From a virus: a DNA stretch of 64,000 nt. Under the pieces are notes generated by a model. That model was not told the origin of the DNA, did no database searches, and was given only the letters and a program-made list of their open reading frames with translations. Positions within the stretch are counted from its first letter, which is position 1. Each line of letters opens with the position of its first letter. Positions 1 to 64,000 of this stretch are shown here, one piece after another. A program made the position numbers and the translations under genes. The stretch lies in IMG/VR virus record IMGVR_UViG_3300008120_000440, positions 1 through 64,000 of that record; one strand, 5' to 3'.

Positions 1-61
1 TTTCTAAGCCCAATCAAGTGATGTATTATTGTTGGAACCACACTTACAAACTGGAGTTTCA

Positions 62-841
62 ATGGCTGGCGCTGGAATCAAACTTTTCTCTACTGGAGCG
101 GTGTTAACTGCAGCACAAGTAAACACATACCTGATGGACCAAACAATCCATCGTTTTGCTGACGCAACAGCCAGGTCTGCCGCATACTCTTCTGCTGGAG
201 TGACGCTCGCAGAGGGGATGTTTAGTTACCTTGATTCAGCCAACAAGTTGTACTTTTATAACGGAAGTGCCTGGGAAGAAGTTGGTGCTCAGATTGAGGC
301 TGGAGAAGTAACCAACACTGAAGTTGCTGCAAATGCTGCTATCGCTCTGTCAAAACTGGCATCAGGAACTGCTGGAAATGTTGTTTTGGCAAATGCTTCT
401 GGCGTAGCAACATATACATCAATTACTGGAGACATCTCCGTAACCGATGCTGGCGTGACCGCAATATCAACTGGTGTTGTCGTTGACGCAGATATCAATG
501 CTTCTGCAGAAATTGCGCTTTCAAAATTGGCCAATGTGGCAATTTCAACAAAAACTTCTGACTACACGCTGATTCTTTCTGACAAAACAAAAATAATTGA
601 AATGAATTCAAGTTCAGCGAACGCGGTAACAGTTCCTCCAAGTTCAACCGCAAACTTCGCTATTGGTTCAGAAATCACCGTCATTCAGTACGGAAGCGGA
701 AAAACTCAAATTGCTGCTGGTTCTGGGGTGACTGTTCGTGCGACTCCAGGGTTGTTCTTAAGAGACCGATATTCATCGGCAACGCTTATCAAGCGCGGTA
801 CAGACGAGTGGTACCTGATTGGTGACTTGAGCGCCTCGTGA
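62..841 (+). CDS. Tail fibre / receptor-binding-type structural protein
   Basis: 259-aa virion fibre-type protein. The N-terminus (MAGAGIKLFSTGAVLTAAQV) is followed by a Ser/Thr/Ala-rich beta-structured middle. The last ~75 residues form a domain that recurs at the C-termini of the minus-strand fibres at 16572 and 19413: a GSGKTQI-like strand, G-VTVR-TPG-, then LIKR-DEW and GDLSAS. The ATG at 62 is chosen because GGAG lies six bases upstream; an in-frame codon at 29 has no such site. The stop overlaps the GTG start of the next gene by four bases (GTGA), suggesting translational coupling. It probably forms a tail appendage or a fibre tip. The receptor cannot be told from sequence, and the gene could be a tail-collar rather than a receptor-binding protein. 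Confidence 0.7.
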   Translation: MAGAGIKLFSTGAVLTAAQVNTYLMDQTIHRFADATARSAAYSSAGVTLAEGMFSYLDSANKLYFYNGSAWEEVGAQIEAGEVTNTEVAANAAIALSKLASGTAGNVVLANASGVATYTSITGDISVTDAGVTAISTGVVVDADINASAEIALSKLANVAISTKTSDYTLILSDKTKIIEMNSSSANAVTVPPSSTANFAIGSEITVIQYGSGKTQIAAGSGVTVRATPGLFLRDRYSSATLIKRGTDEWYLIGDLSAS

Positions 842-1392
842 TTAAAGGAAACACCTCCAGCGCGGGGAAGTTTATTAATGCCCCAACTAGCGTAAGCGCG
901 GTTGCTGGCAACGCTTCAGCCACGGTTTCATTCACCGCATCGGCTTACGACGGCAAGGGCACGGCTTCATATACAGCCACATCAAGTCCTGGAAGCATTA
1001 CAGCGACTGGTAGTTCTTCGCCACTTACCGTGAATGGACTCACCAATGGAACAGCCTATACATTTACCGTTACGGCTAATAGTGGATACGGTGTAAGTGC
1101 AACATCTTCGGCCTCAAGTTCAGTGACTCCAGTTGCTCCGACCACAACCACGACTACGACTACGACAACCACCACAACCACCGCTGCACCGCCGTCATTT
1201 ACGACTGCTCCGCCACCTAATTTTACTACCACCTTGGAGCCATGTTCATGCACCCAGACTTCTGGATACACGCATACTGGATGTCCTGGAACCGCAAACT
1301 GTGTTCAAACATTCGTAACTACCACATGTAACCGTTCGGGATGTGGTGAAGGAACGGTCTATGGCAACAACTGTCAGGGACCATCCTGCTAA
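838..1392 (+). CDS. Fibronectin type III domain protein with poly-Thr linker and Cys-rich tail
   Basis: 184 aa, GTG start overlapping the upstream stop by four bases. Residues ~15-100 form one FN3 domain (typical NGLTNGTAYTFTV strand followed by S-SSSVTP). Next come a run of 14 threonines and a Pro/Thr segment, then a ~55-residue tail with about ten cysteines (CSC, GCP, CNRSGCG) that could form disulfides or bind metal. FN3 domains are common on phage virion surfaces, where they bind carbohydrate weakly. The minus-strand FN3 gene at 15876 has two similar FN3 domains and its own low-complexity tail, so the two are paralogues facing each other across the oxygenase island. The Thr-rich linker would be a plausible glycosylation target for the glycosyltransferase nearby; this is inference. 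Confidence 0.75.
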   Translation: MIKGNTSSAGKFINAPTSVSAVAGNASATVSFTASAYDGKGTASYTATSSPGSITATGSSSPLTVNGLTNGTAYTFTVTANSGYGVSATSSASSSVTPVAPTTTTTTTTTTTTTTAAPPSFTTAPPPNFTTTLEPCSCTQTSGYTHTGCPGTANCVQTFVTTTCNRSGCGEGTVYGNNCQGPSC

Positions 1393-1422
1393 TAAACGGC
1401 CAGAAAGGTATAGGATAGCCAT

Positions 1423-1656
1423 ATGTCAGAAGCACCAGTTAACCCAACCTCACCAGAGGAAAACGAGTATTACTTTTTCGTTCTTGACGGAGAAGTTGTA
1501 TGGCGTCACTCAATCCCAATTACCGATGGTCTTGAGGGAGTGCATGCAATTTTTTCCTCAAACCCAACCGTAGTTAAATGTCCTGCAGAACTTAAAGAAA
1601 CAGTTCAATATGGATGGACATGGGATGGAACAAACTTCTCTGCGCCAACGGAGTAA
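1423..1656 (+). CDS. Small hypothetical phage protein
   Basis: 77 aa, acidic, aromatic-rich, with no signal peptide or membrane segment. The ATG at 1423 follows an AGGATAG ribosome binding site. The sequence has a short beta-rich centre (EYYFFVLDGEVVW) and a C-terminal YGWTWDGTNF segment. I do not recognise a named family. It lies between the FN3 gene and a small Cys-rich gene, in the run leading to the radical SAM enzyme, so a role with the modification genes or the fibres is possible but not shown. Confidence 0.65.
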   Translation: MSEAPVNPTSPEENEYYFFVLDGEVVWRHSIPITDGLEGVHAIFSSNPTVVKCPAELKETVQYGWTWDGTNFSAPTE

Positions 1657-1658
1657 CC

Positions 1659-1886
1659 GTGTCGCCTTGGAGGGAGTACAAAAAGAAAGTTGGCTCTACT
1701 AGGCCATGGGATGTTTTGAATCACAATTTGCCAAAAGCATCTGTTTTTGAAGCCCAAGAAAGACTTGATGTTTGTCTTGAGTGCCCAAGTCTGATTCAAC
1801 TCACAAAACAGTGCAAGGAATGTGGATGTTTTATGGCGCTTAAAGTGAAACTGAAAGAAGCAACATGTCCTCTCGGGAAATGGTAG
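1659..1886 (+). CDS. Small Cys-rich (zinc-ribbon-like) protein ending in CPLGKW
   Basis: 75 aa from a GTG at 1659. The open frame extends to an ATG at 1614, but that start lies inside the preceding gene, whose stop is at 1656, so GTG is preferred. The C-terminal half has CLEC, CKECGC and CPLGKW, two or three Cys pairs typical of a small metal-binding knuckle. The CPLGKW ending is familiar from short phage and bacterial proteins encoded beside radical SAM or oxygenase genes, though its function is unknown to me. The last 22 bases overlap the start of the radical SAM gene, indicating coupled translation and a possible shared job, such as a substrate or accessory protein. Confidence 0.6.
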   Translation: MSPWREYKKKVGSTRPWDVLNHNLPKASVFEAQERLDVCLECPSLIQLTKQCKECGCFMALKVKLKEATCPLGKW

Positions 1887-2914
1887 ATAAGGCTGCTAGT
1901 AGCGAGATATTCGGCAAATTATCAACTATAAAAATCTCAGATGCGCAAATAGACCCATTTGGATTTTGTAATGCAAAATGCTGGTTTTGCCCAGTTAGGT
2001 ATCAAAAAAATCCACTCTATGCCGCCAAGCATATGCCAGTGGATTTGATGGACAAGATACTTGGAAATATTGCTAGCGAAAAAACATCTCCGAACGGAGT
2101 TGTGGCGTCAGACTTTAGACACTTCTATACCGCTCATTACAACGAAATCCTGTTGTACAAACATCTCAAAGAGATGCTTGGACTTGCGCGTCAATATGGA
2201 TTCATGACAATGATTTTGTCCAATGGGACCAATCTGACAGAAGAAAAAGTTGAAATCTTGAGCCAATTCAAAGATGTAATTAGTGGCATAAATCTGAACA
2301 TTCCAGCATTTGAAGAAAAGTTATGGATGGACAGAAGCGGTGTTGTGTCAACCACTTTTGATGAGTTGGTAAACGGAATCAGATTAACAATGAACAAATT
2401 TCCAGAATTTGTTTCTTCTGGTGCTTTTTCAATTGGGGTGAATATCCCAACACAAGATTCTCTTTATGACGCAGGCGGGTGGATGAAATTAGGCGAGAAC
2501 GCGCCGCAAATTGATTTGTCCCCGACTGGCGAGCAATTTCAGCAAGTTCAAATAGCGCGGTCGCTATTCCCAGGATTGAACATTTATCCAGTCTCTTCAT
2601 TGATTGACAGGGCTTCATTTTTGGCAAAAGAAAAAGTTATTGATAATTCTGAAGCAATTATTCGTTATAGAGGCGCAACTGAAAAAGTTGTTGACTGCTC
2701 AAACGGCATGAACGGCAGAATTTACGGATGGCTCCATGTAAACGCAGTTGGTGAAACATTCATATGCTGCAATGACTACAACTTTGATTATGTATTTGGC
2801 TCATTTAAGGAAAATGACCTAAAAGAAATTTGGTTTTCAGAAAAGCATGAGGAAGTAATTAAAAATGCCCTCGGCTTAATTTGCGTCAATTGCGCTTCTG
2901 CGGTTTGGAAATGA
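1865..2914 (+). CDS. Radical SAM enzyme with SPASM-like C-terminal Cys cluster
   Basis: 349 aa. The radical SAM iron-sulfur motif CNAKCWFC sits at residues 35-42 (C35, C39, C42). It precedes a TIM-barrel-like region with MTMILSNGTNLT, the usual second strand. The last ~60 residues have CCND and CVNC, a SPASM/twitch-type auxiliary cluster region. Family members cleave S-adenosylmethionine to a 5'-deoxyadenosyl radical and modify peptides, proteins or sugars. The substrate here is unknown. The start overlaps the small Cys-rich gene and the stop overlaps the glycosyltransferase start (ATGA), so all three form one translationally coupled unit. An alternative start lies at 1880. Confidence 0.85.
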   Translation: MSSREMVDKAASSEIFGKLSTIKISDAQIDPFGFCNAKCWFCPVRYQKNPLYAAKHMPVDLMDKILGNIASEKTSPNGVVASDFRHFYTAHYNEILLYKHLKEMLGLARQYGFMTMILSNGTNLTEEKVEILSQFKDVISGINLNIPAFEEKLWMDRSGVVSTTFDELVNGIRLTMNKFPEFVSSGAFSIGVNIPTQDSLYDAGGWMKLGENAPQIDLSPTGEQFQQVQIARSLFPGLNIYPVSSLIDRASFLAKEKVIDNSEAIIRYRGATEKVVDCSNGMNGRIYGWLHVNAVGETFICCNDYNFDYVFGSFKENDLKEIWFSEKHEEVIKNALGLICVNCASAVWK

Positions 2915-3834
2915 ATTCAATATTTATACAAATCCCATCTTACAATGATTTTGAATTACCCAAAACAGTTGCAAGTGCAATACATAATTGCAGCAATTCG
3001 TCAAAATTGCATTTTGGTATTGCAAACTGCGTGCTTGAGGATGGGTTGATAGAACGCCCAATATGTAAAAGCCCTCACAGAATATCAATGAGAACAGATA
3101 TTGCTCCAGATGGTATTGGAATTGGTGAGTCGCGCTATATTGCAAATAGTTTTTACGACGGCGAAAGATACTATTTGCAAATAGATGCACACATGAGGTT
3201 TAAGAAAAATTGGGATTTGGGTCTAATTGAATCAGTAAATGAATACATAAACGAAGGCATTGAAAAACCTTTAGTCAGCATGTACCCAGCGGCATATTGG
3301 TACGACGATTCAATGAATGAAGTAAAAGACACAAACAGTACGGTTACAAAAATTGCATTTATTGAAAAATTTGAAGATTTTAAAGTATTAAATTTTCCAC
3401 ACCAAACAGCAATTGGCTCGCATTATATGTGTGGATATACGCCTTCTGTTTCTGGAGGCTCAATATTCACTGTTGGGGATTTTGCCTTAGTTAAGCCAAA
3501 TAGAAAAATTGCTTTTTGGGGGGAAGAGATGCTTATTGCGGCAAGAGCATTTACTAGCGGATTTATTCCAGTCATCCCTAAAAACGCATATTTGTTTCAT
3601 TTGTATTTTGATGCCGCAAAGACAATCTTGCAAAACAAAAGAAACCATGCATGGCAGGACTTCCCAGAATTATGGTCAGAGATGGTTAACGAATCAAATA
3701 AAGAATTTCTATCTATTTTTGAAAACAACATAATTGGTGAATTTGCACTAGGGACTGAGCGGACTCTTGATGAGTACTTTGAATTTGCGGGTATCAACTT
3801 TGCCGAGAGAACAGTAGTGACAAGAAGTTACTAG
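2911..3834 (+). CDS. GlcNAc-transferase-family glycosyltransferase (PF11397-like)
   Basis: 307 aa, starting at an ATG that overlaps the upstream stop (ATGA). The N-terminus MNSIFIQIPSYNDFELPKT and the later YYLQIDAHMRF-NWD block match the GlcNAc glycosyltransferase family (PF11397). In that family the D-x-H of the HMRF block is the metal/UDP-sugar site. A GSHYMCGYTPSVSGGSIF segment and WGEEM follow, as in the family. The product is likely soluble, with no membrane segment seen. Members add GlcNAc to hydroxylated residues of proteins, for example hydroxyproline in Skp1 of Dictyostelium. The prolyl-hydroxylase-like gene directly downstream is therefore a natural partner: hydroxylate, then glycosylate. 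The acceptor in this phage is not known. Confidence 0.8.
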   Translation: MNSIFIQIPSYNDFELPKTVASAIHNCSNSSKLHFGIANCVLEDGLIERPICKSPHRISMRTDIAPDGIGIGESRYIANSFYDGERYYLQIDAHMRFKKNWDLGLIESVNEYINEGIEKPLVSMYPAAYWYDDSMNEVKDTNSTVTKIAFIEKFEDFKVLNFPHQTAIGSHYMCGYTPSVSGGSIFTVGDFALVKPNRKIAFWGEEMLIAARAFTSGFIPVIPKNAYLFHLYFDAAKTILQNKRNHAWQDFPELWSEMVNESNKEFLSIFENNIIGEFALGTERTLDEYFEFAGINFAERTVVTRSY

Positions 3835-3842
3835 GATTTATA

Positions 3843-3863
3843 CATGGCAAAAATAGTGCCATG
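3843..3863 (+). other. 7-bp perfect stem-loop with a six-codon mini-ORF
   Basis: CATGGCA at 3843-3849 pairs perfectly with TGCCATG at 3857-3863 around a 7-nt loop, in the 42-base gap between the glycosyltransferase and the first oxygenase. No U-tract follows, so a simple terminator is unlikely. The stem itself contains an ATG that opens a six-codon frame ending in TGA. It may be a translational or RNA-processing element, or chance. Confidence 0.35.
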
Positions 3864-3876
3864 ATAGACTGAAGCA

Positions 3877-4866
3877 ATGGCACTACCATCAACACCAAAA
3901 ATAGGCGACAAGGAACTTCTTGAAATTAGCCAATTTCAATTTGAAGACCTTGGAAACGGGCTTGTCGTATTTAAGAATGTTTTCAATGTGGAGAAATTTG
4001 TTTTATCCCATATTGACGACTGCGCAGAAGAAGCGCATAAGGGCAGATGGTCGTATGTCATTGGTGAAGATGGTGTTCAGTATGGGATTAATGAAGATGG
4101 ATTCAGGTACAGGATGGAAGATGTCCCTGCCGCGCCAGTTCGCCTTCTCGCTCCAGTAGATGAAAATACACAAAAGGAAATCCTTGACTATTTCGTATAT
4201 CTTGAAGACACGATTTACAAGTGTCTAATTAGATACATAGACATGTTCCCGCTAATTGTTGGAAGCCTTTGGTGGAAAACTCGTGGACACATTCTTCGCT
4301 ACCACGGACAAGGAGTTCTTGGTTGGCATCAAGATAACGATACGAATTACAAGGTTACTGGTGGGGTCCGTTACATGCCAAAAGGCATGGTCGCATCAAG
4401 GCAGACGGCTGGTGCATTGGCGTACTTTAACGACCATGTTGAGACTGCAGAGGAACTTGATGGAGAGAACTTCTGCGGCGGAACGCTTAAGTTTCCATAC
4501 TTGGGCATTGAGTACAAGCCGCAAAAGGGCGACATCATATTCTTCCCCACGAACTACATATGCGCTCATGGGGTAACAAAAATGGAAGGCGGCACTCGCT
4601 ATGCGTACCTCACATTCTTTGGCCAGGGTGCCGATGACGAGGCGGCAAATATCAGGATTGCTGAGAGCAAAGATTCAAACGAGTGGTGTCCGCCAGTTTG
4701 GTTTGATGAAATTTACGACGACTATGAGCGTTACTGCAAATCCGATTACTCGCGATGGATGAAGCCAGTTGAAGGTCTTGAGGTTGGCTCCAACCCAGTA
4801 TTCCAAAACAGATGCGTGACGCAATACGGGGGAACCCATACTGCAAAAGAAATTGCGAAAGACTGA
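3877..4866 (+). CDS. 2-oxoglutarate/Fe(II)-dependent oxygenase, prolyl 4-hydroxylase-like
   Basis: 329 aa. The double-stranded beta-helix core has the iron ligands H151 and D153 (WHQDND) and H231 (CAHGV), with R241 (GGTRYAYL) for 2-oxoglutarate. The reaction is expected to be O2-dependent hydroxylation with decarboxylation of 2-oxoglutarate to succinate. The N-terminal GNGLVVFKNVF signature recurs in the four minus-strand genes at 6374, 7111, 7866 and 8713, so this is the plus-strand member of a duplicated subfamily. It is longer than minimal prolyl hydroxylases (~200 aa) because of an N-terminal ~100-aa region and a ~60-aa C-terminal tail. Four bases separate it from the TauD-like gene. The substrate is unknown: protein Pro/Lys, nucleic acid or small molecule. 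Confidence 0.85.
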   Translation: MALPSTPKIGDKELLEISQFQFEDLGNGLVVFKNVFNVEKFVLSHIDDCAEEAHKGRWSYVIGEDGVQYGINEDGFRYRMEDVPAAPVRLLAPVDENTQKEILDYFVYLEDTIYKCLIRYIDMFPLIVGSLWWKTRGHILRYHGQGVLGWHQDNDTNYKVTGGVRYMPKGMVASRQTAGALAYFNDHVETAEELDGENFCGGTLKFPYLGIEYKPQKGDIIFFPTNYICAHGVTKMEGGTRYAYLTFFGQGADDEAANIRIAESKDSNEWCPPVWFDEIYDDYERYCKSDYSRWMKPVEGLEVGSNPVFQNRCVTQYGGTHTAKEIAKD

Positions 4867-4870
4867 TGTC

Positions 4871-5668
4871 ATGAGCGGCCCAATATTTGGTAAAACCTAT
4901 ATAAATTTTGATGTTAACTCAATTGAACGAAATATTGAATCAATCAAAAATGATTTGGTTTTAAGAAAAGTTTTAATTTTCAAAAATGCGGATATTTCTG
5001 TGCCAGATGTAATTGAATTTTTAAAAAAAATTCATAGTAATCATAATTATTTGATGATTGATGCTGGTCGTTCAAGCGAGCCACTTTTTGATTTTTTTGA
5101 ATCAAACAAAAAGCCCTTGCCATCAAGCAATGAATATTTTTCTAGATGGGGCGTTGATAGATGGCATGTTGATGGTTCATGGGAAGAGCATGTTGTTGAT
5201 ATAAGTTGCATGCACATGAGAACTCCGTCCCCAGAGGGCGGCAATACACGGTTTGTTGACCTAGAGCGCGCATATGATTGTCTTGAAAAGGAACACATAG
5301 ATTTTATTTATAGAATAAAGTCTCCAGGATGGAATGCCGACAGTAATGAGTTTCCAGCATACAGAAAACCAGAATATGCGCATCCATCAATAAGGGTCCA
5401 TCCAGTAACAAAAAACCTTTCTATTTTCTACAATGGGCAAAATACGATTGGAAAAGATTACGATAAATGGAATGCCTACAAATTGAGTTTATTGAACATA
5501 TTTGATATGCCAGATAATCAGATTGAAGTTAGTTGGTCAGAAAACGACCTTGTTGTCTGGGACAACAGATGCGTTGCTCATTCTGTTATGGGTGGATTTG
5601 CTCGCAGCCAGAGAATTTACGACAAGATTGAAATTGGTAAATCTGAAGTAGAAACAATTGCTTTATGA
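4871..5668 (+). CDS. TauD/TfdA-family Fe(II)/2OG dioxygenase
   Basis: 265 aa from the ATG at 4871, four bases after the previous stop; an in-frame ATG at 4853 lies inside the upstream gene. TauD hallmarks are RWHVDGSW with H99 and D101, the GGNTRFVDLERAYD block, HPSIRVHP, WDNRCVAHSV with H237, and R248 (RSQRIYDKI). These give the complete 2-His-1-carboxylate and 2-oxoglutarate-binding set. Family members hydroxylate small molecules (taurine, 2,4-D, amino-acid derivatives). It differs in fold class from the prolyl-hydroxylase-like neighbours. The stop overlaps the ATG of the next gene (ATGA). Local base composition is AT-richer than the preceding gene, which may reflect separate acquisition. 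Confidence 0.85.
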   Translation: MSGPIFGKTYINFDVNSIERNIESIKNDLVLRKVLIFKNADISVPDVIEFLKKIHSNHNYLMIDAGRSSEPLFDFFESNKKPLPSSNEYFSRWGVDRWHVDGSWEEHVVDISCMHMRTPSPEGGNTRFVDLERAYDCLEKEHIDFIYRIKSPGWNADSNEFPAYRKPEYAHPSIRVHPVTKNLSIFYNGQNTIGKDYDKWNAYKLSLLNIFDMPDNQIEVSWSENDLVVWDNRCVAHSVMGGFARSQRIYDKIEIGKSEVETIAL

Positions 5669-6377
5669 AAAATATGGACAACTACATCTACGACGGATGG
5701 GAAGAAGTAAGAATAAATTCCGAGGACAAAAAACACATTCATGTTCATGAGAATTTTATTTCTGAAGAAGATTTGGTTAAAATAAATGAATTTTGTCTAA
5801 CCGCTGAACACATTGAATCAAATCCATTAATCCTCATTGATTACATACCGACCGTTGTAAAAAATTACGAAACCGAAATAACCAAGATTCTTCGTTCATA
5901 TAGGGACAAAATATGTAAACTTTTAGAGGAAACATACGACTGTAAAATAAACATCAATTCTGGTTATTCGGAAATTTCAAGTATTTCTCGTTACACGCCA
6001 GGAACATTACTCAACCCTCATGCGGACAAGGAAACATCAATTCTGGTTATTCGGAAATTTCAAGTATTTCTCGTTACACGCCAGGAACATTACTCAACCC
6101 TCATGCGGACAAGGTGTGCGAATCCTGGCGCGACCTAAGCAATGTTCTCTATTTCAACGACTCGTACGAGGGTGGAGAAATATATTTTTATCAATATGGC
6201 ATTGAGTTCAAACCAAAGGCTGGGACGCTATTGATATTCCCGTCTGGGGCAAATTTTGGCCATGGAGTGAAACAAATAACATCTGGCAATCGCCTCGTAA
6301 CAAGCACATTTTGGGTTGTTGAAAAATGGAACAGCATGGATTATGCGAATTGGCAAAGTTACCATCCGATTGTTTAA
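5665..6377 (+). pseudogene. 2OG-Fe(II) oxygenase gene broken by an 83-bp tandem duplication
   Basis: The frame beginning at 5665 runs to a stop at 6138 and carries the N-terminal half and the first iron motif (NPHADK). The second half (HGVKQITSGNR and the C-terminus) lies in another frame, ending at 6377. The break is an exact 83-bp tandem repeat (5949-6031 and 6032-6114). Removing one copy leaves 630 bases, an uninterrupted 209-aa oxygenase. As sequenced, the gene would yield a truncated 157-aa protein lacking the distal His and Arg. Either this is a recent inactivating duplication (reversible by slippage or recombination) or an assembly artefact. The stop overlaps the stop of the convergent gene at 6374. 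Confidence 0.8.
5949..6114 (+). repeat. Perfect 83-bp tandem duplication (2 copies)
   Basis: Copy 1 is 5949-6031 and copy 2 is 6032-6114, identical base for base, beginning aaacatcaattctgg and ending gcggacaagg. The length is not a multiple of three, so it shifts the frame of the oxygenase gene at 5665. It encodes the region just before and including the HxD iron-binding motif. Confidence 0.95.
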
Positions 6378-7114
6378 TTGGAAATAACCCCAACTGGAAC
6401 AAATTTCTGTTGAGTGTTCTTGGCTTTGATGTCTTCAAGCAAGTGCATCACACTTTCCGCTGGATTAAATTCAGGTTCGCCGTGTCCATACCACCTGAGA
6501 TAGGCGTACCTTGTCCCCTGTGTAACTGGGGCGACCTCATGGCATCCGACAAAAGACGATGGGTATATAAAAACCGAACCAACTTTTGGCTTGCTATTTA
6601 TTCCCCATATTCGCCATGATATCTGTCCACCTTCAAAGTCGTCATTCAAAAATGCTCCAGCAGTCAGAATATTGTAAATGGGGATACTGTTCAAAATTGT
6701 TACGCCATCATCCGCGTATGCGATATTGCAATCAGAGTGTGGGCCAATACATTGTCCATTTTCGTATTTGATTACATACCCATTAGTAACCCATCTGACA
6801 TTTTCTACGACTACTGGAAAAATTTTGCAATATTCAACCATGCATTTATGAATTGAGTCTTGCAGATATTTTAAAAAGTTTGCGTTTTCTTCATTTAGTG
6901 AATGCAGATTTGTGTATCTGATTGGTGATTCGTTTGCATGTTCCCGTGGTATTTCATACCCACCTTCTGTGCGGGTATTTTCAATTTGTTTATTTGAATC
7001 ACCATTGTCAATGGTTGATTCTAGGCTATTTGTGAATTTCTTAAAATATTCTGGGTCAACAGTAAATGCATTATCAAATTTGACTATGGCGTTACCCATG
7101 TGTGTGATAATCAT
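6374..7114 (-). CDS. 2OG-Fe(II) oxygenase, prolyl 4-hydroxylase-like (paralogue 2)
   Basis: 246 aa. The iron/2OG motif set is GPHSDC (H, D) and GCHEV...GTRYAYL (H, R). The N-terminal MGNAIVKFDNAFT matches the shared subfamily signature LGxGxxxF. Its stop codon shares the TTAA palindrome with the stop of the convergent plus-strand gene, so the two strands meet here with no spacer and no terminator. The start overlaps the stop of the upstream minus-strand gene (ATGA). With the genes at 7111, 7866 and 8713 it forms a tandem paralogue array. Likely a soluble cytoplasmic hydroxylase; substrate unknown. Confidence 0.83.
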   Translation of the reverse strand: MIITHMGNAIVKFDNAFTVDPEYFKKFTNSLESTIDNGDSNKQIENTRTEGGYEIPREHANESPIRYTNLHSLNEENANFLKYLQDSIHKCMVEYCKIFPVVVENVRWVTNGYVIKYENGQCIGPHSDCNIAYADDGVTILNSIPIYNILTAGAFLNDDFEGGQISWRIWGINSKPKVGSVFIYPSSFVGCHEVAPVTQGTRYAYLRWYGHGEPEFNPAESVMHLLEDIKAKNTQQKFVPVGVISN

Positions 7115-7869
7115 AATTCACCAACTTCTACTTTTTTCTGAAAGTTATTAGCAACTTTTGTATCCTCTACACCAATGTCTGAACGAAATTTTTTTAACCA
7201 CAAATTCTTTTTGTCCAAATCATCTTGCCCATCAAAATGTGAGCGCGCATGTGAAAAGAAAGACAAAAAAGCCCATCTTGTTCCAGATGTAATTTGTTTA
7301 ACTTCATGGCTACCAACAAAATTTGAAGGATAAATCAGAGCGTCACCAGCGCGAAGGTCAAGTTCCTCATCAATAACGGTAAATCTAAATTTGCCACCAG
7401 TGAAATCACTATTCAAGACAATTGAAGTGCTCAGAGTATTATCAATTGCAGAAGACGAAATTAACTCAACAGAGTTGTTCTTGTAGGATGCTGAGCAATC
7501 TGAATGTGGTCCCATCCCAGTATTTTGGGCATACTTTATGTAGTGGAGTTGTTTATGTTCGGTTATGCATTCAACAACCGCAGGGAAAACTTTGCAATAA
7601 TCAACAACTGATTGATAAATTTTTTCAGAAATGATTTTTGTAAATTCAAGAGAATCTATGTTTTCAGCATATCGCACAGGATATGTTTTTGAATCAATCT
7701 CTTCGTTGTACTCATATCCACCAGCGGTATAAAGTTTGCCATCTTTTTTAGTGAAGCCTTGTGGGGTTATGTTCTGTTCTATCAACGAAATGTCGTAAGT
7801 TTCAATTTCATCAGCGCCAATAAGTCCACGAATCAGAACAATTCCGCACCCAAGGTGATACCTAATCAT
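7111..7869 (-). CDS. 2OG-Fe(II) oxygenase, prolyl 4-hydroxylase-like (paralogue 3)
   Basis: 252 aa from the ATG at 7869, which overlaps the upstream stop as ATGA. A longer reading from 7896 would run into the neighbour and lacks the family N-terminus. The start gives MIRYHLGCGIVLIRG, matching the LGGGVIVF-type start of its paralogues. Motifs are GPHSDC (H, D) and GSHEV...GTRWAFL (H, R). It is most similar in motif spacing to the gene at 6374. It may duplicate the same reaction on related substrates, or act as a heteromeric partner; the sequence does not decide. Confidence 0.82.
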   Translation of the reverse strand: MIRYHLGCGIVLIRGLIGADEIETYDISLIEQNITPQGFTKKDGKLYTAGGYEYNEEIDSKTYPVRYAENIDSLEFTKIISEKIYQSVVDYCKVFPAVVECITEHKQLHYIKYAQNTGMGPHSDCSASYKNNSVELISSSAIDNTLSTSIVLNSDFTGGKFRFTVIDEELDLRAGDALIYPSNFVGSHEVKQITSGTRWAFLSFFSHARSHFDGQDDLDKKNLWLKKFRSDIGVEDTKVANNFQKKVEVGEL

Positions 7870-8726
7870 GAGTGCATACTTTCTACTAAATGCCACGCTG
7901 GAGAACTTTTGTCAACACCGCAGTTGATTAGATGGTTTCTAAAGTCTTCACGCAATGTGGGGAGATACACATTGGTTGAAACTGCAGCAAGTTCTGGCTG
8001 AGTGATTGGGTCAGCAATGAATTCGTTTACTGCAGGATTGGGTGAACCGTGCGCGTACCAGCCTAGATATGTGTACCTGTTTCCTGCAGTTATTGGTTCA
8101 ATCTCATGCGCAGCCATAAAATTTGACGGGAACATTAAAATATCGCCAGGATTTGGCGTGTAGCGGATATCTAGATAATTAAAGTAATGCGCACCACCAG
8201 AAAAACCGTTATTAAAGTAAATAAGTGCAGTAAGCGTATTCCTGGTTGCTAGTTGGTCTGTCGGCTCGCCAAAACCGTATGAATAGTCGGCACTCGTATC
8301 TGAGTGGGGACCCAGTAGGCGGCCTCCATGCTCTATTGAGTATGCAACCAGATGGCCTTTTACCTTCCACCAGATATTTTTGTAAGCCAGTGGAAACTCA
8401 ACTAGATACTTAAGCAGATACTTATCGCGAGAATTTTCAAGAAATTTTAAAAACTCAATAACATCTGCCTGCTCGCTTCTGTGTATTGAAGCACCGCGAC
8501 GAGGCATATTCATCGTGTCTTCATAATCAAAAAAATATCCACTTTTATTTAAAAATCCAGGCCTGCCCGACTCTGGGTCAATTGCCTCTTTGTACATGTC
8601 GTTGCGTTCAGCCGATACTGCATTTTCTGCAAATTCGCATGCCCAGTCAAAATCAAATGTTATCGCATCTCTGAATACGATTACACCGCCGCCGAGGTGC
8701 TCGGGAGCGACATCATTGTAAATCAT
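7866..8726 (-). CDS. 2OG-Fe(II) oxygenase, prolyl 4-hydroxylase-like (paralogue 4)
   Basis: 286 aa. It has the subfamily N-terminus HLGGGVIVFRDAITF, GPHSDT for the first iron ligands, and AAHEIEPITAGNRYTYL for the distal His and Arg. AGGAAAG precedes the ATG. The start overlaps the stop of the 8713 gene by 14 bases. A C-terminal extension of ~55 residues beyond the catalytic core resembles that of the 3877 and 8713 products in position, although the residues differ. No signal peptide or membrane segment is seen. Confidence 0.83.
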   Translation of the reverse strand: MIYNDVAPEHLGGGVIVFRDAITFDFDWACEFAENAVSAERNDMYKEAIDPESGRPGFLNKSGYFFDYEDTMNMPRRGASIHRSEQADVIEFLKFLENSRDKYLLKYLVEFPLAYKNIWWKVKGHLVAYSIEHGGRLLGPHSDTSADYSYGFGEPTDQLATRNTLTALIYFNNGFSGGAHYFNYLDIRYTPNPGDILMFPSNFMAAHEIEPITAGNRYTYLGWYAHGSPNPAVNEFIADPITQPELAAVSTNVYLPTLREDFRNHLINCGVDKSSPAWHLVESMHS

Positions 8727-9633
8727 CTTTGTTTCTTTCCTGGATTAATTCTTGAGTGGTACCACTGCTGTTGTTTATGCGATTTAATGGCAATGTTAGC
8801 ATTTTATATTTATCAGAATCGGAGTTGTATTTGCTATTTATATAAGTGGAATAGTCGTCAAAAACTTCTGGTATCCAAACTTGAGATGACTTTAGTTTAA
8901 GTGCGCCAGAATCGGATGGACAAATACCCCTCTTCACATCCTCGGAGCCATGCGAAAAATATGATATGTATGCATACCTTGAACCACTATGAAGTTCTTT
9001 TACCCTATGCGTACCCATGTAATTTGACGGAAACATAATGATGTCACCAGACTTTGGCTTGTAGCAAATGCCAAGATAAGGGAACTCAAGTTCCCCACCA
9101 ACATATTCGTAATCACCGCATTCTTCAGAAGAGTTAGCGGAGTCATTTAAGTACAATATTGAGCCGACAACATGCCTTGTAGCGACTTGCATGTCTGGCA
9201 CCGCTCCAGGTTGATAATTGACATCGTTATCTGAGTGAAAACCCATGTCCGAACCACTCCTGTAAGCGACAACATGGCCGTGCGTTCTCCACCATAGAGA
9301 CGGAAGAATCATTGGGAAATGCTCTACATATCTAATTAAACATGAATATACGGCATCTTCGCATTTATCAAAAAATATATGCTTTTCATCTGTTCTGTCG
9401 TCTGGGGCAAATCCAGTAATTCTGTTAACACGATAAATATCCTCTAATGGGTATCTATGTCCAGAACGATTTATGGCATGTAGAGCATTGCCGCTTTCAT
9501 CGTGGATGATTGTAAAATCTTGTTCTACAACTTTTTCGTGAAGTTCTGCCAAATATGGAATTATGAAGTCGTGGTCCACTTCAACCACATTCCTAAAGAC
9601 GAGAACTCCTCCGCCGAGATTCTCAATATCCAT
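8713..9633 (-). CDS. 2OG-Fe(II) oxygenase, prolyl 4-hydroxylase-like (paralogue 5)
   Basis: 306 aa. It starts MDIENLGGGVLVFRNVVEV, with GFHSDNDVNY for H and D and GTHRVKELHSGSRYAYI for the distal His and 2OG-binding Arg. The HSDND and FPYLGI/CYKPKSGDIIMFPSNY blocks are close to the plus-strand gene at 3877 (HQDND, FPYLGIEYKP). These two are therefore probably the closest pair, duplicated to opposite strands. Only one base separates it from the glutathione peroxidase gene upstream. Confidence 0.83.
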   Translation of the reverse strand: MDIENLGGGVLVFRNVVEVDHDFIIPYLAELHEKVVEQDFTIIHDESGNALHAINRSGHRYPLEDIYRVNRITGFAPDDRTDEKHIFFDKCEDAVYSCLIRYVEHFPMILPSLWWRTHGHVVAYRSGSDMGFHSDNDVNYQPGAVPDMQVATRHVVGSILYLNDSANSSEECGDYEYVGGELEFPYLGICYKPKSGDIIMFPSNYMGTHRVKELHSGSRYAYISYFSHGSEDVKRGICPSDSGALKLKSSQVWIPEVFDDYSTYINSKYNSDSDKYKMLTLPLNRINNSSGTTQELIQERNKDDLQ

Positions 9634-9634
9634 C

Positions 9635-10249
9635 TTACAAAACCGCGTCTATTGCTTCCCTGATTGTCCAGGCTGCTCCATGGACAAGTGGCTTATCTGC
9701 CAGTGGCCAATCTTGCCAGTTAAAGCGAGAAATGAATACGCCGTCGCGACTTAGCAAAAATTTCTCCCAATTATGTGGAATGCGCATCATCGCTTGCATT
9801 GCCTTGTTCTGACCTCGCTGTGCAGAGTCCGATGTGTCGGCAAGGTTGTCGCTTGAATTACGCAACTCTGGACCTTTAAGGTATGTGTAAATTGGGTGCT
9901 CATTTGGTCCGTTTACATCAATCTTTTCCGTGATTGGAAATGTTACAAACGGATAATTTTCAGCAATAAACGCAGCAATCTCTTCATTGCTTCCTGGCTC
10001 CATTCCGCCGAATTGGTTGCACGGGAAGCCGACTACGGTAAATCCCCTATCTTTAAATTCGTCGTGCACTTTCTGTAATTCCCATAATTGGCGAGATGTT
10101 CTCGCGTGCGACCAAAATCTGCTGCATTGTGGCTCGTACCCACACTTGGAGGAAATATTCACAAACAGAGCAATTTTCCCCTTTACGGATTCAAGCAGGT
10201 TTTCCTCACCAGTAAGGGAGGATATGTTCATGTCATACGCAAAACTCAT
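9635..10249 (-). CDS. Glutathione peroxidase family thiol peroxidase
   Basis: 204 aa. The peroxidatic cysteine is C36 in NISSKCGYEPQ, and FPCNQFGG gives the second conserved Cys (C77) and catalytic Gln (Q79). KIDVNGPNEHPIYTYLK and NWEKFLL are family blocks. The usual WNFEKF is HNWEKF here, so the canonical Trp is replaced by His, a variant I associate with a bacterial subgroup. An insertion after C36 (FWSHARTSRQLWELQ) also fits that subgroup. It reduces hydroperoxides with thioredoxin or glutathione. In a cluster of iron oxygenases it could protect against peroxide from uncoupled turnover, or be a host-derived stress gene. Its start overlaps the stop of the 10246 gene (ATGA). Confidence 0.88.
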   Translation of the reverse strand: MSFAYDMNISSLTGEENLLESVKGKIALFVNISSKCGYEPQCSRFWSHARTSRQLWELQKVHDEFKDRGFTVVGFPCNQFGGMEPGSNEEIAAFIAENYPFVTFPITEKIDVNGPNEHPIYTYLKGPELRNSSDNLADTSDSAQRGQNKAMQAMMRIPHNWEKFLLSRDGVFISRFNWQDWPLADKPLVHGAAWTIREAIDAVL

Positions 10250-10572
10250 TGGTGCCTCTTTGCTGTAAGGGTTGTTTTAACAAACTCACCCACGCTTACT
10301 GTCCCAAAAAATAAATCAGAATTGCTATCTTTGCCAAATTCAAGCGAAACAGATGCTGTCATTGGAGTATCAATTTTAAAATCCGCACTAAATGACGAGT
10401 CGGTCAAAGAGTATGAAGCGAATTTCACACTCCCTCTATTTGTTGATATTTCTGCTTCATTGGACACATCATCTACAAGTAGCAGGTAGTCCTCGTCCCC
10501 AAACGGAGTATTGACCGTTACGATGAAACTATGGGCGTATCTTTTGTGCTCTATGTTGTAGTCAATGTTCAC
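10246..10572 (-). CDS. Hypothetical protein, beta-rich
   Basis: 108 aa, acidic, with alternating hydrophobic strands (HSFIVTVNTPFGDEDYLLLVDD) suggesting a small beta-sandwich. No Cys, signal peptide or membrane segment is seen, and no family is recognised. It is tightly coupled: its stop overlaps the peroxidase start and its start abuts the stop of the oxygenase at 10573. It may be an accessory or substrate protein of the oxygenase cluster. Confidence 0.6.
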   Translation of the reverse strand: MNIDYNIEHKRYAHSFIVTVNTPFGDEDYLLLVDDVSNEAEISTNRGSVKFASYSLTDSSFSADFKIDTPMTASVSLEFGKDSNSDLFFGTVSVGEFVKTTLTAKRHQ

Positions 10573-11253
10573 TTATTTCTCCAAATAAAACCCGTTGTTC
10601 TGCAATCCTAGTGGCTTTTTGTCCTCAGACCAGACATTTACCACCAGCACCCTGCGAGTACCGCTTTCCGTTGGGGTGGTGTTGTGAAGGATGTGCCCAG
10701 CGTCAAACACAATCAACCTGTTTGGCTTAAAAGCAATCCTCTCCCGTTTCTCAATGGGGGAAGCCATTGATTCAAGCACCCCTCGCTCAAGTTGTGATTT
10801 GCTTCCGTCTTCAAGCAAAAATTCATGCAACTCCAAAAATCCACCATCTATTGACTCGTGGTCGGGGTAGTAAACGCAACCAATAGTTGGCCCATTAAAT
10901 ATTTGACTTTCTTTATAAAGGTGAGAATCTTCATCAATATGCAAGCCTAGATACTGTCCTGGCTTAAATGTTTTTGCCCAATACTCAAAACCGCATATCT
11001 GGTCATACGGGAGGGGCAAATTGTCTTTCCATATTTCCTGTATTACTCGCTTCTTGAGTGTATTTGCTGGAGACCTCCACCAACCGTCCCAAAACATATA
11101 TGGGGAATAATGTTTTGAATCTTGGTCATGATATTGGTGTATTGAATAATTCACCTTTTGCTCATCACCCATTGTCTGCGGAAAGAAATTCTCATCGTTT
11201 CGGATTTCTTCTAGCAGCGATTCATTTGTAATAAAATTGTCAATTACTTTCAT
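10573..11253 (-). CDS. 2OG-Fe(II) oxygenase
   Basis: 226 aa of a different subfamily from the paralogue array. The N-terminus MKVIDNFI is typical of P4H-like proteins. Iron ligands are H and D in YLGLHIDED, the distal His is in HILHNTTP, and the 2OG Arg is in ESGTRRVLVVNVW. The aromatic HQYHDQD and WDGWWR region before the core may form the substrate pocket. The start overlaps the stop of the methyltransferase-like gene (ATGA). Probably cytoplasmic; substrate unknown. Confidence 0.8.
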   Translation of the reverse strand: MKVIDNFITNESLLEEIRNDENFFPQTMGDEQKVNYSIHQYHDQDSKHYSPYMFWDGWWRSPANTLKKRVIQEIWKDNLPLPYDQICGFEYWAKTFKPGQYLGLHIDEDSHLYKESQIFNGPTIGCVYYPDHESIDGGFLELHEFLLEDGSKSQLERGVLESMASPIEKRERIAFKPNRLIVFDAGHILHNTTPTESGTRRVLVVNVWSEDKKPLGLQNNGFYLEK

Positions 11254-11975
11254 TTCTTTATAACCAATGTAAATCCGTAATGAAGTGGAATATGAAATAC
11301 TGAAACCGAACTGTTGTTTTTAAGTTCTTCATGCAGGTCGTGCATTGGGTGTCCGTACATGTCATTGTCATACAGAAATGCCCAATCAGATGTGCCGTTT
11401 ATGAGCATCAACCCACCATCTGTCAACATCCTAAGGAAATAATCTGGGTTAGATAGTGGCATGTCAAGTTGGTTTGCCCAAATCTCAATTAAATCAAATT
11501 TCTTGCTACACCCTTCGGTGACATCTTGCATTGATATGACTTCATATTCCAGTTTTGAAAATCTCTCATTTATTGAAGTAAAACATTTTTCAAAGTTTCT
11601 CAAAGATATATTGTTGAGCAGCGTGGTTTTGATGTTGTTTTCGCAACACTGGACAACTCTTGTGCTTGAATAATCTGGTCCGCATATGAGTACGCTTGAT
11701 GGACTTTTCAAAGCGTAGATTAAATCTTGAAATATTTGAGAGATGGTGTAGGTCCTAAATGTCCTTTCATTTGTTTCCTCAAACATTTCCCACGGAAATA
11801 TCGCTAGGTCAACACCGCCAGTCGCTACATTCCTCTTGTCAAAATCAATCACAGAAACAAACTCGGCCATGAGTTTTGATGAATGTCCATAATATTTTCC
11901 TGGAAAATCATCTTTGTGGCTCTGGGTGTTAGAAAATATGTCAGCCAGGTGTGCCAGGTTGTAATTAGGCTCCAT
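11250..11975 (-). CDS. Putative SAM-dependent methyltransferase (class I-like)
   Basis: 241 aa from the ATG at 11975, preceded by AGGTGA; a TTG two codons earlier is an alternative. A Rossmann-like region includes SVLICGPDYSSTRVV where the SAM-binding loop is expected. KFDLIEIWANQ and LTDGGLMLINGTSDW follow as the usual strand 4 and strand 5 blocks. The canonical GxGxG is not present, so activity is uncertain. It lies inside the oxygenase cluster, overlapping both neighbours by a few bases. If active it may methylate a hydroxylated product; it could instead be a degenerate or different Rossmann enzyme. Confidence 0.5.
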   Translation of the reverse strand: MEPNYNLAHLADIFSNTQSHKDDFPGKYYGHSSKLMAEFVSVIDFDKRNVATGGVDLAIFPWEMFEETNERTFRTYTISQIFQDLIYALKSPSSVLICGPDYSSTRVVQCCENNIKTTLLNNISLRNFEKCFTSINERFSKLEYEVISMQDVTEGCSKKFDLIEIWANQLDMPLSNPDYFLRMLTDGGLMLINGTSDWAFLYDNDMYGHPMHDLHEELKNNSSVSVFHIPLHYGFTLVIKK

Positions 11976-12438
11976 TTTCAATCACCTGAATTTTATGGTG
12001 CGCTCTGCGAACACCTCGCAATAATGCAATATTTTTACGCTTTATAAATGTTTGGCTTGCCGTGTCTGATGGGGTTCCGTGCTTGTACCTGTATACATTC
12101 CGTATTTTTTCAACTATTTCATCTATCGTTAGGAGACTAATTTCTTCATCAGAAAAACCCAAAATATACATATACGCAACAAACTCGGCCTTATTGAATT
12201 CTAAATCCAAGTCGGCGTTATACCTTGATAACGGGTCTTGTCTTGAAATGTCCTGCGGTGAATCCCATGAAATACGGTTGCCAACTGGAAGCGGACCGAC
12301 TGGACCGCCGTACAAATGGCAATGTGACTGCTGTCCGTCAACAACCCACGATTCATTCTGCTTGTCCCAGTTAACTGTTAGCGTGTCGCGAGATTTGAAA
12401 TCAACTGGGTCAATTCCAATTATTGGCTCAATCTGCAT
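11965..12438 (-). CDS. Hypothetical protein
   Basis: 157 aa from the ATG at 12438; a TTG at 12465 would add nine residues. The N-terminal part is rich in aromatic residues and loops (YGGPVGPLPVGNRISWDSP). The C-terminal part is helical and charged, ending KNIALLRGVRRAHHKIQVIE. No family is recognised. The start overlaps the small gene upstream and the stop overlaps the methyltransferase-like gene, so it is part of the same coupled array. A structural or adaptor role is possible. Confidence 0.6.
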   Translation of the reverse strand: MQIEPIIGIDPVDFKSRDTLTVNWDKQNESWVVDGQQSHCHLYGGPVGPLPVGNRISWDSPQDISRQDPLSRYNADLDLEFNKAEFVAYMYILGFSDEEISLLTIDEIVEKIRNVYRYKHGTPSDTASQTFIKRKNIALLRGVRRAHHKIQVIENGA

Positions 12439-12622
12439 TGCCCACCAACTTTTTGTATGCAGCAACTTCGTTCATTAAGCAAAAATACGAGTCATATAGC
12501 GCAGATGATTCATCAACTGGTATGTGAGTCAAGGAAAAAGCATCAACTCCAAGTATTTTTGAAAGGGTTGATATTGAGCGCTCAAGATATGCAACTGCTT
12601 GTTTTTTAGCAAAGTCACTCAT
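12428..12622 (-). CDS. Small hypothetical helical protein
   Basis: 64 aa, starting MSDFAKKQAVAYLERSISTL, predicted mostly alpha-helical by residue pattern. No metal-binding or membrane features are seen. Overlaps of 8 bases with the upstream gene and ~11 bases with the downstream gene support a real, coupled gene. Function unknown. Confidence 0.55.
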   Translation of the reverse strand: MSDFAKKQAVAYLERSISTLSKILGVDAFSLTHIPVDESSALYDSYFCLMNEVAAYKKLVGNAD

Positions 12623-13184
12623 TTATTCCTCTGTAAACATCCATATTTGGTATTTCAACAGTAGTTGGATTTTGTGGTTTTAGATTGAAACTTACAGCAA
12701 CTCTTGGGATACCTGATTGGTGCATAGTCGTAAAATGTGGAACAAAAGAATTGAAAAACACTACTTTGCCAATTTCTGGCTTTATCCGTGTCATTGACTC
12801 AATCCTGTTATATCCAAAAGAGTGAAATACCAACTCTGCTGAATCGTCGTCTGACGATGTGTAAATCACCCCACTCCAATACTCTTGCGGCTGCATATGC
12901 GTGTTTGAGTGGTGGGAATGGTAGGAGACTGATTCCCCTTTATTTGTTGATACAGCCCATATGTCATTGATAACGGATGGCACTGGCAAGACCTTGTTGG
13001 CCAGCAACTCAATTGAATCGCTTAATTTACGGCACTCTGGCGAGTTTGGATATACGCGAAAACCATATCCTTTTGCGAATACAAGGTTCTGTTCCAGCAC
13101 CTCTGCTGTTACGGTTTTGTAATCAATACCGTCAATTCTGCCAATATGGGCATGTACGGCAAGAAGGGTTATGAACTCATCCAT
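12615..13184 (-). CDS. Putative 2OG-Fe(II) oxygenase (PF13759-like)
   Basis: 189 aa. The SYHSHHSNTH...YWSGVIYTSSDDDSAELVF block, then KVVFFNSFVPHFTTMHQSGIPRVAVSFNL, match the pattern of the putative 2OG-Fe(II) oxygenase family PF13759. That pattern is a His-rich first motif, then an SG-x-YY strand, FPS/FNS, a distal His and R-xx-SFN. The first motif reads HSH rather than HxD, so the carboxylate ligand is not obvious. The protein may use a variant metal site. It overlaps the DUF6065-like gene and a small gene, within the island. Confidence 0.68.
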   Translation of the reverse strand: MDEFITLLAVHAHIGRIDGIDYKTVTAEVLEQNLVFAKGYGFRVYPNSPECRKLSDSIELLANKVLPVPSVINDIWAVSTNKGESVSYHSHHSNTHMQPQEYWSGVIYTSSDDDSAELVFHSFGYNRIESMTRIKPEIGKVVFFNSFVPHFTTMHQSGIPRVAVSFNLKPQNPTTVEIPNMDVYRGINE

Positions 13185-13881
13185 GCGGTTCTTGCAATTT
13201 TGGTAAACCAGTAAATTCTGGACCTATTCTGTTGCCATCAGCGTCCAGCCCAGTTTTTATGCCCTTTGTCCATGTCCATGGATTTTCTGCTTGATTCTTC
13301 ATTTTCATTTCGTTGTATTTTTTGCGTTTTTCAACGAATTCGCGGTCTTCGTACAAAACAGAAAATTCAACCTCTGTGTTCTGGAGCAGGGAGTTATCAA
13401 AAATATAAAAAAACATAAATGGGCTTCCAGACTCAAAAACTACTGGTTCATTAATTTTGTTTATTTTCCAGTTCATATCAAATGGGTCTGGCCACCAACT
13501 ACTTGGGATTATCGCCGATAAAGGTTCAGCGCCATTTACAAAGTAATTAGGCGAGCCACCAATCCATAGGTCATACCCAGATTCTGTCTGAAACGCGCAA
13601 TTTGTCCTAAATGTGACCATGCCAGAGATGTTCCCACTAGCGACTGTTAAGCCATTAAATTCTCCGCCAGACAAAACCTTAACTGGGTTGTGTGTTCCGT
13701 CCCATTCAACGACTACATCATGCGGTAGACAAAGTTCCCAACCGTACACATTCGCGTATGTCATCGGCAAGCACTGATACGCATGTTTGTTGTGCGTAGC
13801 GTCCATCCAATCTCGCTTAATGCGAGACTGTTTTACAATTGGCAAATCATGAGAACTTTTTTTAATAATTAGGCGCGGCAT
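13177..13881 (-). CDS. DUF6065-like protein
   Basis: 234 aa from the ATG at 13881, giving MPRLIIKKSSHD; an upstream in-frame start at 13929 would lie well inside the neighbour. Blocks such as GWELCLPHDVVVEWDG, SGMVTFRTNCAF, GYDLWIGGSPNYF, FDMNWKI and ESGSPFMFF recall DUF6065, a family of unknown function. They suggest a jelly-roll fold. The C-terminus is helical and lysine-rich. It lies among oxygenase genes with overlaps on both sides; DUF6065 proteins may act in the same pathway. Family assignment is from memory of its pattern. Confidence 0.6.
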   Translation of the reverse strand: MPRLIIKKSSHDLPIVKQSRIKRDWMDATHNKHAYQCLPMTYANVYGWELCLPHDVVVEWDGTHNPVKVLSGGEFNGLTVASGNISGMVTFRTNCAFQTESGYDLWIGGSPNYFVNGAEPLSAIIPSSWWPDPFDMNWKINKINEPVVFESGSPFMFFYIFDNSLLQNTEVEFSVLYEDREFVEKRKKYNEMKMKNQAENPWTWTKGIKTGLDADGNRIGPEFTGLPKLQEPHG

Positions 13882-14518
13882 TGTATGGAATTTCTTTTGA
13901 AAAATCATGGAATGCATCGTTGTAGTCAAACATAGTTACTGCAGCATACTTTGTTCCCCTGGTAACTGGCTTTGATGCGTGTGCGTAAATAAATGTTGAA
14001 GGGAATAGTAAAATGTCTCCATACTGCGGCTTGAACGACATTTCAAAATACGGAAACCACAACTCGCCGCCGTCATAGTCGTCGTTCAAATACATGACAG
14101 ATGAGACTGTGCATATGTATGAAAACCCATGGTCGCTATGCACATTGAAGTGCTGGTTCTCTTTGTAGCGAACATAATTGATTGCTTCCATGAAATTCAT
14201 AGAAATGTTATATTTGCTTTGATAATCCTGGAGGCAGGGTATTAGGCCCTTTTTGGTGTCTTCGTAGATGTTCTTCATTTCGGAAAACTGTGGCGGCAAA
14301 TTTTCAATATGAGTGTTGCCTATTTTGCAATCAACGCAGTCTCTGTACTGTGGCATTTTTTGTCCAAACCCAACTAGTGCGTCCATCCACATAAATGGTG
14401 GTTGCGTGCTATTGCCGATAGTCTCTTCCAGTCTTTCTGGTAGGCGCAGTTCTTTCCCTAAAGCGTTGCGGTACGCAATGATTCCATACTTTCTGTCACC
14501 GATATATTCAAAATTCAT
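13862..14518 (-). CDS. 2OG-Fe(II) oxygenase with Lys in place of the 2OG Arg
   Basis: 218 aa. Iron ligands are H and D in FNVHSDHGFSY and the distal His is in YAHASKP. The usual Arg of the GTRYA block is Lys (RGTKYAAVTMF), a substitution seen in some family members that can still bind the 2-oxoglutarate carboxylate. The VMYLNDDYDGGELWFPY and YGDILLFPSTF blocks are classic P4H-like strands. Cysteines in DCVDCKIG are near the N-terminal third. Separated by 8 bases from the next gene. Confidence 0.78.
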   Translation of the reverse strand: MNFEYIGDRKYGIIAYRNALGKELRLPERLEETIGNSTQPPFMWMDALVGFGQKMPQYRDCVDCKIGNTHIENLPPQFSEMKNIYEDTKKGLIPCLQDYQSKYNISMNFMEAINYVRYKENQHFNVHSDHGFSYICTVSSVMYLNDDYDGGELWFPYFEMSFKPQYGDILLFPSTFIYAHASKPVTRGTKYAAVTMFDYNDAFHDFSKEIPYNAAPNY

Positions 14519-14526
14519 TGCTGCTC

Positions 14527-15153
14527 CTAAAGAAACTCTTCAACCGTATAAAAAGCGGGCGTAGTAAATCTATCCGCACCGACAATCCTTTTTACACCGT
14601 GCAGATAGTGAATATCTCCTGGGTGCATGACGGCAAGTCCAGGGCGAGGTTTGACAATAATGTCGTGGTCTGGGTAATACAGTTCTCCGCCATCAAAATT
14701 GTCATTATAGTAAAACAGTGCATTTAGGTCGTAGTCGGTAAACGGGTTGGGTGAGCCATCAAGCATTTGCTTATCGGCGTGTGGGCGCTGTTCAAGCCCA
14801 TGAAACCATCTAACTATTACAGGACTTCGTTTGCTAAGTTTAACTTTGTAAAAATTTTCTGCATATTTTTGTAATTTAACGATGTAGAAGTCAATCAAGT
14901 CATGGACTTCCTGGCTGTGTTTTTCTATCAAGTGCGCTGGGCACTGACGGTCATTCCAGTACTTGGCGTTGTATGTGCATACGCCATTTTCATCGTATTG
15001 ATTTTCTGATGCAGGATTTTCCCATTCTGTTATTGAGGTGGCAAAACTATAAATTTTGTTTAGGTCATTTAATTCAATGAAATTATCAAGAATTAAAATG
15101 TTGTCTTTTGATGTGCCAAAATATCCAGGCGGAACTTTCCACGGGGAGGTCAT
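14527..15153 (-). CDS. 2OG-Fe(II) oxygenase, prolyl 4-hydroxylase-like
   Basis: 208 aa. The N-terminus FGTSKDNILILDNFIELND is the standard start of P4H-like proteins. Iron ligands are H and D in EQRPHADKQ, the distal His is in IHYLHGVKRI, and the 2OG Arg is in GADRFTTPAFY. FYYNDNFDGGELYYPDHD is the metal-side sheet. The architecture is close to the broken gene at 5665 (NPHADK, YFNDSYEGGEIYF), suggesting a second paralogue pair on opposite strands. Gap of 17 bases to the upstream gene. Confidence 0.8.
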   Translation of the reverse strand: MTSPWKVPPGYFGTSKDNILILDNFIELNDLNKIYSFATSITEWENPASENQYDENGVCTYNAKYWNDRQCPAHLIEKHSQEVHDLIDFYIVKLQKYAENFYKVKLSKRSPVIVRWFHGLEQRPHADKQMLDGSPNPFTDYDLNALFYYNDNFDGGELYYPDHDIIVKPRPGLAVMHPGDIHYLHGVKRIVGADRFTTPAFYTVEEFL

Positions 15154-15170
15154 TGTTGAATCTTATCCGA

Positions 15171-15833
15171 TTACAGAATCCTGAAGAAAGCATTTATGGA
15201 AAATCTCTCCCCTTTTGTTACTGGCTTAATTTCATGCACCATTGACTTCGTTGAGGTATTGCTTAAAATAACCGCAGAACCACAGATTGGTTGCCACGAA
15301 ACTCCTAGTTCCTCAAAATGTATAGAACCACCTTCAAAATCTTCATTTAAAAACATAAAACAACTGAAGTCAATATTTACTAGTTGATTACCATTCAACA
15401 CAGGACCGTCCTGATGTGGCGGCATTGTTGCTCCAGTTTTGCCACGGCGGAATATTGTCGCCATAAGTTCAAGTTCTTCTATGTCAAACATAGTGCTTAT
15501 TTGTTTTGCAACTAAAGCGACATGCCTGTCGGTTAGCGCCCATAGTTCCGTGTCTTCGCGATAGTTTATTGTGAAACCATTATTTTTAGTTGGTTTTGGG
15601 TTTTCGGAAAAAGACGGAACATAATAAGGCGACCCATTGCGGAGTTTGGTCGGCGCTTCTTCCCATCCCATTTTCCCAACAGCGTTATCTGCTGTGGATA
15701 TTTGCTTTCCGTCTTTGGTTATCTCAAAATTAAATTTGTCATCTGATTTTATTGCTAAATCAACAATGTCTTTAGCGTCAGCGTCCGAAATGAAATTTGG
15801 GATAATTGTAAGACTTGTTGTTTTTCGCTGCAT
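15171..15833 (-). CDS. 2OG-Fe(II) oxygenase
   Basis: 220 aa. Iron ligands are H and D in MPPHQDGP, the distal His is in MVHEIKPVTKG, and the 2OG Arg is in GERFSINAFFRIL at the extreme C-terminus. CFMFLNEDFEGGSIHF is the metal-side strand. It is the most upstream oxygenase of the minus-strand array, directly after a probable terminator separating it from the FN3 and fibre genes. Its expression may therefore depend on read-through or on its own promoter, which I could not identify. Confidence 0.8.
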   Translation of the reverse strand: MQRKTTSLTIIPNFISDADAKDIVDLAIKSDDKFNFEITKDGKQISTADNAVGKMGWEEAPTKLRNGSPYYVPSFSENPKPTKNNGFTINYREDTELWALTDRHVALVAKQISTMFDIEELELMATIFRRGKTGATMPPHQDGPVLNGNQLVNIDFSCFMFLNEDFEGGSIHFEELGVSWQPICGSAVILSNTSTKSMVHEIKPVTKGERFSINAFFRIL

Positions 15834-15846
15834 AAGCCCTCTTTGT

Positions 15847-15869
15847 AATAATTAAAGCGATTTTATCGC
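15847..15869 (-). terminator. Probable weak intrinsic terminator after the FN3 gene
   Basis: In the 42-base gap between the FN3 gene (stop at 15876) and the first minus-strand oxygenase, GCGAT-AAA-ATCGC forms a short perfect hairpin. On the minus strand it is followed at once by TTTAATTATT. The 5-bp stem is short, so termination may be partial, giving reduced expression of the oxygenase array. A similar stem with no U-tract occurs at 55244-55260. Confidence 0.45.
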
Positions 15870-15875
15870 AGTTAA

Positions 15876-16568
15876 CTACTTGAATGCAGGCGGGAAAAAC
15901 GGCGGGAAAAACGGCGGGAAGAACGGCGGGAAGAACGGCGGGAAGAACGGTGGGAAATACGGTGGAAAGAACGGAGGGAAGAACGGTGGGAAATACGGAG
16001 GAGCAACTGGTGTTACTGAGTTTGATGAAGCAGAATCAGCAGAGCCATAAACATTGGAAGCCCTAACAATAAATGTATAAGCAGTTCCGTTTGTTAGTCC
16101 AGTCACAGTAATTGGCGAACCACCAGTTCCAGTGACGCTTCCAGGACTTGAAATTGCTGTGTATGTAACTCCGCCAGACCCAACTGACCCAGCGGTATAT
16201 GTAACAGTTGCCTGAGCGTTTCCAGCAGTTGCTGTTCCAATGGTTGGCGCAGATGGCCTAATTCCTGGTGTTACAGAACTTGAAGTGGCAGAAACATCAG
16301 AAAGAACTCCATTCCCAGCAGTTGCGCGAACGGTAAATGTGTATGCGGTTCCCGCATTCAGCGTGGTGAATACGGCTGGAGAGGCACCAGTTACTGTTTG
16401 TCCACCACTTGATGTGACCGTATATGTGATGGTGCTCTTACCAGTATATGTTGAAGCAGTAAATGGAACAGAGACATGGCCATTCGTGTTATTGAATGTT
16501 GGAGTGCCAATGGTCGGAGTGGTTGGCTTTTTACCACCACTATCAAGTGATTGATTTTGTGCTCCCAT
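15876..16568 (-). CDS. Two-FN3-domain protein with Pro/aromatic repeat tail
   Basis: 230 aa. Two tandem fibronectin type III domains (residues ~15-105 and ~107-190) show the NAGTAYTFTV and NGTAYTFIV strands. A C-terminal tail follows, made of about eleven FFPP/YFPP units encoded by a 12-bp repeat. It is paralogous to the plus-strand FN3 gene at 838, which has one FN3 domain and a Thr/Cys tail. Probably an accessory virion surface protein attached to the fibre or baseplate. Pro-rich repeats of this kind are a plausible substrate for the prolyl-hydroxylase-like enzymes encoded beside it; this is an inference, not shown. Confidence 0.78.
   Translation of the reverse strand: MGAQNQSLDSGGKKPTTPTIGTPTFNNTNGHVSVPFTASTYTGKSTITYTVTSSGGQTVTGASPAVFTTLNAGTAYTFTVRATAGNGVLSDVSATSSSVTPGIRPSAPTIGTATAGNAQATVTYTAGSVGSGGVTYTAISSPGSVTGTGGSPITVTGLTNGTAYTFIVRASNVYGSADSASSNSVTPVAPPYFPPFFPPFFPPYFPPFFPPFFPPFFPPFFPPFFPPAFK
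15889..16003 (-). repeat. 12-bp tandem repeat encoding (F/Y)FPP units
   Basis: About nine to ten imperfect copies of a 12-base unit (aacggcgggaag and variants on the plus strand), in frame inside the FN3 gene. The copies nearest the stop are the most uniform, which fits recent slippage expansion. Not CRISPR: there are no spacers. Confidence 0.9.
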
Positions 16569-16571
16569 AAA

Positions 16572-19226
16572 TTATGCCGAAAGGTCTCCTACAGCAACCC
16601 ATGTATCTGATGCCCGCTTGATTAGCGTAACATACGACCATTGAGCGCGAACTTTTAACCCTGGAGTACCGTTAATCGTGACTCCAGCGCCTGCGGTTAT
16701 TGTAGTCTGCCCAGAGCCTGTTTGGAGCACATTTATTTGTGTTCCAGTTGGAAAGTTGACCGATGATGCTGGCGGCACGGTAAGGGTGTTTGCTGAACCA
16801 ACGCCCATTTCAACAATTTTTGACCTATCGCTTAACACGAGCGTGTAATTTGCTGTCTGGGCATTAGTCACTACATCTGCCAATTTTGATATGGCAATGT
16901 TTGCACTACTGCTAATTTCTGCGTCAACAATAGTGTTGTCGGCAATCATCGCTGCCGTCACGGTCTGGTTTGGGAGTGTCACGGTACCCGTGAATGTTGG
17001 ACTATTGATTGGCGCAAAGTATGCAATACTTTGACCATCAAGGAAGTCGGCATTTAGGTTTGTTACAACCGTTGTAGAGGCTACGGTAAATGGGGCAGTC
17101 CCAGTTGCAACTGTGCTTTGGAAGGTGTTTGCTACAACATCTGCCGCAGCGTATGAGGCGTGTGCAGTGTTGATTGGGTTTGTCGGCTCAACGGTCAAAC
17201 CTTTAAAGAACTTAAACTTTTGCCCATCTGATGCGTCTGCAAAAAGACCAGCATGTCGGTATGTGCCGTCGTTATAGTTGCCCGCAAAACCAAGGTCTGG
17301 GTTGGATACGGTGCTTCCATCGTTGAGGTAAATCAACGGGTCTTCAATTGCGAGGCTCTCTTGGTTAACGGTTGTTGTCGTTCCAGTTACCTGAAGGTTT
17401 CCGCCAACAACAACATTCCCAGTTGTTGTTACTTTCGCGAATGTCACTTCTGACGCTGTTCCAACTGCCTGGCCAATTGCAACCGTTGGCGTCGCTCCTT
17501 CACCAGAGTTATTTGTGAGCGTTACTCCCGTTCCAGCAACAAGCGAGGCAACATAATCTCCACTTGTATCGGTTCCAAGGGCAACAGAGTTTGAAGCAAT
17601 AGTTGCGGTAAGTGTTCCATTGCCAAGGTTGGTCAGTGTTACGGTTCCAGTCAAGTCTCCAGCAAGAGTTATGACTGGTGAGGCAGCCGAACTTGCCTTG
17701 CTATCTAACTGCGTTTGAATAGCAGATGTAACACCATCAACATAATTGAGTTCAGTTGTTGAAAGCGTAGCACCATCAAGAATATTCAATTCTGCAGCAG
17801 TTGAGGTGACTCCAGTTAAGTCCGTTGGAGCAATGTTAATTGATGCAGTTCCATCAAATGCCTGACCAGCAATGTTTCTGGCTGTTTGCAATTTTGTTGC
17901 TGTGCTTGCATTTCCTGTAACTTCACCAGTCAGGTTTGCGGTCACTGTTGCAAAAGTTACATTTGATGTAGTCCCAACAGCCTGCCCAATAGCAATTGCT
18001 GGGGTGGTTCCCTCCCCGCTGTTGTTGGTGATGGTTACGCCAGTCCCTTCAACCAAAGAGGCAACATATGAACCAGTTGTATTCGTCCCAAGGGTTAATT
18101 CAACATTGCTTGTCGTTACACCAAGCACACGGCCGTAACCGTCTCGCGATATTGCCGAGACAAAAGCAAGACCAGCAGAACCAGAGTTATCTGATTGATT
18201 TATTGTCGCAAGGTCAATGCTGTCAGCACCAACAAAAATTCGTCCAGCGTCAGCGGTTGCAACATTCAGTGTATTTCCAGTAACCGTTAATCCGTTACCA
18301 GGGTTGAAAGACGCAGTTCCACTGTATTGGACGAATGTGATGTCGTCAGTTCCAATGATGTGCGCGCCACCCGTGCCAGTACCAGTTGTTGATACTGAAA
18401 ATTGCTGATAGTAGTTATTTGTTCCCTCACGAACACCAACTGATTCGCCGACTTTTATTTGTCCTGCGTGAGAACCGTTCATGTCGCTAGCGCGAGTCAG
18501 AATCCAGTGTGAGCCAGCGCTACCTTGTGCGGTTACATCGTAAACACCATTGTGGGCGGCGTTTGCTTGATTTTTTACAAGAACACGGTCTGTGGTATTT
18601 GCATTTGTTCCATCAATCACAAGTCGCGCATTTGATGATGACTCAAGCGTTGCGCCAATTCCATATCCGCCGTCTAAGTCAAGGGTGCCAGCGGTGTATG
18701 ACGGCGTGTTTGGCAATGCGGCTGCTGTAGCAAGTCGGGCAGTCTTGTGCCAGTGCTCTTCGCCAAGTCGCGCCTCAAGGGATGTGGCATTGATGATGTC
18801 GTAGTAATCGGTTCCGTTTTCTGTTACTTGCCACTTATCGGTTGATTCATTCCAACGCAAAACAACATTTGTTGAATCGCCGCGCTCAACTTCTATTCCA
18901 GAGTTCAAAGATGGGGAGCCAGTTACGCCAGAGTTAAGAATGACAATATTGTCCTCAACCGACAGTGTTGCCGTGTTGAGAGTGGTCGTATTGCCACTTA
19001 CAGTAAGGTCGCCAGAAACTACGAGATTATTGAAAGTGACATTATCTGTTGTTCCGACTCTCTGTCCGACGGTGTAGGCGAGCGAGGTCCATGCGGTTGT
19101 GCCGTCACCAATCTTGAACTTGCCAGTATTTGTCTCAAATCCAACTTCGCCGCTGGACAGGGTGGGGTTAGCGGATGTCCAGTTAGCCGCCGTATCGCGA
19201 CGGAAAAGTATCTTCTTGTAAGCCAT
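16572..19226 (-). CDS. Large modular tail fibre protein with Mtd-like N-terminal domain
   Basis: 884 aa. The first ~50 residues (MAYKKILFRRDTAANWTSAN, GEVGFETNTGKFKIGDGTTAW) match the N-terminal domain of phage tropism/fibre proteins. A long repetitive beta region follows, with TATKLQTARNI, VALGTDTSGDYVASLVAGTG and NNSGEGATPT units, also found in the genes at 19413, 22227 and 23119. The last ~75 residues are the shared C-terminal domain, ending GDLSA. It probably forms a trimeric fibre attached to the baseplate. The repeats would allow recombination between fibre genes. No chaperone or reverse-transcriptase gene is seen nearby. Confidence 0.82.
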   Translation of the reverse strand: MAYKKILFRRDTAANWTSANPTLSSGEVGFETNTGKFKIGDGTTAWTSLAYTVGQRVGTTDNVTFNNLVVSGDLTVSGNTTTLNTATLSVEDNIVILNSGVTGSPSLNSGIEVERGDSTNVVLRWNESTDKWQVTENGTDYYDIINATSLEARLGEEHWHKTARLATAAALPNTPSYTAGTLDLDGGYGIGATLESSSNARLVIDGTNANTTDRVLVKNQANAAHNGVYDVTAQGSAGSHWILTRASDMNGSHAGQIKVGESVGVREGTNNYYQQFSVSTTGTGTGGAHIIGTDDITFVQYSGTASFNPGNGLTVTGNTLNVATADAGRIFVGADSIDLATINQSDNSGSAGLAFVSAISRDGYGRVLGVTTSNVELTLGTNTTGSYVASLVEGTGVTITNNSGEGTTPAIAIGQAVGTTSNVTFATVTANLTGEVTGNASTATKLQTARNIAGQAFDGTASINIAPTDLTGVTSTAAELNILDGATLSTTELNYVDGVTSAIQTQLDSKASSAASPVITLAGDLTGTVTLTNLGNGTLTATIASNSVALGTDTSGDYVASLVAGTGVTLTNNSGEGATPTVAIGQAVGTASEVTFAKVTTTGNVVVGGNLQVTGTTTTVNQESLAIEDPLIYLNDGSTVSNPDLGFAGNYNDGTYRHAGLFADASDGQKFKFFKGLTVEPTNPINTAHASYAAADVVANTFQSTVATGTAPFTVASTTVVTNLNADFLDGQSIAYFAPINSPTFTGTVTLPNQTVTAAMIADNTIVDAEISSSANIAISKLADVVTNAQTANYTLVLSDRSKIVEMGVGSANTLTVPPASSVNFPTGTQINVLQTGSGQTTITAGAGVTINGTPGLKVRAQWSYVTLIKRASDTWVAVGDLSA

Positions 19227-19405
19227 TAGGCATCGCCTCCATCTACTGTGTTGATATCGCCAGAAACCGCTGTTGACGACAATCCACCGTCAATTATCGC
19301 ATATAAATTGCGTCTACTCCATGTGGTACCACTCCATACGAAGAGTTTGCCGACAATGAAAAATTGGTCATTTGTTGATGGTGATGCTGGAAATGAAATA
19401 GCCAT
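19226..19405 (-). CDS. Short fibre-related protein
   Basis: 59 aa, starting MAISFPASPSTNDQFFIVGK and ending TVDGGDA. The N-terminal ~30 residues align by eye with the start of the 875-aa fibre upstream (MAMNFPNSPATNDTYTVGSN, then a SYDGEKW / VWSGTTW strand). It is thus a minimal paralogue of that N-terminal domain. Its stop overlaps the ATG of the 884-aa fibre gene by one base (TAATG) and it starts eight bases after the upstream stop, so it is translationally coupled. It might cap or attach fibres, or be a remnant of a longer fibre gene. Confidence 0.65.
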   Translation of the reverse strand: MAISFPASPSTNDQFFIVGKLFVWSGTTWSRRNLYAIIDGGLSSTAVSGDINTVDGGDA

Positions 19406-19412
19406 GATTCTC

Positions 19413-22040
19413 CTACGATGCGCTCAGGTCGCCGAATAGTATCCACTCGTCAGCGGCTCGTTTTACCAGCGTGGCAACGGAGTATCGGGCCGACAGATAG
19501 AAACCAGGGTTTGAGCGAACAGTGACCCCAGCATCACCAATAATTTGCGTTTTGCCAGTTCCGTACTGATAAACCGATATTTTTGTTCCGATTGGGAATT
19601 GAACCGAAGAGTTCAATGGAATTGTAACGGTATTGGCCGAAGAGGAATCTCGCTCAATTGTTTTATTCATGTCCGTCAACACGAGGGTGTAATTTGATGC
19701 TGAAGAAGCAGAAATGCCAACCAAAGATGTGTTAGCCCATTCTGTGCCGTTATACGAGAGCACTTGGCCATATGTCTCTCCGTCAATGAGCACATCGGTC
19801 AAATCTCGCAGGTCTGTCACCAATGGGTCGTCGTTGAACAATTGGACCCATGCTGACGAGTAATAGATGTAAGCATCAAGGGTCAGCGAGTTGTACCAAA
19901 GGTCGCCTTGTTCTGCTGGAGAAGGAGCAGTGTCTGAAACAGTAATGCTGCTGCTAGAAACTGGGGCAGATGTTGTCCAGGTAGTTCCATTAAAGGAAAT
20001 CAAGTCACCAGTTGTTGCACCAGATGTTGTGAGTTTGGACAAAGCAATTGCCGCACTAGAACTAATGTCTTCGTCAACAATGGTTCCATTTTGAATCATC
20101 GCGCTGGTTACTGTTCCAGTATCGGCTGTCGTCACTACTGGTACGGTTGAACCGTTTGTAACGCGACCATATGTATCAACGGTTACTGAGTTGAATGTTC
20201 CAGTAGATGTAACAACATTGCTTCTTAATGCAATTGTCGGTGTTGCACCTTCTAGGCCGCTGTTATTTGTAAGCGTTATTCCCGCTCCCTCAACCAGCGA
20301 AGCAACATATCCACCAGTCGTGTCAGTTCCCAGTGCGATTGAACCACTGAGCGCTACAGTTCCGCTTGCGTTTGGAAGCGTAATTGTTCTGTCTGCAGTC
20401 GGGTCCACGACTTGCACGATTGTTTCATAATCATTTGCAGTTGCGCCTTCAAAAACAACCGCACCGCCAACGATGACACTTCCAGCAACGCTCAAGTCAC
20501 CTGGGTCGGCAATTGAAGGAGCAGCAATAACTTGGGCCGAGCCCGCTATTTCTATTTTCCCGCCACCTGTTGCAGCGTTTGAAGTTACTCTTACGAACCT
20601 GGTTGCTTCGTGACTTATTAACTCAACAGTTCCAGTATTCGGTGCAATAAGTCTTATTCCGCTTGATGTTCCGTTATTGTCTGCCAAAAGCGCAGTTCGT
20701 GCTCTTGAGTCAGTGAAATAGATGTTTGTTGTTCCTTCTGCAACATCGTCGATGTCATCCAGGACCACTGTTCCCATTGCCGTTGAATGGTCAAGGGCGT
20801 TATGGCGGGTATCGGTTAGGTACTGAGTGTGGTCATCATCTGAAAGACCAGTCATTGACCCATGGTCGGACACTGGCGTTGATGGGACCGTGCTTCCGTT
20901 GGAATGTATTCGGCGCAAATCATAAATACCGCGAATAGCAGCATTTACGGAGTTTGTAAATGAGTCAGTTCCTTGGAATACAACCTTATGCAATGGACGG
21001 AATTCAACAATTGGAAATCCGTCAAGATTGAGTCCTTCCCACAAAGCCGCTTCCGCTTCACCAATAGTGTTGTATGAAGCCTGCCCCATGATTGCAATGA
21101 CTGGTTCGTTTAAGTTATTTGTTGCAATAATCCAAGAGATAGCAAACTTATTATTGTCAATATCTGTTGTTGACCAGTTTGGTGAACTGAACAAGTTGAA
21201 TTGAGGGCGCGATGTTCCCTGCTTGAATGCAAATTCTGTTGCACTATCTTTTTTCCAGTGATTGTTCAAGCGATAGAAGACAGGGATTTCAGCATTGCCT
21301 TCAAGAATCTGTTCCCATGTGTTTGCCGTTGGCGTATTGGAATGAGAAATATCCACTTGTAAATCTTCATCAAAAAATGTTCCACCAGCAAGGTCAAATT
21401 TTGCATGGTCGTCAGAAGAACCATCACCATCAATTGAATAACTGCTTACGCCAAAACCGTTTGCAATCGCTGCTCCGCGTGTTCTATGCAAGTATTCATG
21501 AGTCGCCCAATCAAGAGTTACACCGTGGCGCTCGTCGGCAAAAAAGTATGCTTTGTTATCTACTTCATTCCAGTAGATATATGCAGTTGGCGTATCGTTT
21601 TCCCAGTCAAAAAACGAAGTTCTGTAAGCCAATGTCCCAGATGAGTTAAAATAAATGTAGTAAAGACCAGATGTATCTGGTATTTGAACTGTTTGCGTAG
21701 TTGTTTTAACATACCTAATTCCAGTGCACCAAACAGTAAATGACGCACCAACAGGGGAAATAGAAAATTCTCTAGAACTTTCATCAAATGCTATGGTGCT
21801 CTCTGTTTTATCTTCGTGACCTATTGGCTCGCTAGATGGGCGAACCGCATTAACCCAATTGTTCCCATCAAACTCAAGAAGTTGGCCATTTGCTGCAGAT
21901 GTAATTACAACATCACCAAGGTCATCAATGTCTATTGGTGTTGCAACTAATACCCATTTTTCACCATCGTAAGACCATGTATTTGAGCCAACCGTGTAAG
22001 TATCGTTGGTTGCTGGTGAATTAGGAAAGTTCATAGCCAT
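19413..22040 (-). CDS. Large modular tail fibre protein
   Basis: 875 aa. The N-terminal adhesin-base domain (MAMNFPNSPATNDTYTVGSN, WSYDGEKWVLV) is followed by a ~300-residue unique region rich in Trp/Tyr (including GVTLDWATHEYLHRTRG). Repeat-type beta modules shared with the neighbouring fibres come next, including SDDDHTQYLTDTRHNALDHS, a segment typical of phage fibre stalks. The shared C-terminal domain (TGKTQI, VTVRSNPGFYL, LVKRAADEW, GDLSAS) closes the protein. It probably binds the host surface. The start overlaps the stop of the 69-aa frame upstream (TAATG). Confidence 0.82.
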   Translation of the reverse strand: MAMNFPNSPATNDTYTVGSNTWSYDGEKWVLVATPIDIDDLGDVVITSAANGQLLEFDGNNWVNAVRPSSEPIGHEDKTESTIAFDESSREFSISPVGASFTVWCTGIRYVKTTTQTVQIPDTSGLYYIYFNSSGTLAYRTSFFDWENDTPTAYIYWNEVDNKAYFFADERHGVTLDWATHEYLHRTRGAAIANGFGVSSYSIDGDGSSDDHAKFDLAGGTFFDEDLQVDISHSNTPTANTWEQILEGNAEIPVFYRLNNHWKKDSATEFAFKQGTSRPQFNLFSSPNWSTTDIDNNKFAISWIIATNNLNEPVIAIMGQASYNTIGEAEAALWEGLNLDGFPIVEFRPLHKVVFQGTDSFTNSVNAAIRGIYDLRRIHSNGSTVPSTPVSDHGSMTGLSDDDHTQYLTDTRHNALDHSTAMGTVVLDDIDDVAEGTTNIYFTDSRARTALLADNNGTSSGIRLIAPNTGTVELISHEATRFVRVTSNAATGGGKIEIAGSAQVIAAPSIADPGDLSVAGSVIVGGAVVFEGATANDYETIVQVVDPTADRTITLPNASGTVALSGSIALGTDTTGGYVASLVEGAGITLTNNSGLEGATPTIALRSNVVTSTGTFNSVTVDTYGRVTNGSTVPVVTTADTGTVTSAMIQNGTIVDEDISSSAAIALSKLTTSGATTGDLISFNGTTWTTSAPVSSSSITVSDTAPSPAEQGDLWYNSLTLDAYIYYSSAWVQLFNDDPLVTDLRDLTDVLIDGETYGQVLSYNGTEWANTSLVGISASSASNYTLVLTDMNKTIERDSSSANTVTIPLNSSVQFPIGTKISVYQYGTGKTQIIGDAGVTVRSNPGFYLSARYSVATLVKRAADEWILFGDLSAS

Positions 22041-22249
22041 TATGCAGCCTCATAACTTCCTGAGATGGTGATGTTGTCAGCAGTACCCCAAATAAATGGA
22101 CCACCATTACCAACAGATGCCCATGTTGTTACTGATGCACTGGTGCCAGGAATGATTACTGCAAAACTTGATGTTGAGCCAGTGTAATTACCGTTACCAA
22201 TTCCTCCGTACCAAGCGACAGAGTCATCAAGTATTGCTGCTGGTTCCAT
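22040..22249 (-). CDS. C-terminal fibre fragment in a shifted frame
   Basis: 69 aa, starting at an ATG with no clear ribosome binding site and overlapping the end of the 278-aa fibre frame by 23 bases. The sequence (DDSVAWYGGIGNGNYTGSTS and a final TADNITISGSYEAA) looks like the last half of a fibre C-terminal domain rather than a free protein. The frame is +1 relative to the upstream gene, and the only region where the shift can occur is the short stretch between 22227 and 22255. Either the original gene has lost one base pair register, or a +1 frameshift or coupled restart makes two products. Confidence 0.5.
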   Translation of the reverse strand: MEPAAILDDSVAWYGGIGNGNYTGSTSSFAVIIPGTSASVTTWASVGNGGPFIWGTADNITISGSYEAA

Positions 22250-23063
22250 TGTTCAGCGCAAAACCACCACCATCAGCAGTAATTGTTGGGGTATAAGATG
22301 TCCATGCGGTTGACTCAATTGAGATAGTTGCTGTTGAACCCTCTCCAGGTGTATGCGAAACAGAAATTCCAGTTCCAGCCGACACATCAGATACATAGTT
22401 GCCCGTGGTATCAGTCCCTAGGGCAACGCTATTTGCCTGTATTGTTGTGGTTATTGATGCATTTGCGGAACCATCAAATGAAACAGTTCCTGTTACATCT
22501 CCAGTAAGGGCAATATTCCTTGCTGTTTGCAATTTTGTTGCGGTAGCAGCGTTGCCAGTGATGCTGTCGGCAACAACTCCACTACCGCTGTTGCCAATTT
22601 CAACCCAAAAAGCATCATAATAAACAAATGTTTTACCAGTATCAGACTCGTACCACAGGTCGCCTTCTGTTAAGTCTTCTGTTGGGACCGCATCGGATAC
22701 GGTTAATGTTGCTCCGCTTGCATTGACTTCATTCCAGGCATCATTTGAACGGAAATAAAAAACATGATTTGTGGTGTCAATTGCAATTGCACCATTTGCT
22801 AGCGATGCTGTTGGCGCACCATTTGTGGCAAGGGTGACAACTCCAGAAAGTGCCTGAAATACATCGTCGGTTTTGAGGACATTCGCGCTATCACGGTAGA
22901 GATTTGTATCCCCAGTCGCTGAGCCAGATGCCCATGTAATTCTGCCGCCTGCATCAATGCGTACTCTAGGGTAAGTATCAGACCCAACTCGTGCTGAAAT
23001 AGCCTCATCACTTACGCTTGAGAACTCTGTTCCGCGTAGCGGTGTCCCTACAAATCTTGTCAT
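22227..23063 (-). CDS. Tail fibre protein (probably 3'-frameshifted)
   Basis: 278 aa. The N-terminus MTRFVGTPLRGTEFSS is followed by RVRIDAGGRITW, a repeat-type stalk with TATKLQTARNIALTGDVTG and VALGTDTTGNYVSDVSAGTG, and then SYTPTITADGGGFALNNGT. Fibres of this type normally continue ~60-80 residues after that last block, but this frame stops within five residues. The missing part appears in the next frame (22040-22249). Together they would make a ~340-aa fibre. 55 bases of non-coding sequence separate it from the 23119 gene. Confidence 0.65.
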   Translation of the reverse strand: MTRFVGTPLRGTEFSSVSDEAISARVGSDTYPRVRIDAGGRITWASGSATGDTNLYRDSANVLKTDDVFQALSGVVTLATNGAPTASLANGAIAIDTTNHVFYFRSNDAWNEVNASGATLTVSDAVPTEDLTEGDLWYESDTGKTFVYYDAFWVEIGNSGSGVVADSITGNAATATKLQTARNIALTGDVTGTVSFDGSANASITTTIQANSVALGTDTTGNYVSDVSAGTGISVSHTPGEGSTATISIESTAWTSYTPTITADGGGFALNNGTSSNT

Positions 23064-23118
23064 TGATACAGCCTCAACTGTCTCTTTATGTTTGTCACAC
23101 CCCTCAAGGTGCTATGTA

Positions 23119-24600
23119 TTAACCGATAACTACGACTGTGTATGCGCCAGATGAAGGAGCGGTTGAGAAGGAAACAGTAACCGTATCAACATCTGTTCTT
23201 ACGGTGTCGGCAATTACTGTGTCGTAGTTGCTTGAATCGTAAACCTGAATCATCACTTCGCGAGTGTTGAAGGCGTGAACAATCGTGAATGATGTGTCTG
23301 CGCCGTTTCCAACTGCTTTTGTAACTTTGCGAGCAAGTGCTGGCGTGCTTACTCCAGAACCCTGCGTCCCACCAGCAGCAAGGCTTGTGCGTGCCGCAGA
23401 AGCAGATGTTGCGTTAGTACCACCATTGCCAATTGGGAGGGTCCCAGTGATGGCGGCGGACTGCGAGAGGTTTACGGCTCCAAATTCTGGCGTTCCACCA
23501 GAACCAGCCTGAAGAACCTGATACTGGGTTCCAGCAGCAGTTACCTGAATTGCGCTTGTGGAGTTTCCAAAAAGGATTCCGTTGCTCGTAAAGGATGTAG
23601 CGCCAGTACCGCCCTTGTTGACAGCAATGGTGGTTGCCGACCATGTACCAGTGGTAACGGTTCCAAGCGTGATAATTGATGTTTGACCAGCATAGGTTGA
23701 TGCAATATCAACTGTGTCGGCGTTTACCGTGATGCGGTCGGCAGTGCCACCAACATTAAGTGTGTTTCCATCTTTGGATAGACCAGTACCAGCAACGATT
23801 GAACCAGCACCAGAGAACTGAACCCAGTTCATGGCATCGGTTCCTACGGTGATTGAACCGTTTGTGGAAACAACCCAACCGCTGTCTGCGTTTACGCTTC
23901 CTTCTTCAACAAATGTAAATGTTCCGCCAGAAACCGTTCCAGTGTCAGCAGTGCCGTTTGCATCTGTTGCACGAACTGGTGCTCCAGTGTTCTGAACAAC
24001 ATAGATACCGTTTTCCGATGCGGTGCTCTGGTTCTTAACAAGAACGCGGTCGCCAGCAGCAAGTGTTACTGTCGTATCAAGCGTATCTCCAGCCTCAAGC
24101 CCTGTTGCAATAGTGATTGGACCAGTCGTGGCAGCACGAACTGATTGCTTTACATCAAGACCCTGGCGGGCTGCGTCAACATAGCCCTTGGTTGCAATAT
24201 GCGCTGCGTCTGTTGGGGTTGCGACTTTGGCGTTGCCGTTTGCGTCTCTTTTGACTAATTTGCTTGCAGTTGCATCCGATGTTGCATCATTAAGCATGTT
24301 CCAGAAAGTGCTGGAGAGCAAACCAGCGCTGTCCGTATCGGCAAGATTCAGGGTCAGCGTTACCGTTCCATTGGACTCGGTGATGGTGAGGGCATCTGTA
24401 TGCGAGCCACCTGCGGAAAGCGTGTGTGGCAATGACTTCCATGCACTACCCGTGTAGACCTTGATGGTGTCCGTGGCCGTGTTATAAATCATCCGACCTT
24501 CAAAGTTGCCACTTGACGGGTCGGTCGGAACCTTTTCAAAAGTTACATTGAGAAGTTGATTTTGATTGATATCAAGATTTGTAACAAATTTCATTGCCAT
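23119..24600 (-). CDS. Tail fibre protein
   Basis: 493 aa. The N-terminus MAMKFVTNLDINQNQLLNVT is followed by GRMIYNTATDTIKVYTGSAW. The next block, ATKGYVDAARQGLDVKQSVR with GDRVLVKNQSTASENGIYVV, is a widespread phage fibre module also present in the 16572 gene. The centre has WSATTIAVNKGGTGATSF, another common stalk module. The C-terminal ~80 residues (VTKAVGNGADTSFTIVHAFN, EVMIQVYDSSNYDTV) form a beta domain like that of the 24610 protein. Ten bases separate it from the next gene. Probably a baseplate-proximal fibre. Confidence 0.8.
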   Translation of the reverse strand: MAMKFVTNLDINQNQLLNVTFEKVPTDPSSGNFEGRMIYNTATDTIKVYTGSAWKSLPHTLSAGGSHTDALTITESNGTVTLTLNLADTDSAGLLSSTFWNMLNDATSDATASKLVKRDANGNAKVATPTDAAHIATKGYVDAARQGLDVKQSVRAATTGPITIATGLEAGDTLDTTVTLAAGDRVLVKNQSTASENGIYVVQNTGAPVRATDANGTADTGTVSGGTFTFVEEGSVNADSGWVVSTNGSITVGTDAMNWVQFSGAGSIVAGTGLSKDGNTLNVGGTADRITVNADTVDIASTYAGQTSIITLGTVTTGTWSATTIAVNKGGTGATSFTSNGILFGNSTSAIQVTAAGTQYQVLQAGSGGTPEFGAVNLSQSAAITGTLPIGNGGTNATSASAARTSLAAGGTQGSGVSTPALARKVTKAVGNGADTSFTIVHAFNTREVMIQVYDSSNYDTVIADTVRTDVDTVTVSFSTAPSSGAYTVVVIG

Positions 24601-24609
24601 AAGTAATCC

Positions 24610-24921
24610 TTAAGTGAGGTAGGCATATCCAGAGAACGCAGAACTAAAGTTTACTACAATTTGCGTGTTGCTTACATATGAAATGTCGCCGACAACAACG
24701 CTTTTTGCTGAATCAACGACCATTACAGACGGATACCCACCAAGCGTGTGATTGATTGTCCAGACCTGCGAAGCAGATGCCTGGGTGTGGACATGTCGCC
24801 GTACTGTCGCGGAACCAACCGTAGAGATAGTGATTAAACTTGGGACCTCTTCGTCAATGTTTACATCTATAACTGGTTCTTGAACGATTACCTGATTTGG
24901 AACGGAGTTTGTAACTGTCAT
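24610..24921 (-). CDS. Small phage tail structural protein
   Basis: 103 aa from the ATG at 24921, which overlaps the upstream stop (ATGA). The domain HVHTQASASQVWTINHTLGG, YPSVMVVDSAKSVVVGDI and AFSGYAYLT is a small beta domain often fused to or encoded beside phage fibre proteins. It lies between the 124-aa tail protein and the first fibre, suggesting a fibre-attachment or tail-completion role. The exact function is unknown. Confidence 0.7.
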   Translation of the reverse strand: MTVTNSVPNQVIVQEPVIDVNIDEEVPSLITISTVGSATVRRHVHTQASASQVWTINHTLGGYPSVMVVDSAKSVVVGDISYVSNTQIVVNFSSAFSGYAYLT

Positions 24922-25292
24922 CGCGTGACCTCTGGCGATAGGCGCCACTCACCCTGTAGCACGCGGCTCACAACACCAGCGTCAGAAATAATTTCAAGGT
25001 CATATACCCCAGAACTTGTCAGCAGGGCGGTGTCTTCGGCAGCAATAGTGATTTCAATTGTTCCGTCTTCTCCGCCGAGGACGATACTTCCGTCATCTGT
25101 TGACAATGAAACTAGTGCTGACGAGGAGTCAACGGTTCGGCGCACCTGCATTCGGGCTTCGTAGCCAGTGAGGTCGTAAAGGAGATAAGTAGGGTCAGAC
25201 GGTGGAGAGTTGGGGTCTGGGTACTTCATAGTTATGAAGCGCGTGAATGTAGCCCCCTGCTGACAAGTTATGTTGTAAGTTCCTGCAAGCAT
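24918..25292 (-). CDS. Phage tail structural protein (BppU-like N-terminal type)
   Basis: 124 aa. The pattern AGTYNITCQQGATFTRFITM, YDLTGYEARMQVRR, then EITIAAEDTALLTSSGVYDL and a final SPEVTR is a small beta-sandwich family common near the tail end of phage structural operons. It is probably a baseplate or fibre-joining protein. A gap of 70 bases to the holin gene holds a 6-bp hairpin without U-tract (25338-25353). Confidence 0.65.
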   Translation of the reverse strand: MLAGTYNITCQQGATFTRFITMKYPDPNSPPSDPTYLLYDLTGYEARMQVRRTVDSSSALVSLSTDDGSIVLGGEDGTIEITIAAEDTALLTSSGVYDLEIISDAGVVSRVLQGEWRLSPEVTR

Positions 25293-25362
25293 AGATGCGC
25301 GCTCCTAAATATCCAGCGCCCTAATTGTAAGCCAATACTGCCATTGCTGGCAGGAGGAATGA

Positions 25363-25578
25363 CTACAAGACGCTTGAGGAATCCTTGTTTGGTCCAACTT
25401 TCTTCAATCCCATGCTCATTGCAATTGATGCCGCAAGAGCGACAACTCCAACCTTGAGGGTTGCGGTGTCAACTAATGAGTCAAAATCTGACCCTGCAGC
25501 AATCCATGCTCCGAGATAGGCGGTGATGAATGTTTTTGCAGCCTGTTCAACTGCATCTTTAACGAATTTAGTGCTCAT
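25363..25578 (-). CDS. r1t-type holin
   Basis: 71 aa. KFVKDAVEQAAKTFITAYLG is the charged/amphipathic start, and two hydrophobic stretches (ITAYLGAWIAAG and VGVVALAASIAMSMGL) form likely transmembrane helices. A hydrophilic C-terminus (KKVGPNKDSSS) follows. The layout matches the r1t holin family (PF16945), small membrane proteins that open the inner membrane to time lysis. No endolysin gene is adjacent in this window; the peptidase domain in the tape measure is more likely used at entry. Placement between baseplate and fibre genes is unusual but seen in other phages. Confidence 0.75.
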   Translation of the reverse strand: MSTKFVKDAVEQAAKTFITAYLGAWIAAGSDFDSLVDTATLKVGVVALAASIAMSMGLKKVGPNKDSSSVL

Positions 25579-25611
25579 AATTGCTCCTTATCGCCAGTAC
25601 CAATTTTACCA

Positions 25612-26874
25612 CTAAGCAAGTACCGCTGTATCAAGAACACCAGCACTCAGGCTTCCAAGGAGGAATACTGGAGCAAACTCGCTTGAACCAAGAACCGCTT
25701 CATCAAGGATTCCGTAGTCTGGGTCATCAAGAAGTAGTGGGAGTTCGTCAAACACTTCGTGATGCAGTTCAAAGCCAAGCGGACGAGTCAAATTGGCGAT
25801 TGCCAGAACTTCATCACTTGTATCGCCAACGGCTGCTACTCCAGGGGTTTCGCTTGTGAGGGTGTAGATATTTATCACGAACGAGGTTCCACCTGGGATT
25901 ATGTATACGACCTTGTTCCCAGTGAGAATTTGTTTTACAGTTTCGCGAATCGCTTTAGTCGTGCCCGCCTCGCGGCCGAAGTATGCAGTATTTAGTTGCC
26001 ATGTAGCAAAAGCATCTGGGTCGTCAATTAGTTCTACGCCATCAACGGTGATACTTCTAATGATTTTTGCTCCAATAAACTGAGCAAGCCACTTCTCGTA
26101 GTCCTGATGAACATAGTCTGCATCAACCAATATGCTGTTTGCCCACACTGGGTCGGTTCCAAATTTTGCGGAGATTTCAGATTTGCTAAATCTGTAAAAA
26201 TTTGACGACATCTGGCTGGCTATCCCAGCGTAATATGTCAAAGCGTGCATTAACTTGTAAAAAGGATATTGTGGATATGTCTGCTCTTTGTCTTTATCCC
26301 ACATGAATGTAGGTAAGTTACGCCGCCCGTTCTGAACAAACGGGTTGTTATAGAAAGAAACATCGTCAACAAGCGTTGGCAGCGTCATATGTATTTTGGA
26401 GCCGCTGTGCCCAAGAATTCTGATGTGAACAGAAAATTCTGCAGGGTCGTTTTCTGATACCCGTAATTGTCCAGACCAGCCAGTTGACCAGTTTCCAGCG
26501 AATGTTGAGTTTGAATGAATAACTTCATCACCGTGCTCGTCAATAAGCGTTGTTTCAATTGTCAAAATTCTTGAACACTTAAACCGAGCGTGAAATTGAA
26601 TCAATGAGTCTTGAACGGTCGTAGAGTCAACTGAAAAATGATTCAATTGAATTTCTACTGGCTCATTTTCATCAATTGGGAGTATTTCAAACGAATACTG
26701 AAGTGGGTGAATATATGTTTCAGCCACAACCGTTTCTTGGGCATTGGTGAACTCCCAGTCATGAACATACCCAGTCGGGCTCTTCGTTTCAACGATAGAG
26801 CCAGATGAGACAATTCGTGATTCCAGCCTATTTTGTGGCGAAATCAGATTGGTGGTCAATTCACTGTATGCCAT
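25612..26874 (-). CDS. Baseplate/tail protein, P2 gpI-like
   Basis: 420 aa from the ATG at 26874, directly after the stop of the gpJ-like gene. The N-terminal ~170 residues form a jelly-roll-like beta domain. The central YYAGIASQMSSNFYRFSKSE and DYEKWLAQFIGAKIIRSI, then KAIRETVKQILTGN, are typical of tail protein I (Tail_P2_I) in which the protein links baseplate wedge and fibre. The C-terminus ends in a repetitive LLDDPDYGILDEAVLGSSEF segment that may be the fibre-docking part. Located between gpJ and the fibres, as in P2-type operons. Confidence 0.75.
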   Translation of the reverse strand: MAYSELTTNLISPQNRLESRIVSSGSIVETKSPTGYVHDWEFTNAQETVVAETYIHPLQYSFEILPIDENEPVEIQLNHFSVDSTTVQDSLIQFHARFKCSRILTIETTLIDEHGDEVIHSNSTFAGNWSTGWSGQLRVSENDPAEFSVHIRILGHSGSKIHMTLPTLVDDVSFYNNPFVQNGRRNLPTFMWDKDKEQTYPQYPFYKLMHALTYYAGIASQMSSNFYRFSKSEISAKFGTDPVWANSILVDADYVHQDYEKWLAQFIGAKIIRSITVDGVELIDDPDAFATWQLNTAYFGREAGTTKAIRETVKQILTGNKVVYIIPGGTSFVINIYTLTSETPGVAAVGDTSDEVLAIANLTRPLGFELHHEVFDELPLLLDDPDYGILDEAVLGSSEFAPVFLLGSLSAGVLDTAVLA

Positions 26875-26875
26875 G

Positions 26876-28306
26876 TTAATTTGTATAGGCCTCAAGTGTT
26901 AGAAGAATGTTTCCTTCGGTCAACTGCAGCAAACTTCCTTTTTTGTCGTAAAGAAGGTCGTTGCCATCCGCACCACTCCAACCAGAGTATGTAACAGTTG
27001 CTGTTCCACCAGACGAGTATGAACCACTTGCCCCACCAGATGCCCCAACCGTAAATGTTGTGGCGTTCCGTGCGGTAATTATTTTGTTTGCAATGTTCAA
27101 ACCAGATGGTGTAATCCCAGTTACGGTAACTGTCTGCCCAACGCTGAAATTATTATTTGCAGTGTATGTTACGGATGGTCCGCTCACGCTTGCCCCAGTA
27201 ATTGTTGCCGTTCTTGTATAGCCAATAGACAGAGCGGTTACATGGATTACTTGAGAGTTGAGTTGAATTGCATTCAAAACAGTGTTATAGCGCAGTCTTT
27301 CTTCCACATACTGAGAGTTAAGCGGGTTGAACAACTCAATCAGGTTGCCAGTAATTTGGCTTGACAATGCTGCCGATGTGACTGATGAGTCATACAGGAC
27401 GGTTGCATTGACAAAGAAATTAAGCAATGGTGGGTCAAGCACATCCAATGTTATTCCAGCAACCGACCTTGCAACTGCGTCATTTTTTATTTCGGTCTTT
27501 TCTGCTGTTGTCAACAATCTGTTTGGACCGTATGCGTAAATTGTCGCATACCCAGGCTCATCGGTTTCGTCTACATCAAGAGTTCCACCTGGGTCAGTCA
27601 AATCATAGACTTTTGCTCGCGTAATCAAGTCTGGGTAAGCAGAAACTAAAAAACTTTGTAATTGATTTTTTGTCGTATTTGCTGAAGATAGAGATTGAAT
27701 ATATGTAACTGCGCGAGATAGGAAGTCGTTAGTTGACTCCATGCTTGTTCCGTTTGCAAAATCGCCGCTGCATTTTGCTGAATAGATTGATTGGTCATAA
27801 GACAAAACAACTAATTCATCATCGGTATTTATATCTGGGACAAGACCAATCGTTACTGATGTGCAGGACACAGTTCCGCTTGGAAGAGGGTCATTAATTC
27901 CGACAGCGTCAATCACCAGTATTTCATCCGTATAGTAGAGGTACTGAACGACTTGGTCGTTTTGCACTACTTCGTACGCAAGGATGGTCCCAGCAGGGAT
28001 GGTTGTTCCGCTTGTTGAAATGGCAGTGATTTGTGCGGTAAGCGTGGCTCTCGTTCCTTCGTGCACTGGGGCACCAATCATCTTGGTAATGCCCATCATG
28101 AGAGAGTTGGGGATTCTGTTTATGGCGCCAACATTCAGTGCCGTCATATACGAAATTGCTTGGAACATCGCATCTTCTGGGGTGCCAACTCTTAAAGAAA
28201 AATCTGGAAGAACGGTGCGCGCTACTGCGATTGAGTCCAAATAGATATCAGCAGGCTGGACATCAAGTGGCCGCAAGTCAATAAATTGGGTAAAATCAAT
28301 TGGCAT
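26876..28306 (-). CDS. Baseplate wedge protein, gpJ-like
   Basis: 476 aa. The N-terminus LDSIAVARTVLPDFSLRVGT, PEDAMFQAISYM, and the central GTRATLTAQITAISTSGTTI, IPAGTILAYE blocks match the baseplate J-like family (PF04865; T4 gp6 equivalent). An inserted Ig-like beta unit near the C-terminus (NNFSVGQTVTVTGITPSGLN) resembles an insert in the connector gene at 40960, so the phage reuses that domain. The protein assembles into the wedge ring of the contractile baseplate. Start and stop abut the gp25-like and gpI-like genes. Confidence 0.85.
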   Translation of the reverse strand: MPIDFTQFIDLRPLDVQPADIYLDSIAVARTVLPDFSLRVGTPEDAMFQAISYMTALNVGAINRIPNSLMMGITKMIGAPVHEGTRATLTAQITAISTSGTTIPAGTILAYEVVQNDQVVQYLYYTDEILVIDAVGINDPLPSGTVSCTSVTIGLVPDINTDDELVVLSYDQSIYSAKCSGDFANGTSMESTNDFLSRAVTYIQSLSSANTTKNQLQSFLVSAYPDLITRAKVYDLTDPGGTLDVDETDEPGYATIYAYGPNRLLTTAEKTEIKNDAVARSVAGITLDVLDPPLLNFFVNATVLYDSSVTSAALSSQITGNLIELFNPLNSQYVEERLRYNTVLNAIQLNSQVIHVTALSIGYTRTATITGASVSGPSVTYTANNNFSVGQTVTVTGITPSGLNIANKIITARNATTFTVGASGGASGSYSSGGTATVTYSGWSGADGNDLLYDKKGSLLQLTEGNILLTLEAYTN

Positions 28307-28314
28307 TTGTTTTC

Positions 28315-28611
28315 CTACCTGTTGTAAACGAATTTGACAGAAATTGTTCCGTCATTTGAACTTATAGTTCCACCGAGCGACTGGATTTGAACTTCTGGAA
28401 TAAATTTTGAAGCGGATAAAGCAAGTTTTTCTGGAGACACTCTAGAAAAGGTTGGGTCATATACACCGAAATCTGGAGTCAACGGCAGAGACGCTGGTTC
28501 AGTAAGAATGCAGAAACTTATTAACTGCTTGAAAAATCCATCTGAGTTTTCGCGCAGTTTTGACATGCTTCCGTCATTGTCAAAAGATAAAGGAAATTTT
28601 AATATGTCCAT
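28315..28611 (-). CDS. Baseplate wedge protein, gp25/gpW-like
   Basis: 98 aa. The DILKFPLSFDNDGSM, then LISFCILTEPASLPLTPDFG and AASKFIPEV-type pattern is that of the gp25/GPW family. These small proteins link sheath and baseplate and nucleate sheath assembly. It has the usual length of about 100-130 aa, slightly short. It lies directly upstream of gpJ, the conserved order in contractile systems. Confidence 0.82.
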   Translation of the reverse strand: MDILKFPLSFDNDGSMSKLRENSDGFFKQLISFCILTEPASLPLTPDFGVYDPTFSRVSPEKLALSASKFIPEVQIQSLGGTISSNDGTISVKFVYNR

Positions 28612-28641
28612 AAATTCACCAAACCAATTATCCCACAGCCC

Positions 28642-28971
28642 TTATGGCGTCTCTAGCGCTTGAACGCGAAGTTCAAGTGCGTCAAAGTCTGCCTGACTAA
28701 CAAAAACATCTTGCTTCTTGGAGACTGCGCCGATAATGAATATTCTTTCAGTTGAATTGTCTACAAATGTGCACAAAACCTCATCGCCAGCAGATAGTGC
28801 ATATGTTTCCGTTCGCCCAACAAACTGGACATCTTTATAGACAATATTTCCAAGCGCGCTGACCTTGATTGATGGCAGGCCGCTTGATGCGGAAACAACC
28901 GTTCCGACAAATATGCCATTTAAGTTTGCTGCGTATGAAACCGCTCTACCACGGTGAATATCATTTTGCAT
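28642..28971 (-). CDS. Baseplate spike/hub OB-fold-like protein
   Basis: 109 aa. The beta-strand pattern GIFVGTVVSASSGLPSIKVS, then YALSAGDEVLCTFVDN and ERIFIIGAV resembles the OB-fold of gpV / gp5 N-terminal domains. A short helical C-terminus (FDALELRVQALE) follows. No PAAR or beta-helical spike tip is seen, so it may be an adaptor between hub and spike. Eleven bases separate it from the hub gene. Confidence 0.55.
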   Translation of the reverse strand: MQNDIHRGRAVSYAANLNGIFVGTVVSASSGLPSIKVSALGNIVYKDVQFVGRTETYALSAGDEVLCTFVDNSTERIFIIGAVSKKQDVFVSQADFDALELRVQALETP

Positions 28972-28982
28972 ATTTTCTCCAG

Positions 28983-30200
28983 TTACTGCCTAGTGGTATT
29001 TTGCTGTTGTGAACCAGGGGTATTAAATGTGCCAGAAAGCGAAATGTTGTTGAATGACGCTGGGAACTCAATTGCCCCTGGATATATTACACCAACATCA
29101 ATTTGCTTAATCTGCTTGATTTCCTTATCGGTCAATTCTGGCGTTCTAAATTGGACGCTGACTGGGTCAGGACTCATCTCCTCATAGTCAACCGATGTTA
29201 TTAGGTAGTTACCGTTGAGGAATGGGACATTGCCTACAAAAGCGGTCATTCCAGGCCTTAGTCTTACCCCATTGGTTCTCTCAACAATGCACGACCCGTC
29301 TGTTTCGTGCGGGTCGTTTTCGGATTTGTGCATAGTTGGGAGTTGCAACAACTTAAATGTGTCGTAATACCCACCAGTCTCGTTGTTGACTGTTTGCGGA
29401 TATGTCAAATATGAATGGTATCTAGTTTCGTCAACATTCATTCTTTTTTTAGGTAGCCATTTTTGAACCGTGTACTCCTCCAGCCCCCATTTATGCAGCA
29501 ACCATTTTTGGCTCCCAAAATACAAAGTTCCGTCCGCTTCAAATACAACGAACTTGTTTTCACCAGCGATTCTTTTAATAACATCCCAAACTGAATCTGC
29601 CTGCTTATCTCCAGATGCGGTTGTAATGTTCGCCGTTTTTGTAGTCTGCTGTCCGACAAAATCCAGACCGTATTTTCGTGCTGCATTTTCAACAAATGAA
29701 CTACTTTTACCAGTTATAACTCCTGGCTTCCTATCACGCTTCATCTGTTGTATTGCTTTGGTGTAAGCCTGAATCCTAACTACAGGAGATGCTCCATTTG
29801 ATTGCTCATATGTGACATCAGCAATTTCAAATGGATACCCCCAGTATTGAGGTGCTGCGCCAATTGATGCTCTATTCATATCCCGTATGTTTTGACTTTT
29901 ATAAATTACAGTTTGACCCACTTGAAAATAATTTCTTTGAGCCATTTCAAATCCTGGGTCAACGACATCAAATGTTAAAGCAGACGCACTATCAAGTGTA
30001 AAACTCACCTTTAATGACAGAATGTTGTTATGTAGGGTTGTTATAAATGATTTTTCTGGGTAAATAAAAATCAATGGAACAAGTCGTTCAGAGCCTTGCA
30101 ACTCGTATCTTGGTTCGTTCGCAAGCAGGTCCTCGTAGGATAACTGGGCGTTATCGTTTGCCTCAATTGAAATGCTTGAATTAGATGGACCCGATGGCAT
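28983..30200 (-). CDS. Baseplate hub protein, gpD/gp27-like
   Basis: 405 aa. The segments VSFTLDSASALTFDVVDPGF, NYFQVGQTVIYK, AARKYGLDFVGQQTT and DSVWDVIKRIAGENKFVVFE are characteristic of late-control gpD / T4 gp27-type hub proteins. These make the central trimer on which spike and tube sit. A C-terminal block (RPGMTAFVGNVPFLNGNYLI, TSVDYEEMSPDPVSVQF) follows. Location between the 582-aa tail protein and the spike gene agrees with this. Confidence 0.8.
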   Translation of the reverse strand: MPSGPSNSSISIEANDNAQLSYEDLLANEPRYELQGSERLVPLIFIYPEKSFITTLHNNILSLKVSFTLDSASALTFDVVDPGFEMAQRNYFQVGQTVIYKSQNIRDMNRASIGAAPQYWGYPFEIADVTYEQSNGASPVVRIQAYTKAIQQMKRDRKPGVITGKSSSFVENAARKYGLDFVGQQTTKTANITTASGDKQADSVWDVIKRIAGENKFVVFEADGTLYFGSQKWLLHKWGLEEYTVQKWLPKKRMNVDETRYHSYLTYPQTVNNETGGYYDTFKLLQLPTMHKSENDPHETDGSCIVERTNGVRLRPGMTAFVGNVPFLNGNYLITSVDYEEMSPDPVSVQFRTPELTDKEIKQIKQIDVGVIYPGAIEFPASFNNISLSGTFNTPGSQQQNTTRQ

Positions 30201-30203
30201 AAA

Positions 30204-31952
30204 TTATGGCTCCACTACTGGTTCTGTCGGAGGTGGATTTTTCCATTTTTCGTCAATAAAGCCAGTTGAAAGATTTTCGCTAATTAGCGCCTGACTCGGT
30301 TCTGTCGTGACAGATGGTTGTCCAGGAATATTCGGAGGCGTGTGAACGAGCCTCGGCATGGATATCAAATCTTGTTTTTCCATCGGGAATTCCTGCAATG
30401 TTATATTCGCCTGAGCCCTGGTTATTTGCATCAAAGAATTTCTTCTCTGCGCAGTTATTGATAAATCTGTTATTACGAATTGAACTCCACGAGGAGTGTT
30501 CCCAGTGTCATACCTAAACTGAGAAGTGAACATGTCGTCAAAATTATAAAAAGTGACTGGGTATGGTGTTTGCGCAATTCGTCGCAGAGTTTCAATTTTC
30601 TTTTCCACATGAGTCAATAAGCCATCATCTTCATTTGCTATTACAAAAGAAAAAGAAAGTGTTAATAATTGGAATTTTTTCCAGTCAACAAATGAAAATC
30701 CACCATTCCTATCAACGCTTACCCATTCTCCGCCGAGACCAGCGTATTGAACTTCGTTTGGTTTTTGGTCAAATACAAACCTGTTATATCTGTAGTTTGT
30801 TGCGCCAGTGGTTGACGCTGTTGCGTAAATTTGAAACATTTGTGGCTCAAGCATGAAGTCAGATGCGTCATCTGCCTGCTTGTAAATCAAGTCTGATGTT
30901 GCGTTATCTGCAAATATGTTGCGGCTTCTTTGAATCTGTATGCTTGAAACAACACCAGGAGTGTATTCAAATAGGCCGTTGTCAACAATACCCCTGTTGC
31001 CACCTGTTCCGCCGCCACCGCCACGGCCACCAGAGCCTGCTCCGCCAGCACCAGCGCCTACTCCGCCAGCACCGCTATTTGCATCACCACCAGGGGATTG
31101 AAGCGCAGCGGCGGACCCCTGATTGCGGAAAATATTTATTTGCGCTTGGGTGTATCCCGAGTCAAGCAATTCGCGTCTAATGGCATCGTCACTTAAACCA
31201 CGGTTTTTATACATTTTCCAGAGTCCAATGCTGCCTCCGCCATATCCGCCGTTTCCAGCAGAATAAAAAGCGGTTCCAGTTGTTCCAGATATTGATGTAA
31301 TTGCTTCTCTATTCAATTCATCTTCATGCATGAAGTAAGTTGTATAGAGGCTGATTAATTGGTCTCGCGTTACAATTTTGGTTCTAAAACTATTTTTGTA
31401 TGCTGGCGATTGAAAGTATAATTGCAAGCCAGAATCTCGTTGTTCGTTGTCAACCCCACTGGCAAGCCAAGCATTAAACCTATTGAGCAAATCTTGCAAA
31501 GATATATTTACAAGTTTTTCTGAACCAAGTTGCAATGTGGTGTACTGAGTTGCAAGTGGGCCAGCCTTAATTAGCCCCCGCGCTTTTAGTTTCGCAGGAC
31601 TTGTTGTCGTAAAATCTTGTTGATACCTAAAGCCGCCGTTGTATATTAATTTGCCGCTACTGTCTTGTTTCCCAGTTGATACAACGCCACTGGCGGAATC
31701 GCTACCAAATGTTCGTTTTTCAACAATTGCACATTTTGGCTCAGCCGTTTCCGTATTGATTGCTTCTGCTAATAGGACTTTGTTTTTGATTCCTATCACA
31801 TAGTACGAACCATCCAGTTCGCCTTCTTTTTTAAATGTCTTTGGGTTATCGCCATAAATTGCTTTATTTTCTGGATTGAAATTTGTAACGATATAGTCTG
31901 TCTCAAAATATTTAACTCCACCAACGGATAGGGTTTGGCCCTGGTACGCCAT
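30204..31952 (-). CDS. Baseplate/tail structural protein with Gly-rich linker
   Basis: 582 aa. The N-terminal ~270 residues are of mixed fold (MAYQGQTLSVGGVKYFETDY). A 35-residue Gly/Ala/Ser linker follows at ~290-325. The C-terminal ~230 residues include FVIANEDDGLLTHVEKKIET, YPVTFYNFDDMFTSQFRYDT and RRNSLMQITRAQANITLQEF, a pattern of tube-to-hub or tape-measure-adjacent baseplate proteins. I do not recognise a named family. The position between tape measure and hub suggests the tube initiator / gp48-54-like or gpU-like role. The Gly-rich linker may let the two halves bind different partners. Confidence 0.6.
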   Translation of the reverse strand: MAYQGQTLSVGGVKYFETDYIVTNFNPENKAIYGDNPKTFKKEGELDGSYYVIGIKNKVLLAEAINTETAEPKCAIVEKRTFGSDSASGVVSTGKQDSSGKLIYNGGFRYQQDFTTTSPAKLKARGLIKAGPLATQYTTLQLGSEKLVNISLQDLLNRFNAWLASGVDNEQRDSGLQLYFQSPAYKNSFRTKIVTRDQLISLYTTYFMHEDELNREAITSISGTTGTAFYSAGNGGYGGGSIGLWKMYKNRGLSDDAIRRELLDSGYTQAQINIFRNQGSAAALQSPGGDANSGAGGVGAGAGGAGSGGRGGGGGTGGNRGIVDNGLFEYTPGVVSSIQIQRSRNIFADNATSDLIYKQADDASDFMLEPQMFQIYATASTTGATNYRYNRFVFDQKPNEVQYAGLGGEWVSVDRNGGFSFVDWKKFQLLTLSFSFVIANEDDGLLTHVEKKIETLRRIAQTPYPVTFYNFDDMFTSQFRYDTGNTPRGVQFVITDLSITAQRRNSLMQITRAQANITLQEFPMEKQDLISMPRLVHTPPNIPGQPSVTTEPSQALISENLSTGFIDEKWKNPPPTEPVVEP

Positions 31953-31954
31953 TG

Positions 31955-34900
31955 TTATCTCCTATACATTTCTTCGCGGTTGATTCTGTCAAGATGGGCT
32001 TTTACTTGCTGAACAATTTGCTCAGTGTTCCCACCACTGACATTGATGTTAATCGTATTTCCACCGCTGCGGCCAGAATTGCTCGTGCTCACCTGAGGGA
32101 TGGACGGACGAGTCATTGAGGGGACAGATGTATCACCAATTGGGCCTGGGACAACATGGAGGTGGCGGTTTTGTGAACCACCATGAAACTCGGCAAATCC
32201 ACCATTTCGCTCAACAGTTGTCTTGTACATGCCAAGTTGGTTTCCAACAAGGTCATATGCGCGACCAGTAACATGGTCCGAGTTAATTGAACCAAGACCG
32301 TAGTTTCGGTAAGAAGATGTGACGGTTCGCTTGCCAGCAATTCCAGCATTCATCATGTTATGGCGTGACAGCGTCTGCACAAGCCTTGAAGATGTTGTGT
32401 CGCCAATACCTTTTCCTCGCGGCGTAAATGTGTCGTTGATACCAGCAGCCTTAAAGACTTCCGTGAGTGCTTCTTTGCTCCACCATTCTGGACGCTGGTC
32501 GGATTCTGGGCTATAAAAAGCGCGTTGTTCTTCAATAAGTTTTCTTTGCTCATCAGCAACAAGTGCTTGCTTTTCGGTGAGGTCGGCTAAATAAAATGCT
32601 TTATCTGCTGTCTCAAGTGTTTTTACATCTTTTTGGTCAATGCTCACACCATAAGTGCCAAGGGTTTGAGAAAGACTTGGCCCCTTGAACAATTCTCCAC
32701 TAGAAATTGCATTGGCTAAAGCCTGTTGTGTATCAAGGTCAAGTTTTCCAAATTGGTCAGCAACGCTTTGCACCCCACCAGAGCCGAGCATGATTCCCTG
32801 TTCTGCCATTCTTGCTGTAAATTGACCCTTCAAGGCGCTTTGCATTGACTGGTCCTGCTTGGTAAAGAAATCATTCATTGCAACACGGGAAGCACTTCCA
32901 GGAGCGTAGATTTCAGTTCCTAGCCCTTCAAATGTTCCACCCTTTTGAGTGAAGGCTTTTCCACCCTCTCCGAACTGCCTGCGTAATTCAAAATAGGTTT
33001 TCATGGTGTCGCCGCCGCTGATGATATTCATCTGCTCGGCTGCAACTTTCATGAAGTTTCCAAGTTCCTGCATATCAATTGGGCCAGTTCCTCCAGCAGC
33101 ACGCCTATTCATAGAGAAGGCTTTAGCGGCCTCATCAAGAATCAATGGTGCCTTCTGACGCTTTACGACTTCATCAAATACGCTCAGGTTATTGACCATT
33201 GCCTGATTGAGGTCCATGTTGATTTGTTCTGCGGTTTTAACAACAGTTACACCAAGTTCAACCAAAACCTCATTGAAGTCCTTTGTTGCATCGTAAAGGT
33301 TCACACCCATAGACATTGCTAAGCGGTCAATTTCTTTGCCAGTTAGACCAGTCATGTCCGCAATAACTTTTGTACGCCGTTCATAGACGGTGTTCAAACG
33401 CTGCGCTGCTGTTGCCTGAGCATCGCTTCTATCGGCAAATCGCTTAAGCGCGGTACCTCGCGTGTTATCGTTCTTGTTGTATTCGTCAAATTGCGCCTGC
33501 GATATTTCGCCGCGTTGCAGCATGTTTACTAGTTCGGACTTTTGCGATTTTCTTGTGGCTTTATCTCGTTGGCGTTTTCCAAATAAGTCAAACATTTGCT
33601 TTGCGCCATAGACGATTGCGCCACCTGCTGCGCCAGCAATACCGCCAACTATTCCACCTATCGCCGCTCCAGCGATTGTCCCAGCAATAGGAAGTACTGA
33701 ACCGAGATAGGCACCAACGGTTGCTCCAGCAGCGGCACCAATTCCTCCACCAGAAAGCAGCATGTTTCCAATACCACGGCGATTTCCAACTTTTGTTTGG
33801 GCTTGGCCTCGTGTATTCAGGTCGGTAGCCCTGCCTCGCGCTTGCGATGCAAATTGTTTCATGGCTTTTAAGTTTTCGGATTCACCACGACCAGTTCTAG
33901 TGAGTAACGCTGCCTTGACCATGAAGTCATTGATTACATTGTCCATTACCTCATCAACTGATGCTTTGATTTTCTTTGACTCTGCACGGGCTTTGGTGAT
34001 TGGCGCCATGATTGCACCCATTGCTGTTCCAAGCGCAGCACCAACAATCATTCCAGGAGCGCCACCAAGTTGTTTACCGAGCATCGCACCAGCAAGCGCA
34101 CCACCACCAGCGGCAACTGCTGTATTTCCACTCTTCATCGCCAGAGTTCCACCAGCGAGTCCTATGCCAAGTTTTGGACTATACATAGAAGCCATGGCGG
34201 CAAGGTTTAATCCACCTTGCAATTCTGGTGATGCTTTTCCACCAAGAGCGCCGAGCGCCATTGAAGTTGCAAATGAGCCAATTCCACCGCCGAGCAATCC
34301 CTTTCTGTTTTCTGCTTTGTCCGCATCTCTTTGACGGGCTTCCCTGAACATTCGCCCAGTCATCTTCCGCCAACCAGTTACTTGGCTGCCTGGGATTTTC
34401 GTTTTGCTTCCGTACCTCCAGCGTCCGCCACCGCCACCAGCACCTCCGCCACCAGAGCCGCCTGGACCGCCTGGGGCGCCTGGAAGAGGAGAACTTGGGC
34501 CTCCTGGACCAACTCCTGGGAGCGTTGGGAATCTACTGAGCATTGAACCAAAACCAGGTCCAGTTGATGCCAGCCCGCTCATTTTGAACTTCGCAAGACC
34601 CTGTGCATGTTGTCTTGCACTTTGCAATCCACCCATTTTGTATGAGTCGTAAATGCCAGCAGTCGCGCTGCTTAGGCGTCCGTTGATTGAAGCCCTTACG
34701 CTCGCAGGTATACCCGTTACGGCACTGACCGCGCCTTGGCGCATACTTGCAAGACCACCACTTAGCCCGTTGTTGGAGAAGTTGTTGTACATCCCACGAG
34801 CGGAAAACAAACCGCCTGCTCCGCCCGCAACAGTTCCAACAAGTGGGCCAGCCTTTCCGAGAACACCACTTCCAGCGAGAGCGCCAGCGGCCGCACCATG

Positions 34901-36613
34901 CGGTCCGCCAGTGATAAAACCTTTTGCGGCTCCGATTGCCGCACCCTTGATGTTTACTGTTCCAGCGTCAACATTCATGTATTGAGTTTTTTCGCGGATA
35001 TAGCCACCAAAGTTGGTTTTCATTCCTCTGGCACCAGCCATCATCGCAAAAAACGCTCCTTGAGAACCGAACATTTTTTGCATTCCACCAAAAACATCAG
35101 CGAACATTTGGAAAGCGTCAGTCAAGAAGTTCACTACTGTAGTGAATTTGCTAAGTGTCTCAACAAGACCACCGCCGACATTGCTGAAAAACTTAATAAA
35201 TGTACCAATAAGTTCGCCTACTGCAGCACCAAATTTTTCAAACTGATTTCCTTGTTTTCCAAGAAGCGAGTTGAGACCGTTTGTTGCTGCTTTTATTTCT
35301 CTCCATACTGGCTTAAACATTGCTCCAAAGAATTTTTCCAGAACTTTGGCGCCTTCAATCAGCGGTTTGAGGTTATATGTAATTTCCTTAAATCCAGCCT
35401 TGAAGTCATACCACCACTCGCCAAGTCGCTTGAACATTCCAACCGATTTTGGCAAATAGTCTCTAATTAGTCTTACATAGAACTCAGATAATTTTTCAAC
35501 CGCTGATGTGAGTGCGCCTAGAAGGCCGCCGTTTTTACCCCATGCCGCAACGCTTCCAGATGTGGCTCTTAATGCTTTATCAACGGATTTGTACATTGAC
35601 TCAAGCGCAACTTTTGAATCACCCAAAAATCCCTGACCGAAGTCAGCGAGGTTCCCTCTTAGCATGGAAAAATATTTTTTAAACTGTGAAAACAATGTTG
35701 AGTTAATCGCATCAAACTGACCAGTAACTCCACCGAGCGCTGAAAGTTTTCCGCTGTTCATTGCGGCAATGAACTTTTCTTTTGTATTGATTCCTTGCTT
35801 ATCGGCCTGCTTGATTGCCTCAACCATCGCTGGGCCAAGTTCTTTTGCTGCAGTTTTAACTTGAGCGTATGACTTCTTTGAGTCTTGAAGTGTTGCTACG
35901 AGTTCTGCTGCTTTTTCTACACCTTGCTCAAGCGGCTGACCAGCAGAAGCAAAGTCCATTAGCCCTTTTAGGTATTTTTGGCTAGTTGCATTGAAAGTAA
36001 CATTTTGGTTCTTTGATACAGTGGCAAATGCTTTGTTTAGATTCTCAACACCCAAAACCGCAAGGTCAGCATCCATCGTGAGGTTACGCATAACCATTCG
36101 GGTTTGATTTAGGCCACTACCAAATTCTTTTGCAGTCTTGGTCTTGTACGCATACATCGCTGCCTGTTGTTCACGAACTGCCGCAGAAGCGATAGAAACT
36201 GCCGTCGTGAATCCAGCCGCAGTTGCAGCAAGTCCCTGCATAGCAACTTGATATGTCTTCATGGCAAATCTGCCGACTATGAATGCACCGTGGGTGACAA
36301 TCATTGCCGCGCCAAGGGCAGCCATTTGTATGGTCGCCATTTTCAGCATTGACACAAGCGACTTCATCGTCATTGCGCCCATTTTGCGGATTATCTTGTC
36401 GGTGGAGTCAAGTACCTTCCTCCACCTATCGGTCTGCTTGCCAGCACCGCCCATGGAACTACCCATCAATTTTGATGCAGCAGCGTTAAGGAGCATGTCC
36501 TTAGACAGGCCTTTGATTTCGCGTCTTAAGCCCTTTACGGAGCCGATAGTTCTTAGAATCGCGCCAGTATCGGCGCGTGAACTAATTTTAATTGATGCTT
36601 TCTCGTCAGCCAT
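31955..36613 (-). CDS. Tape measure protein with C-terminal M15-type peptidase domain
   Basis: 1552 aa, the second longest continuous frame in the window if the head protein at 56694 is counted. The N-terminal half is helical with hydrophobic membrane-like segments (GMIVGAALGTAMGAIMAPI; GTIAGAAIGGIVGGIAGAAG), as in tape measure proteins that set tail length and cross the host membrane. Residues ~1435-1515 hold SDHVTGRAYDLVG with H1447 and the Asp seven residues on, and RHLHVV. This is the HxxxxxxD...HxH zinc set of D-Ala-D-Ala carboxypeptidase/endopeptidase M15 enzymes. It would cut peptidoglycan cross-links during DNA injection. Placement downstream of the chaperone pair is standard. Confidence 0.9.
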   Translation of the reverse strand: MADEKASIKISSRADTGAILRTIGSVKGLRREIKGLSKDMLLNAAASKLMGSSMGGAGKQTDRWRKVLDSTDKIIRKMGAMTMKSLVSMLKMATIQMAALGAAMIVTHGAFIVGRFAMKTYQVAMQGLAATAAGFTTAVSIASAAVREQQAAMYAYKTKTAKEFGSGLNQTRMVMRNLTMDADLAVLGVENLNKAFATVSKNQNVTFNATSQKYLKGLMDFASAGQPLEQGVEKAAELVATLQDSKKSYAQVKTAAKELGPAMVEAIKQADKQGINTKEKFIAAMNSGKLSALGGVTGQFDAINSTLFSQFKKYFSMLRGNLADFGQGFLGDSKVALESMYKSVDKALRATSGSVAAWGKNGGLLGALTSAVEKLSEFYVRLIRDYLPKSVGMFKRLGEWWYDFKAGFKEITYNLKPLIEGAKVLEKFFGAMFKPVWREIKAATNGLNSLLGKQGNQFEKFGAAVGELIGTFIKFFSNVGGGLVETLSKFTTVVNFLTDAFQMFADVFGGMQKMFGSQGAFFAMMAGARGMKTNFGGYIREKTQYMNVDAGTVNIKGAAIGAAKGFITGGPHGAAAGALAGSGVLGKAGPLVGTVAGGAGGLFSARGMYNNFSNNGLSGGLASMRQGAVSAVTGIPASVRASINGRLSSATAGIYDSYKMGGLQSARQHAQGLAKFKMSGLASTGPGFGSMLSRFPTLPGVGPGGPSSPLPGAPGGPGGSGGGGAGGGGGRWRYGSKTKIPGSQVTGWRKMTGRMFREARQRDADKAENRKGLLGGGIGSFATSMALGALGGKASPELQGGLNLAAMASMYSPKLGIGLAGGTLAMKSGNTAVAAGGGALAGAMLGKQLGGAPGMIVGAALGTAMGAIMAPITKARAESKKIKASVDEVMDNVINDFMVKAALLTRTGRGESENLKAMKQFASQARGRATDLNTRGQAQTKVGNRRGIGNMLLSGGGIGAAAGATVGAYLGSVLPIAGTIAGAAIGGIVGGIAGAAGGAIVYGAKQMFDLFGKRQRDKATRKSQKSELVNMLQRGEISQAQFDEYNKNDNTRGTALKRFADRSDAQATAAQRLNTVYERRTKVIADMTGLTGKEIDRLAMSMGVNLYDATKDFNEVLVELGVTVVKTAEQINMDLNQAMVNNLSVFDEVVKRQKAPLILDEAAKAFSMNRRAAGGTGPIDMQELGNFMKVAAEQMNIISGGDTMKTYFELRRQFGEGGKAFTQKGGTFEGLGTEIYAPGSASRVAMNDFFTKQDQSMQSALKGQFTARMAEQGIMLGSGGVQSVADQFGKLDLDTQQALANAISSGELFKGPSLSQTLGTYGVSIDQKDVKTLETADKAFYLADLTEKQALVADEQRKLIEEQRAFYSPESDQRPEWWSKEALTEVFKAAGINDTFTPRGKGIGDTTSSRLVQTLSRHNMMNAGIAGKRTVTSSYRNYGLGSINSDHVTGRAYDLVGNQLGMYKTTVERNGGFAEFHGGSQNRHLHVVPGPIGDTSVPSMTRPSIPQVSTSNSGRSGGNTININVSGGNTEQIVQQVKAHLDRINREEMYRR

Positions 36614-36652
36614 ATTCAGATTTTCTCTTAATAGGGCGGGCCGAGGGGAGTG

Positions 36653-36844
36653 CTACTTTTCTCTTTCGCGCCGTTCTCGCTCGCGGTCGTTAGATATAAC
36701 TTTAGCACATGCCATCATTATGACCCATTGCTCTTGGGTGTAATCCAATAATTCTATTGGACTTGTGCCCCAGAGTTCGCCGAGACGAGCGGCGTTTACG
36801 ATTGTGGAATCTTCAACTAGTTCGCTGAAGATTCCTTCATAGGG
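36653..36844 (-). CDS. Tail assembly chaperone, frameshift extension (gpT-like)
   Basis: A 63-codon frame without its own start, in the -1 frame relative to the 36817 gene. It continues through ELVEDSTIVNAARLGELWGT and ELLDYTQEQWVIMMACAKVI and ends in a highly charged RERERRERE tail. Position immediately before the tape measure is where the conserved -1 programmed frameshift of tail chaperones (lambda G/GT) occurs. A possible slip site is GGACCCT at 36841-36847, which is not canonical but re-pairs well in the A site. The fused product would be about 232 aa. Forty bases separate it from the tape measure start. Confidence 0.65.
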   Translation of the reverse strand, partial: PYEGIFSELVEDSTIVNAARLGELWGTSPIELLDYTQEQWVIMMACAKVISNDRERERREREK

Positions 36845-37350
36845 TCCACGGTGTCCACCGTATCCGAGTATCCAGCAGCCTCAAGAATCGCAAGTGCTGC
36901 GCCTTCGGTGTGTGGGTCAACGCCAAAGAATGCGCGAACACAATCTGGGTGAGGACGAGTTGTCTCGGTCATCTCCATGATTAGGTCAGAAGCAAATGTC
37001 AATGGATTGCCATTGTCATCAAAAACTTCTTCATCACCAAAGATGATTCCAGTTGTCGTGTGTCCAATAACAGCACACGCAAACTTCAATGAATCCAAGC
37101 CATTCTTGGTGTCTTCGCCTGCGTTGCGGCGCCATGAGCGAAGTTGTTGCTGAGAAATGTTTGGGCTAATAATCAACTTAACGCCAGGGCGTTCTGGAAC
37201 TTCAAGATGAACCGTTGGACGCTCAACCTTTTTCTTGATTGCTGCAGTCAACTGGTCAAGAACTGTCTGTTCTTTCGCGCTCTTAGATGGAACAGCCTTC
37301 TTTGCTGGCTGCTCTGATGGTTGCTCTGAATAAAGTTCTGAATTTGTCAT
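36817..37350 (-). CDS. Tail assembly chaperone (gpG-like)
   Basis: 177 aa from the ATG at 37350; a TTG three codons earlier is possible. It has a disordered Ser/Lys/Pro/Glu N-terminus, then a conserved-looking core (PGVKLIISPNISQQQLRSWR, KFACAVIGHTTTGIIFGDEE, then DCVRAFFGVDPHTEGAAL). The core is typical of actinophage tail chaperones. Chaperones of this class bind the tape measure and recruit tube subunits. The stop at 36817 lies inside the overlapping -1 frame that makes the longer GT product. Confidence 0.72.
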   Translation of the reverse strand: MTNSELYSEQPSEQPAKKAVPSKSAKEQTVLDQLTAAIKKKVERPTVHLEVPERPGVKLIISPNISQQQLRSWRRNAGEDTKNGLDSLKFACAVIGHTTTGIIFGDEEVFDDNGNPLTFASDLIMEMTETTRPHPDCVRAFFGVDPHTEGAALAILEAAGYSDTVDTVDPMKESSAN

Positions 37351-37412
37351 AGCCGACAAACTAGCACAGGACCAATAAAGAGCCTGTCAACAATTACGCT
37401 AAAAGCGTTTGA

Positions 37413-37907
37413 TTATTGGTTGATTTGGCTAGCAACATTTGAGACCGAGAAGGTCAAAGCAAATGTTGATGGAGCACCTGACGATGAGTCACCGTCTGGC
37501 TCAGTCAAACCCACGAGGAGTGACTTGGAGTAGATGCGGTCAAGACCAGGAACCTTGAGGTCACAGTTGAACACTTCAACCGTAATGTCGTAGTAAGCCT
37601 TGCCGACCATCGTGCGGAGGATTGCCAACTTCTTGTCAATGTAGTTCTTGTCGTCGGTCAAAATGCCATCGCGCTCGTAGTCGTAGTGAGCGGTCAGCGT
37701 AATGTCGCCGATATCAAACGGAGCACAGAGAACTGTTGGCGAAGAGGCGCCGCCTTCGTAGATTTTTTCTACTGAAGCAGTGATTTCACCACCCGATACC
37801 TGAGCGAACTTGAACGCCTCCCACTTTGGTGGCTGCGTCTCAAGAATGTTTGCAGTAGCGTGCGGAGCAATCCGTGCGATTACTTGCCTTTGCGATACCT
37901 TTGCCAT
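37413..37907 (-). CDS. Tail tube protein
   Basis: 164 aa. Located directly after the sheath gene, as in contractile phages. The beta-rich sequence includes FKFAQVSGGEITASVEKIYE, FDIGDITLTAHYDYERDGIL and YDITVEVFNCDLKVPGLDRI, matching the tube fold with its long beta-hairpins. It polymerises into the inner tube inside the sheath. The 53-base gap downstream holds a small ACGCT-AAA-AGCGT hairpin (37396-37408). Confidence 0.82.
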   Translation of the reverse strand: MAKVSQRQVIARIAPHATANILETQPPKWEAFKFAQVSGGEITASVEKIYEGGASSPTVLCAPFDIGDITLTAHYDYERDGILTDDKNYIDKKLAILRTMVGKAYYDITVEVFNCDLKVPGLDRIYSKSLLVGLTEPDGDSSSGAPSTFALTFSVSNVASQINQ

Positions 37908-37925
37908 GTGTTATTCCTCCGTGGC

Positions 37926-39401
37926 TCAGACGACTGACTTAGTCAGGTTTGATTTGATGATGTCAACTTCAATCTTGTCGCCGACACTTGATACACGCAA
38001 TCCGACGCGAGCCTTTACAAGGCCAGTTGCAAGTTGCGATGTTGGGTTGAGAGTTGTATCACACTTAACCGTGTAACCAAAGTCAACGCGCTTGCCAGTT
38101 GCATCAAATGCTTCAAACAATGCTCCGCTTACGCGAAGTGGCTCAAGGATTGCAAACAGTTTTGATTCAACGCTTGCGAAGATAGTGTTTCGGCCGTCAA
38201 TTACACCGAAGAGCAGGTCTTCAAGTGAGCGGTTGGCTTCAACAACAACCTTGTTTACAACATCCTGTGCGGTGATGTAACGGAAGTTGTCGGTATCTGC
38301 CGACATGCTGCGAGCACCGTAGATGCGAATGGTGTTGTTAATCAAACGAATCGCGTTGATGTAAGCGTCATCAAGTTGGTCTCCGTTGGTCTTATCAATG
38401 TCAATTGCAACTCCGTTTACGAAGCGTGCTGCTGAAATCAATCCAGCGCCAGGCTGATGCGAGCCAGTCTGGATGTGGCCAAGAGCGCGCTTTGCTGCTG
38501 CGTAGCCAACTGGTGGAATCAGACGGTTAATTCCGCTTGTTGATGTTGGGATGTAAACCCATGGGTAGAAGTAAGCAACATGCTCGCTGTGCACATCTGC
38601 TGCCGAAAGAGTGAAACCTGCAGTCTTTGCTTCTGCGATGGTGTCGTCAAATGCGCCGAACAGGTATGCCAAACGGTTGTAGTTGTTTGCGTGATTCGCA
38701 AGACCAGTTTGAACCGTTGTGTGGCTTGATTCTGGGCAAACTACGACGCCAGTTCCGTATGAATCCAAGAAGTCACTCAATCCTGTTACATAGTCAGCAA
38801 CAACAATCGCTGCTCGGTCATCATCGCCGTCGCTCAATGCTGTTGCAGCCATAACTTCAGGCTTTGGTGAACCAGTTACACCAAGGTCAATTGCGGTAAC
38901 AACAGCGGATGCTGCTGCGCTGCTGTTGATGCGTCCAACTGCTTGCGTAGTTGTTGAGCAGTTTCCAGTGCTATAAATCAATTCGCCATTTTTGCGAATA
39001 AGAATAATGAAAGTGTTGGTTGCGGTTCCAGCGGTTACTTGAACAGTAACATTGCCGCTCCAGTCTCCAGGGCCGTTAGCAACGATGTCCATAACATCGT
39101 CTCCGCCTGCTCCACCCTCATTCAGGGTGATTGAACCGATGGTGAAATCTGAACCAACTACGCGCGAGATGTAAGCACGGGTGCCACCTTCTTCAAAGAA
39201 GGTCTGAATGGTTGGGTGAAGGTATGCGTACGAAACATATCCACCGTAGATTGCCTCAAATTCGGCAAGGCTTGTTACAAGCGTTGCTTCGCCGACTGGG
39301 CCGCTCTCTGCCTGACCAACTGCAAACATCTGTGATGTTTCAATTGATGCTGGTGCTGATGGACCTGTTCTTACTGCTGTTGTGATGTTTACGCCTGGCA
39401 T
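37926..39401 (-). CDS. Contractile tail sheath protein
   Basis: 491 aa. The N-terminus MPGVNITTAVRTGPSAPAS, FAVGQAESGPVGEATLVTSL, and AYLHPTIQTFFEEGGTRAYI are hallmark sheath motifs (Phage_sheath_1). The C-terminal third has RFVNGVAIDIDKTNGDQLDD, then NNTIRIYGARSM and the DVVNKVVVEANRSLED region that forms the interlocking strands. It polymerises around the tube and contracts on infection. It shows that the virion is a myovirus. A strong hairpin lies directly upstream of its start. Confidence 0.93.
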   Translation of the reverse strand: MPGVNITTAVRTGPSAPASIETSQMFAVGQAESGPVGEATLVTSLAEFEAIYGGYVSYAYLHPTIQTFFEEGGTRAYISRVVGSDFTIGSITLNEGGAGGDDVMDIVANGPGDWSGNVTVQVTAGTATNTFIILIRKNGELIYSTGNCSTTTQAVGRINSSAAASAVVTAIDLGVTGSPKPEVMAATALSDGDDDRAAIVVADYVTGLSDFLDSYGTGVVVCPESSHTTVQTGLANHANNYNRLAYLFGAFDDTIAEAKTAGFTLSAADVHSEHVAYFYPWVYIPTSTSGINRLIPPVGYAAAKRALGHIQTGSHQPGAGLISAARFVNGVAIDIDKTNGDQLDDAYINAIRLINNTIRIYGARSMSADTDNFRYITAQDVVNKVVVEANRSLEDLLFGVIDGRNTIFASVESKLFAILEPLRVSGALFEAFDATGKRVDFGYTVKCDTTLNPTSQLATGLVKARVGLRVSSVGDKIEVDIIKSNLTKSVV

Positions 39402-39422
39402 GACACCTTCCTAGTTACTCGC

Positions 39423-39449
39423 GGGAGATAACGCCGTGTTATTTCTCCC
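39423..39449 (-). terminator. Strong hairpin upstream of the tail sheath gene
   Basis: GGGAGA-TAAC pairs with GTTA-TTTCTCCC (10 base pairs, one 2-nt bulge, 5-nt GCCGT loop) in the 58-base gap between the 39460 gene and the sheath. No U-tract follows on the minus strand, so it may be an RNA processing, attenuation or stability element that raises sheath expression, rather than a true terminator. Confidence 0.4.
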
Positions 39450-39459
39450 ATTGTACAGA

Positions 39460-39804
39460 CTATTCCTGACTGGTGGGTGCAACTGTTTCTTGAACTTGTT
39501 GAACTTCTTGCTCAACAACTTCTACAACTGGTGCACTTACTGTTTCTACTTTTTCTTTTGATTTTGGCTTTGGAGCAGAACTAACTGAAGCAACTTCTCG
39601 CAAAACAGTTAACGCACCAGATTCAATTCCTTTTGCGCAAATTCTGCAATCCGAATCAATAGCGGCAACTTCGTTCGGATGAATTTGTCGTCCATCTTCA
39701 TCAATTACGAAAGGCCCTTTAGTTGCATTTCGCACAATCTTGCTTGGCTTGTCAAAACCATTTCGCTTTTCAACGCTGTCAAGCAATACGAATAAATGTG
39801 CCAT
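39460..39804 (-). CDS. Hypothetical structural/neck-region protein with acidic tail
   Basis: 114 aa from the ATG at 39804. A longer reading from 39855 would start without a clear ribosome site and encode a Trp-rich leader that looks non-coding. The folded N-terminal ~65 residues (MAHLFVLLDSVEKRNGFD, IVRNATKGPFVIDEDG) include DCRICAKG with two Cys. The Val/Glu/Gln-rich tail is probably disordered. The position between the tail completion gene and the sheath suggests a tail-terminator partner. No family is recognised. Confidence 0.6.
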   Translation of the reverse strand: MAHLFVLLDSVEKRNGFDKPSKIVRNATKGPFVIDEDGRQIHPNEVAAIDSDCRICAKGIESGALTVLREVASVSSAPKPKSKEKVETVSAPVVEVVEQEVQQVQETVAPTSQE

Positions 39805-39864
39805 TTTTAAAATCCAATCTTTAAAACCAACAGCCAATTGTACCCAATAAAACAATTATGGAAG

Positions 39865-40494
39865 TCAACTAGACCAATCTGCAGTTGGCAATGATGTATC
39901 AAAGAGACTTTGCTGCTTAACGGCTATATCAAACTCGGACATTTCAGCAATATCTTGACGAGTCACAACTTCATTGATACTGAGCGTGTACCCAAGGTAT
40001 GAACCAGACATAACCCTGTCTCCCTTGAGAAGCGTTGTGTCGGAGAACTCTTCGCGAAGCGAGCCCTCGTCAATCATTACCTGAAATGATTGTCTTGGGT
40101 CAGTTGCCTGCAGGCATGGGTAATCAAGCAAGGCAGAACGAACAACAGTGGTGAGCCTGTCTCGTGCAATTGTTGCTTCCTCTGAGCCAAGCGCCCTGCA
40201 CCAAATATATGTGCGCATCACATAATCAACCCTGTATAGAGGGTCTGGTCCATCGTAAGCAATTCGCTCAAAGCCAGAGGTATTGATTGCAACAGTGATG
40301 ATTGTCGGCCACTCATCCAGCGCCAATGGCTCGTATGTCAAATACTTTGCTGGCGTAGGAAGTTCAGTATCGCTGATATTCCAGCCGTTTCTGTAACGAA
40401 CTACTCTCTGCGGAATGTCAAGTTGCAAATAATTTGAAACATATTGTTTTGCAAACTGGGCACCATGCATTAGCGGGTTATCGTAAATGGCCAT
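39865..40494 (-). CDS. Tail terminator/completion protein
   Basis: 209 aa. Pattern WNISDTELPTPAKYLTYEPL, YRVDYVMRTYIWCRALGSEE, TTVVRSALLDYPCL and KGDRVMSGSYLGYTLSINEV are consistent with tail completion/terminator proteins that cap the tube and sheath at the neck. Gene order (connector, virion morphogenesis, this gene, then sheath) supports this. A single base separates it from the upstream gene. Confidence 0.62.
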   Translation of the reverse strand: MAIYDNPLMHGAQFAKQYVSNYLQLDIPQRVVRYRNGWNISDTELPTPAKYLTYEPLALDEWPTIITVAINTSGFERIAYDGPDPLYRVDYVMRTYIWCRALGSEEATIARDRLTTVVRSALLDYPCLQATDPRQSFQVMIDEGSLREEFSDTTLLKGDRVMSGSYLGYTLSINEVVTRQDIAEMSEFDIAVKQQSLFDTSLPTADWSS

Positions 40495-40495
40495 C

Positions 40496-40960
40496 TTAGA
40501 TAGTTCCGTTCACGACAAAGTCAGCAGCCATTTCAGCAACTTCTTTCGTCCATAATTCTGGAGCAAAAAGAATTTGTCGTTTTGGCATCTTTGTTGTTCC
40601 GTATTGGTGAAACTTTGCGTATTCAACATCTGTTGAGTAGGTAGCCCATGTGTCATGCGCGTCAACATCTGGGCCAACTACAGCGACTGAATTAAAAAGC
40701 CGACCAGTGCGAACCATTGGTGGCGCGCCAGGAAAATTTATGGCTTTCCATGCGGCATATTTGGGTTGAAGAGGATTCCAACCACCGACTTCAAGTCCGT
40801 TTGACAGATAATTGCTTTTTGCGTATTTGCGTAGAGCAAGTCCTGCTTTTTCAAAAACTGGCTTTAAATTACGCGCTCTTTGGCGCATGTCTCTGAGTGA
40901 TTCCTCTGTCCCCTCAAGGCCTCGCTCGTCAACATCAAGATGGAGATGAATGCCACCCAT
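40496..40960 (-). CDS. Virion morphogenesis / neck protein (HK97 gp10 / Mu gpG-like)
   Basis: 154 aa. GGWNPLQPKYAAWKAINFPG, then PPMVRTGRLFNSVAVV and VEYAKFHQYGTTKMPKRQIL match the phage virion morphogenesis family (PF05069). The YAKFHQYGT...P-R signature is diagnostic. These neck proteins finish head-tail joining. The start overlaps the stop of the connector by one base. Confidence 0.82.
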   Translation of the reverse strand: MGGIHLHLDVDERGLEGTEESLRDMRQRARNLKPVFEKAGLALRKYAKSNYLSNGLEVGGWNPLQPKYAAWKAINFPGAPPMVRTGRLFNSVAVVGPDVDAHDTWATYSTDVEYAKFHQYGTTKMPKRQILFAPELWTKEVAEMAADFVVNGTI

Positions 40961-41631
40961 TAGGAAATCCTATTTCGTCTGTACCGTTTCACCATCATTA
41001 ATTCTTTTTCCAAGAATCCAGTTTCTGCTACGGCAACACCACGGGGATTAAGGTCCTTAACACCGACAACATCGTCGTGCATGTTTTGCATTTCTCTTGT
41101 TGCTGCACGAAGAATCATCAACTTGAACATTGCAATATTTTCGCCGTCAAGACCAGCGGTATATGTGACGGTTACGCGGTCATTTGCATAACCGCGATAG
41201 AAGTCAATACCAAAACGGCGAACCGTATAGTCGGAGCCTCTTGCGTCAGCGGTTCCGCTTTGGACATATGTCCCAGCAGTTAGTCCGCTTTGCGTGACCG
41301 TAAAAGTTGTTGGAGTAACTGCAGTTATTACTTTCAAGTCAAGATTCAACGCAGCATAAGCCATGTTTTGAATATCTACAGTTTGACCAATAGTGAAGTC
41401 ATTAGAAGCCGTGTAAACAACAGTAGAACCAGTAACCACTGCGCGAGTGATTGATGCCGTTCTTTTAATCGCCTCACCAAGAAGCAGTCCATCGGTTGAA
41501 AGGTTTCCGACGATAACGCTCTTTACGGAAACTACTGGAGAATTTCTTAAGTAAATTGTCGGCGGTGGCGTGCTGTAAGTAAGGATTCCATTCGGGTTGA
41601 TGTCTGTCTGCTGAAAACCCTCGTTGATGAT
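40960..41631 (-). CDS. Head-tail connector, C-terminal part in shifted frame
   Basis: Open frame without a credible start. It continues the 41547 gene in the -1 frame: EGFQQTDINPNGILTYS, then RNSPVVSVKSVIVGNLSTDG, TGSTVVYTASNDFTIGQTVD and a final MMVKRYRRNRIS. The first ~25 residues look like the normal continuation of a connector, followed by an Ig-like insert also seen in the gpJ-like gene. A GTG at 41439 could restart translation but would remove a conserved stretch. The break is either a sequencing/assembly indel in a homopolymer (GGGTTTT at ~41610), a mutation, or programmed. Confidence 0.65.
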   Translation of the reverse strand: MINEGFQQTDINPNGILTYSTPPPTIYLRNSPVVSVKSVIVGNLSTDGLLLGEAIKRTASITRAVVTGSTVVYTASNDFTIGQTVDIQNMAYAALNLDLKVITAVTPTTFTVTQSGLTAGTYVQSGTADARGSDYTVRRFGIDFYRGYANDRVTVTYTAGLDGENIAMFKLMILRAATREMQNMHDDVVGVKDLNPRGVAVAETGFLEKELMMVKRYRRNRIS

Positions 41632-41738
41632 TCAAGTTCGCTTTGTAGGCCGTTGAGAATCAGTTCGGCGGCATCTTCCTGACGCAAGGACAAAGAGATA
41701 TCCATGTATGTCTTAAGTTCAGCAACTGATACAAGCAT
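41547..41738 (-). CDS. Head-tail connector, N-terminal part (gp6-like)
   Basis: 63 aa as read. The first ~42 residues (MLVSVAELKTYMDISLSLRQ, EDAAELILNGLQSELESS) are a typical start of gp6-like head-tail connector proteins. The last ~20 residues (RQTSTRMESLLTARHRRQFT) look like out-of-frame sequence and end in a stop. Rejoining to the -1 frame at about 41610 gives a ~260-aa connector. Preceded by a GGGGG ribosome site and a hairpin at 41752. Confidence 0.65.
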   Translation of the reverse strand: MLVSVAELKTYMDISLSLRQEDAAELILNGLQSELESSTRVFSRQTSTRMESLLTARHRRQFT

Positions 41739-41751
41739 TTAAATACCCCCA

Positions 41752-41766
41752 TCCAAGAGGCTTGGA
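41752..41766 (-). other. Short hairpin before the connector gene
   Basis: TCCAAG-AGG-CTTGGA forms a 6-bp perfect stem with a 3-nt loop, 13 bases upstream of the connector ATG and after the stop of the Arg-rich gene. There is no U-tract. It could affect translation initiation or be chance. Confidence 0.3.
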
Positions 41767-41779
41767 GAAGTGGGAATAA

Positions 41780-42010
41780 TTATCCCCGATTACGCCGAGC
41801 GCGCAACCTGTCTCGGAGCCGTCGGGCGGCGCGTGCTGCTGCAGATTCGCTCAAAATCTGACGAGCAGTTGCAGTACGGGCGCGACCAACCCGTCGGCGA
41901 CCCACGGTCTCTCCAGCAAGATTGATGAGTCGGCGAGCGGTGCCAGCACGACCTTCATCGCGACCTTCGTCCTCGTCACCACCAATTTGTGTTCGTAGAT
42001 TGCAAATCAT
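41780..42010 (-). CDS. Small Arg-rich basic protein of atypical base composition
   Basis: 76 aa. The ATG at 42010 follows an excellent ribosome site (GAAGGAG). After an acidic start (GGDEDEGRDEGRAG) the sequence is Arg/Ala-rich, as in VGRRRVGRARTATARQILSE and RAARRLRDRLRARRNRG, suggesting nucleic-acid binding by helices. GC content is clearly higher than in the flanking genes. It is placed at the start of the neck/tail run, just downstream of a possible promoter. It could bind DNA in the head, act as a small regulator or be a remnant of transfer. No family is recognised. Confidence 0.6.
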   Translation of the reverse strand: MICNLRTQIGGDEDEGRDEGRAGTARRLINLAGETVGRRRVGRARTATARQILSESAAARAARRLRDRLRARRNRG

Positions 42011-42037
42011 TGCGACTCCTTCAAAAAGCGATACCAG

Positions 42038-42043
42038 ATTGTA
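42038..42043 (-). promoter_or_regulatory. Possible extended -10 promoter (TGnTACAAT)
   Basis: On the minus strand GTGCTACAAT reads as an extended -10 (TGC then TACAAT), 28 bases upstream of the Arg-rich gene and inside the 56-base gap after the second ParB gene. No clear -35 is seen at 17 bases, as is usual for extended -10 promoters. It could start the late neck/tail transcript. Confidence 0.35.
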
Positions 42044-42066
42044 GCACTTTTAAGGACTTTCTAATT

Positions 42067-42612
42067 TTACCTATCCGAATTTGGCGGAGACTCAATGCTT
42101 GGTTGGTCAATTGTTCCAGCAGGTGCTTCAATTGGCACCCATGCCCTAGAGTACTTGTGCTCAGCAATTTTCTTTCGCTTGAGTATCGTTCCGTCCATGA
42201 GAATTTGAAGTTCGTCATATTTCATTGACAGCAGCCTGTCAAAGTCTTTTTCTTCGTAAGCACCAGATGCAAGCAACTCTCTAATTATGTCGGAAACCTT
42301 GTGCGCCACTAAAGCACCCCTGCCTCGGTTAAGGCGCATGTGCATTACCCTCGCCTCAAGGGAATCGCAATCCACAAATGTCACTGGTACAAGATTGTTG
42401 AATTTCTTGCTCATGTGCTTATTATCTTTAACTAGCATCCACCTGTGATATCCATCAATGATTGTGTTTGTTGATTTTTGGACAATAATCGGAGACATGA
42501 AGCCGTAATCATAAAGCGAGCCAGATAGGACTAATAGGTCTGGCCTCAGAACATGTGTCGCGCACCATTCTGGCTTATTCAATACCGAAACATCTACAAG
42601 TTCAATTTCCAT
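42067..42612 (-). CDS. ParB/Srx-like nuclease-domain protein (second ParB, IbrB-like)
   Basis: 181 aa from the ATG at 42612, with AGGAG ~14 bases upstream; a longer frame from 42744 overlaps the preceding gene and is not supported. The ParB N-terminal region has DLLVLSGSLYDYGFMSPIIV, then STNTIIDGYHRWMLVKDN, with the GYHRW loop equivalent to the GERR/GxxR CTP-contact motif. It then has RLNRGRGALVAHKVSDIIRE. The C-terminal part is basic. It pairs with a PAPS-reductase-like gene as in IbrA/IbrB-type pairs. Here ParB genes flank that gene on both sides. Confidence 0.75.
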   Translation of the reverse strand: MEIELVDVSVLNKPEWCATHVLRPDLLVLSGSLYDYGFMSPIIVQKSTNTIIDGYHRWMLVKDNKHMSKKFNNLVPVTFVDCDSLEARVMHMRLNRGRGALVAHKVSDIIRELLASGAYEEKDFDRLLSMKYDELQILMDGTILKRKKIAEHKYSRAWVPIEAPAGTIDQPSIESPPNSDR

Positions 42613-42625
42613 GTAACACCTACTC

Positions 42626-43789
42626 CTATTGTTGTTGGTTTCCGTCAATGTCTTGTCCATCTTCGCCGAGCCTGAGCGCAAGTTGACGAACCGCATGGAC
42701 TTTGGTTTTTGGGCCGATAGGACTTGCTGATTCACCGACATCAAGAGAGCCCATAAGCATCGTCCTAATCAATTGATAAATAGTGTAGGACTTTGGGTCA
42801 GCCAAGTGCTTTCGTCTGAATTCCGCAACAAAAGATTTTGCTCGTCGGGTTTTGAACTCACCAATCATGTAGTCATCAATGAAGTAACTAGCACCCTCAA
42901 AGCCAAGTTTTGCGTAATTGTTGACTAGCGCTTCTATGTCAACCGAGGCCCAATAAAGTCGCTGAGCATCAATGTATGGAAATACTTCTACCAGTCTGTC
43001 GTAGAATTCTGGCTCAGTTGCAACAACATCGCCTATACGGCGAATGGCAACTGAGTGCAAAGGTATCCCAACTCTGCTATTACTGTCGGTTATTGCGGCA
43101 ACATCGTAATAAGAGCAGTACTCAGCATTGTGCTCTTCCGACAAAAATTTGAATACATCATTTGATTGCCAGTCATAAATTACTTTTGCGAACTTTAATG
43201 GAATCCCTTTTTTGTTTTTGTACGGTGTAACGATGTAGTTCTCATGCAACTTCTGAACTAGTGAACGGTAGCGAATCATGGATTCATTTGCTCTCACACC
43301 AGTAATAAACGCAACACTCCCCTGCTTGCCCTGCATCGTGTAGTAGTCAACTGATTCAGGAAGAGGCTTTGTCGCATCAAGTCCAAAATGCTCAGCCCTA
43401 ATCGCCCATGATGGCATCGGACGAATCAAGCGACCTTCTTTCTCTCGCTTGCTGCTCCATAGAATTGCTGACTGTCGTTTACCTAGAACCCAAATTTCAG
43501 TTCCATATGGAAGGCAATACCACTCCATATCAACCCAGTCGTAATTTCTGACTTTTTCAATATATTCAATGGTTCGTGGGCTAACCATTTCTTCATCGCG
43601 GAAAATCACTTTTACTGGGCCAAGCCCTCGCTCTTCGTGCACTTCTTTTGCTAGGTAAAGAACTGCTGACGAATCTTTTCCACCAGAAAACTGAACACAT
43701 ACAGTGTCAAAAGTATCGTAAACATGCCTGATGCGCGCCCGAGCCGCCTCAACGCAGTCCATGTCAAGAAATAGTCGTTGGCGTGTCAT
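42626..43789 (-). CDS. PAPS reductase-family PP-loop protein (IbrA/DndC-like)
   Basis: 387 aa. The ATP-pyrophosphatase PP-loop is VQFSGGKDSSAVLYLAKEV at residues ~31-50. Downstream elements include FRDEEMVSPRTIEYIE, SVAFITGVRANESMIRYR and KVIYDWQSNDVFKFLSE. This is a phosphoadenosine-phosphosulfate-reductase superfamily protein, of the group that activates substrates as adenylates, for example in sulfur transfer to nucleic acids. No CxxC that would bind a cluster is evident. The start overlaps the stop of the first ParB gene (TAATG). With the two ParB genes it makes a three-gene cassette of unknown substrate; DNA modification is one possibility. Confidence 0.85.
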   Translation of the reverse strand: MTRQRLFLDMDCVEAARARIRHVYDTFDTVCVQFSGGKDSSAVLYLAKEVHEERGLGPVKVIFRDEEMVSPRTIEYIEKVRNYDWVDMEWYCLPYGTEIWVLGKRQSAILWSSKREKEGRLIRPMPSWAIRAEHFGLDATKPLPESVDYYTMQGKQGSVAFITGVRANESMIRYRSLVQKLHENYIVTPYKNKKGIPLKFAKVIYDWQSNDVFKFLSEEHNAEYCSYYDVAAITDSNSRVGIPLHSVAIRRIGDVVATEPEFYDRLVEVFPYIDAQRLYWASVDIEALVNNYAKLGFEGASYFIDDYMIGEFKTRRAKSFVAEFRRKHLADPKSYTIYQLIRTMLMGSLDVGESASPIGPKTKVHAVRQLALRLGEDGQDIDGNQQQ

Positions 43790-44589
43790 TACACCTCGCA
43801 GTGTTCGTCAATAAAATTCATTAACCGTTCAGCAGTTGTATTTCCATCTATTGATGGATTACTGCGAAGCCAGCGCACAAAGTTGTACCAACGGCTCTGT
43901 TGTTCTGGGGTGTCAAAAACAATCGTGTATTGAACAATCGCTTGCGGTGCGGCGTTTGGCATTGCTGTAGCAGCGCCCTTTACTGCCAGTTCTTTTTGGT
44001 CATGCTCTGGACTGGCGACTATTTTTGCTTCTTCGTTTTCATCAACTTTGACCATTGAGCGAAGTTCTTCCTTGTATTCCTCTTGCTGCTGAACAGAAAG
44101 CGGATTCACAATTGCTGGAGGAATGTACTCTCCGCCTGTAACAACTTCAACTTCACGCAGTGTCGCTCGCTCATCAATTGCGGCAATTTCAAATTCGTCC
44201 CAGCCAAGGTTGTCCCATAAAGTTATGTAGTCATCAGAAACCGTTGACAAAAGATTATTTAGTAAATCATCGTCTGTATAGCCAAGTTCCATGGTTCTGT
44301 TATCAGCAAGCGCGTATGCAATTGCCCTCTTGTCATCACCCTCAAGGAAAATACACGCAATCTTGTCCCAGCCCAAACGCTTTGCTGCCTGAAGTTGGTG
44401 ATTACCAGCAATAACCGTCATTGTCCCATCGTTATTTTTGCGAGCAACAATCGGCTTGACCTGCCCAAACTCTTGGTAGGAAGCAGCGATTGCGTCAATG
44501 TCGCCTTTGCGTGGATTGCCCTCAAGTTGCTCAAGGCTGTTGATGTCAACAGCAAGCGATTTAAGTGATTCGTGAATTCCGTTTTTCAT
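43789..44589 (-). CDS. ParB/Spo0J-type nuclease-domain protein (first ParB)
   Basis: 266 aa. ParB domain: LEGNPRKGDIDAIAASYQEF, GQVKPIVARKNNDGTMTVIA and GNHQLQAAKRLGW, followed by ALADNRTMELGYTDDDLLNN. The C-terminal ~110 residues (VKGAATAMPNAAPQAIVQYT, FDTPEQQSRWYNFVRWLRSN) form an extra domain seen in phage ParB-like proteins. No partner ParA ATPase or parS-like repeat is nearby, so plasmid partition is unlikely. Overlaps the 112-aa gene by four bases (ATGA) and the PAPS-reductase gene by one. Confidence 0.85.
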   Translation of the reverse strand: MKNGIHESLKSLAVDINSLEQLEGNPRKGDIDAIAASYQEFGQVKPIVARKNNDGTMTVIAGNHQLQAAKRLGWDKIACIFLEGDDKRAIAYALADNRTMELGYTDDDLLNNLLSTVSDDYITLWDNLGWDEFEIAAIDERATLREVEVVTGGEYIPPAIVNPLSVQQQEEYKEELRSMVKVDENEEAKIVASPEHDQKELAVKGAATAMPNAAPQAIVQYTIVFDTPEQQSRWYNFVRWLRSNPSIDGNTTAERLMNFIDEHCEV

Positions 44590-44924
44590 ACCTGTACTCT
44601 CACATTTGCGTTAAGTGTTCGTAATGAGTCCATTGATGTTCTCACTGACAAAAGTTTTTCGCGCTTTGCTTTTACGAGCGCCTCTGCAATTTTATAGTCA
44701 TAGTCAAAATCGCTCATCTTGTAGTCTGCCCATGCTTCGCGCTCTTTGATTGAACCTTTTGCTGCAAGATACTCTTTTGCCCAATTCGCTTTATAGAGTG
44801 CTTCTTTTTTAGCGGCATCCTCAGCAAGTTTTTCAAATGCCTCAGTTTCTTCTTCAAGCATGTCCATGAACCTGAGAATTTCATTCTCAATTTCTATTTG
44901 ACTGATAGGTCCACTTCTAGCCAT
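44586..44924 (-). CDS. Small coiled-coil phage protein
   Basis: 112 aa, predicted mainly helical and charged: EILRFMDMLEEETEAFEKLA, then EALYKANWAKEYLAAKGSIK and KIAEALVKAKREKLLSVRTS. This family is frequent in actinobacteriophage recombination/replication regions, but its function is unknown to me. It could be a partner of the RuvC-like or ParB proteins. One base from the upstream gene and an ATGA overlap downstream. Confidence 0.65.
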   Translation of the reverse strand: MARSGPISQIEIENEILRFMDMLEEETEAFEKLAEDAAKKEALYKANWAKEYLAAKGSIKEREAWADYKMSDFDYDYKIAEALVKAKREKLLSVRTSMDSLRTLNANVRVQV

Positions 44925-44925
44925 G

Positions 44926-45465
44926 TTATTTGCCCTTTTCTAGTGCACTGAATAGTGGCTCCCAATCTATCTTGGTCAGTGCAGAAAGTTGTTCATCCGA
45001 CCACTTATATTGAGACTCTCCAAGCCTGGCTAAAACCATTTGCTCAAGGACCCACGCATCACACACATCGTCTGCAGATGGGCCAGTAAAACTAATTCCA
45101 GATATTGCAAATACTGAAAACAAAACTTCTTTTTTCCCAGCGTTTCCTTTCCCAGTAGCAAATTTTGCACGGCATGTTGGCGGAACATCAATGATTGGGA
45201 ATCCGTGTTTAGTCAGGAGGGATTTGACCACGCCGCCAAGTTCTCCTATTGCATGTGCTCTACTGAACTTTGAGCCAAATGAGTACCCCTCTATTAGAAT
45301 TGCGGCTGGTCTGGTTGAAGAAGCGATTTCAAGTATTTTTTCTGAAATCTCAATCAGGCGAGCAGTCCCTTTTTGCTTTGACGCAATAGCAACATATTCC
45401 CCACCAACGCACACGCCAGTAGATGTAAGGGATAGGTCAATCCCCATGAATCTTAAATCGCTCAT
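44926..45465 (-). CDS. RuvC-like Holliday junction resolvase
   Basis: 179 aa. RNase H-fold acidic residues: D in FMGIDLSLTSTGVCV, E in AAILIEGYSFG, and the C-terminal D pair in SADDVCDAWVLEQM, matching RuvC/phage resolvase architecture. The KGNAGKKEVLF loop before the last acidic pair supports nucleic-acid binding. It resolves branched DNA before packaging. It follows a terminator in the 118-base gap upstream and so may have separate expression. Confidence 0.82.
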   Translation of the reverse strand: MSDLRFMGIDLSLTSTGVCVGGEYVAIASKQKGTARLIEISEKILEIASSTRPAAILIEGYSFGSKFSRAHAIGELGGVVKSLLTKHGFPIIDVPPTCRAKFATGKGNAGKKEVLFSVFAISGISFTGPSADDVCDAWVLEQMVLARLGESQYKWSDEQLSALTKIDWEPLFSALEKGK

Positions 45466-45502
45466 GCGACGAGACTACTACGCAAACCCAATAAATACGG
45501 GT

Positions 45503-45555
45503 AAAAAATAATAGACGCAAGGACAGGGTAAGTCTCCCTACCCTGCCCTCGCGCC
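45503..45555 (-). terminator. Strong intrinsic terminator with G-U pairs
   Basis: On the minus-strand RNA, GGCGCGAGGGCAGGGTA pairs with TACCCTGTCCTTGCGTC around an 8-nt loop: 17 pairs, of which three are G-U. It is followed directly by TATTATTTTTT. On the plus-strand RNA the same three positions would be A-C mismatches, so the structure is built for minus-strand termination. It ends the run from TerL to HNH and sits beside the 23S-like sequence. Confidence 0.8.
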
Positions 45556-45571
45556 TATAACGGTCCTAAGG
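45555..45571 (+). other. 17-nt exact match to the conserved 23S rRNA helix 69-71 core
   Basis: CTATAACGGTCCTAAGG reads on the plus strand. From memory it equals E. coli 23S rRNA C1914-G1930 (loop and 3' strand of helix 69, first bases of helix 71) and is inside the recognition sequence of the homing enzyme I-CeuI. It lies 12 bases after the HNH stop and directly before the terminator stem, so the minus-strand transcript would carry the antisense copy. The match stops sharply on both sides. Confidence 0.75.
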
Positions 45572-45583
45572 ATTACTAGTTTA

Positions 45584-45889
45584 CTACCGTTCCCATCCGT
45601 GCCTTGCAAGTCCTAAATCAAATGCAAGTTGTGGATAATTTCCAATCCTGTTGTGACACGGCCTGCACACGGCGAGCAAGTTTTCTTCATCCAAAATTGA
45701 ACCACCCTGCGAGCGTCTCACTAGTTCGTGAATATCAACAGAGCGATTTTGATTGAACAAAGTTTTTTCGTCATACTTCGCAAACACTTTGCACGCTTGA
45801 CAGTACGGATATTTTTCCAGCAAAGCCTTAACCAATGGTCTGCGAAGTTCGTACTCCGCTTCCTTCTTTTTGCTTCGCTTGCGAATCAT
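45584..45889 (-). CDS. HNH endonuclease
   Basis: 101 aa. Cys pair PYCQACK, the D-I-H-E motif (RSVDIHELVRRSQGG), LLAVCRPCHNRIG with the second Cys pair and final His. These are all elements of an HNH/beta-beta-alpha-metal nuclease with structural zinc. The length is typical of stand-alone phage HNH proteins that assist terminase or act as homing nucleases. The start overlaps the stop of the 45889 gene by one base. It is the last gene before the terminator, and its transcript tail carries the 23S-like sequence. Confidence 0.85.
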   Translation of the reverse strand: MIRKRSKKKEAEYELRRPLVKALLEKYPYCQACKVFAKYDEKTLFNQNRSVDIHELVRRSQGGSILDEENLLAVCRPCHNRIGNYPQLAFDLGLARHGWER

Positions 45890-46413
45890 CAGATTCCGTC
45901 TATTGATTCAAATGTCCAACGATTGTCAAGAGCGTCCCAAAGCGCTCTGTCAATTGCCGTCTCTTCAAGGTCATACTCATCAAGAAGGTTTTTATGCTTA
46001 ATGATTGCTTTCCTATAGAAGTCGGCCTGAGCGGCATCATTCTGTGCAGCAACCTTGATGTGGTCGTCGCTTCCAGTGTCAATCAACTTAGTCACTTCAT
46101 CAAGACGCCTATTCACATGGAACATAAATCGCTCAATCTTTGTCCTGCGTAGTGAATATGCAAGTTCGGCTTCCTCGGCAAGAACTACACCGTCTTCGCC
46201 AAGTGCTTCGTAGCGCTCTTTATCTGCTTCTGCATCGGCATTTATGTCGTCAACTTGAGACTGAAGATTGTCAATAAGAAGCAAAAGCGCTTTTTGCCAC
46301 CTAGCCCAATTTCTAGGCTCTAACAAAATTTTCCGTTGTTGCGATGAAATTTTGTTTTTCACATCCTCCGATACGAGGCGTGCAAATGCGTCGTCGTTTA
46401 ATAGTGAACTCAT
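45889..46413 (-). CDS. Hypothetical coiled-coil protein
   Basis: 174 aa, predicted helical: NWARWQKALLLLIDNLQSQV, then a long acidic helix and RTKIERFMFHVNRRLDEVTK. No catalytic motif is seen. Found between the PD-(D/E)XK nuclease and HNH genes, in the recombination/packaging group; similar proteins occur in actinobacteriophage genomes at this place. Function unknown. Confidence 0.62.
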   Translation of the reverse strand: MSSLLNDDAFARLVSEDVKNKISSQQRKILLEPRNWARWQKALLLLIDNLQSQVDDINADAEADKERYEALGEDGVVLAEEAELAYSLRRTKIERFMFHVNRRLDEVTKLIDTGSDDHIKVAAQNDAAQADFYRKAIIKHKNLLDEYDLEETAIDRALWDALDNRWTFESIDGI

Positions 46414-46419
46414 ACTAAA

Positions 46420-47202
46420 TTACTTTCTACTCCATGCTGGACAAATTGATTTGTATGAACAATAATCGCACAACTTTGATTTTATTGGTTCAAATGAACC
46501 AGTTACACACCGCTCATCAATTCGTTGTTTGATTCCAACCACTCTCTCAACCGTATTTTGTAGTGTCTCGTCTGTGACAATCTCCGTGAATTTAACGCCA
46601 TCTTTGAGGTACAAAAGTTCTAACTTTGATGCTTTAAACAATGATGAAATATTCATCAGTGCTGCATAAATGCGCAACTGTTCAAACTTTCCAGAAACCC
46701 AGTTTTTGTTTGGAGTTTTGCCAGTCTTGTAATCCGAAATAACTAATCCGCCATCAGCGTCATTGCTAAATCTGTCAATAAAACCTTTCAGTGTTACGCC
46801 ACCTAAAGAATCATTTAGTTCGTGTTCAATCCCAGCGGGAACCACTTTTGACGGGTCTTCAATTAGCCATAGGTTCTCAATACAAAACCATGACTGCCAG
46901 CGAATCTTTTTTATTTCGTCAGCACGACGGACAACAACTGCAATCTTGTCGCCCCACTCTTTGTTCCAGCACTCTGCAGCAAGGAATCTCGCTGACTGAA
47001 GAGTTCTATCGTTTGGTGGCAATTTGTAAAACAGTTCCAAGACATCGTGGACAAAGTTCCCCATCAGCGCCTCTTTGCCAGACTCATCTGGAATGTTGTC
47101 TATCTTCCCGTACTTAAACTTGAGCGGACATTGCTCAAATGTCGCCAAAGAGGACGGAGAAAGATGCGCTGGTGGTTGTAAGTCCTTATTTTCCAGATTC
47201 AA
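46420..47202 (-). CDS. PD-(D/E)XK exonuclease, Cas4/RecB-like
   Basis: 260 aa. HLSPSSLATFEQCPLKFKYG opens the domain with a first Cys. GNFVHDVLELFY supplies the motif I His, and GLVISDYKTGKT is the core D-x-K with catalytic Asp and Lys. CDYCSYKSICPAW at the C-terminus supplies the three other Cys of a 4Fe-4S cluster. This matches RecB-like/Cas4-type exonucleases, which resect DNA ends for recombination. It pairs with the Rad52-like annealing protein just upstream (17-base overlap). This is not part of a CRISPR system: no Cas1/Cas2 or array is present. Confidence 0.88.
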   Translation of the reverse strand: MNLENKDLQPPAHLSPSSLATFEQCPLKFKYGKIDNIPDESGKEALMGNFVHDVLELFYKLPPNDRTLQSARFLAAECWNKEWGDKIAVVVRRADEIKKIRWQSWFCIENLWLIEDPSKVVPAGIEHELNDSLGGVTLKGFIDRFSNDADGGLVISDYKTGKTPNKNWVSGKFEQLRIYAALMNISSLFKASKLELLYLKDGVKFTEIVTDETLQNTVERVVGIKQRIDERCVTGSFEPIKSKLCDYCSYKSICPAWSRK

Positions 47203-47851
47203 CGACTTCGCCCTTCAATTTTATTTGGGCTAATTTTGAATAAAGGAAATCAAGAATTTCTTCTGATGCGTCTTTTGCGCTGGTTGGCTTTGGCTTGTCG
47301 CCATATTGCTGTTTCCAGTACTCGCCAAGTTGGTCGCGCTCTTCTTTTGTCAACTTCTTTGAAGCGTCCTTGAATTCTTCCCAACGCTTCTCGCTCTCCG
47401 ACATGGGTGCATTTGAAGCATCAATGACTTGCTCAATTTCAATTGCGTCTTCACTGCGGGCAAGGTACAGACCTACGCCAAGCGTTTGTGCCGCTTTTTT
47501 CAGAGCATCAGAAATTGCGCCTTTGAACTCATCGCCGAGGTCAACTATTCCGCCAGCCTTAGTGCGCTTAATTTTCTGCCCACCAAATCCATCGCGAGTG
47601 ACGATGTTGAAATCTTCTCCAACCGCTGGAATCCACTCAAGACGCACATGAGCAACAATGAAATCTGGGTCTGATGCATCGCGTTCACAGCGAACAATCT
47701 TGAAAGACCACTTATCAACACCAAGCACTTTGTTGAGTCTGGTAATCACTTCACTCACTGGAATATATGTAAGAGCAGTGCCACCCTTGTTGAGAATCTT
47801 TTCCATTTCCCGTGGGAATGGTTCTGTGAGTTGTGGATAAATGTCATTCAT
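47186..47851 (-). CDS. Rad52/Sak-like single-strand annealing protein
   Basis: 221 aa. Core: LTYIPVSEVITRLNKVLGVD followed by KWSFKIV, VAHVRLEWIP, GDEFKGAISDALKKAAQTLG and VGLYLA, the Rad52/Rad22 fold pattern used by phage annealing proteins. The C-terminal ~70 residues are charged and helical. It anneals complementary single strands during phage recombination, fed by the PD-(D/E)XK exonuclease encoded next. The start overlaps the upstream stop by one base (TAATG). Confidence 0.82.
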   Translation of the reverse strand: MNDIYPQLTEPFPREMEKILNKGGTALTYIPVSEVITRLNKVLGVDKWSFKIVRCERDASDPDFIVAHVRLEWIPAVGEDFNIVTRDGFGGQKIKRTKAGGIVDLGDEFKGAISDALKKAAQTLGVGLYLARSEDAIEIEQVIDASNAPMSESEKRWEEFKDASKKLTKEERDQLGEYWKQQYGDKPKPTSAKDASEEILDFLYSKLAQIKLKGEVVESGK

Positions 47852-48342
47852 TACTTTGCCTCCCTAACGATGATGCTTGTTTTAAAATCTCCCTGTTCGC
47901 AATACGAATCAGGATTCACTCCAATTTCTCCAAGTTTGCCAACTCGCCAGTACGAAACTGCTGCATAATCAAGCAATTTGACAACCATGTCCTGTGCGCT
48001 CATGACGATTTCACCAGTGTCCATGTCAACGGACATTTCAGACAGACGCTCAGCAACGCGAGTTGCTAGTTCAGGGTGACGCCACTTCTTTCTGTCTGCT
48101 GCTGTTTTCTTTTCAATCGTGATTCCGCTTGCGGTCTCAATCATTCCGCTGGAGCCCATCAGGTTGCCAACACCGTGAGCAAATGAGTCGTAGATAACAG
48201 ACAGTTCGCGCTTTGCAAAATTCAGTTTTGCAAGACCCTCTGCTGCTTCATCAATCTCTGGTTTTGAGTCAATGTACTCAGCCAGTTGCTTGTTCAATTC
48301 TGCCAATGCTGAAGCAAAATCATCCAGTGATTTAATAGCCAT
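47851..48342 (-). CDS. Hypothetical phage recombination-region protein
   Basis: 163 aa. An N-terminal helical part with an acidic stretch (DSKPEIDEAAEGLAKL), then TIEKKTAADRKKWRHPELAT and RVGKLGEIGVNPDSYCEQ. This layout is familiar in actinobacteriophage proteins beside annealing and Cas4-like genes, where its function is not known. It follows the TerL gene by 34 bases and couples to the annealing gene. Confidence 0.65.
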   Translation of the reverse strand: MAIKSLDDFASALAELNKQLAEYIDSKPEIDEAAEGLAKLNFAKRELSVIYDSFAHGVGNLMGSSGMIETASGITIEKKTAADRKKWRHPELATRVAERLSEMSVDMDTGEIVMSAQDMVVKLLDYAAVSYWRVGKLGEIGVNPDSYCEQGDFKTSIIVREAK

Positions 48343-48376
48343 ATATGTCCTCGCTTAAGGTATTAGTAATAGTTAC

Positions 48377-49681
48377 CTAGACGACGATACTGACTCTTTT
48401 CCTCTGTGGCAACCCCAGTCCTGTCAAATGTGTAAATGCCCCAACTGCGGAGTCAACTTGGTCGTCGTGGTTGGTTGATTCTGGGAAAGAAGAAAGTTCG
48501 TCCATCCAGTCACTTAGCCACGCTCCACGCACAACCCTGACATTTCCATTTGCTACAGCGGCAGCAAATGGTCTTGCTCTAGTCACCTTGTCTCCAGTAG
48601 ACCGAATCGCCGCAAAGTCGTAGCCTGGGACCACATATCGCGCATATTGGTCCATGAGCGCCTTGCCCGATGAGCCTGGTTCCTGCTCCATGCGGATTGG
48701 GACTAATTTCCCATCTTCATAAGCAGTCTGAGCAATAAACTGCTCAACCTTTTCGTTCTTCAGGCGTGCCTTTTTGACATCCAGCACATATGCGATGCCT
48801 TGGTCAAACATCATCAGGGTTCCGACCGTCCAGTCGGGGTCTGGGGTCGCGGCATTTGGCTCTGTCGCTGCAAGGTCCCAAAATCTGACGACTCGTGCCG
48901 ACGATGTGATTGGAGGGATTTCTTCATTATCCATAATAACTATTGATGTTCGCTCAAACATGCTTCCCAGCGTTGTTGACCACCAGTCACCTTCTTCAAG
49001 ACGGCGTCGTTCAACTGGGTCAAGGGCAGATAGTGCTTGGCGATACGAAACAGCGTCAATTCCAGGGTTATCCGTAAGTCGTGAAGGAACGAAGATTCTG
49101 CCTTTTTCCTGCCCTTCAACGATAAAACGCTGGCGGACCCAGTTCGGCGCAGGGTTTGAGGCGCACCTCATTCGCAGTGGAACTTCGGATAGGGGGCCGC
49201 TATTTGGGCGACGGAGACGAGAGAACATATATCGGTAATCGTTTTCACGGATTTCCGTGACCTCATCCATGCCGATGAATTGAAATTCAGAACCCTTATA
49301 GCGAAGGTAGTCACCAGTGTTGTTTAGGTATCCAAACGAAATTCTGGCCCCAGAGGGAAATGTCGCAACGAAACTGTTGTTGTTCCAGTGGATGTCGTCA
49401 TGAGGAGATATCCATGTTTTGAAGCGGTCCATGAGCGCTCCAGGAAGTGATAAGTCAGCAAATGTGCGACGGAAAAGAATTGCCGAATAGTTAGGCACAT
49501 CAACATACTGAAGCGCAGACATGAGAAGAGCAGAAGACTTTCCTCCTCCTGCAGCGCCGCCAAAAAGTGCCTCAATTGAGTAAGTTCTTAGGAAAACTCG
49601 TTGATTTATTGACGGAGCCTCTGGGACATAGAGGGGTTCCTTCGGTTGCAAATACTCTAAAACTTTTGCCCAATTAGTCAC
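48377..49681 (-). CDS. Terminase large subunit
   Basis: 434 aa from a GTG at 49681, preceded by GGAG at six bases; a TTG at 49696 is an alternative. Walker A LFGGAAGGGKSSALLMSALQ; Walker B FQFIGMDEVTE; a C-terminal RNase H-type nuclease begins RVVRFWDLAAT and includes TNHDDQVDSAVGAFTHL with the last acidic residues. It packages DNA into the prohead. It is transcribed away from the portal, unlike the usual TerL-portal operon. No small terminase was recognised nearby. Confidence 0.93.
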   Translation of the reverse strand: MTNWAKVLEYLQPKEPLYVPEAPSINQRVFLRTYSIEALFGGAAGGGKSSALLMSALQYVDVPNYSAILFRRTFADLSLPGALMDRFKTWISPHDDIHWNNNSFVATFPSGARISFGYLNNTGDYLRYKGSEFQFIGMDEVTEIRENDYRYMFSRLRRPNSGPLSEVPLRMRCASNPAPNWVRQRFIVEGQEKGRIFVPSRLTDNPGIDAVSYRQALSALDPVERRRLEEGDWWSTTLGSMFERTSIVIMDNEEIPPITSSARVVRFWDLAATEPNAATPDPDWTVGTLMMFDQGIAYVLDVKKARLKNEKVEQFIAQTAYEDGKLVPIRMEQEPGSSGKALMDQYARYVVPGYDFAAIRSTGDKVTRARPFAAAVANGNVRVVRGAWLSDWMDELSSFPESTNHDDQVDSAVGAFTHLTGLGLPQRKRVSIVV

Positions 49682-49733
49682 ATTCGTCTCCAACAAGTTC
49701 TATCGTATGTCACAATTGTGCGCTAGGTTGTAC

Positions 49734-49916
49734 ATGATGAAAAAAATATTCAGGGCAATTCGTTCAAAGTTGACCAGACCAACCTTCGCAAATTTGTTGA
49801 TGGCATCATTTATACTATTTACGGCGATTGGAGGATTTCTCATAGCACCACCAATCGGATTCCTGGTAGCGGGTTTAACATGCGGCATATTCGGATACAT
49901 ATTGGGCGCTGAGTAA
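49734..49916 (+). CDS. Small membrane protein upstream of portal
   Basis: 60 aa. The ATG at 49734 follows AGG; another ATG is at 49737, and a start at 49707 would extend toward the divergent terminase. A basic start (MMKKIFRAIRSKL) precedes two hydrophobic helices (ANLLMASFILFTAIGGFLIA and IGFLVAGLTCGIFGYILG), suggesting a two-pass inner-membrane protein. It could be a second holin or an entry-related protein. Five bases separate it from the portal start. Confidence 0.6.
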   Translation: MMKKIFRAIRSKLTRPTFANLLMASFILFTAIGGFLIAPPIGFLVAGLTCGIFGYILGAE

Positions 49917-49921
49917 AAATT

Positions 49922-51937
49922 ATGGCGTGGAACTCATCATCTAATAAGGGCGCGTCTGCGCCTAACAGCAAGGCGCTTGGACCTGGCGCCCCTATTGCCA
50001 TGAACCCTGGTGTTGCTGGCAAGGCATACCACGATATGTGGGACATTGAACGGGCATACCGAGAAGGAATGCAGAAGGTCACTTGGGTTTCAAGGTGCAT
50101 TGATGCAATTGCTGGAAACCAAGCGCGACTTCCAATCATTTTGCGTAAAGACAACTCAAGAGATGGTGAAATCCTAAAAGGTCGCCGCGCACTTCGTTCA
50201 CCGCTTTTGGAAATCCTAAACACCAAGTCAAATATGGGCGAAAACTCATTTATTTTTCGCTACCGACTTTCATCACAATTGATGCTCAGCACCCGCGGAG
50301 CGTTTATTGAAAAAGTTAGGGGTCGTGACGGAAGAATTATTGGTTTGAACTTGTTGCCACCGCAGCACACATCGCCAATCCCAGACCCTCGTAGATTTGT
50401 CTCTGGCTACGAGGTAACAATGCCTCACGGAGAAACTGTAATTCTAAAACCAGAAGATGTTTGCTGGATTCGTCGCCCTCACCCGCTTGACCCGTACCTT
50501 TCGCTAACCCCCATGGAATCGGCTGGTGTCGCAATTGAAATTGAAAATCTCGCAAAGGTGTACAACAGGAACTATCTGCTAAACGATGGTCGCCCAGGTG
50601 GAATTCTTGTTGTAAAAGGTGAAATTGACGACGACGATAAAGATGAATTGCGCAATAGATTCAGGGGCAACCTAACGAGAGTTGGCTCAACAACTGTAAT
50701 CTCGGCAGATGACGGTGTTGATTATGTTGATACATCGTCAAACCCGCGAGATGCCGCCTATGTTCAGATGCGACAAATTCAGAAAGAAGAAATTCTTGCA
50801 GCGTTTGGAGTACCAGAATCTGTAATCGGTAATGCCTCTGGGCGAACATTCAGCAACGCAGCAGAAGAACATCGCGTTTTTTGGAACGAAACAATGCTTC
50901 CACATCTTGATTTGCTTGCTCGTGCATTAGACGAACTTGACGAAGTTAACTATGTTGACTTTGATACATCACATGTTCCAATTCTGATTCTCTACAAGCA
51001 GGAGCGTTCGCGTTACCACCTTGACGAGTTCAATGCTGGCTTGCTGAGCGCGAATGAGTACAGAGATTCAACAGGTCGCAAGACCGTGAAGTCTGACCTT
51101 GCTGACTCGTTGTTGATGAACCCGAACTTGACACCGATTGCAAACACTGAAAAAGAAATGGAACAAGCAGCACAAGGCGCAGTTCCAGGAATGCCAGGAA
51201 TGCCTCCAGGGCAACCAGGAATGCCAGGAATGCCAGGGATGCCACCAGAAGCAGCAGGCGCACCTGGTCTTGAAGTTGGGCCAGATGGAAGCATGGCAAG
51301 CCCGCTTGACCCGAACACCATGGCTGGTTCGCTCGCCGCAGCACAAGCAGCACCACCTCCAGGTGGGGCAGCACCAGAGACAGCAATGGCTCCACCTCCA
51401 ACAGCAGTCGCATCGGCTGAGCCATTTGGCGGAATTGAAACAAAACAGGAAAACCTTGAACTTGAGCGTTGGAAAGAAATTCTCGGTCGCAGTTTTGAGC
51501 GAGTAATTGAGCGTCAGCAACGGGTCACAATGGAAAAAGTCAACGGCATGAAGTCAAAGAAGGCGCTTGCTGCTGGGACTCTTGACATTGAATCAATCTT
51601 TTCTGTTGAAATCTGGAATAAGCAGATGGAAGAAGATATTCGTCCAGTGATTGCGACAATCATTCAAGATTCACAAGAAACTTCTAAGAAGTCGCTCAAC
51701 AGGGTTGATGTAGTTTCTCAAATTGATTCACACATTGCTCGCTTCAAGAGGGTCAACCAAGAAACGCATGAGCAACTTGTTTCCGCATACATGTCAGCAT
51801 TGCCAGTGCCTAATGAAGACAATCGCAGCACCGTCTTTAGGGCCTCGTGTGTTGGTATCTTCACAAACTTGATGGCCAAGACCAGATACGAGGTTTCTGA
51901 ATCAGAAGCCCGTCGTGCTTGGGGATTTGCAAGTTAA
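49922..51937 (+). CDS. Portal protein with collagen-like insert
   Basis: 671 aa. The N-terminal ~400 residues carry portal-family blocks (WVSRCIDAIAGNQARLPIIL, FIFRYRLSSQLMLSTRGAFI, GRPGGILVVKGEI, ILAAFGVPESVIGNASGRTF). Then come a GMPGMPPGQPGMPGMPG run and a Pro/Ala-rich segment, ~100 residues of low complexity, before a helical C-terminal domain of ~150 residues. It forms the dodecameric portal through which TerL packages DNA. The Gly-Pro-rich insert is unusual and might be a target of prolyl hydroxylases. The start is five bases after the membrane gene. Confidence 0.92.
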   Translation: MAWNSSSNKGASAPNSKALGPGAPIAMNPGVAGKAYHDMWDIERAYREGMQKVTWVSRCIDAIAGNQARLPIILRKDNSRDGEILKGRRALRSPLLEILNTKSNMGENSFIFRYRLSSQLMLSTRGAFIEKVRGRDGRIIGLNLLPPQHTSPIPDPRRFVSGYEVTMPHGETVILKPEDVCWIRRPHPLDPYLSLTPMESAGVAIEIENLAKVYNRNYLLNDGRPGGILVVKGEIDDDDKDELRNRFRGNLTRVGSTTVISADDGVDYVDTSSNPRDAAYVQMRQIQKEEILAAFGVPESVIGNASGRTFSNAAEEHRVFWNETMLPHLDLLARALDELDEVNYVDFDTSHVPILILYKQERSRYHLDEFNAGLLSANEYRDSTGRKTVKSDLADSLLMNPNLTPIANTEKEMEQAAQGAVPGMPGMPPGQPGMPGMPGMPPEAAGAPGLEVGPDGSMASPLDPNTMAGSLAAAQAAPPPGGAAPETAMAPPPTAVASAEPFGGIETKQENLELERWKEILGRSFERVIERQQRVTMEKVNGMKSKKALAAGTLDIESIFSVEIWNKQMEEDIRPVIATIIQDSQETSKKSLNRVDVVSQIDSHIARFKRVNQETHEQLVSAYMSALPVPNEDNRSTVFRASCVGIFTNLMAKTRYEVSESEARRAWGFAS

Positions 51938-51965
51938 TTTCAGTAATTAGTTTAATTTACTGAAA
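51938..51965 (+). other. 9-bp perfect hairpin after the portal gene
   Basis: TTTCAGTAA and TTACTGAAA pair around a 10-nt loop, directly after the portal stop. No U-run follows (CTATAAAG), so termination would be weak; it might stabilise the portal message 3' end. The rest of the 97-base gap holds a possible promoter. Confidence 0.4.
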
Positions 51966-52005
51966 CTATAAAGAATACTTGCTTCAATTTGCGATGTCTG
52001 TCGTT

Positions 52006-52011
52006 TATTAT
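52006..52011 (+). promoter_or_regulatory. Possible -10 element upstream of the protease gene
   Basis: TATTAT (five of six matches to TATAAT), 23 bases before the ATG at 52035, in an AT-rich gap. A weak -35 (TTCAAT) is at 17 bases. It may give extra transcription of protease and later head genes. Confidence 0.3.
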
Positions 52012-52034
52012 CGTTAGTACGCAAGGACGGCATT

Positions 52035-55000
52035 ATGTACAACGAAATTCAATTCAAAGCAAACTCTGGTCAGGTAAACATTGACCAAGCAGAAGGAATT
52101 GTTGAATGCTTCGTTGCTGGAATTGGTAATAAGGACTCAGTAGGCGACATTGTTCTCTCTGGCGCTTTCACAAAGAGTCTTATGCGCCGCAAGCCTCGTG
52201 TTGTTTGGGGCCACAACTGGAATGACCCAATCGGGAAAGTTCTTGAAATTTACGAAGTCCCATCAAGCGACCCTCGTCTTCCAGCAAAAATGAAAATGGC
52301 TGGCATTGGTGGTCTATTTGCAAAAGTCCAATTCAACCTCAACTCAGAAAAAGGGCGAGAGGCTTTCGCAAATGTTGCGTTCTTTGGTGTGGAACAAGAG
52401 TGGTCAATTGGGTACAAAACACTTGATGCAATTTTTGACAACACCCGTCAAGCAAACTTGCTGCGAGAGGTTGAACTCTACGAAGTATCTCCAGTTCTTC
52501 ACGGTGCAAACCAATTGACTGGAACAATCTCCGTTAAGAGCGACGAAGAGAAGATGCACATGATGGGCGGAATGGGAATGCCACAGGCAGTTGTCATTGC
52601 CCGACCAGAGTACGAAGGTCCGCAAGAACCTCGTGACCCATTTGCGATGGGCGTAGCACAACCCCTTTCTGATGAGCGCCGTTCAGCCGTTCAGCAAGAA
52701 CTAATCAGCCGAACTGGCGGACCTATTCATGTGCTTAAAGCAACAGAGTCATCTGTCGTTTTCATGAAGCCAGGTCGTGGATTATTCAGACTTGGTTACT
52801 ACTTTGACGGCGAGCAATTCATGTTTGGCAAGCCAGAGCCAATGGGTCAGAAACCAGTCGCGGTTGTTCAGAATGTTCCGCCACGACCAAACATTTCTGG
52901 TCCAACGCCAATTCCTGGAATTAGCGGAAAGCCAAACATTGGGTCGCCAGCCGCACAGTACCCAACACCTGCGCCACAAGACGACATGAGTTTGATGTTC
53001 GGAATGGTCAAGCCAAAGGGAACTGAAAAGTCTCTTGAAGACGAAATTGACATGCTTCTTGAGAAGATTGACAATGATGAAAATGTTTCAATCAAGTCAG
53101 ACGCAATTGAAAAACTTAACTCGGTTGTAAGAACTTTGCAAGAAATAATCGGCACCGAAGTTGAAGAAAAGTCTGAACTAATTATTCAATGCGCCCCAGA
53201 GCATGCCTTTGAAGCAAAGCAACTTCTTGACCCAGTTTTTGATTACCACCAAGTTGAAACACTGGTTACTGAAGAGGGAATTCTCATCACATCAGACATT
53301 GACCTTGACGCATACCAAGCAATTGAGACTGCAACAAAGTCGCTATTTGGCCGCATTGGACGGAGAATAGGGCCAGGTGGTCCAAAAAAAGGTAGGCGCG
53401 CAGCGCGCGCTCTCACCCAGATAGAAGGAGTCCTAGACCCTTCAAAGCGTCGCGATGTTGATGGCGACGGCATGATTTTTGACGGAACTTGGCGAGAGAT
53501 GCCAGACCCAACACGGGCTGTTCCAAACGCAACTGGCTTGATGTCAACAAGGCAGCGAAATACCATCCCTAAGTCTGATGAAAAGTTAAATGTCAGACTT
53601 ACTCGCACCCAAGCAACAAAAATGCTTGATGGCATTAAAAAACTTTCTGGCAGCGATTCAGACGGCCCACTAAAGGACCTTCGTGATGAAATTGACCGCC
53701 GTAAGTACATCGGCGACCCAAACATCTCGCCAAGCATGCTTGATTCTGCTCTTGAAGAAGTAAACAATCGTAAGGCAAATGGTGAAGCCGTTGATAAATT
53801 CCTTGAAGACGCCCTCAACGAAATGAAAACAACTGGCGCATTCGGGCAAAATAATGCGCGCAGTCGTGCTGGTCGCCCAACTGGCGCTGCAGCACCCAAA
53901 AAAGAAGGTCAGCAGAATTTTGCAGGATATTCATTTGAAAAAGTAAAACCAGAAGGCTGGGACCTAATGTCCCTTGAGGATAAAGAAAACTGGCTTGCAA
54001 CATCAGCGACTACGGCCAAACTTGCGACTCGCGACAGAGACAGAATTCTGGCGCAGGTCTACGAGGAAATGGATAGGCGCGATAGGAGGGCTCAGGCTCG
54101 CCAGCGTTCGGTCGGTCGCGCTGCTACTGCTCCAAAACCAGAGCCAAAGCCAGAGCCAAAACCAGAAGCAAAGCCAGAACCAAAGGCTTCAAAGCAAACC
54201 GATGATGACCTGACCATAGACCCTGCGCTACTTCGCAAGCGGTATCAATCCTTGACCGATGACGAAAAAGAAGAAGTTGACATCTATGAGGCCGCCGTTA
54301 TCGGGAAACTGACAGAGCGACTTCGTGCAACTAACGCAAAACTTGATGAAACTGGCAAAAACGATGTTGCCGAATTAGTCAACAACGCGCTATCGGAAAT
54401 TGACAACGCACTTGGCGATGGTGCAAATGAAGATGCAATTAATGACGCACAAGACGCAATCTCAAAACTGCTAAGGGAATTGAACACCTCGTACGGTCCA
54501 AAGCCTAAGAAGCCAAAAGCCGAAGAAGAAGGCAAGCCAGAAACACCAGACAAAATTTCTAGTGCTGCTGGAAAATTTAGGAGTTACTTCACGACCGTTA
54601 ACGAGGCGCTTGACAAAATGCTTGAGCGCCGTCGCGAATCCACTGCGGACAGAGGCGACGAAGGCGAGTTGGACCTATCCGAAAGAGCGGTCTCGGGCCG
54701 AGTTCGCGGATTTGACGAAACAGATATTCCGTCAAGAATGCAGAACTCGCTAAAACTTGCACGCTCATACAGGGATGCAAGTTCCCGACGAAAGACTTCA
54801 GGTGCAGGTCTCACATTCCAGAATAGAACCCCAGGTGGATTGCGCTCTGAAAGGGGCAAAGTTGAACCTCGGACTGAAATCATCGCTGAGGCAACTTGGT
54901 GGAAGAAGATTGAAGAATCACTTCCGAAGGAAATACGAGAAGCAAAAGACAAGGCAACATCTGACGCCCTGACAAGACTGTCAACCTTGCTCAAGCGTCA

Positions 55001-55232
55001 AGAGTCTGGAAAAACTGGTTCCCGTAGAACAAATGTTGGAACCCTGAATGTCACTCAAAGCGAAGCGGACTCAATCCTTGACGCCGTGATGACAGTTGTT
55101 GACCGACAAATGGAAAAAGGTGGTTCGCGAGGAGAGATTTTTGCTGAACTTCTGGAGAAGATTGCACAATCATCAATGTCTACATTTATAGAAAAAGCAA
55201 CTCCATCGGCAGAAAAACCGAAAAGAAACTAG
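52035..55232 (+). CDS. Prohead protease fused to a long polyvalent-type extension
   Basis: 1065 aa, far longer than the usual ~200. Residues ~15-170 are the HK97-type protease: H60 in VVWGHNWNDP and S124 in EWSIGYKTL are the catalytic pair. The extension then holds a Pro/Met-rich segment and the module GVLDPSKRRDVDGDGMIFDG at ~465-485 with a D-x-D-G-D-G loop (D474-G479). After it come a KPEPKPEPKPE linker and several helical, charged domains. The module recurs in the 62591 protein. The protease matures the capsid; the extension may be an internal scaffold, cargo or injected part. Confidence 0.85.
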   Translation: MYNEIQFKANSGQVNIDQAEGIVECFVAGIGNKDSVGDIVLSGAFTKSLMRRKPRVVWGHNWNDPIGKVLEIYEVPSSDPRLPAKMKMAGIGGLFAKVQFNLNSEKGREAFANVAFFGVEQEWSIGYKTLDAIFDNTRQANLLREVELYEVSPVLHGANQLTGTISVKSDEEKMHMMGGMGMPQAVVIARPEYEGPQEPRDPFAMGVAQPLSDERRSAVQQELISRTGGPIHVLKATESSVVFMKPGRGLFRLGYYFDGEQFMFGKPEPMGQKPVAVVQNVPPRPNISGPTPIPGISGKPNIGSPAAQYPTPAPQDDMSLMFGMVKPKGTEKSLEDEIDMLLEKIDNDENVSIKSDAIEKLNSVVRTLQEIIGTEVEEKSELIIQCAPEHAFEAKQLLDPVFDYHQVETLVTEEGILITSDIDLDAYQAIETATKSLFGRIGRRIGPGGPKKGRRAARALTQIEGVLDPSKRRDVDGDGMIFDGTWREMPDPTRAVPNATGLMSTRQRNTIPKSDEKLNVRLTRTQATKMLDGIKKLSGSDSDGPLKDLRDEIDRRKYIGDPNISPSMLDSALEEVNNRKANGEAVDKFLEDALNEMKTTGAFGQNNARSRAGRPTGAAAPKKEGQQNFAGYSFEKVKPEGWDLMSLEDKENWLATSATTAKLATRDRDRILAQVYEEMDRRDRRAQARQRSVGRAATAPKPEPKPEPKPEAKPEPKASKQTDDDLTIDPALLRKRYQSLTDDEKEEVDIYEAAVIGKLTERLRATNAKLDETGKNDVAELVNNALSEIDNALGDGANEDAINDAQDAISKLLRELNTSYGPKPKKPKAEEEGKPETPDKISSAAGKFRSYFTTVNEALDKMLERRRESTADRGDEGELDLSERAVSGRVRGFDETDIPSRMQNSLKLARSYRDASSRRKTSGAGLTFQNRTPGGLRSERGKVEPRTEIIAEATWWKKIEESLPKEIREAKDKATSDALTRLSTLLKRQESGKTGSRRTNVGTLNVTQSEADSILDAVMTVVDRQMEKGGSRGEIFAELLEKIAQSSMSTFIEKATPSAEKPKRN

Positions 55233-55287
55233 TTTGATAAGAAATCGCGATTAAAGCGATAGTTCCGCCATATAACACGCGGTGAAG

Positions 55288-55293
55288 TATAAT
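55288..55293 (+). promoter_or_regulatory. Consensus -10 (TATAAT) in the 157-base gap
   Basis: TATAAT matches the consensus fully, but no -35 lies at 16-18 bases upstream. Just downstream TTGTCA and TATAAC are 14 bases apart, too short for a standard promoter. A transcript from here would carry the structured leader at 55330 and express the acidic head protein gene at 55390. Candidate only. Confidence 0.4.
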
Positions 55294-55329
55294 TTGTCAA
55301 ATAGAAATTTTCATATAACGAGGTAAGTG

Positions 55330-55371
55330 GTGTTGTCGCGTCAGCGACTTCATTTCTTTCTGCGGCAACAC
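55330..55371 (+). promoter_or_regulatory. Structured 5' leader with alternative hairpins
   Basis: GTGTTGTCGC pairs with GCGGCAACAC (10 pairs, one G-U) just before the AAGGAG ribosome site of the 55390 gene. Inside it GTCGC-GTCA-GCGAC can form a competing 5-bp hairpin that uses the left arm. Two exclusive foldings near a start are typical of translational control or of an attenuator. Confidence 0.4.
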
Positions 55372-55389
55372 TTCTAAGGAGTTAGTAAA

Positions 55390-56655
55390 ATGGGCGAGTA
55401 CGGCGATAAAGCAGTAGTAAAGATTGATGCTGACGGTTCGGTGCTCAAGTGCGCTAAATCTCTTGGCGCAGAAGAATGCGGATTTACTCCTGGCGCAAAA
55501 GTTTGCGGCAAGTGCGGAGCAATGCCATTGCAAATGAAGGCAATGATGGAAGACGAAGAAGAAGAGATGCCAGAAGAGGAAATGGTTGAAGACATTTCCA
55601 CAGACGAAGAGATGCCTGCGCCAAAGAAGAAGCCTGTTGCTCCAATGGCCGAAGAAGAAGACGAAGAAGAAGAAGAAGAGGAAGACGAAGAAGAGCCAAT
55701 GGCTGGCGACATGGAAGCCATGCGCAATCGTCGTCTTGCTTCAATGGGAATGAAGTCCGCTGATGTTGGTCGCACTGGATACCTGTGTGCGGTTGACCGC
55801 AAGGTGTACCCAGGCGGAACTGGCGTCTGCGATGACTGCCCAGGTGGATGCGTTTCCGAAAAAGGAATGCCAGGCTTGCTCCATGTTGAAGGTCTTGCAG
55901 AAGACATGTTTGAAGGAAAGATTCTTGACTCTGGATACTCAGCAGAGGCAGACATGTTCGTTGTTGATGTTCAAGCAAAAGACGGTCGCGCGGTTGAAGT
56001 CTTCGTTGACGGAACTAACGGCGAAGTTCTTGGCTGGCACAAACTTGACCAAGATGCATTTGAGCAGAAGTCACTTCTTGACGAGATGATGCTCATTGAC
56101 TTCAATGAGGCAGCAGAAATTGCAGTCAAGTCAATTGAAGGAAGCGTAGTTGCTGTAGAGCCAGATGTATTTGAAGGCTACGACGCATACGCTGTTGAAA
56201 TTGACGGCATTGATGGCAAGTCTTACGATGTGTTCGTTGCTCTTGATGGTGAAGTCCTTGGTTACGACAAGTACGAGCCAGAGGAAGCAGAAGACATTGA
56301 AGCCGAAGCAGCAGAAATTGCTCTCAAGCGTGCATTCACTGAAGACCAACGAACCGCAATGGCCAAAGAAGGCAACGCTCTTCCAGACGGCTCATACCCA
56401 ATCGGCAACAAGGGTGATTTGCAGAATGCAATTTCCGCTTATGGTCGCGCTAAGGACAAAGAGGCAGCAAAGCGTCACATCATGAAGCGCGCAAAAGAAC
56501 TCGGTGCTGAAAGCATGATTCCAGCGAACTGGCTTGCTGGAGGAGCAGAAATGAGCAAGAAGGATGACGACAGCATTGAAGTCGCTGACAACAGTTTCAT
56601 GGCATCATTGCTTGAGTTTGAACTCCTTAATGCCGAAGAAGACAACAACCTCTAA
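55390..56655 (+). CDS. Acidic head-associated protein: Zn ribbon, PepSY, DUF6582-like
   Basis: 421 aa. The N-terminal zinc ribbon (ECGFTPGAKVCGKCGAMP) precedes a ~60-residue Glu/Asp run that is likely disordered, then a second Cys cluster (GYLCAVDRKVYPG, CDDCPGGC). Two PepSY-like units follow (SGYSAEADMFVVDVQAKDGR; YDAYAVEIDGIDGKSYDVFV). A DUF6582-like block comes next (RTAMAKEGNALPDGSYPIGN; AKRHIMKRAKELGAESMIPA). A possible scaffold or internal head protein: acidity and position between protease and the expected capsid gene support this, but PepSY could also inhibit peptidases. AAGGAG precedes the ATG. Confidence 0.65.
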   Translation: MGEYGDKAVVKIDADGSVLKCAKSLGAEECGFTPGAKVCGKCGAMPLQMKAMMEDEEEEMPEEEMVEDISTDEEMPAPKKKPVAPMAEEEDEEEEEEEDEEEPMAGDMEAMRNRRLASMGMKSADVGRTGYLCAVDRKVYPGGTGVCDDCPGGCVSEKGMPGLLHVEGLAEDMFEGKILDSGYSAEADMFVVDVQAKDGRAVEVFVDGTNGEVLGWHKLDQDAFEQKSLLDEMMLIDFNEAAEIAVKSIEGSVVAVEPDVFEGYDAYAVEIDGIDGKSYDVFVALDGEVLGYDKYEPEEAEDIEAEAAEIALKRAFTEDQRTAMAKEGNALPDGSYPIGNKGDLQNAISAYGRAKDKEAAKRHIMKRAKELGAESMIPANWLAGGAEMSKKDDDSIEVADNSFMASLLEFELLNAEEDNNL

Positions 56656-56687
56656 AAAGAATCAAAAACAGATTCTAGAAATTGGAG

Positions 56688-56701
56688 CCCGTCATGACGG
56701 G
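56688..56701 (+). promoter_or_regulatory. Palindrome CCCGTCATGACGGG spanning the start codon
   Basis: A perfect 14-nt palindrome whose centre holds the ATG of the 1485-aa gene. Folded, it gives a 5-bp GC-rich stem with the start codon in a CATG loop, adjacent to the GGAG site. It could limit initiation or be a protein-binding site. A hairpin AGAATC/GATTCT lies just upstream. Confidence 0.4.
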
Positions 56702-59700
56702 TAAATCACTTCGTCTTACACGCACGCTTGTAAGCAGGAAGTTTGCACCGCCAAAATCGGCAGACGAACGCGCCATTGAGTTTCTTGCATCAAAAAAAGA
56801 AGTTGTTACAAAGTCATTTGACGCTGAACTTTCCGTAAAAGCACTCGGCAAAAATGTTGGTAAAAAGCCGCCGTCTGCAGATAACAAGGAAAAGCGCAAA
56901 AAGGGCAAAGGCCCAAACAAAAGGTTCGGCCTTGCTGTTTTTGACCCTAACGCAAAGAAAAAAACTGGTCAGGTTTTCATTCCATGGATTGCTCAATGGG
57001 GGAGAACTGGAAGTGATGAGTTTCCAAACTTTGGCTGGATAGACCCAATCGCCGAATTAAAGCCAAGTCAAACAAGTGCGCGAATGGCGCAGGCTAGCGA
57101 AAAAAAGAAGAACGGAGTTAGCGTCACTTACTCGGATGTTGTGCGGAATCCACGGACTGGAGAATTTGATACAAAATCGCTAGGAAGGACTATTGGTCAA
57201 CTTGTTCCAGGTGGAGAAATAGCAACACGAGCAGCATCGGCACTCGGTCTCTGGCAGGATGCCGCTGGAAAACTGCGATGTCCACCTGGCGTTCCTGCGG
57301 CCAACCAATTCACCGACTCATCTGGCTCAAACTGTTTTGACATCACTGAAGGAATGGCAAGCAGGCTTTTGCGGTCAACAATAAATCAAAACCTTTCTCT
57401 AATTGATGACATGTCTTTGCTGAATGAAGCAATGACCTATTCTCCAAAAGAAAGATTTGTCATAGATGGGAGAACAGCCAGGTTCCCAGAAAAACGATAC
57501 GACAGTTTGGTTGACATCGTTAGTGGTCTTGCAAGTTCAAGAGCGCGCATAGAGATGACTGATGGAAAGCGTACTGTTTGGTTGCCGTTTGATGATACCG
57601 ACCTGATTGATGAAGCAGGAGCGGAAGGGTTCAAGCGAACAGGCCGTATAGAACCAGGGTCAGGCTCTGCGGCATCCGCAACGCCAATTATAAAAGTTGA
57701 TGCAGTTCCAGAAGTCCCAGAGTCGGCAGATGATTTAATCGGTCCAGACTCACTCCCGATTGCACGAATTGACCCAGATGCATTTGCTGCTGAAGTTCGT
57801 GCTCGTGTTCTTGATGCTCACCCAGACATAACTCCAGAAGAACTAGACAGAATCGTCATGCTCGCCGAGCAAAAAGCACGAATGACCGATGCTCTTAACG
57901 GAAGAATTGATGTTGCTCTGCAACTCATGAAAGACCTTGGAATAGATATAGACCCAAGCAGCCCGCAAAGCGTCAGTGCTGGATATATGAAGGCGATGGA
58001 GGAACTCCGCAAGGCTGGATGGGACATCAACTTTGAAGACACTCTATGGACGGGTGTTGATAGAACTCTTCCATTTGAGGAGCAAGTCGCTCAGCATCAC
58101 GCCAATGTGTTGAACATGATTGTTCAGAACATGGTTAAAGACCCTGATGGCACTCTTGAAGCGAGGGATGCTTCGGTTGTCAAGAGGATGTGGACTGGTT
58201 TAACCAAAAAGAAAAAAGAAGAAGCAATTCGCAACGCAACGATGGCTTACCTAAATGGCGACGCTCCAGAAACATTGAAGACTGACCTAGAGCGAGCACT
58301 TCATCGCAACATGGCTCACAGAATGAATAACTATTTTGCAGCCGAACACGGATTCATGCTTGGGATGCTGGCTGAACACAAAATGAATCCAGCAAAAGCA
58401 GAATTGCTAAAGCGCGTCGGTGTTATGGACCCATTTGACCCCCGTGTTGGAACTGGTCTTGAAGCGATGGTTGTTCCAGATAAAGATGGAAACATATCAA
58501 TGCTTTGGAACCCGTTGGGCATGGTTCTTGATGGTAAGCCACCAGCGCCAAGAAACCCAAAAGCATGGCGTTTATACGGAACTAGCGGAAGCGGACTTGA
58601 AGTCTCAAAAATTGACGAAGTGAAGAAAGCGGTTGACTCTGCAACAAAGATGGCGATGCTCAACGACATGTTGGGCGGAGATGTTTTTGACTCAATTAAA
58701 ACCCATGGATATATGGGTGATGTGGCAAAAAATCATGGTGGAGCAATTGGCCATGCGATGTTTGTCTTCCAGCACGAAATGACACACGCACAACAGTACG
58801 CAATGGTTATGTACATGATTTCTCATGACAAAAAAGGTCGCCGTATAAGCACGCTGTCAAATGTTGAAATTGCAAAACTTGCGGATGACATAATTACTGG
58901 AAATTTCCCAGGGCTTACAATGGAGATGCTCTTCGCTGACGAAAAAGCGATGTCGGCGGTTCATGCAAAAGTTGGCATTGTTATGGACTCAATGGTCAAG
59001 GATGGAATGTCTGGCATTTATCCACGAATGCATCTTGAGACAATGCACATACTAAATAAAATAATGGACTTAAAAGATGAAGACCGAGCAACCTTCATCA
59101 ACGACCTTGAGGATAGGTTCGCAACACTTCGCGAGCGTTCGGGGTTTGATAAAGACCTAACCCCAGAAGAGTCAATGGAACTAAAAGTTCTTAATCACGC
59201 TATTTCAACAATACGAGGCATTGATTCATTTGATGATGAGCAATTACAAAATTCGGTTAGAAATCAACGCGCTTTAATGTTTGCTGAATCAGCCGCCGAA
59301 TTAAGTGCCGCTCGCGCGATGGGGATAATTGACCCCAAGGATGAAAGTGTAACTGCCGCGCTTGCCCACCTTGATGCCCCAATGGACAAGGTTGCGAAAG
59401 AAGTCGTAGCAGTAAAAGAATCAAAGAAGCGCAAGTGGCTGGAGCGAGCAGTTGGCGCAGTTGAGTTTTTTAGCGACTTGAAAAATTCAGAATGGTCACT
59501 TGAGCAAGCATCTTCTGGAGATATGCCACTAACAATAAATCTTGTCCGTAGGAAGCGCTGGCGCGAAGGCTCAGAGATGGTCGTATCTGAATCAGTAGCA
59601 GAATTGTTTACAGTGTCTCTTGAGGAAAGCAGCGGGATACCTCTCGGGTTTTCAAAACTTACACCAGAAGGCGAGTATGAACCATTGCGGGCAGGGGATT

Positions 59701-61151
59701 TGCGCGGCTTTGCCGAATCCATACTGTCTTCTGGGGTTGAGAAAACTCGTCCATTCAAGGGCCGCGCCTCTGCAAGAAGCCATGGCGCAAAAATGCGTGA
59801 TGAAGTTATTTCCAGTTCAACTCCAATGGAAATTGCTGCAATGGAAAAAGTCATGCCAGAACGAAGTGACGCACGAATACTCTCGGTTCCTTCGCATGTT
59901 TCATACTCCGTAACGGAAAGTGCAAGAATACGAAAAGGCTTAGCGCTTGGAAAAACATTTGATAAGCGTATTGAAGAAGATATTGCCCCACTTCTTAGCG
60001 TCATGGATAGGCACACCCTTGATGACGACTACACGGTAATGCTTGACATGGATATCCCTGGTCGGGATGGACTTGTTGAAGGCTCTTCGGTTGAAGTGTC
60101 AAATATGTTCAGAGGAATTATTGCTGACCAAAAAACAGTCTTGACCCCAAATCGCGATTCATCAGGAACACGCTTAGTCCTAACTCTCCCACGAGGAACA
60201 AGCGCAATCCCAGATGAAGACTTCATGCCTGGCAGAAACGGCAAGAAATCATATTCCGCATTGCTTATGCCTCCAGGAAAAATTAAAATAGTCAGTCGTC
60301 AAGATGACGGCACAATAGTTGCACGCCTTGTTGAGCAGGCAAGTCCAAACGAAGTTCTTTCAAGCATGCGCGAGCCGTTGCAAGAAATTGTTTCAAACCC
60401 GAATACACCAGCATCTCGCAGGATGGAAGCCCAAAAAGCAATCAACGCCATAGATGCAGCACGCTCAATCAACTTGCCAGTAGGAAAACGCGGAGATGAC
60501 CGAGTTGCACGAATGTCTCCAGTTGGTCTTGCTTCTGCAAGAGACAGAATTGGAGCGAAGTCCCACAAGTACTATGATGAGGCATTAGAGAAGGTTGAAG
60601 AAGATGCATCTAACTGGGAGGGGATGAAACCTTCAACAAAAAATGCGCTCAAGTATGGTTCAACTATCGCCATGACCGCCGCAGCAGCATGGCGAGGAAG
60701 AAAAAATAAAAAAATCTCTAGTTGGATGAGTGATTTTGAAGAACATGAAATTGATTTTGCGGAAGAACTACTTCACATCTGGGATGCTGGGGGACCGACT
60801 CCGACCGCATACACAATAGCGACTGCAAAAAAAATGATTTATCGGGCACAGGATGAATTTGAAAAATCTGGAATTAGTGGCTCTGATTTCCGCGCAAAAA
60901 TTGATGACATGTTCAATGGAATCAAAAAAGACATTATTGAAAAATTGGCTAATGGAAATCGTCGCTTGGGCGAAATGTCAACAAACTTACGAAGGTCGCA
61001 TTCTTGCGAAAGTTCGTCGCACCACACCAGATTCGTTGAACGCCCAGCGGCAAAATGGCTCTTCCCAAAAACACCCAGGTATCAAGCGACTTGCAAATGT
61101 GACCCCATTGAGGGCTCAAAAAGAAGGTGTCGCAGATGCTGGCGAACTTGA
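56694..61151 (+). CDS. Giant polyvalent protein with HExxH metallopeptidase motif
   Basis: 1485 aa from the ATG at 56694 with GGAG upstream. An N-terminal basic part includes the KLRCPPGVPAANQFTD...GSNCF block common in actinophage head proteins. Then come helical domains and MFVFQHEMTHAQQYAMVMYM with HEMTH at 694-698. A candidate third ligand lies in ALMFAESAAELSAARAMGI (E865/E869), pointing to a zincin. The last ~55 residues (after ~EMSTNLRR) look out of frame. The coding trend continues in the 60853 frame. Large phage polyvalent proteins are thought to be packaged in the head and injected; here this is inferred from context. Confidence 0.72.
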   Translation: MTGKSLRLTRTLVSRKFAPPKSADERAIEFLASKKEVVTKSFDAELSVKALGKNVGKKPPSADNKEKRKKGKGPNKRFGLAVFDPNAKKKTGQVFIPWIAQWGRTGSDEFPNFGWIDPIAELKPSQTSARMAQASEKKKNGVSVTYSDVVRNPRTGEFDTKSLGRTIGQLVPGGEIATRAASALGLWQDAAGKLRCPPGVPAANQFTDSSGSNCFDITEGMASRLLRSTINQNLSLIDDMSLLNEAMTYSPKERFVIDGRTARFPEKRYDSLVDIVSGLASSRARIEMTDGKRTVWLPFDDTDLIDEAGAEGFKRTGRIEPGSGSAASATPIIKVDAVPEVPESADDLIGPDSLPIARIDPDAFAAEVRARVLDAHPDITPEELDRIVMLAEQKARMTDALNGRIDVALQLMKDLGIDIDPSSPQSVSAGYMKAMEELRKAGWDINFEDTLWTGVDRTLPFEEQVAQHHANVLNMIVQNMVKDPDGTLEARDASVVKRMWTGLTKKKKEEAIRNATMAYLNGDAPETLKTDLERALHRNMAHRMNNYFAAEHGFMLGMLAEHKMNPAKAELLKRVGVMDPFDPRVGTGLEAMVVPDKDGNISMLWNPLGMVLDGKPPAPRNPKAWRLYGTSGSGLEVSKIDEVKKAVDSATKMAMLNDMLGGDVFDSIKTHGYMGDVAKNHGGAIGHAMFVFQHEMTHAQQYAMVMYMISHDKKGRRISTLSNVEIAKLADDIITGNFPGLTMEMLFADEKAMSAVHAKVGIVMDSMVKDGMSGIYPRMHLETMHILNKIMDLKDEDRATFINDLEDRFATLRERSGFDKDLTPEESMELKVLNHAISTIRGIDSFDDEQLQNSVRNQRALMFAESAAELSAARAMGIIDPKDESVTAALAHLDAPMDKVAKEVVAVKESKKRKWLERAVGAVEFFSDLKNSEWSLEQASSGDMPLTINLVRRKRWREGSEMVVSESVAELFTVSLEESSGIPLGFSKLTPEGEYEPLRAGDLRGFAESILSSGVEKTRPFKGRASARSHGAKMRDEVISSSTPMEIAAMEKVMPERSDARILSVPSHVSYSVTESARIRKGLALGKTFDKRIEEDIAPLLSVMDRHTLDDDYTVMLDMDIPGRDGLVEGSSVEVSNMFRGIIADQKTVLTPNRDSSGTRLVLTLPRGTSAIPDEDFMPGRNGKKSYSALLMPPGKIKIVSRQDDGTIVARLVEQASPNEVLSSMREPLQEIVSNPNTPASRRMEAQKAINAIDAARSINLPVGKRGDDRVARMSPVGLASARDRIGAKSHKYYDEALEKVEEDASNWEGMKPSTKNALKYGSTIAMTAAAAWRGRKNKKISSWMSDFEEHEIDFAEELLHIWDAGGPTPTAYTIATAKKMIYRAQDEFEKSGISGSDFRAKIDDMFNGIKKDIIEKLANGNRRLGEMSTNLRRSHSCESSSHHTRFVERPAAKWLFPKTPRYQATCKCDPIEGSKRRCRRCWRT

Positions 61152-62298
61152 CGAAAATCAAGTTACATCTTTACTAAAAAACGAAATTCTTGAAGACATA
61201 TTTGACATGGCCGATGAAGTTCCTATTGAGCGGCTTGCTAGGTGGATGAAATTGAGGAAAGAAGCACTACAAAAACCAGGTGAAACAATTGGCTATTCGG
61301 ATAAAGAGGTATTGGCGCGGGCAGCCAAGAGCCTGGTATCAGCGCATATCGGCGATGCTTTATCCGAACAGTTCACCATTGAAGAACTTATAAAGGCAGG
61401 ACAATCTGAAAGAGTCTATGACTTGCCATCTTATGGTGAAAATATTTTTCAGCACATTTCGGATATTGTTGATTCATACAACAATGGAGATGGAAGTCTA
61501 GTGACTTTCTGGTATGTCCCAGAAACTGGAACAATTGAAAAAGAGCGCCCCCGAGGGATTGATGGCGAATACGAGCGATACACCGATGACTGGATGCCAT
61601 ACAACTACCCGAGCGATGACGCGACTAAAGCGCTATACGACGATGCGGCATCTGTGTTGGTAAAACAATGGCAGATAACATCAAATGATAAGAATATAAT
61701 GAGCATAAGAGTCCAAGATGTTGCGCGTGAAATTTTTGAATTAAATGATTCACTTGGCTGGCGTGCAAAAGTTGGTGAAAGGGAGGGGGTTCTAGGTCCA
61801 GAAGAGCATGCCCCTCTTCCAATTTCTCCAGAACAAAAGAAACTCCTTACTGTTTTCCTGAAAGCGCAATACAGTCAAACGCAGGAGTATTTGAAGAAAA
61901 AAGGTATTAAAAAAATGGCGGTTTATCGTGGATATCACAGCGATGAAATCAGAGACGAACTTGGTGATTCAGATAGAGAAATTGTTGACACTCTTGAACT
62001 TAGGCCATTGTCTTCATTTTCTGTTGACCCAAACATTGCCAGTGGATTCGGTCTAGTTGTTATGGAGTCAACAATCAACGCAGAAGACATAATTGCTCTA
62101 CCATTAACTGGAAGTGGTTGTCTCGGAGAATCAGAAGCAATCGTTCTTGGGCGAAGTGGTTTGAGCGGAACGATTCGTGGAAGAGAAGCATTCGTTAGGC
62201 GAGTTACTAAAATGCAGGCAGCAAGGTCAAACGCTGCACTATGGTCCGAATTGGACGAGTTTGCTGAAACGCTGAAAGATACTGGGAGCGACTTCTAA
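60853..62298 (+). CDS. ADP-ribosyltransferase-like domain protein (continuation of the giant protein)
   Basis: 481 aa as read. The first ~45 residues look out of frame; credible coding starts near QTYEGRILAKVRR (~60980). The C-terminal ~130 residues carry the R-S-E set of ADP-ribosyltransferases: R359 in MAVYRGYHSDE, SSF-S at 387-390 in LSSFSVDPNIASGFG, and E426-S-E428 in GCLGESEAIVLG. It would transfer ADP-ribose from NAD+ to a host protein. Frame is +1 relative to the 56694 gene, so the pair is probably one ~1900-aa protein broken by an indel or joined by a +1 shift. The stop overlaps the next ATG (TAATG). Confidence 0.72.
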   Translation: MNLKNLELVALISAQKLMTCSMESKKTLLKNWLMEIVAWAKCQQTYEGRILAKVRRTTPDSLNAQRQNGSSQKHPGIKRLANVTPLRAQKEGVADAGELDENQVTSLLKNEILEDIFDMADEVPIERLARWMKLRKEALQKPGETIGYSDKEVLARAAKSLVSAHIGDALSEQFTIEELIKAGQSERVYDLPSYGENIFQHISDIVDSYNNGDGSLVTFWYVPETGTIEKERPRGIDGEYERYTDDWMPYNYPSDDATKALYDDAASVLVKQWQITSNDKNIMSIRVQDVAREIFELNDSLGWRAKVGEREGVLGPEEHAPLPISPEQKKLLTVFLKAQYSQTQEYLKKKGIKKMAVYRGYHSDEIRDELGDSDREIVDTLELRPLSSFSVDPNIASGFGLVVMESTINAEDIIALPLTGSGCLGESEAIVLGRSGLSGTIRGREAFVRRVTKMQAARSNAALWSELDEFAETLKDTGSDF

Positions 62299-62594
62299 TG
62301 CCAATCAGGGTTGACGACGGACAGCAGAATTCCGACTGGATTAAAACAAATGCTTTTGACTTTCCAGGAGTTAAAACGCTGAAGCAGTTTTACAAGCATT
62401 TCAACATTTCAGAAAAAGAACCAGAAAAATCTAAAGCAATGCGACACCTAGCAACAATGAGTTGGGTAAATGTTGCTCCAGATGAGATTCGTCAAGAGTT
62501 GATGAAATACGCACCAGGCACGCCAGAGCCGTGGGAAAGCGTGTCAAACTATAGGTTAAGCCGTCGCCTAAAAGAGCAGGATAATAAGAAGTGA
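62298..62594 (+). CDS. Small hypothetical protein
   Basis: 98 aa, starting at an ATG overlapping the upstream stop by one base. N-terminal MPIRVDDGQQNSDWIKT, then FPGVKTLKQFYKHFNISEKE, a basic helical segment and LSRRLKEQDNKK. No family is recognised. It might be an immunity or accessory factor for the ADP-ribosyltransferase-like protein, which would be expected next to such an enzyme; this is a guess. It overlaps the GTG of the next gene by four bases. Confidence 0.6.
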   Translation: MPIRVDDGQQNSDWIKTNAFDFPGVKTLKQFYKHFNISEKEPEKSKAMRHLATMSWVNVAPDEIRQELMKYAPGTPEPWESVSNYRLSRRLKEQDNKK

Positions 62595-64000
62595 AATCCG
62601 TACTTGTTGGAAAAATTGACAACAAAAAGTTGTACTACATCATTGATGCAGAGGGAACGCGGAATGACGGCGTCCTCGTTGATGACCTCGGCGGAAAACA
62701 ATTAATAGATTTCTGGCAGTTTGTTCGCTCTGAGCCGCGAGTTAAAAAAATGAAGAATAGCGATTTCCACAAATTTCTGTGGCAAGACTCGCTGAACCAA
62801 AGAGAAAAAGCACTTTGGAACAATGTTTTTATTGCAAAAGCCTTCCTGCCAGACGATGAACTTCTAAAAACGGTTCCGATAAAAGACGACATCCTCGGTC
62901 GTAAATCAATCCTTCACGGCCTTATGAATCGGGCGCTTGATTTTGACATCGCAAGGCGCTCCAACACGCTTGAAGAAAAGGCGGTGAGGGGTCGGCTTGG
63001 TTCGGCAATTGGTCGTGCCTTTTCTCCAAAAAGAAGCACAGGCAAGAGATTTGTTCGTCGCTCAATGGAGGAGATTGAGGGCGTACTAGACCCAAAGAAG
63101 CGCCGCGACTCAGATGGTGACGGAATGATTTTTGACGGCACATCAAGGGAAATGCCAGACCCATCAAGAGTATCTAGCACCGCACTTATGAATACCTTGT
63201 CAAGCGTCACCGCTGATTCTCAACTACCAGATGTTGATGGACCATTAATCAATGTTGACGCAAGAAGAAAAAGGGTTTCATCTCAAATGCGTGCAATTTC
63301 TTCCGCTATTGGGATACCAGCAACCATTAGGGAACTTACAGAGTTCACGCGCCGAAACTTCGCGTCAAAATTTGGCTTTAAAAAGATAAAAGATAAATTG
63401 AATGAGCATGAATTAGAAGCATTTGAACATTGGAATAATGGGGTAGTTCCAAAAACTGTTGCCGACGCACACGAGATTCTTGCAAAAATCCACCCGACAT
63501 ACCTAATGGACAGGCCAGCAAGGCACGATGAGTTGCAGAAACATGTTTCATTTGATTTCCTTCTGGATAAAGATGCAACAGAAGAATTGGAATCTTGGGA
63601 AATTTCGCTTCTTGCTTCACATTTGCTATTTATGAAAGAGTCAGAAAACCTACCGAATTCACCCATTGGGCATAACTTCTATTACATGGACCTTGACAGG
63701 GCTGAAAAAGTATCTGCAAAAGTTGCAAGGGACTTGATGAAATATCTAAAGGGTGAATCATCAATGAGGCCACTTCCAATGGGGTTCCAAGACCTTAAGA
63801 TGCAACTTGGTCGCGGTGGACCAACATTCCGAGTATCAAATCCAGCAGAACTATTAACTCTTAAGAATTACATTGACGGAGAACTACAAAGTTTATCAAC
63901 AAATAGCGATAAAAGAGAATTGCTTGAGCGAATAACCAGATGGGCACTTGTTCAAACGCAAGGTCATATTGGTTATTCAAGTGGTGTTAGCGGTTACTGG
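62591..64000 (+). CDS. Large polyvalent-type protein with shared DxDGDG module (3' end outside window)
   Basis: 470 residues visible, running off the right edge with no stop. GTG start overlaps the upstream stop (GTGA). An N-terminal ~130-residue domain (MKSVLVGKIDNKKLYYIIDA) is followed by SIGRAFSP-type basic residues. The module EEIEGVLDPKKRRDSDGDGM, IFDGTSREMPDPS at ~160-190 is nearly identical to that in the 52035 protein. Further helical domains follow. The shared module may bind calcium, target the protein to the capsid, or be cut by the protease. Function of the rest is unknown. Confidence 0.72.
   Translation, partial: MKSVLVGKIDNKKLYYIIDAEGTRNDGVLVDDLGGKQLIDFWQFVRSEPRVKKMKNSDFHKFLWQDSLNQREKALWNNVFIAKAFLPDDELLKTVPIKDDILGRKSILHGLMNRALDFDIARRSNTLEEKAVRGRLGSAIGRAFSPKRSTGKRFVRRSMEEIEGVLDPKKRRDSDGDGMIFDGTSREMPDPSRVSSTALMNTLSSVTADSQLPDVDGPLINVDARRKRVSSQMRAISSAIGIPATIRELTEFTRRNFASKFGFKKIKDKLNEHELEAFEHWNNGVVPKTVADAHEILAKIHPTYLMDRPARHDELQKHVSFDFLLDKDATEELESWEISLLASHLLFMKESENLPNSPIGHNFYYMDLDRAEKVSAKVARDLMKYLKGESSMRPLPMGFQDLKMQLGRGGPTFRVSNPAELLTLKNYIDGELQSLSTNSDKRELLERITRWALVQTQGHIGYSSGVSGYW

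What the first reader, a model, noticed from the sequence alone, without database searches (positions are those of the whole stretch)
45555..45571. 17-nt exact copy of the universal 23S rRNA helix 69-71 core beside an HNH gene and a terminator
CTATAACGGTCCTAAGG is seen directly. From memory it equals E. coli 23S C1914-G1930, the intersubunit bridge region, and part of the I-CeuI homing site. A chance exact 17-mer match to one given sequence in 64 kb is very unlikely (about 1 in 10^5). It is placed between the HNH stop and a strong minus-strand terminator. A minus-strand transcript would thus end with a 17-nt antisense to helix 69/71 followed by the terminator hairpin, the layout of a 3'UTR small RNA. 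Options: an antisense RNA acting on host ribosomes or rRNA modification, a homing/cleavage site linked to the HNH nuclease, or a relic of recombination with an rRNA gene.
Basis: partly seen in the sequence, partly recalled or inferred. Interest (0 to 1): 0.85.

Follow-up and report, generated by a model that had tools for sequence, protein, structure and literature searches.

The report
Phage small RNA antisense to 23S rRNA
The 17 bases are the start of a predicted phage small RNA that is perfectly complementary to one of the most conserved parts of the bacterial ribosome, and similar RNAs recur in about two dozen unrelated phage groups, which points to an undescribed way for phages to act on host ribosomes.

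Summary
The 17-mer is at 45555-45571 and is not chance. In 2.9 million viral contigs it occurs 117 times, against 5 for a composition-matched control and 0 for another universal 23S segment. About 90 hits are diverged relatives of this phage, in which the 17 bases stay nearly invariant beside a hairpin that changes by compensatory mutations. A sigma70-type -10 box (TAnnnT) sits at exactly -12 to -7 in 27 of 30 sequence clusters, so the minus-strand transcript is predicted to start at the first base of the 17-mer: 17-nt anti-23S plus terminator, about 70 nt. The 17-mer and overlapping segments (23S 1906-1940) recur in about 25 flank-unrelated groups, often at terminators or beside tRNAs, including isolated Vibrio, Pseudaeromonas and Staphylococcus phages. 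The HNH link is incidental. Best explanation: a trans-acting antisense RNA that pairs with 23S helices 69-71 on free or immature 50S subunits and blocks subunit joining or 50S maturation. The RNA and its target are well supported; expression and effect are inferred. No Rfam family or paper describing it was found.

The parts
45555..45571 (-). 17-nt antisense element CCTTAGGACCGTTATAG, complementary to 23S rRNA C1914-G1930 (3' part of H69 to H71)
   Evidence: exact match; nearly invariant across diverged relatives; 117 viral stretches vs 5 and 0 for controls
45578..45583 (-). -10 promoter element TAAACT at -12 to -7 from the first base of the 17-mer
   Evidence: TAnnnT at offset -12 in 27 of 30 sequence clusters, 0-3 at every other offset tested; column profile
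45503..45571 (-). predicted small RNA, about 69 nt: antisense element + terminator hairpin + U-rich tail
   Evidence: promoter spacing, terminator, fold; inferred, no transcript data
45513..45556 (-). rho-independent terminator hairpin
   Evidence: covariation in relatives: 10 of 18 pairs with changes on both sides, 98.9% of cells paired, 0 of 500 shuffles as high
45584..45889 (-). small HNH protein gene upstream (neighbour, not part of the system)
   Evidence: Pfam HNH just above cut-off; present without the RNA in many relatives
44926..45465 (-). RuvC-like resolvase gene downstream of the terminator (neighbour)
   Evidence: Pfam RuvC, slightly below cut-off; 0-60 bases after HNH in many relatives that lack the RNA

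Best explanation
The minus strand encodes a phage small RNA of about 70 nt that starts at the first base of the 17-mer. Its first 17 nt are perfectly complementary to the near-universal 23S rRNA segment C1914-G1930 (helix 69 loop and 3' strand through helix 71), followed by a terminator hairpin that stabilises the RNA and ends transcription. In the infected cell it base-pairs with this segment where it is exposed, on free or immature 50S subunits (it is buried in 70S as bridge B2a), and so hinders subunit joining or 50S maturation, steering or shutting down host ribosome capacity. Shown by computation: the element, near-invariance of the 17 nt, the -10 box at fixed spacing, the covarying terminator, and recurrence in about 25 flank-unrelated phage groups against the same 23S region. 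Inferred: expression, rRNA binding, and the effect on ribosomes.
For: Control-adjusted enrichment. Cellular genomes (257 Gb) give only 10 hits outside the normal rRNA context, below the roughly 20 expected by chance. In the window family the 17-mer is nearly invariant in 30 clusters while flanks vary, and the -10 element sits at exactly -12/-7 in 27 of 30. The hairpin covaries. About 25 groups unrelated in flanking sequence carry overlapping antisense segments within 23S 1906-1940, about half with a terminator detected on the antisense strand. In the fetched viral loci, matches of 17 nt or more to 23S fall only in 1906-1940; elsewhere there are only chance-level 14-16-mers. Several base changes keep RNA pairing through G.U (Vibrio phages, MT835492, L061, L124, L175, L217, L218), some found without a wobble-biased search. 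Isolated phages carry it: seven Vibrio phage records, IBT_VpB-34, Pseudaeromonas KLEP7, Staphylococcus SpP. A PNA against helix 69 inhibits E. coli growth (PMC7038079 citing Kulik 2017), and helix 69 mutations impair translation or 50S/70S formation (PMC1190176).
Against: No transcript, binding or phenotype data. A -35 box at normal spacing is missing (a TTRACA-like motif sits about 22 nt above the -10 box) and the generic promoter scan found nothing. Some variants do not keep pairing (L195; parts of KLEP7 and IBT_VpB-34). In the L026 group much of the 17-mer can pair into the terminator stem, which would limit access. A phage also needs ribosomes, so blocking them must be timed or restricted to new subunits. 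Wobble-only counts are biased by the search patterns.
Confidence: 0.58

Rival explanations
1. The RNA pairs with 23S rRNA but to recruit nucleases (for example RNase III on the 17-bp duplex), so that host rRNA is degraded and recycled rather than just blocked.
For: Same sequence evidence; the perfect 17-25 bp duplex (-28 kcal/mol for 17 bp) is long enough for double-strand RNases.
Against: Perfect pairing is not kept in every group (G.U and a few mismatches); no evidence on rRNA decay is available.
Confidence: 0.13
2. The RNA shields helices 69-71 from, or competes with, another factor: a host defence RNase acting near there (MazF-mt6 is reported to cut helix 70 of 23S; from memory), an rRNA-modifying enzyme such as RluD, or a recycling factor.
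For: The target holds modified and factor-contacting positions; groups cover slightly different parts of 1906-1940, as a footprint-type blocker would.
Against: Shielding would also block subunit joining; no defence gene or modification enzyme was linked to the element.
Confidence: 0.13
3. Sensor or tether: the antisense segment binds 50S subunits or rRNA fragments to regulate the adjacent terminator or to locate phage mRNAs, rather than to inhibit ribosomes.
For: Many groups lie in a 3'UTR or at a terminator; in the L026 group the antisense segment can pair into the terminator stem.
Against: In the window family the terminator stem hardly depends on the 17-mer, and a -10 box directly upstream predicts a free RNA; downstream genes differ between groups.
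Confidence: 0.1
4. DNA-level element: homing or HNH target, attachment site, or guide for an RNA-guided nuclease cutting host rDNA.
For: The 17-mer lies in the I-CeuI site region of 23S genes (from memory); HNH and RuvC genes are adjacent here.
Against: Groups without HNH or RuvC neighbours, HNH-RuvC pairs without the element, linked -10 box and covarying terminator, no extension of the homing site into the flanks here.
Confidence: 0.04
5. Chance match or passive rRNA relic.
For: A few contigs carry long recent rRNA-like pieces (L228, L255, L260), so phages can pick up such sequence.
Against: 117 vs 5 and 0 in controls; near-invariance in the window family while flanks diverge.
Confidence: 0.02

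Closest known systems
Bacterial and phage trans-acting antisense sRNAs, including 3'UTR-derived ones (seed + terminator hairpin)
   Same: short RNA, 5' single-stranded pairing region, intrinsic terminator, linked to gene ends
   Different: target is 23S rRNA rather than mRNA, pairing is long and nearly invariant, and unrelated phage groups carry it against the same site
Synthetic PNA oligomers against 23S helix 69 (Kulik et al. 2017, as cited in PMC7038079)
   Same: antisense to helix 69; growth inhibition shown for the PNA
   Different: man-made and not encoded by a phage
Archaeal and eukaryotic C/D and H/ACA guide RNAs
   Same: natural RNAs complementary to rRNA
   Different: guide modification with partner proteins; no Rfam match of this kind above threshold here, and bacteria are not known to have them
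Ribosome-associated ncRNA of Haloferax (PMC6104027; abstract seen only)
   Same: small RNA acting on translation in association with the ribosome
   Different: cellular and archaeal; its mode of ribosome contact was not compared here
T4 stable RNAs C and D in the tRNA cluster
   Same: phage stable RNAs near tRNAs, as in several groups here
   Different: no strong complementarity to helix 69 found in a gapless scan
I-CeuI homing site in 23S genes
   Same: contains this 17-mer (from memory)
   Different: flanks differ here, no LAGLIDADG enzyme seen, RNA features instead

Membership tests
Trans-acting small RNA with own promoter and intrinsic terminator | promoter element at correct spacing to the RNA start | tested here: met
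   TAnnnT at -12/-7 in 27 of 30 clusters; -35 box not at normal spacing
Trans-acting small RNA with own promoter and intrinsic terminator | intrinsic terminator supported by covariation | tested here: met
Trans-acting small RNA with own promoter and intrinsic terminator | a discrete transcript exists | not testable with these tools
   no RNA data
Antisense RNA to 23S rRNA | conserved complementarity above chance to one rRNA site | tested here: met
Antisense RNA to 23S rRNA | physical pairing in the cell | not testable with these tools
   needs proximity ligation or probing
I-CeuI-type homing site or HNH-linked site | constant linkage to the nuclease gene | tested here: not met
   variable distance, no HNH in other groups, HNH without site
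I-CeuI-type homing site or HNH-linked site | full recognition sequence | tested here: not met
   only 17 contiguous bases, flanks differ; recognition sequence from memory
Guide RNA of an RNA-guided nuclease (omega RNA, TIGR-Tas) | fixed partner nuclease next to the RNA | tested here: not met
   neighbour genes differ between groups
Known Rfam RNA family | score above gathering threshold | tested here: not met
   no non-tRNA hit at gathering in window or tested loci; none above gathering, other than tRNA, in evalue-mode scans
C/D or H/ACA guide RNA | box motifs and guide architecture | tested here: inconclusive
   only sub-threshold snoRNA hits of chance level; boxes not modelled separately

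The most novel reading that the evidence does not exclude
A recurrently evolved class of phage RNAs, also found patchily on Myxococcota chromosomes, targets the near-universal 23S helix 69-71 region to control ribosome subunit joining or biogenesis during infection: a natural antisense inhibitor made by phages that would fit almost any bacterial host.
Probability: 0.5. Interest if true: 0.93.

Novelty: categorically new. Interest (0 to 1): 0.87.

Why it matters
No phage RNA complementary to the ribosome's own RNA was found in the papers searched. If these RNAs act as inferred, phages have a sequence-universal tool against host ribosomes that needs no protein. It would offer natural examples for antisense antibacterials against helix 69 and could help explain how some phages shut down or retune host translation. 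The predictions (exact 5' end, exact target, effect of pairing changes) are directly testable with isolated Vibrio and Staphylococcus phages.

Tried and rejected
HNH-linked homing site. rRNA relic or chance. T4 RNAs C and D as relatives: no strong helix 69 complementarity. Rfam families: none. Klebsiella TTM-TASP117 and Synechococcus S-CRES hits judged chance. Many 'phage' hits are rRNA records or rRNA contamination. Whole-RNA duplex energies against 23S were uninformative because the hairpin dominates the score. Test for a second antisense element (TCGCTAC downstream): the same motif recurs in the Vibrio, KLEP7, L246, L245 and L023 groups but each alone is weak (p 0.04-0.19), so it is only suggestive. 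Singletons L006 and L025 may include chance. Paper searches found no description.

Full report
Observation. The 17-mer CTATAACGGTCCTAAGG is at window 45555-45571 and has no second match within three mismatches. On the minus strand, the coding strand of the neighbouring HNH (45584-45889) and RuvC-like (44926-45465) genes, it reads CCTTAGGACCGTTATAG and abuts a strong terminator. It is exactly antisense to the 23S segment C1914-G1930 (numbering anchored on the known Psi1915 and Psi1917). The window is a phage (portal, prohead protease, terminase); its terminase is nearest, at about 42% identity, to those of Gordonia and methanogen phages, so an actinobacterial host is only a guess.

Is it more than chance? 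The exact 17-mer was scanned in 2.9 million IMG/VR contigs: 117 stretches. A control of the same composition (the reversed 17-mer rotated by one base) gave 5, and the antisense of the universal sarcin-ricin loop gave 0, so rRNA contamination does not explain the hits; only one of the 117 (L093) is evidently real rRNA. In 257 Gb of bacterial and archaeal genomes, a pattern that excludes the normal rRNA context gave 10 hits, below the roughly 20 expected at random.

Anatomy in relatives. About 90 stretches belong to the window's own family, with RuvC downstream and HNH 15 to 1,756 bases upstream. Across 30 sequence clusters the 17 bases are nearly invariant (only C1 to T and T15 to C changes; the search for this set allowed just these two), while surrounding bases vary. 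Just upstream, T-12, A-11 and T-7 are each 90% conserved; TAnnnT occurs at offset -12 in 27 of 30 clusters and at no other offset in more than 3. This is the position of a sigma70 -10 box for a transcript that starts with the first base of the 17-mer; in the window it is TAAACT at 45583-45578. A TTRACA-like motif lies about 22 bases above it, too far for a standard -35 box. Downstream, the hairpin pairs in 98.9% of cells and 10 of 18 pairs show changes on both sides, with none of 500 shuffles as high. So the left half is conserved as sequence and the right half as structure, as expected of an antisense RNA with a terminator.

Independence from HNH. Of 79 HNH-containing loci found without using the 17-mer, 45 carry it exactly and 4 with one change; in most of the others the RuvC gene follows within about 0-60 bases and there is no such RNA. 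This set is the unbiased test of conservation, and it shows that the RNA is a separate module that is present or absent.

Other phages. Scans with the 17-mer shifted 3' (GACCGTTATAGTTACGG, 11 hits) and 5' (TTCGCTACCTTAGGACC, 21 hits) and with an extended pattern (7 hits) brought in further groups. Clustering by flanking sequence gives 25 groups; some may still be distant relatives (L034 and L222 share gene types; L091 belongs with the window family), and a few singletons may be chance. About half have a terminator detected downstream on the antisense strand. Recurrent plan: 5' hairpin, antisense of 17-25 nt, 3' hairpin (L067, L023, L245, L014/L026/L061). Some follow a stop codon (after a head-protein-like gene in L218, after ribonucleotide reductase in L023), others sit next to tRNAs (L217/L220/L222, L001, L212, Vibrio phages). 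Among isolates: seven Vibrio phage records, IBT_VpB-34, Pseudaeromonas KLEP7 and Staphylococcus SpP. The BLAST E-values of the Vibrio hits alone (about 1) would not be convincing; their intergenic position and the conserved surrounding RNA make them so. In 1.85 Mb of fetched viral loci, matches of 17 nt or more to 23S fall only within 1906-1940; elsewhere only 14-16-mers at about control level occur (loci were selected on this region, but the rest of 23S is an unbiased comparison).

RNA rather than DNA. Several base changes relative to perfect antisense are A to G or C to T, which keep pairing as G.U. Cases found by unbiased searches: Vibrio phages (two changes), MT835492, L124/L127, L175; others came from patterns that allowed only wobbles. 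Counter-examples: L195, IBT_VpB-34 and KLEP7. The evidence is supportive, not conclusive. The strand is set by terminators and the -10 box.

Mechanism. The target is the core of intersubunit bridge B2a. In PMC1190176, helix 69 mutations strongly inhibit translation, and A1916G impairs 50S or 70S formation. A PNA against helix 69 inhibits E. coli growth (PMC7038079, citing Kulik 2017). The segment is buried in 70S and exposed on free or immature 50S (established knowledge). I therefore infer that the RNA binds free or immature 50S and hinders subunit joining or maturation, sparing translating 70S so that phage translation can go on for a while. Rivals that keep the rRNA target are rRNA decay, shielding from or competing with other factors, and sensing or tethering. 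None can be separated by sequence alone.

Known or new. No Rfam model other than tRNA reaches threshold, and paper searches found no phage RNA of this kind; subscription papers and preprints were not covered. It works like an antisense sRNA, but I know of no natural antisense RNA of a phage aimed at rRNA, hence the rating; the antisense principle itself is old.

Side finding. Five Myxococcota-type genomes (four of 195 searched, plus that of L204) carry intergenic sequence with CTACCTTAGG(A/G)CCGTTAT(A/G)G, at different chromosomal loci and without phage genes among the neighbours examined; three lineages align around it. About one match by chance was expected for that degenerate pattern. The class may not be limited to phages.

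Noticed in passing
L237, L238, L239, L240 (and L204), Myxococcota chromosomes: Intergenic sequences with the same anti-23S element, partly aligning in their flanks and lying at different loci without phage genes nearby; an upstream TTACGGCC stretch also matches antisense 23S.
   Followed up: partly
L228 around position 3436-3480 (minus strand): About 40 nt of nearly exact antisense 23S inside an apparent virion structural gene (reads TYPTRNFATLGPL).
   Followed up: partly
L255, L260, L268: Longer antisense-23S pieces (about 35, 60 and several separate segments); possible recent acquisitions that could show how the shorter elements arise, or a chimeric contig for L260.
   Followed up: no
L208, L231, L245, L246, L023: A second short antisense motif TCGCTAC(C), complementary to the rRNA just 3' of the main target, lies downstream, in L245 and L023 within the terminator loop; permuted order relative to the rRNA.
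   Followed up: partly
L252, L270: Antisense TTCGCTACCTTAGGACC followed by CTACGGCC, which would pair on both sides of the helix 69 loop and skip it.
   Followed up: no
window 3877-4866, 6374-7114, 7866-9633: Four 2OG-Fe(II) oxygenase genes, plus a radical SAM/SPASM gene at 1865-2914.
   Followed up: no
window 42626-44589: PAPS-reductase-like gene next to a ParB-N-domain gene.
   Followed up: no
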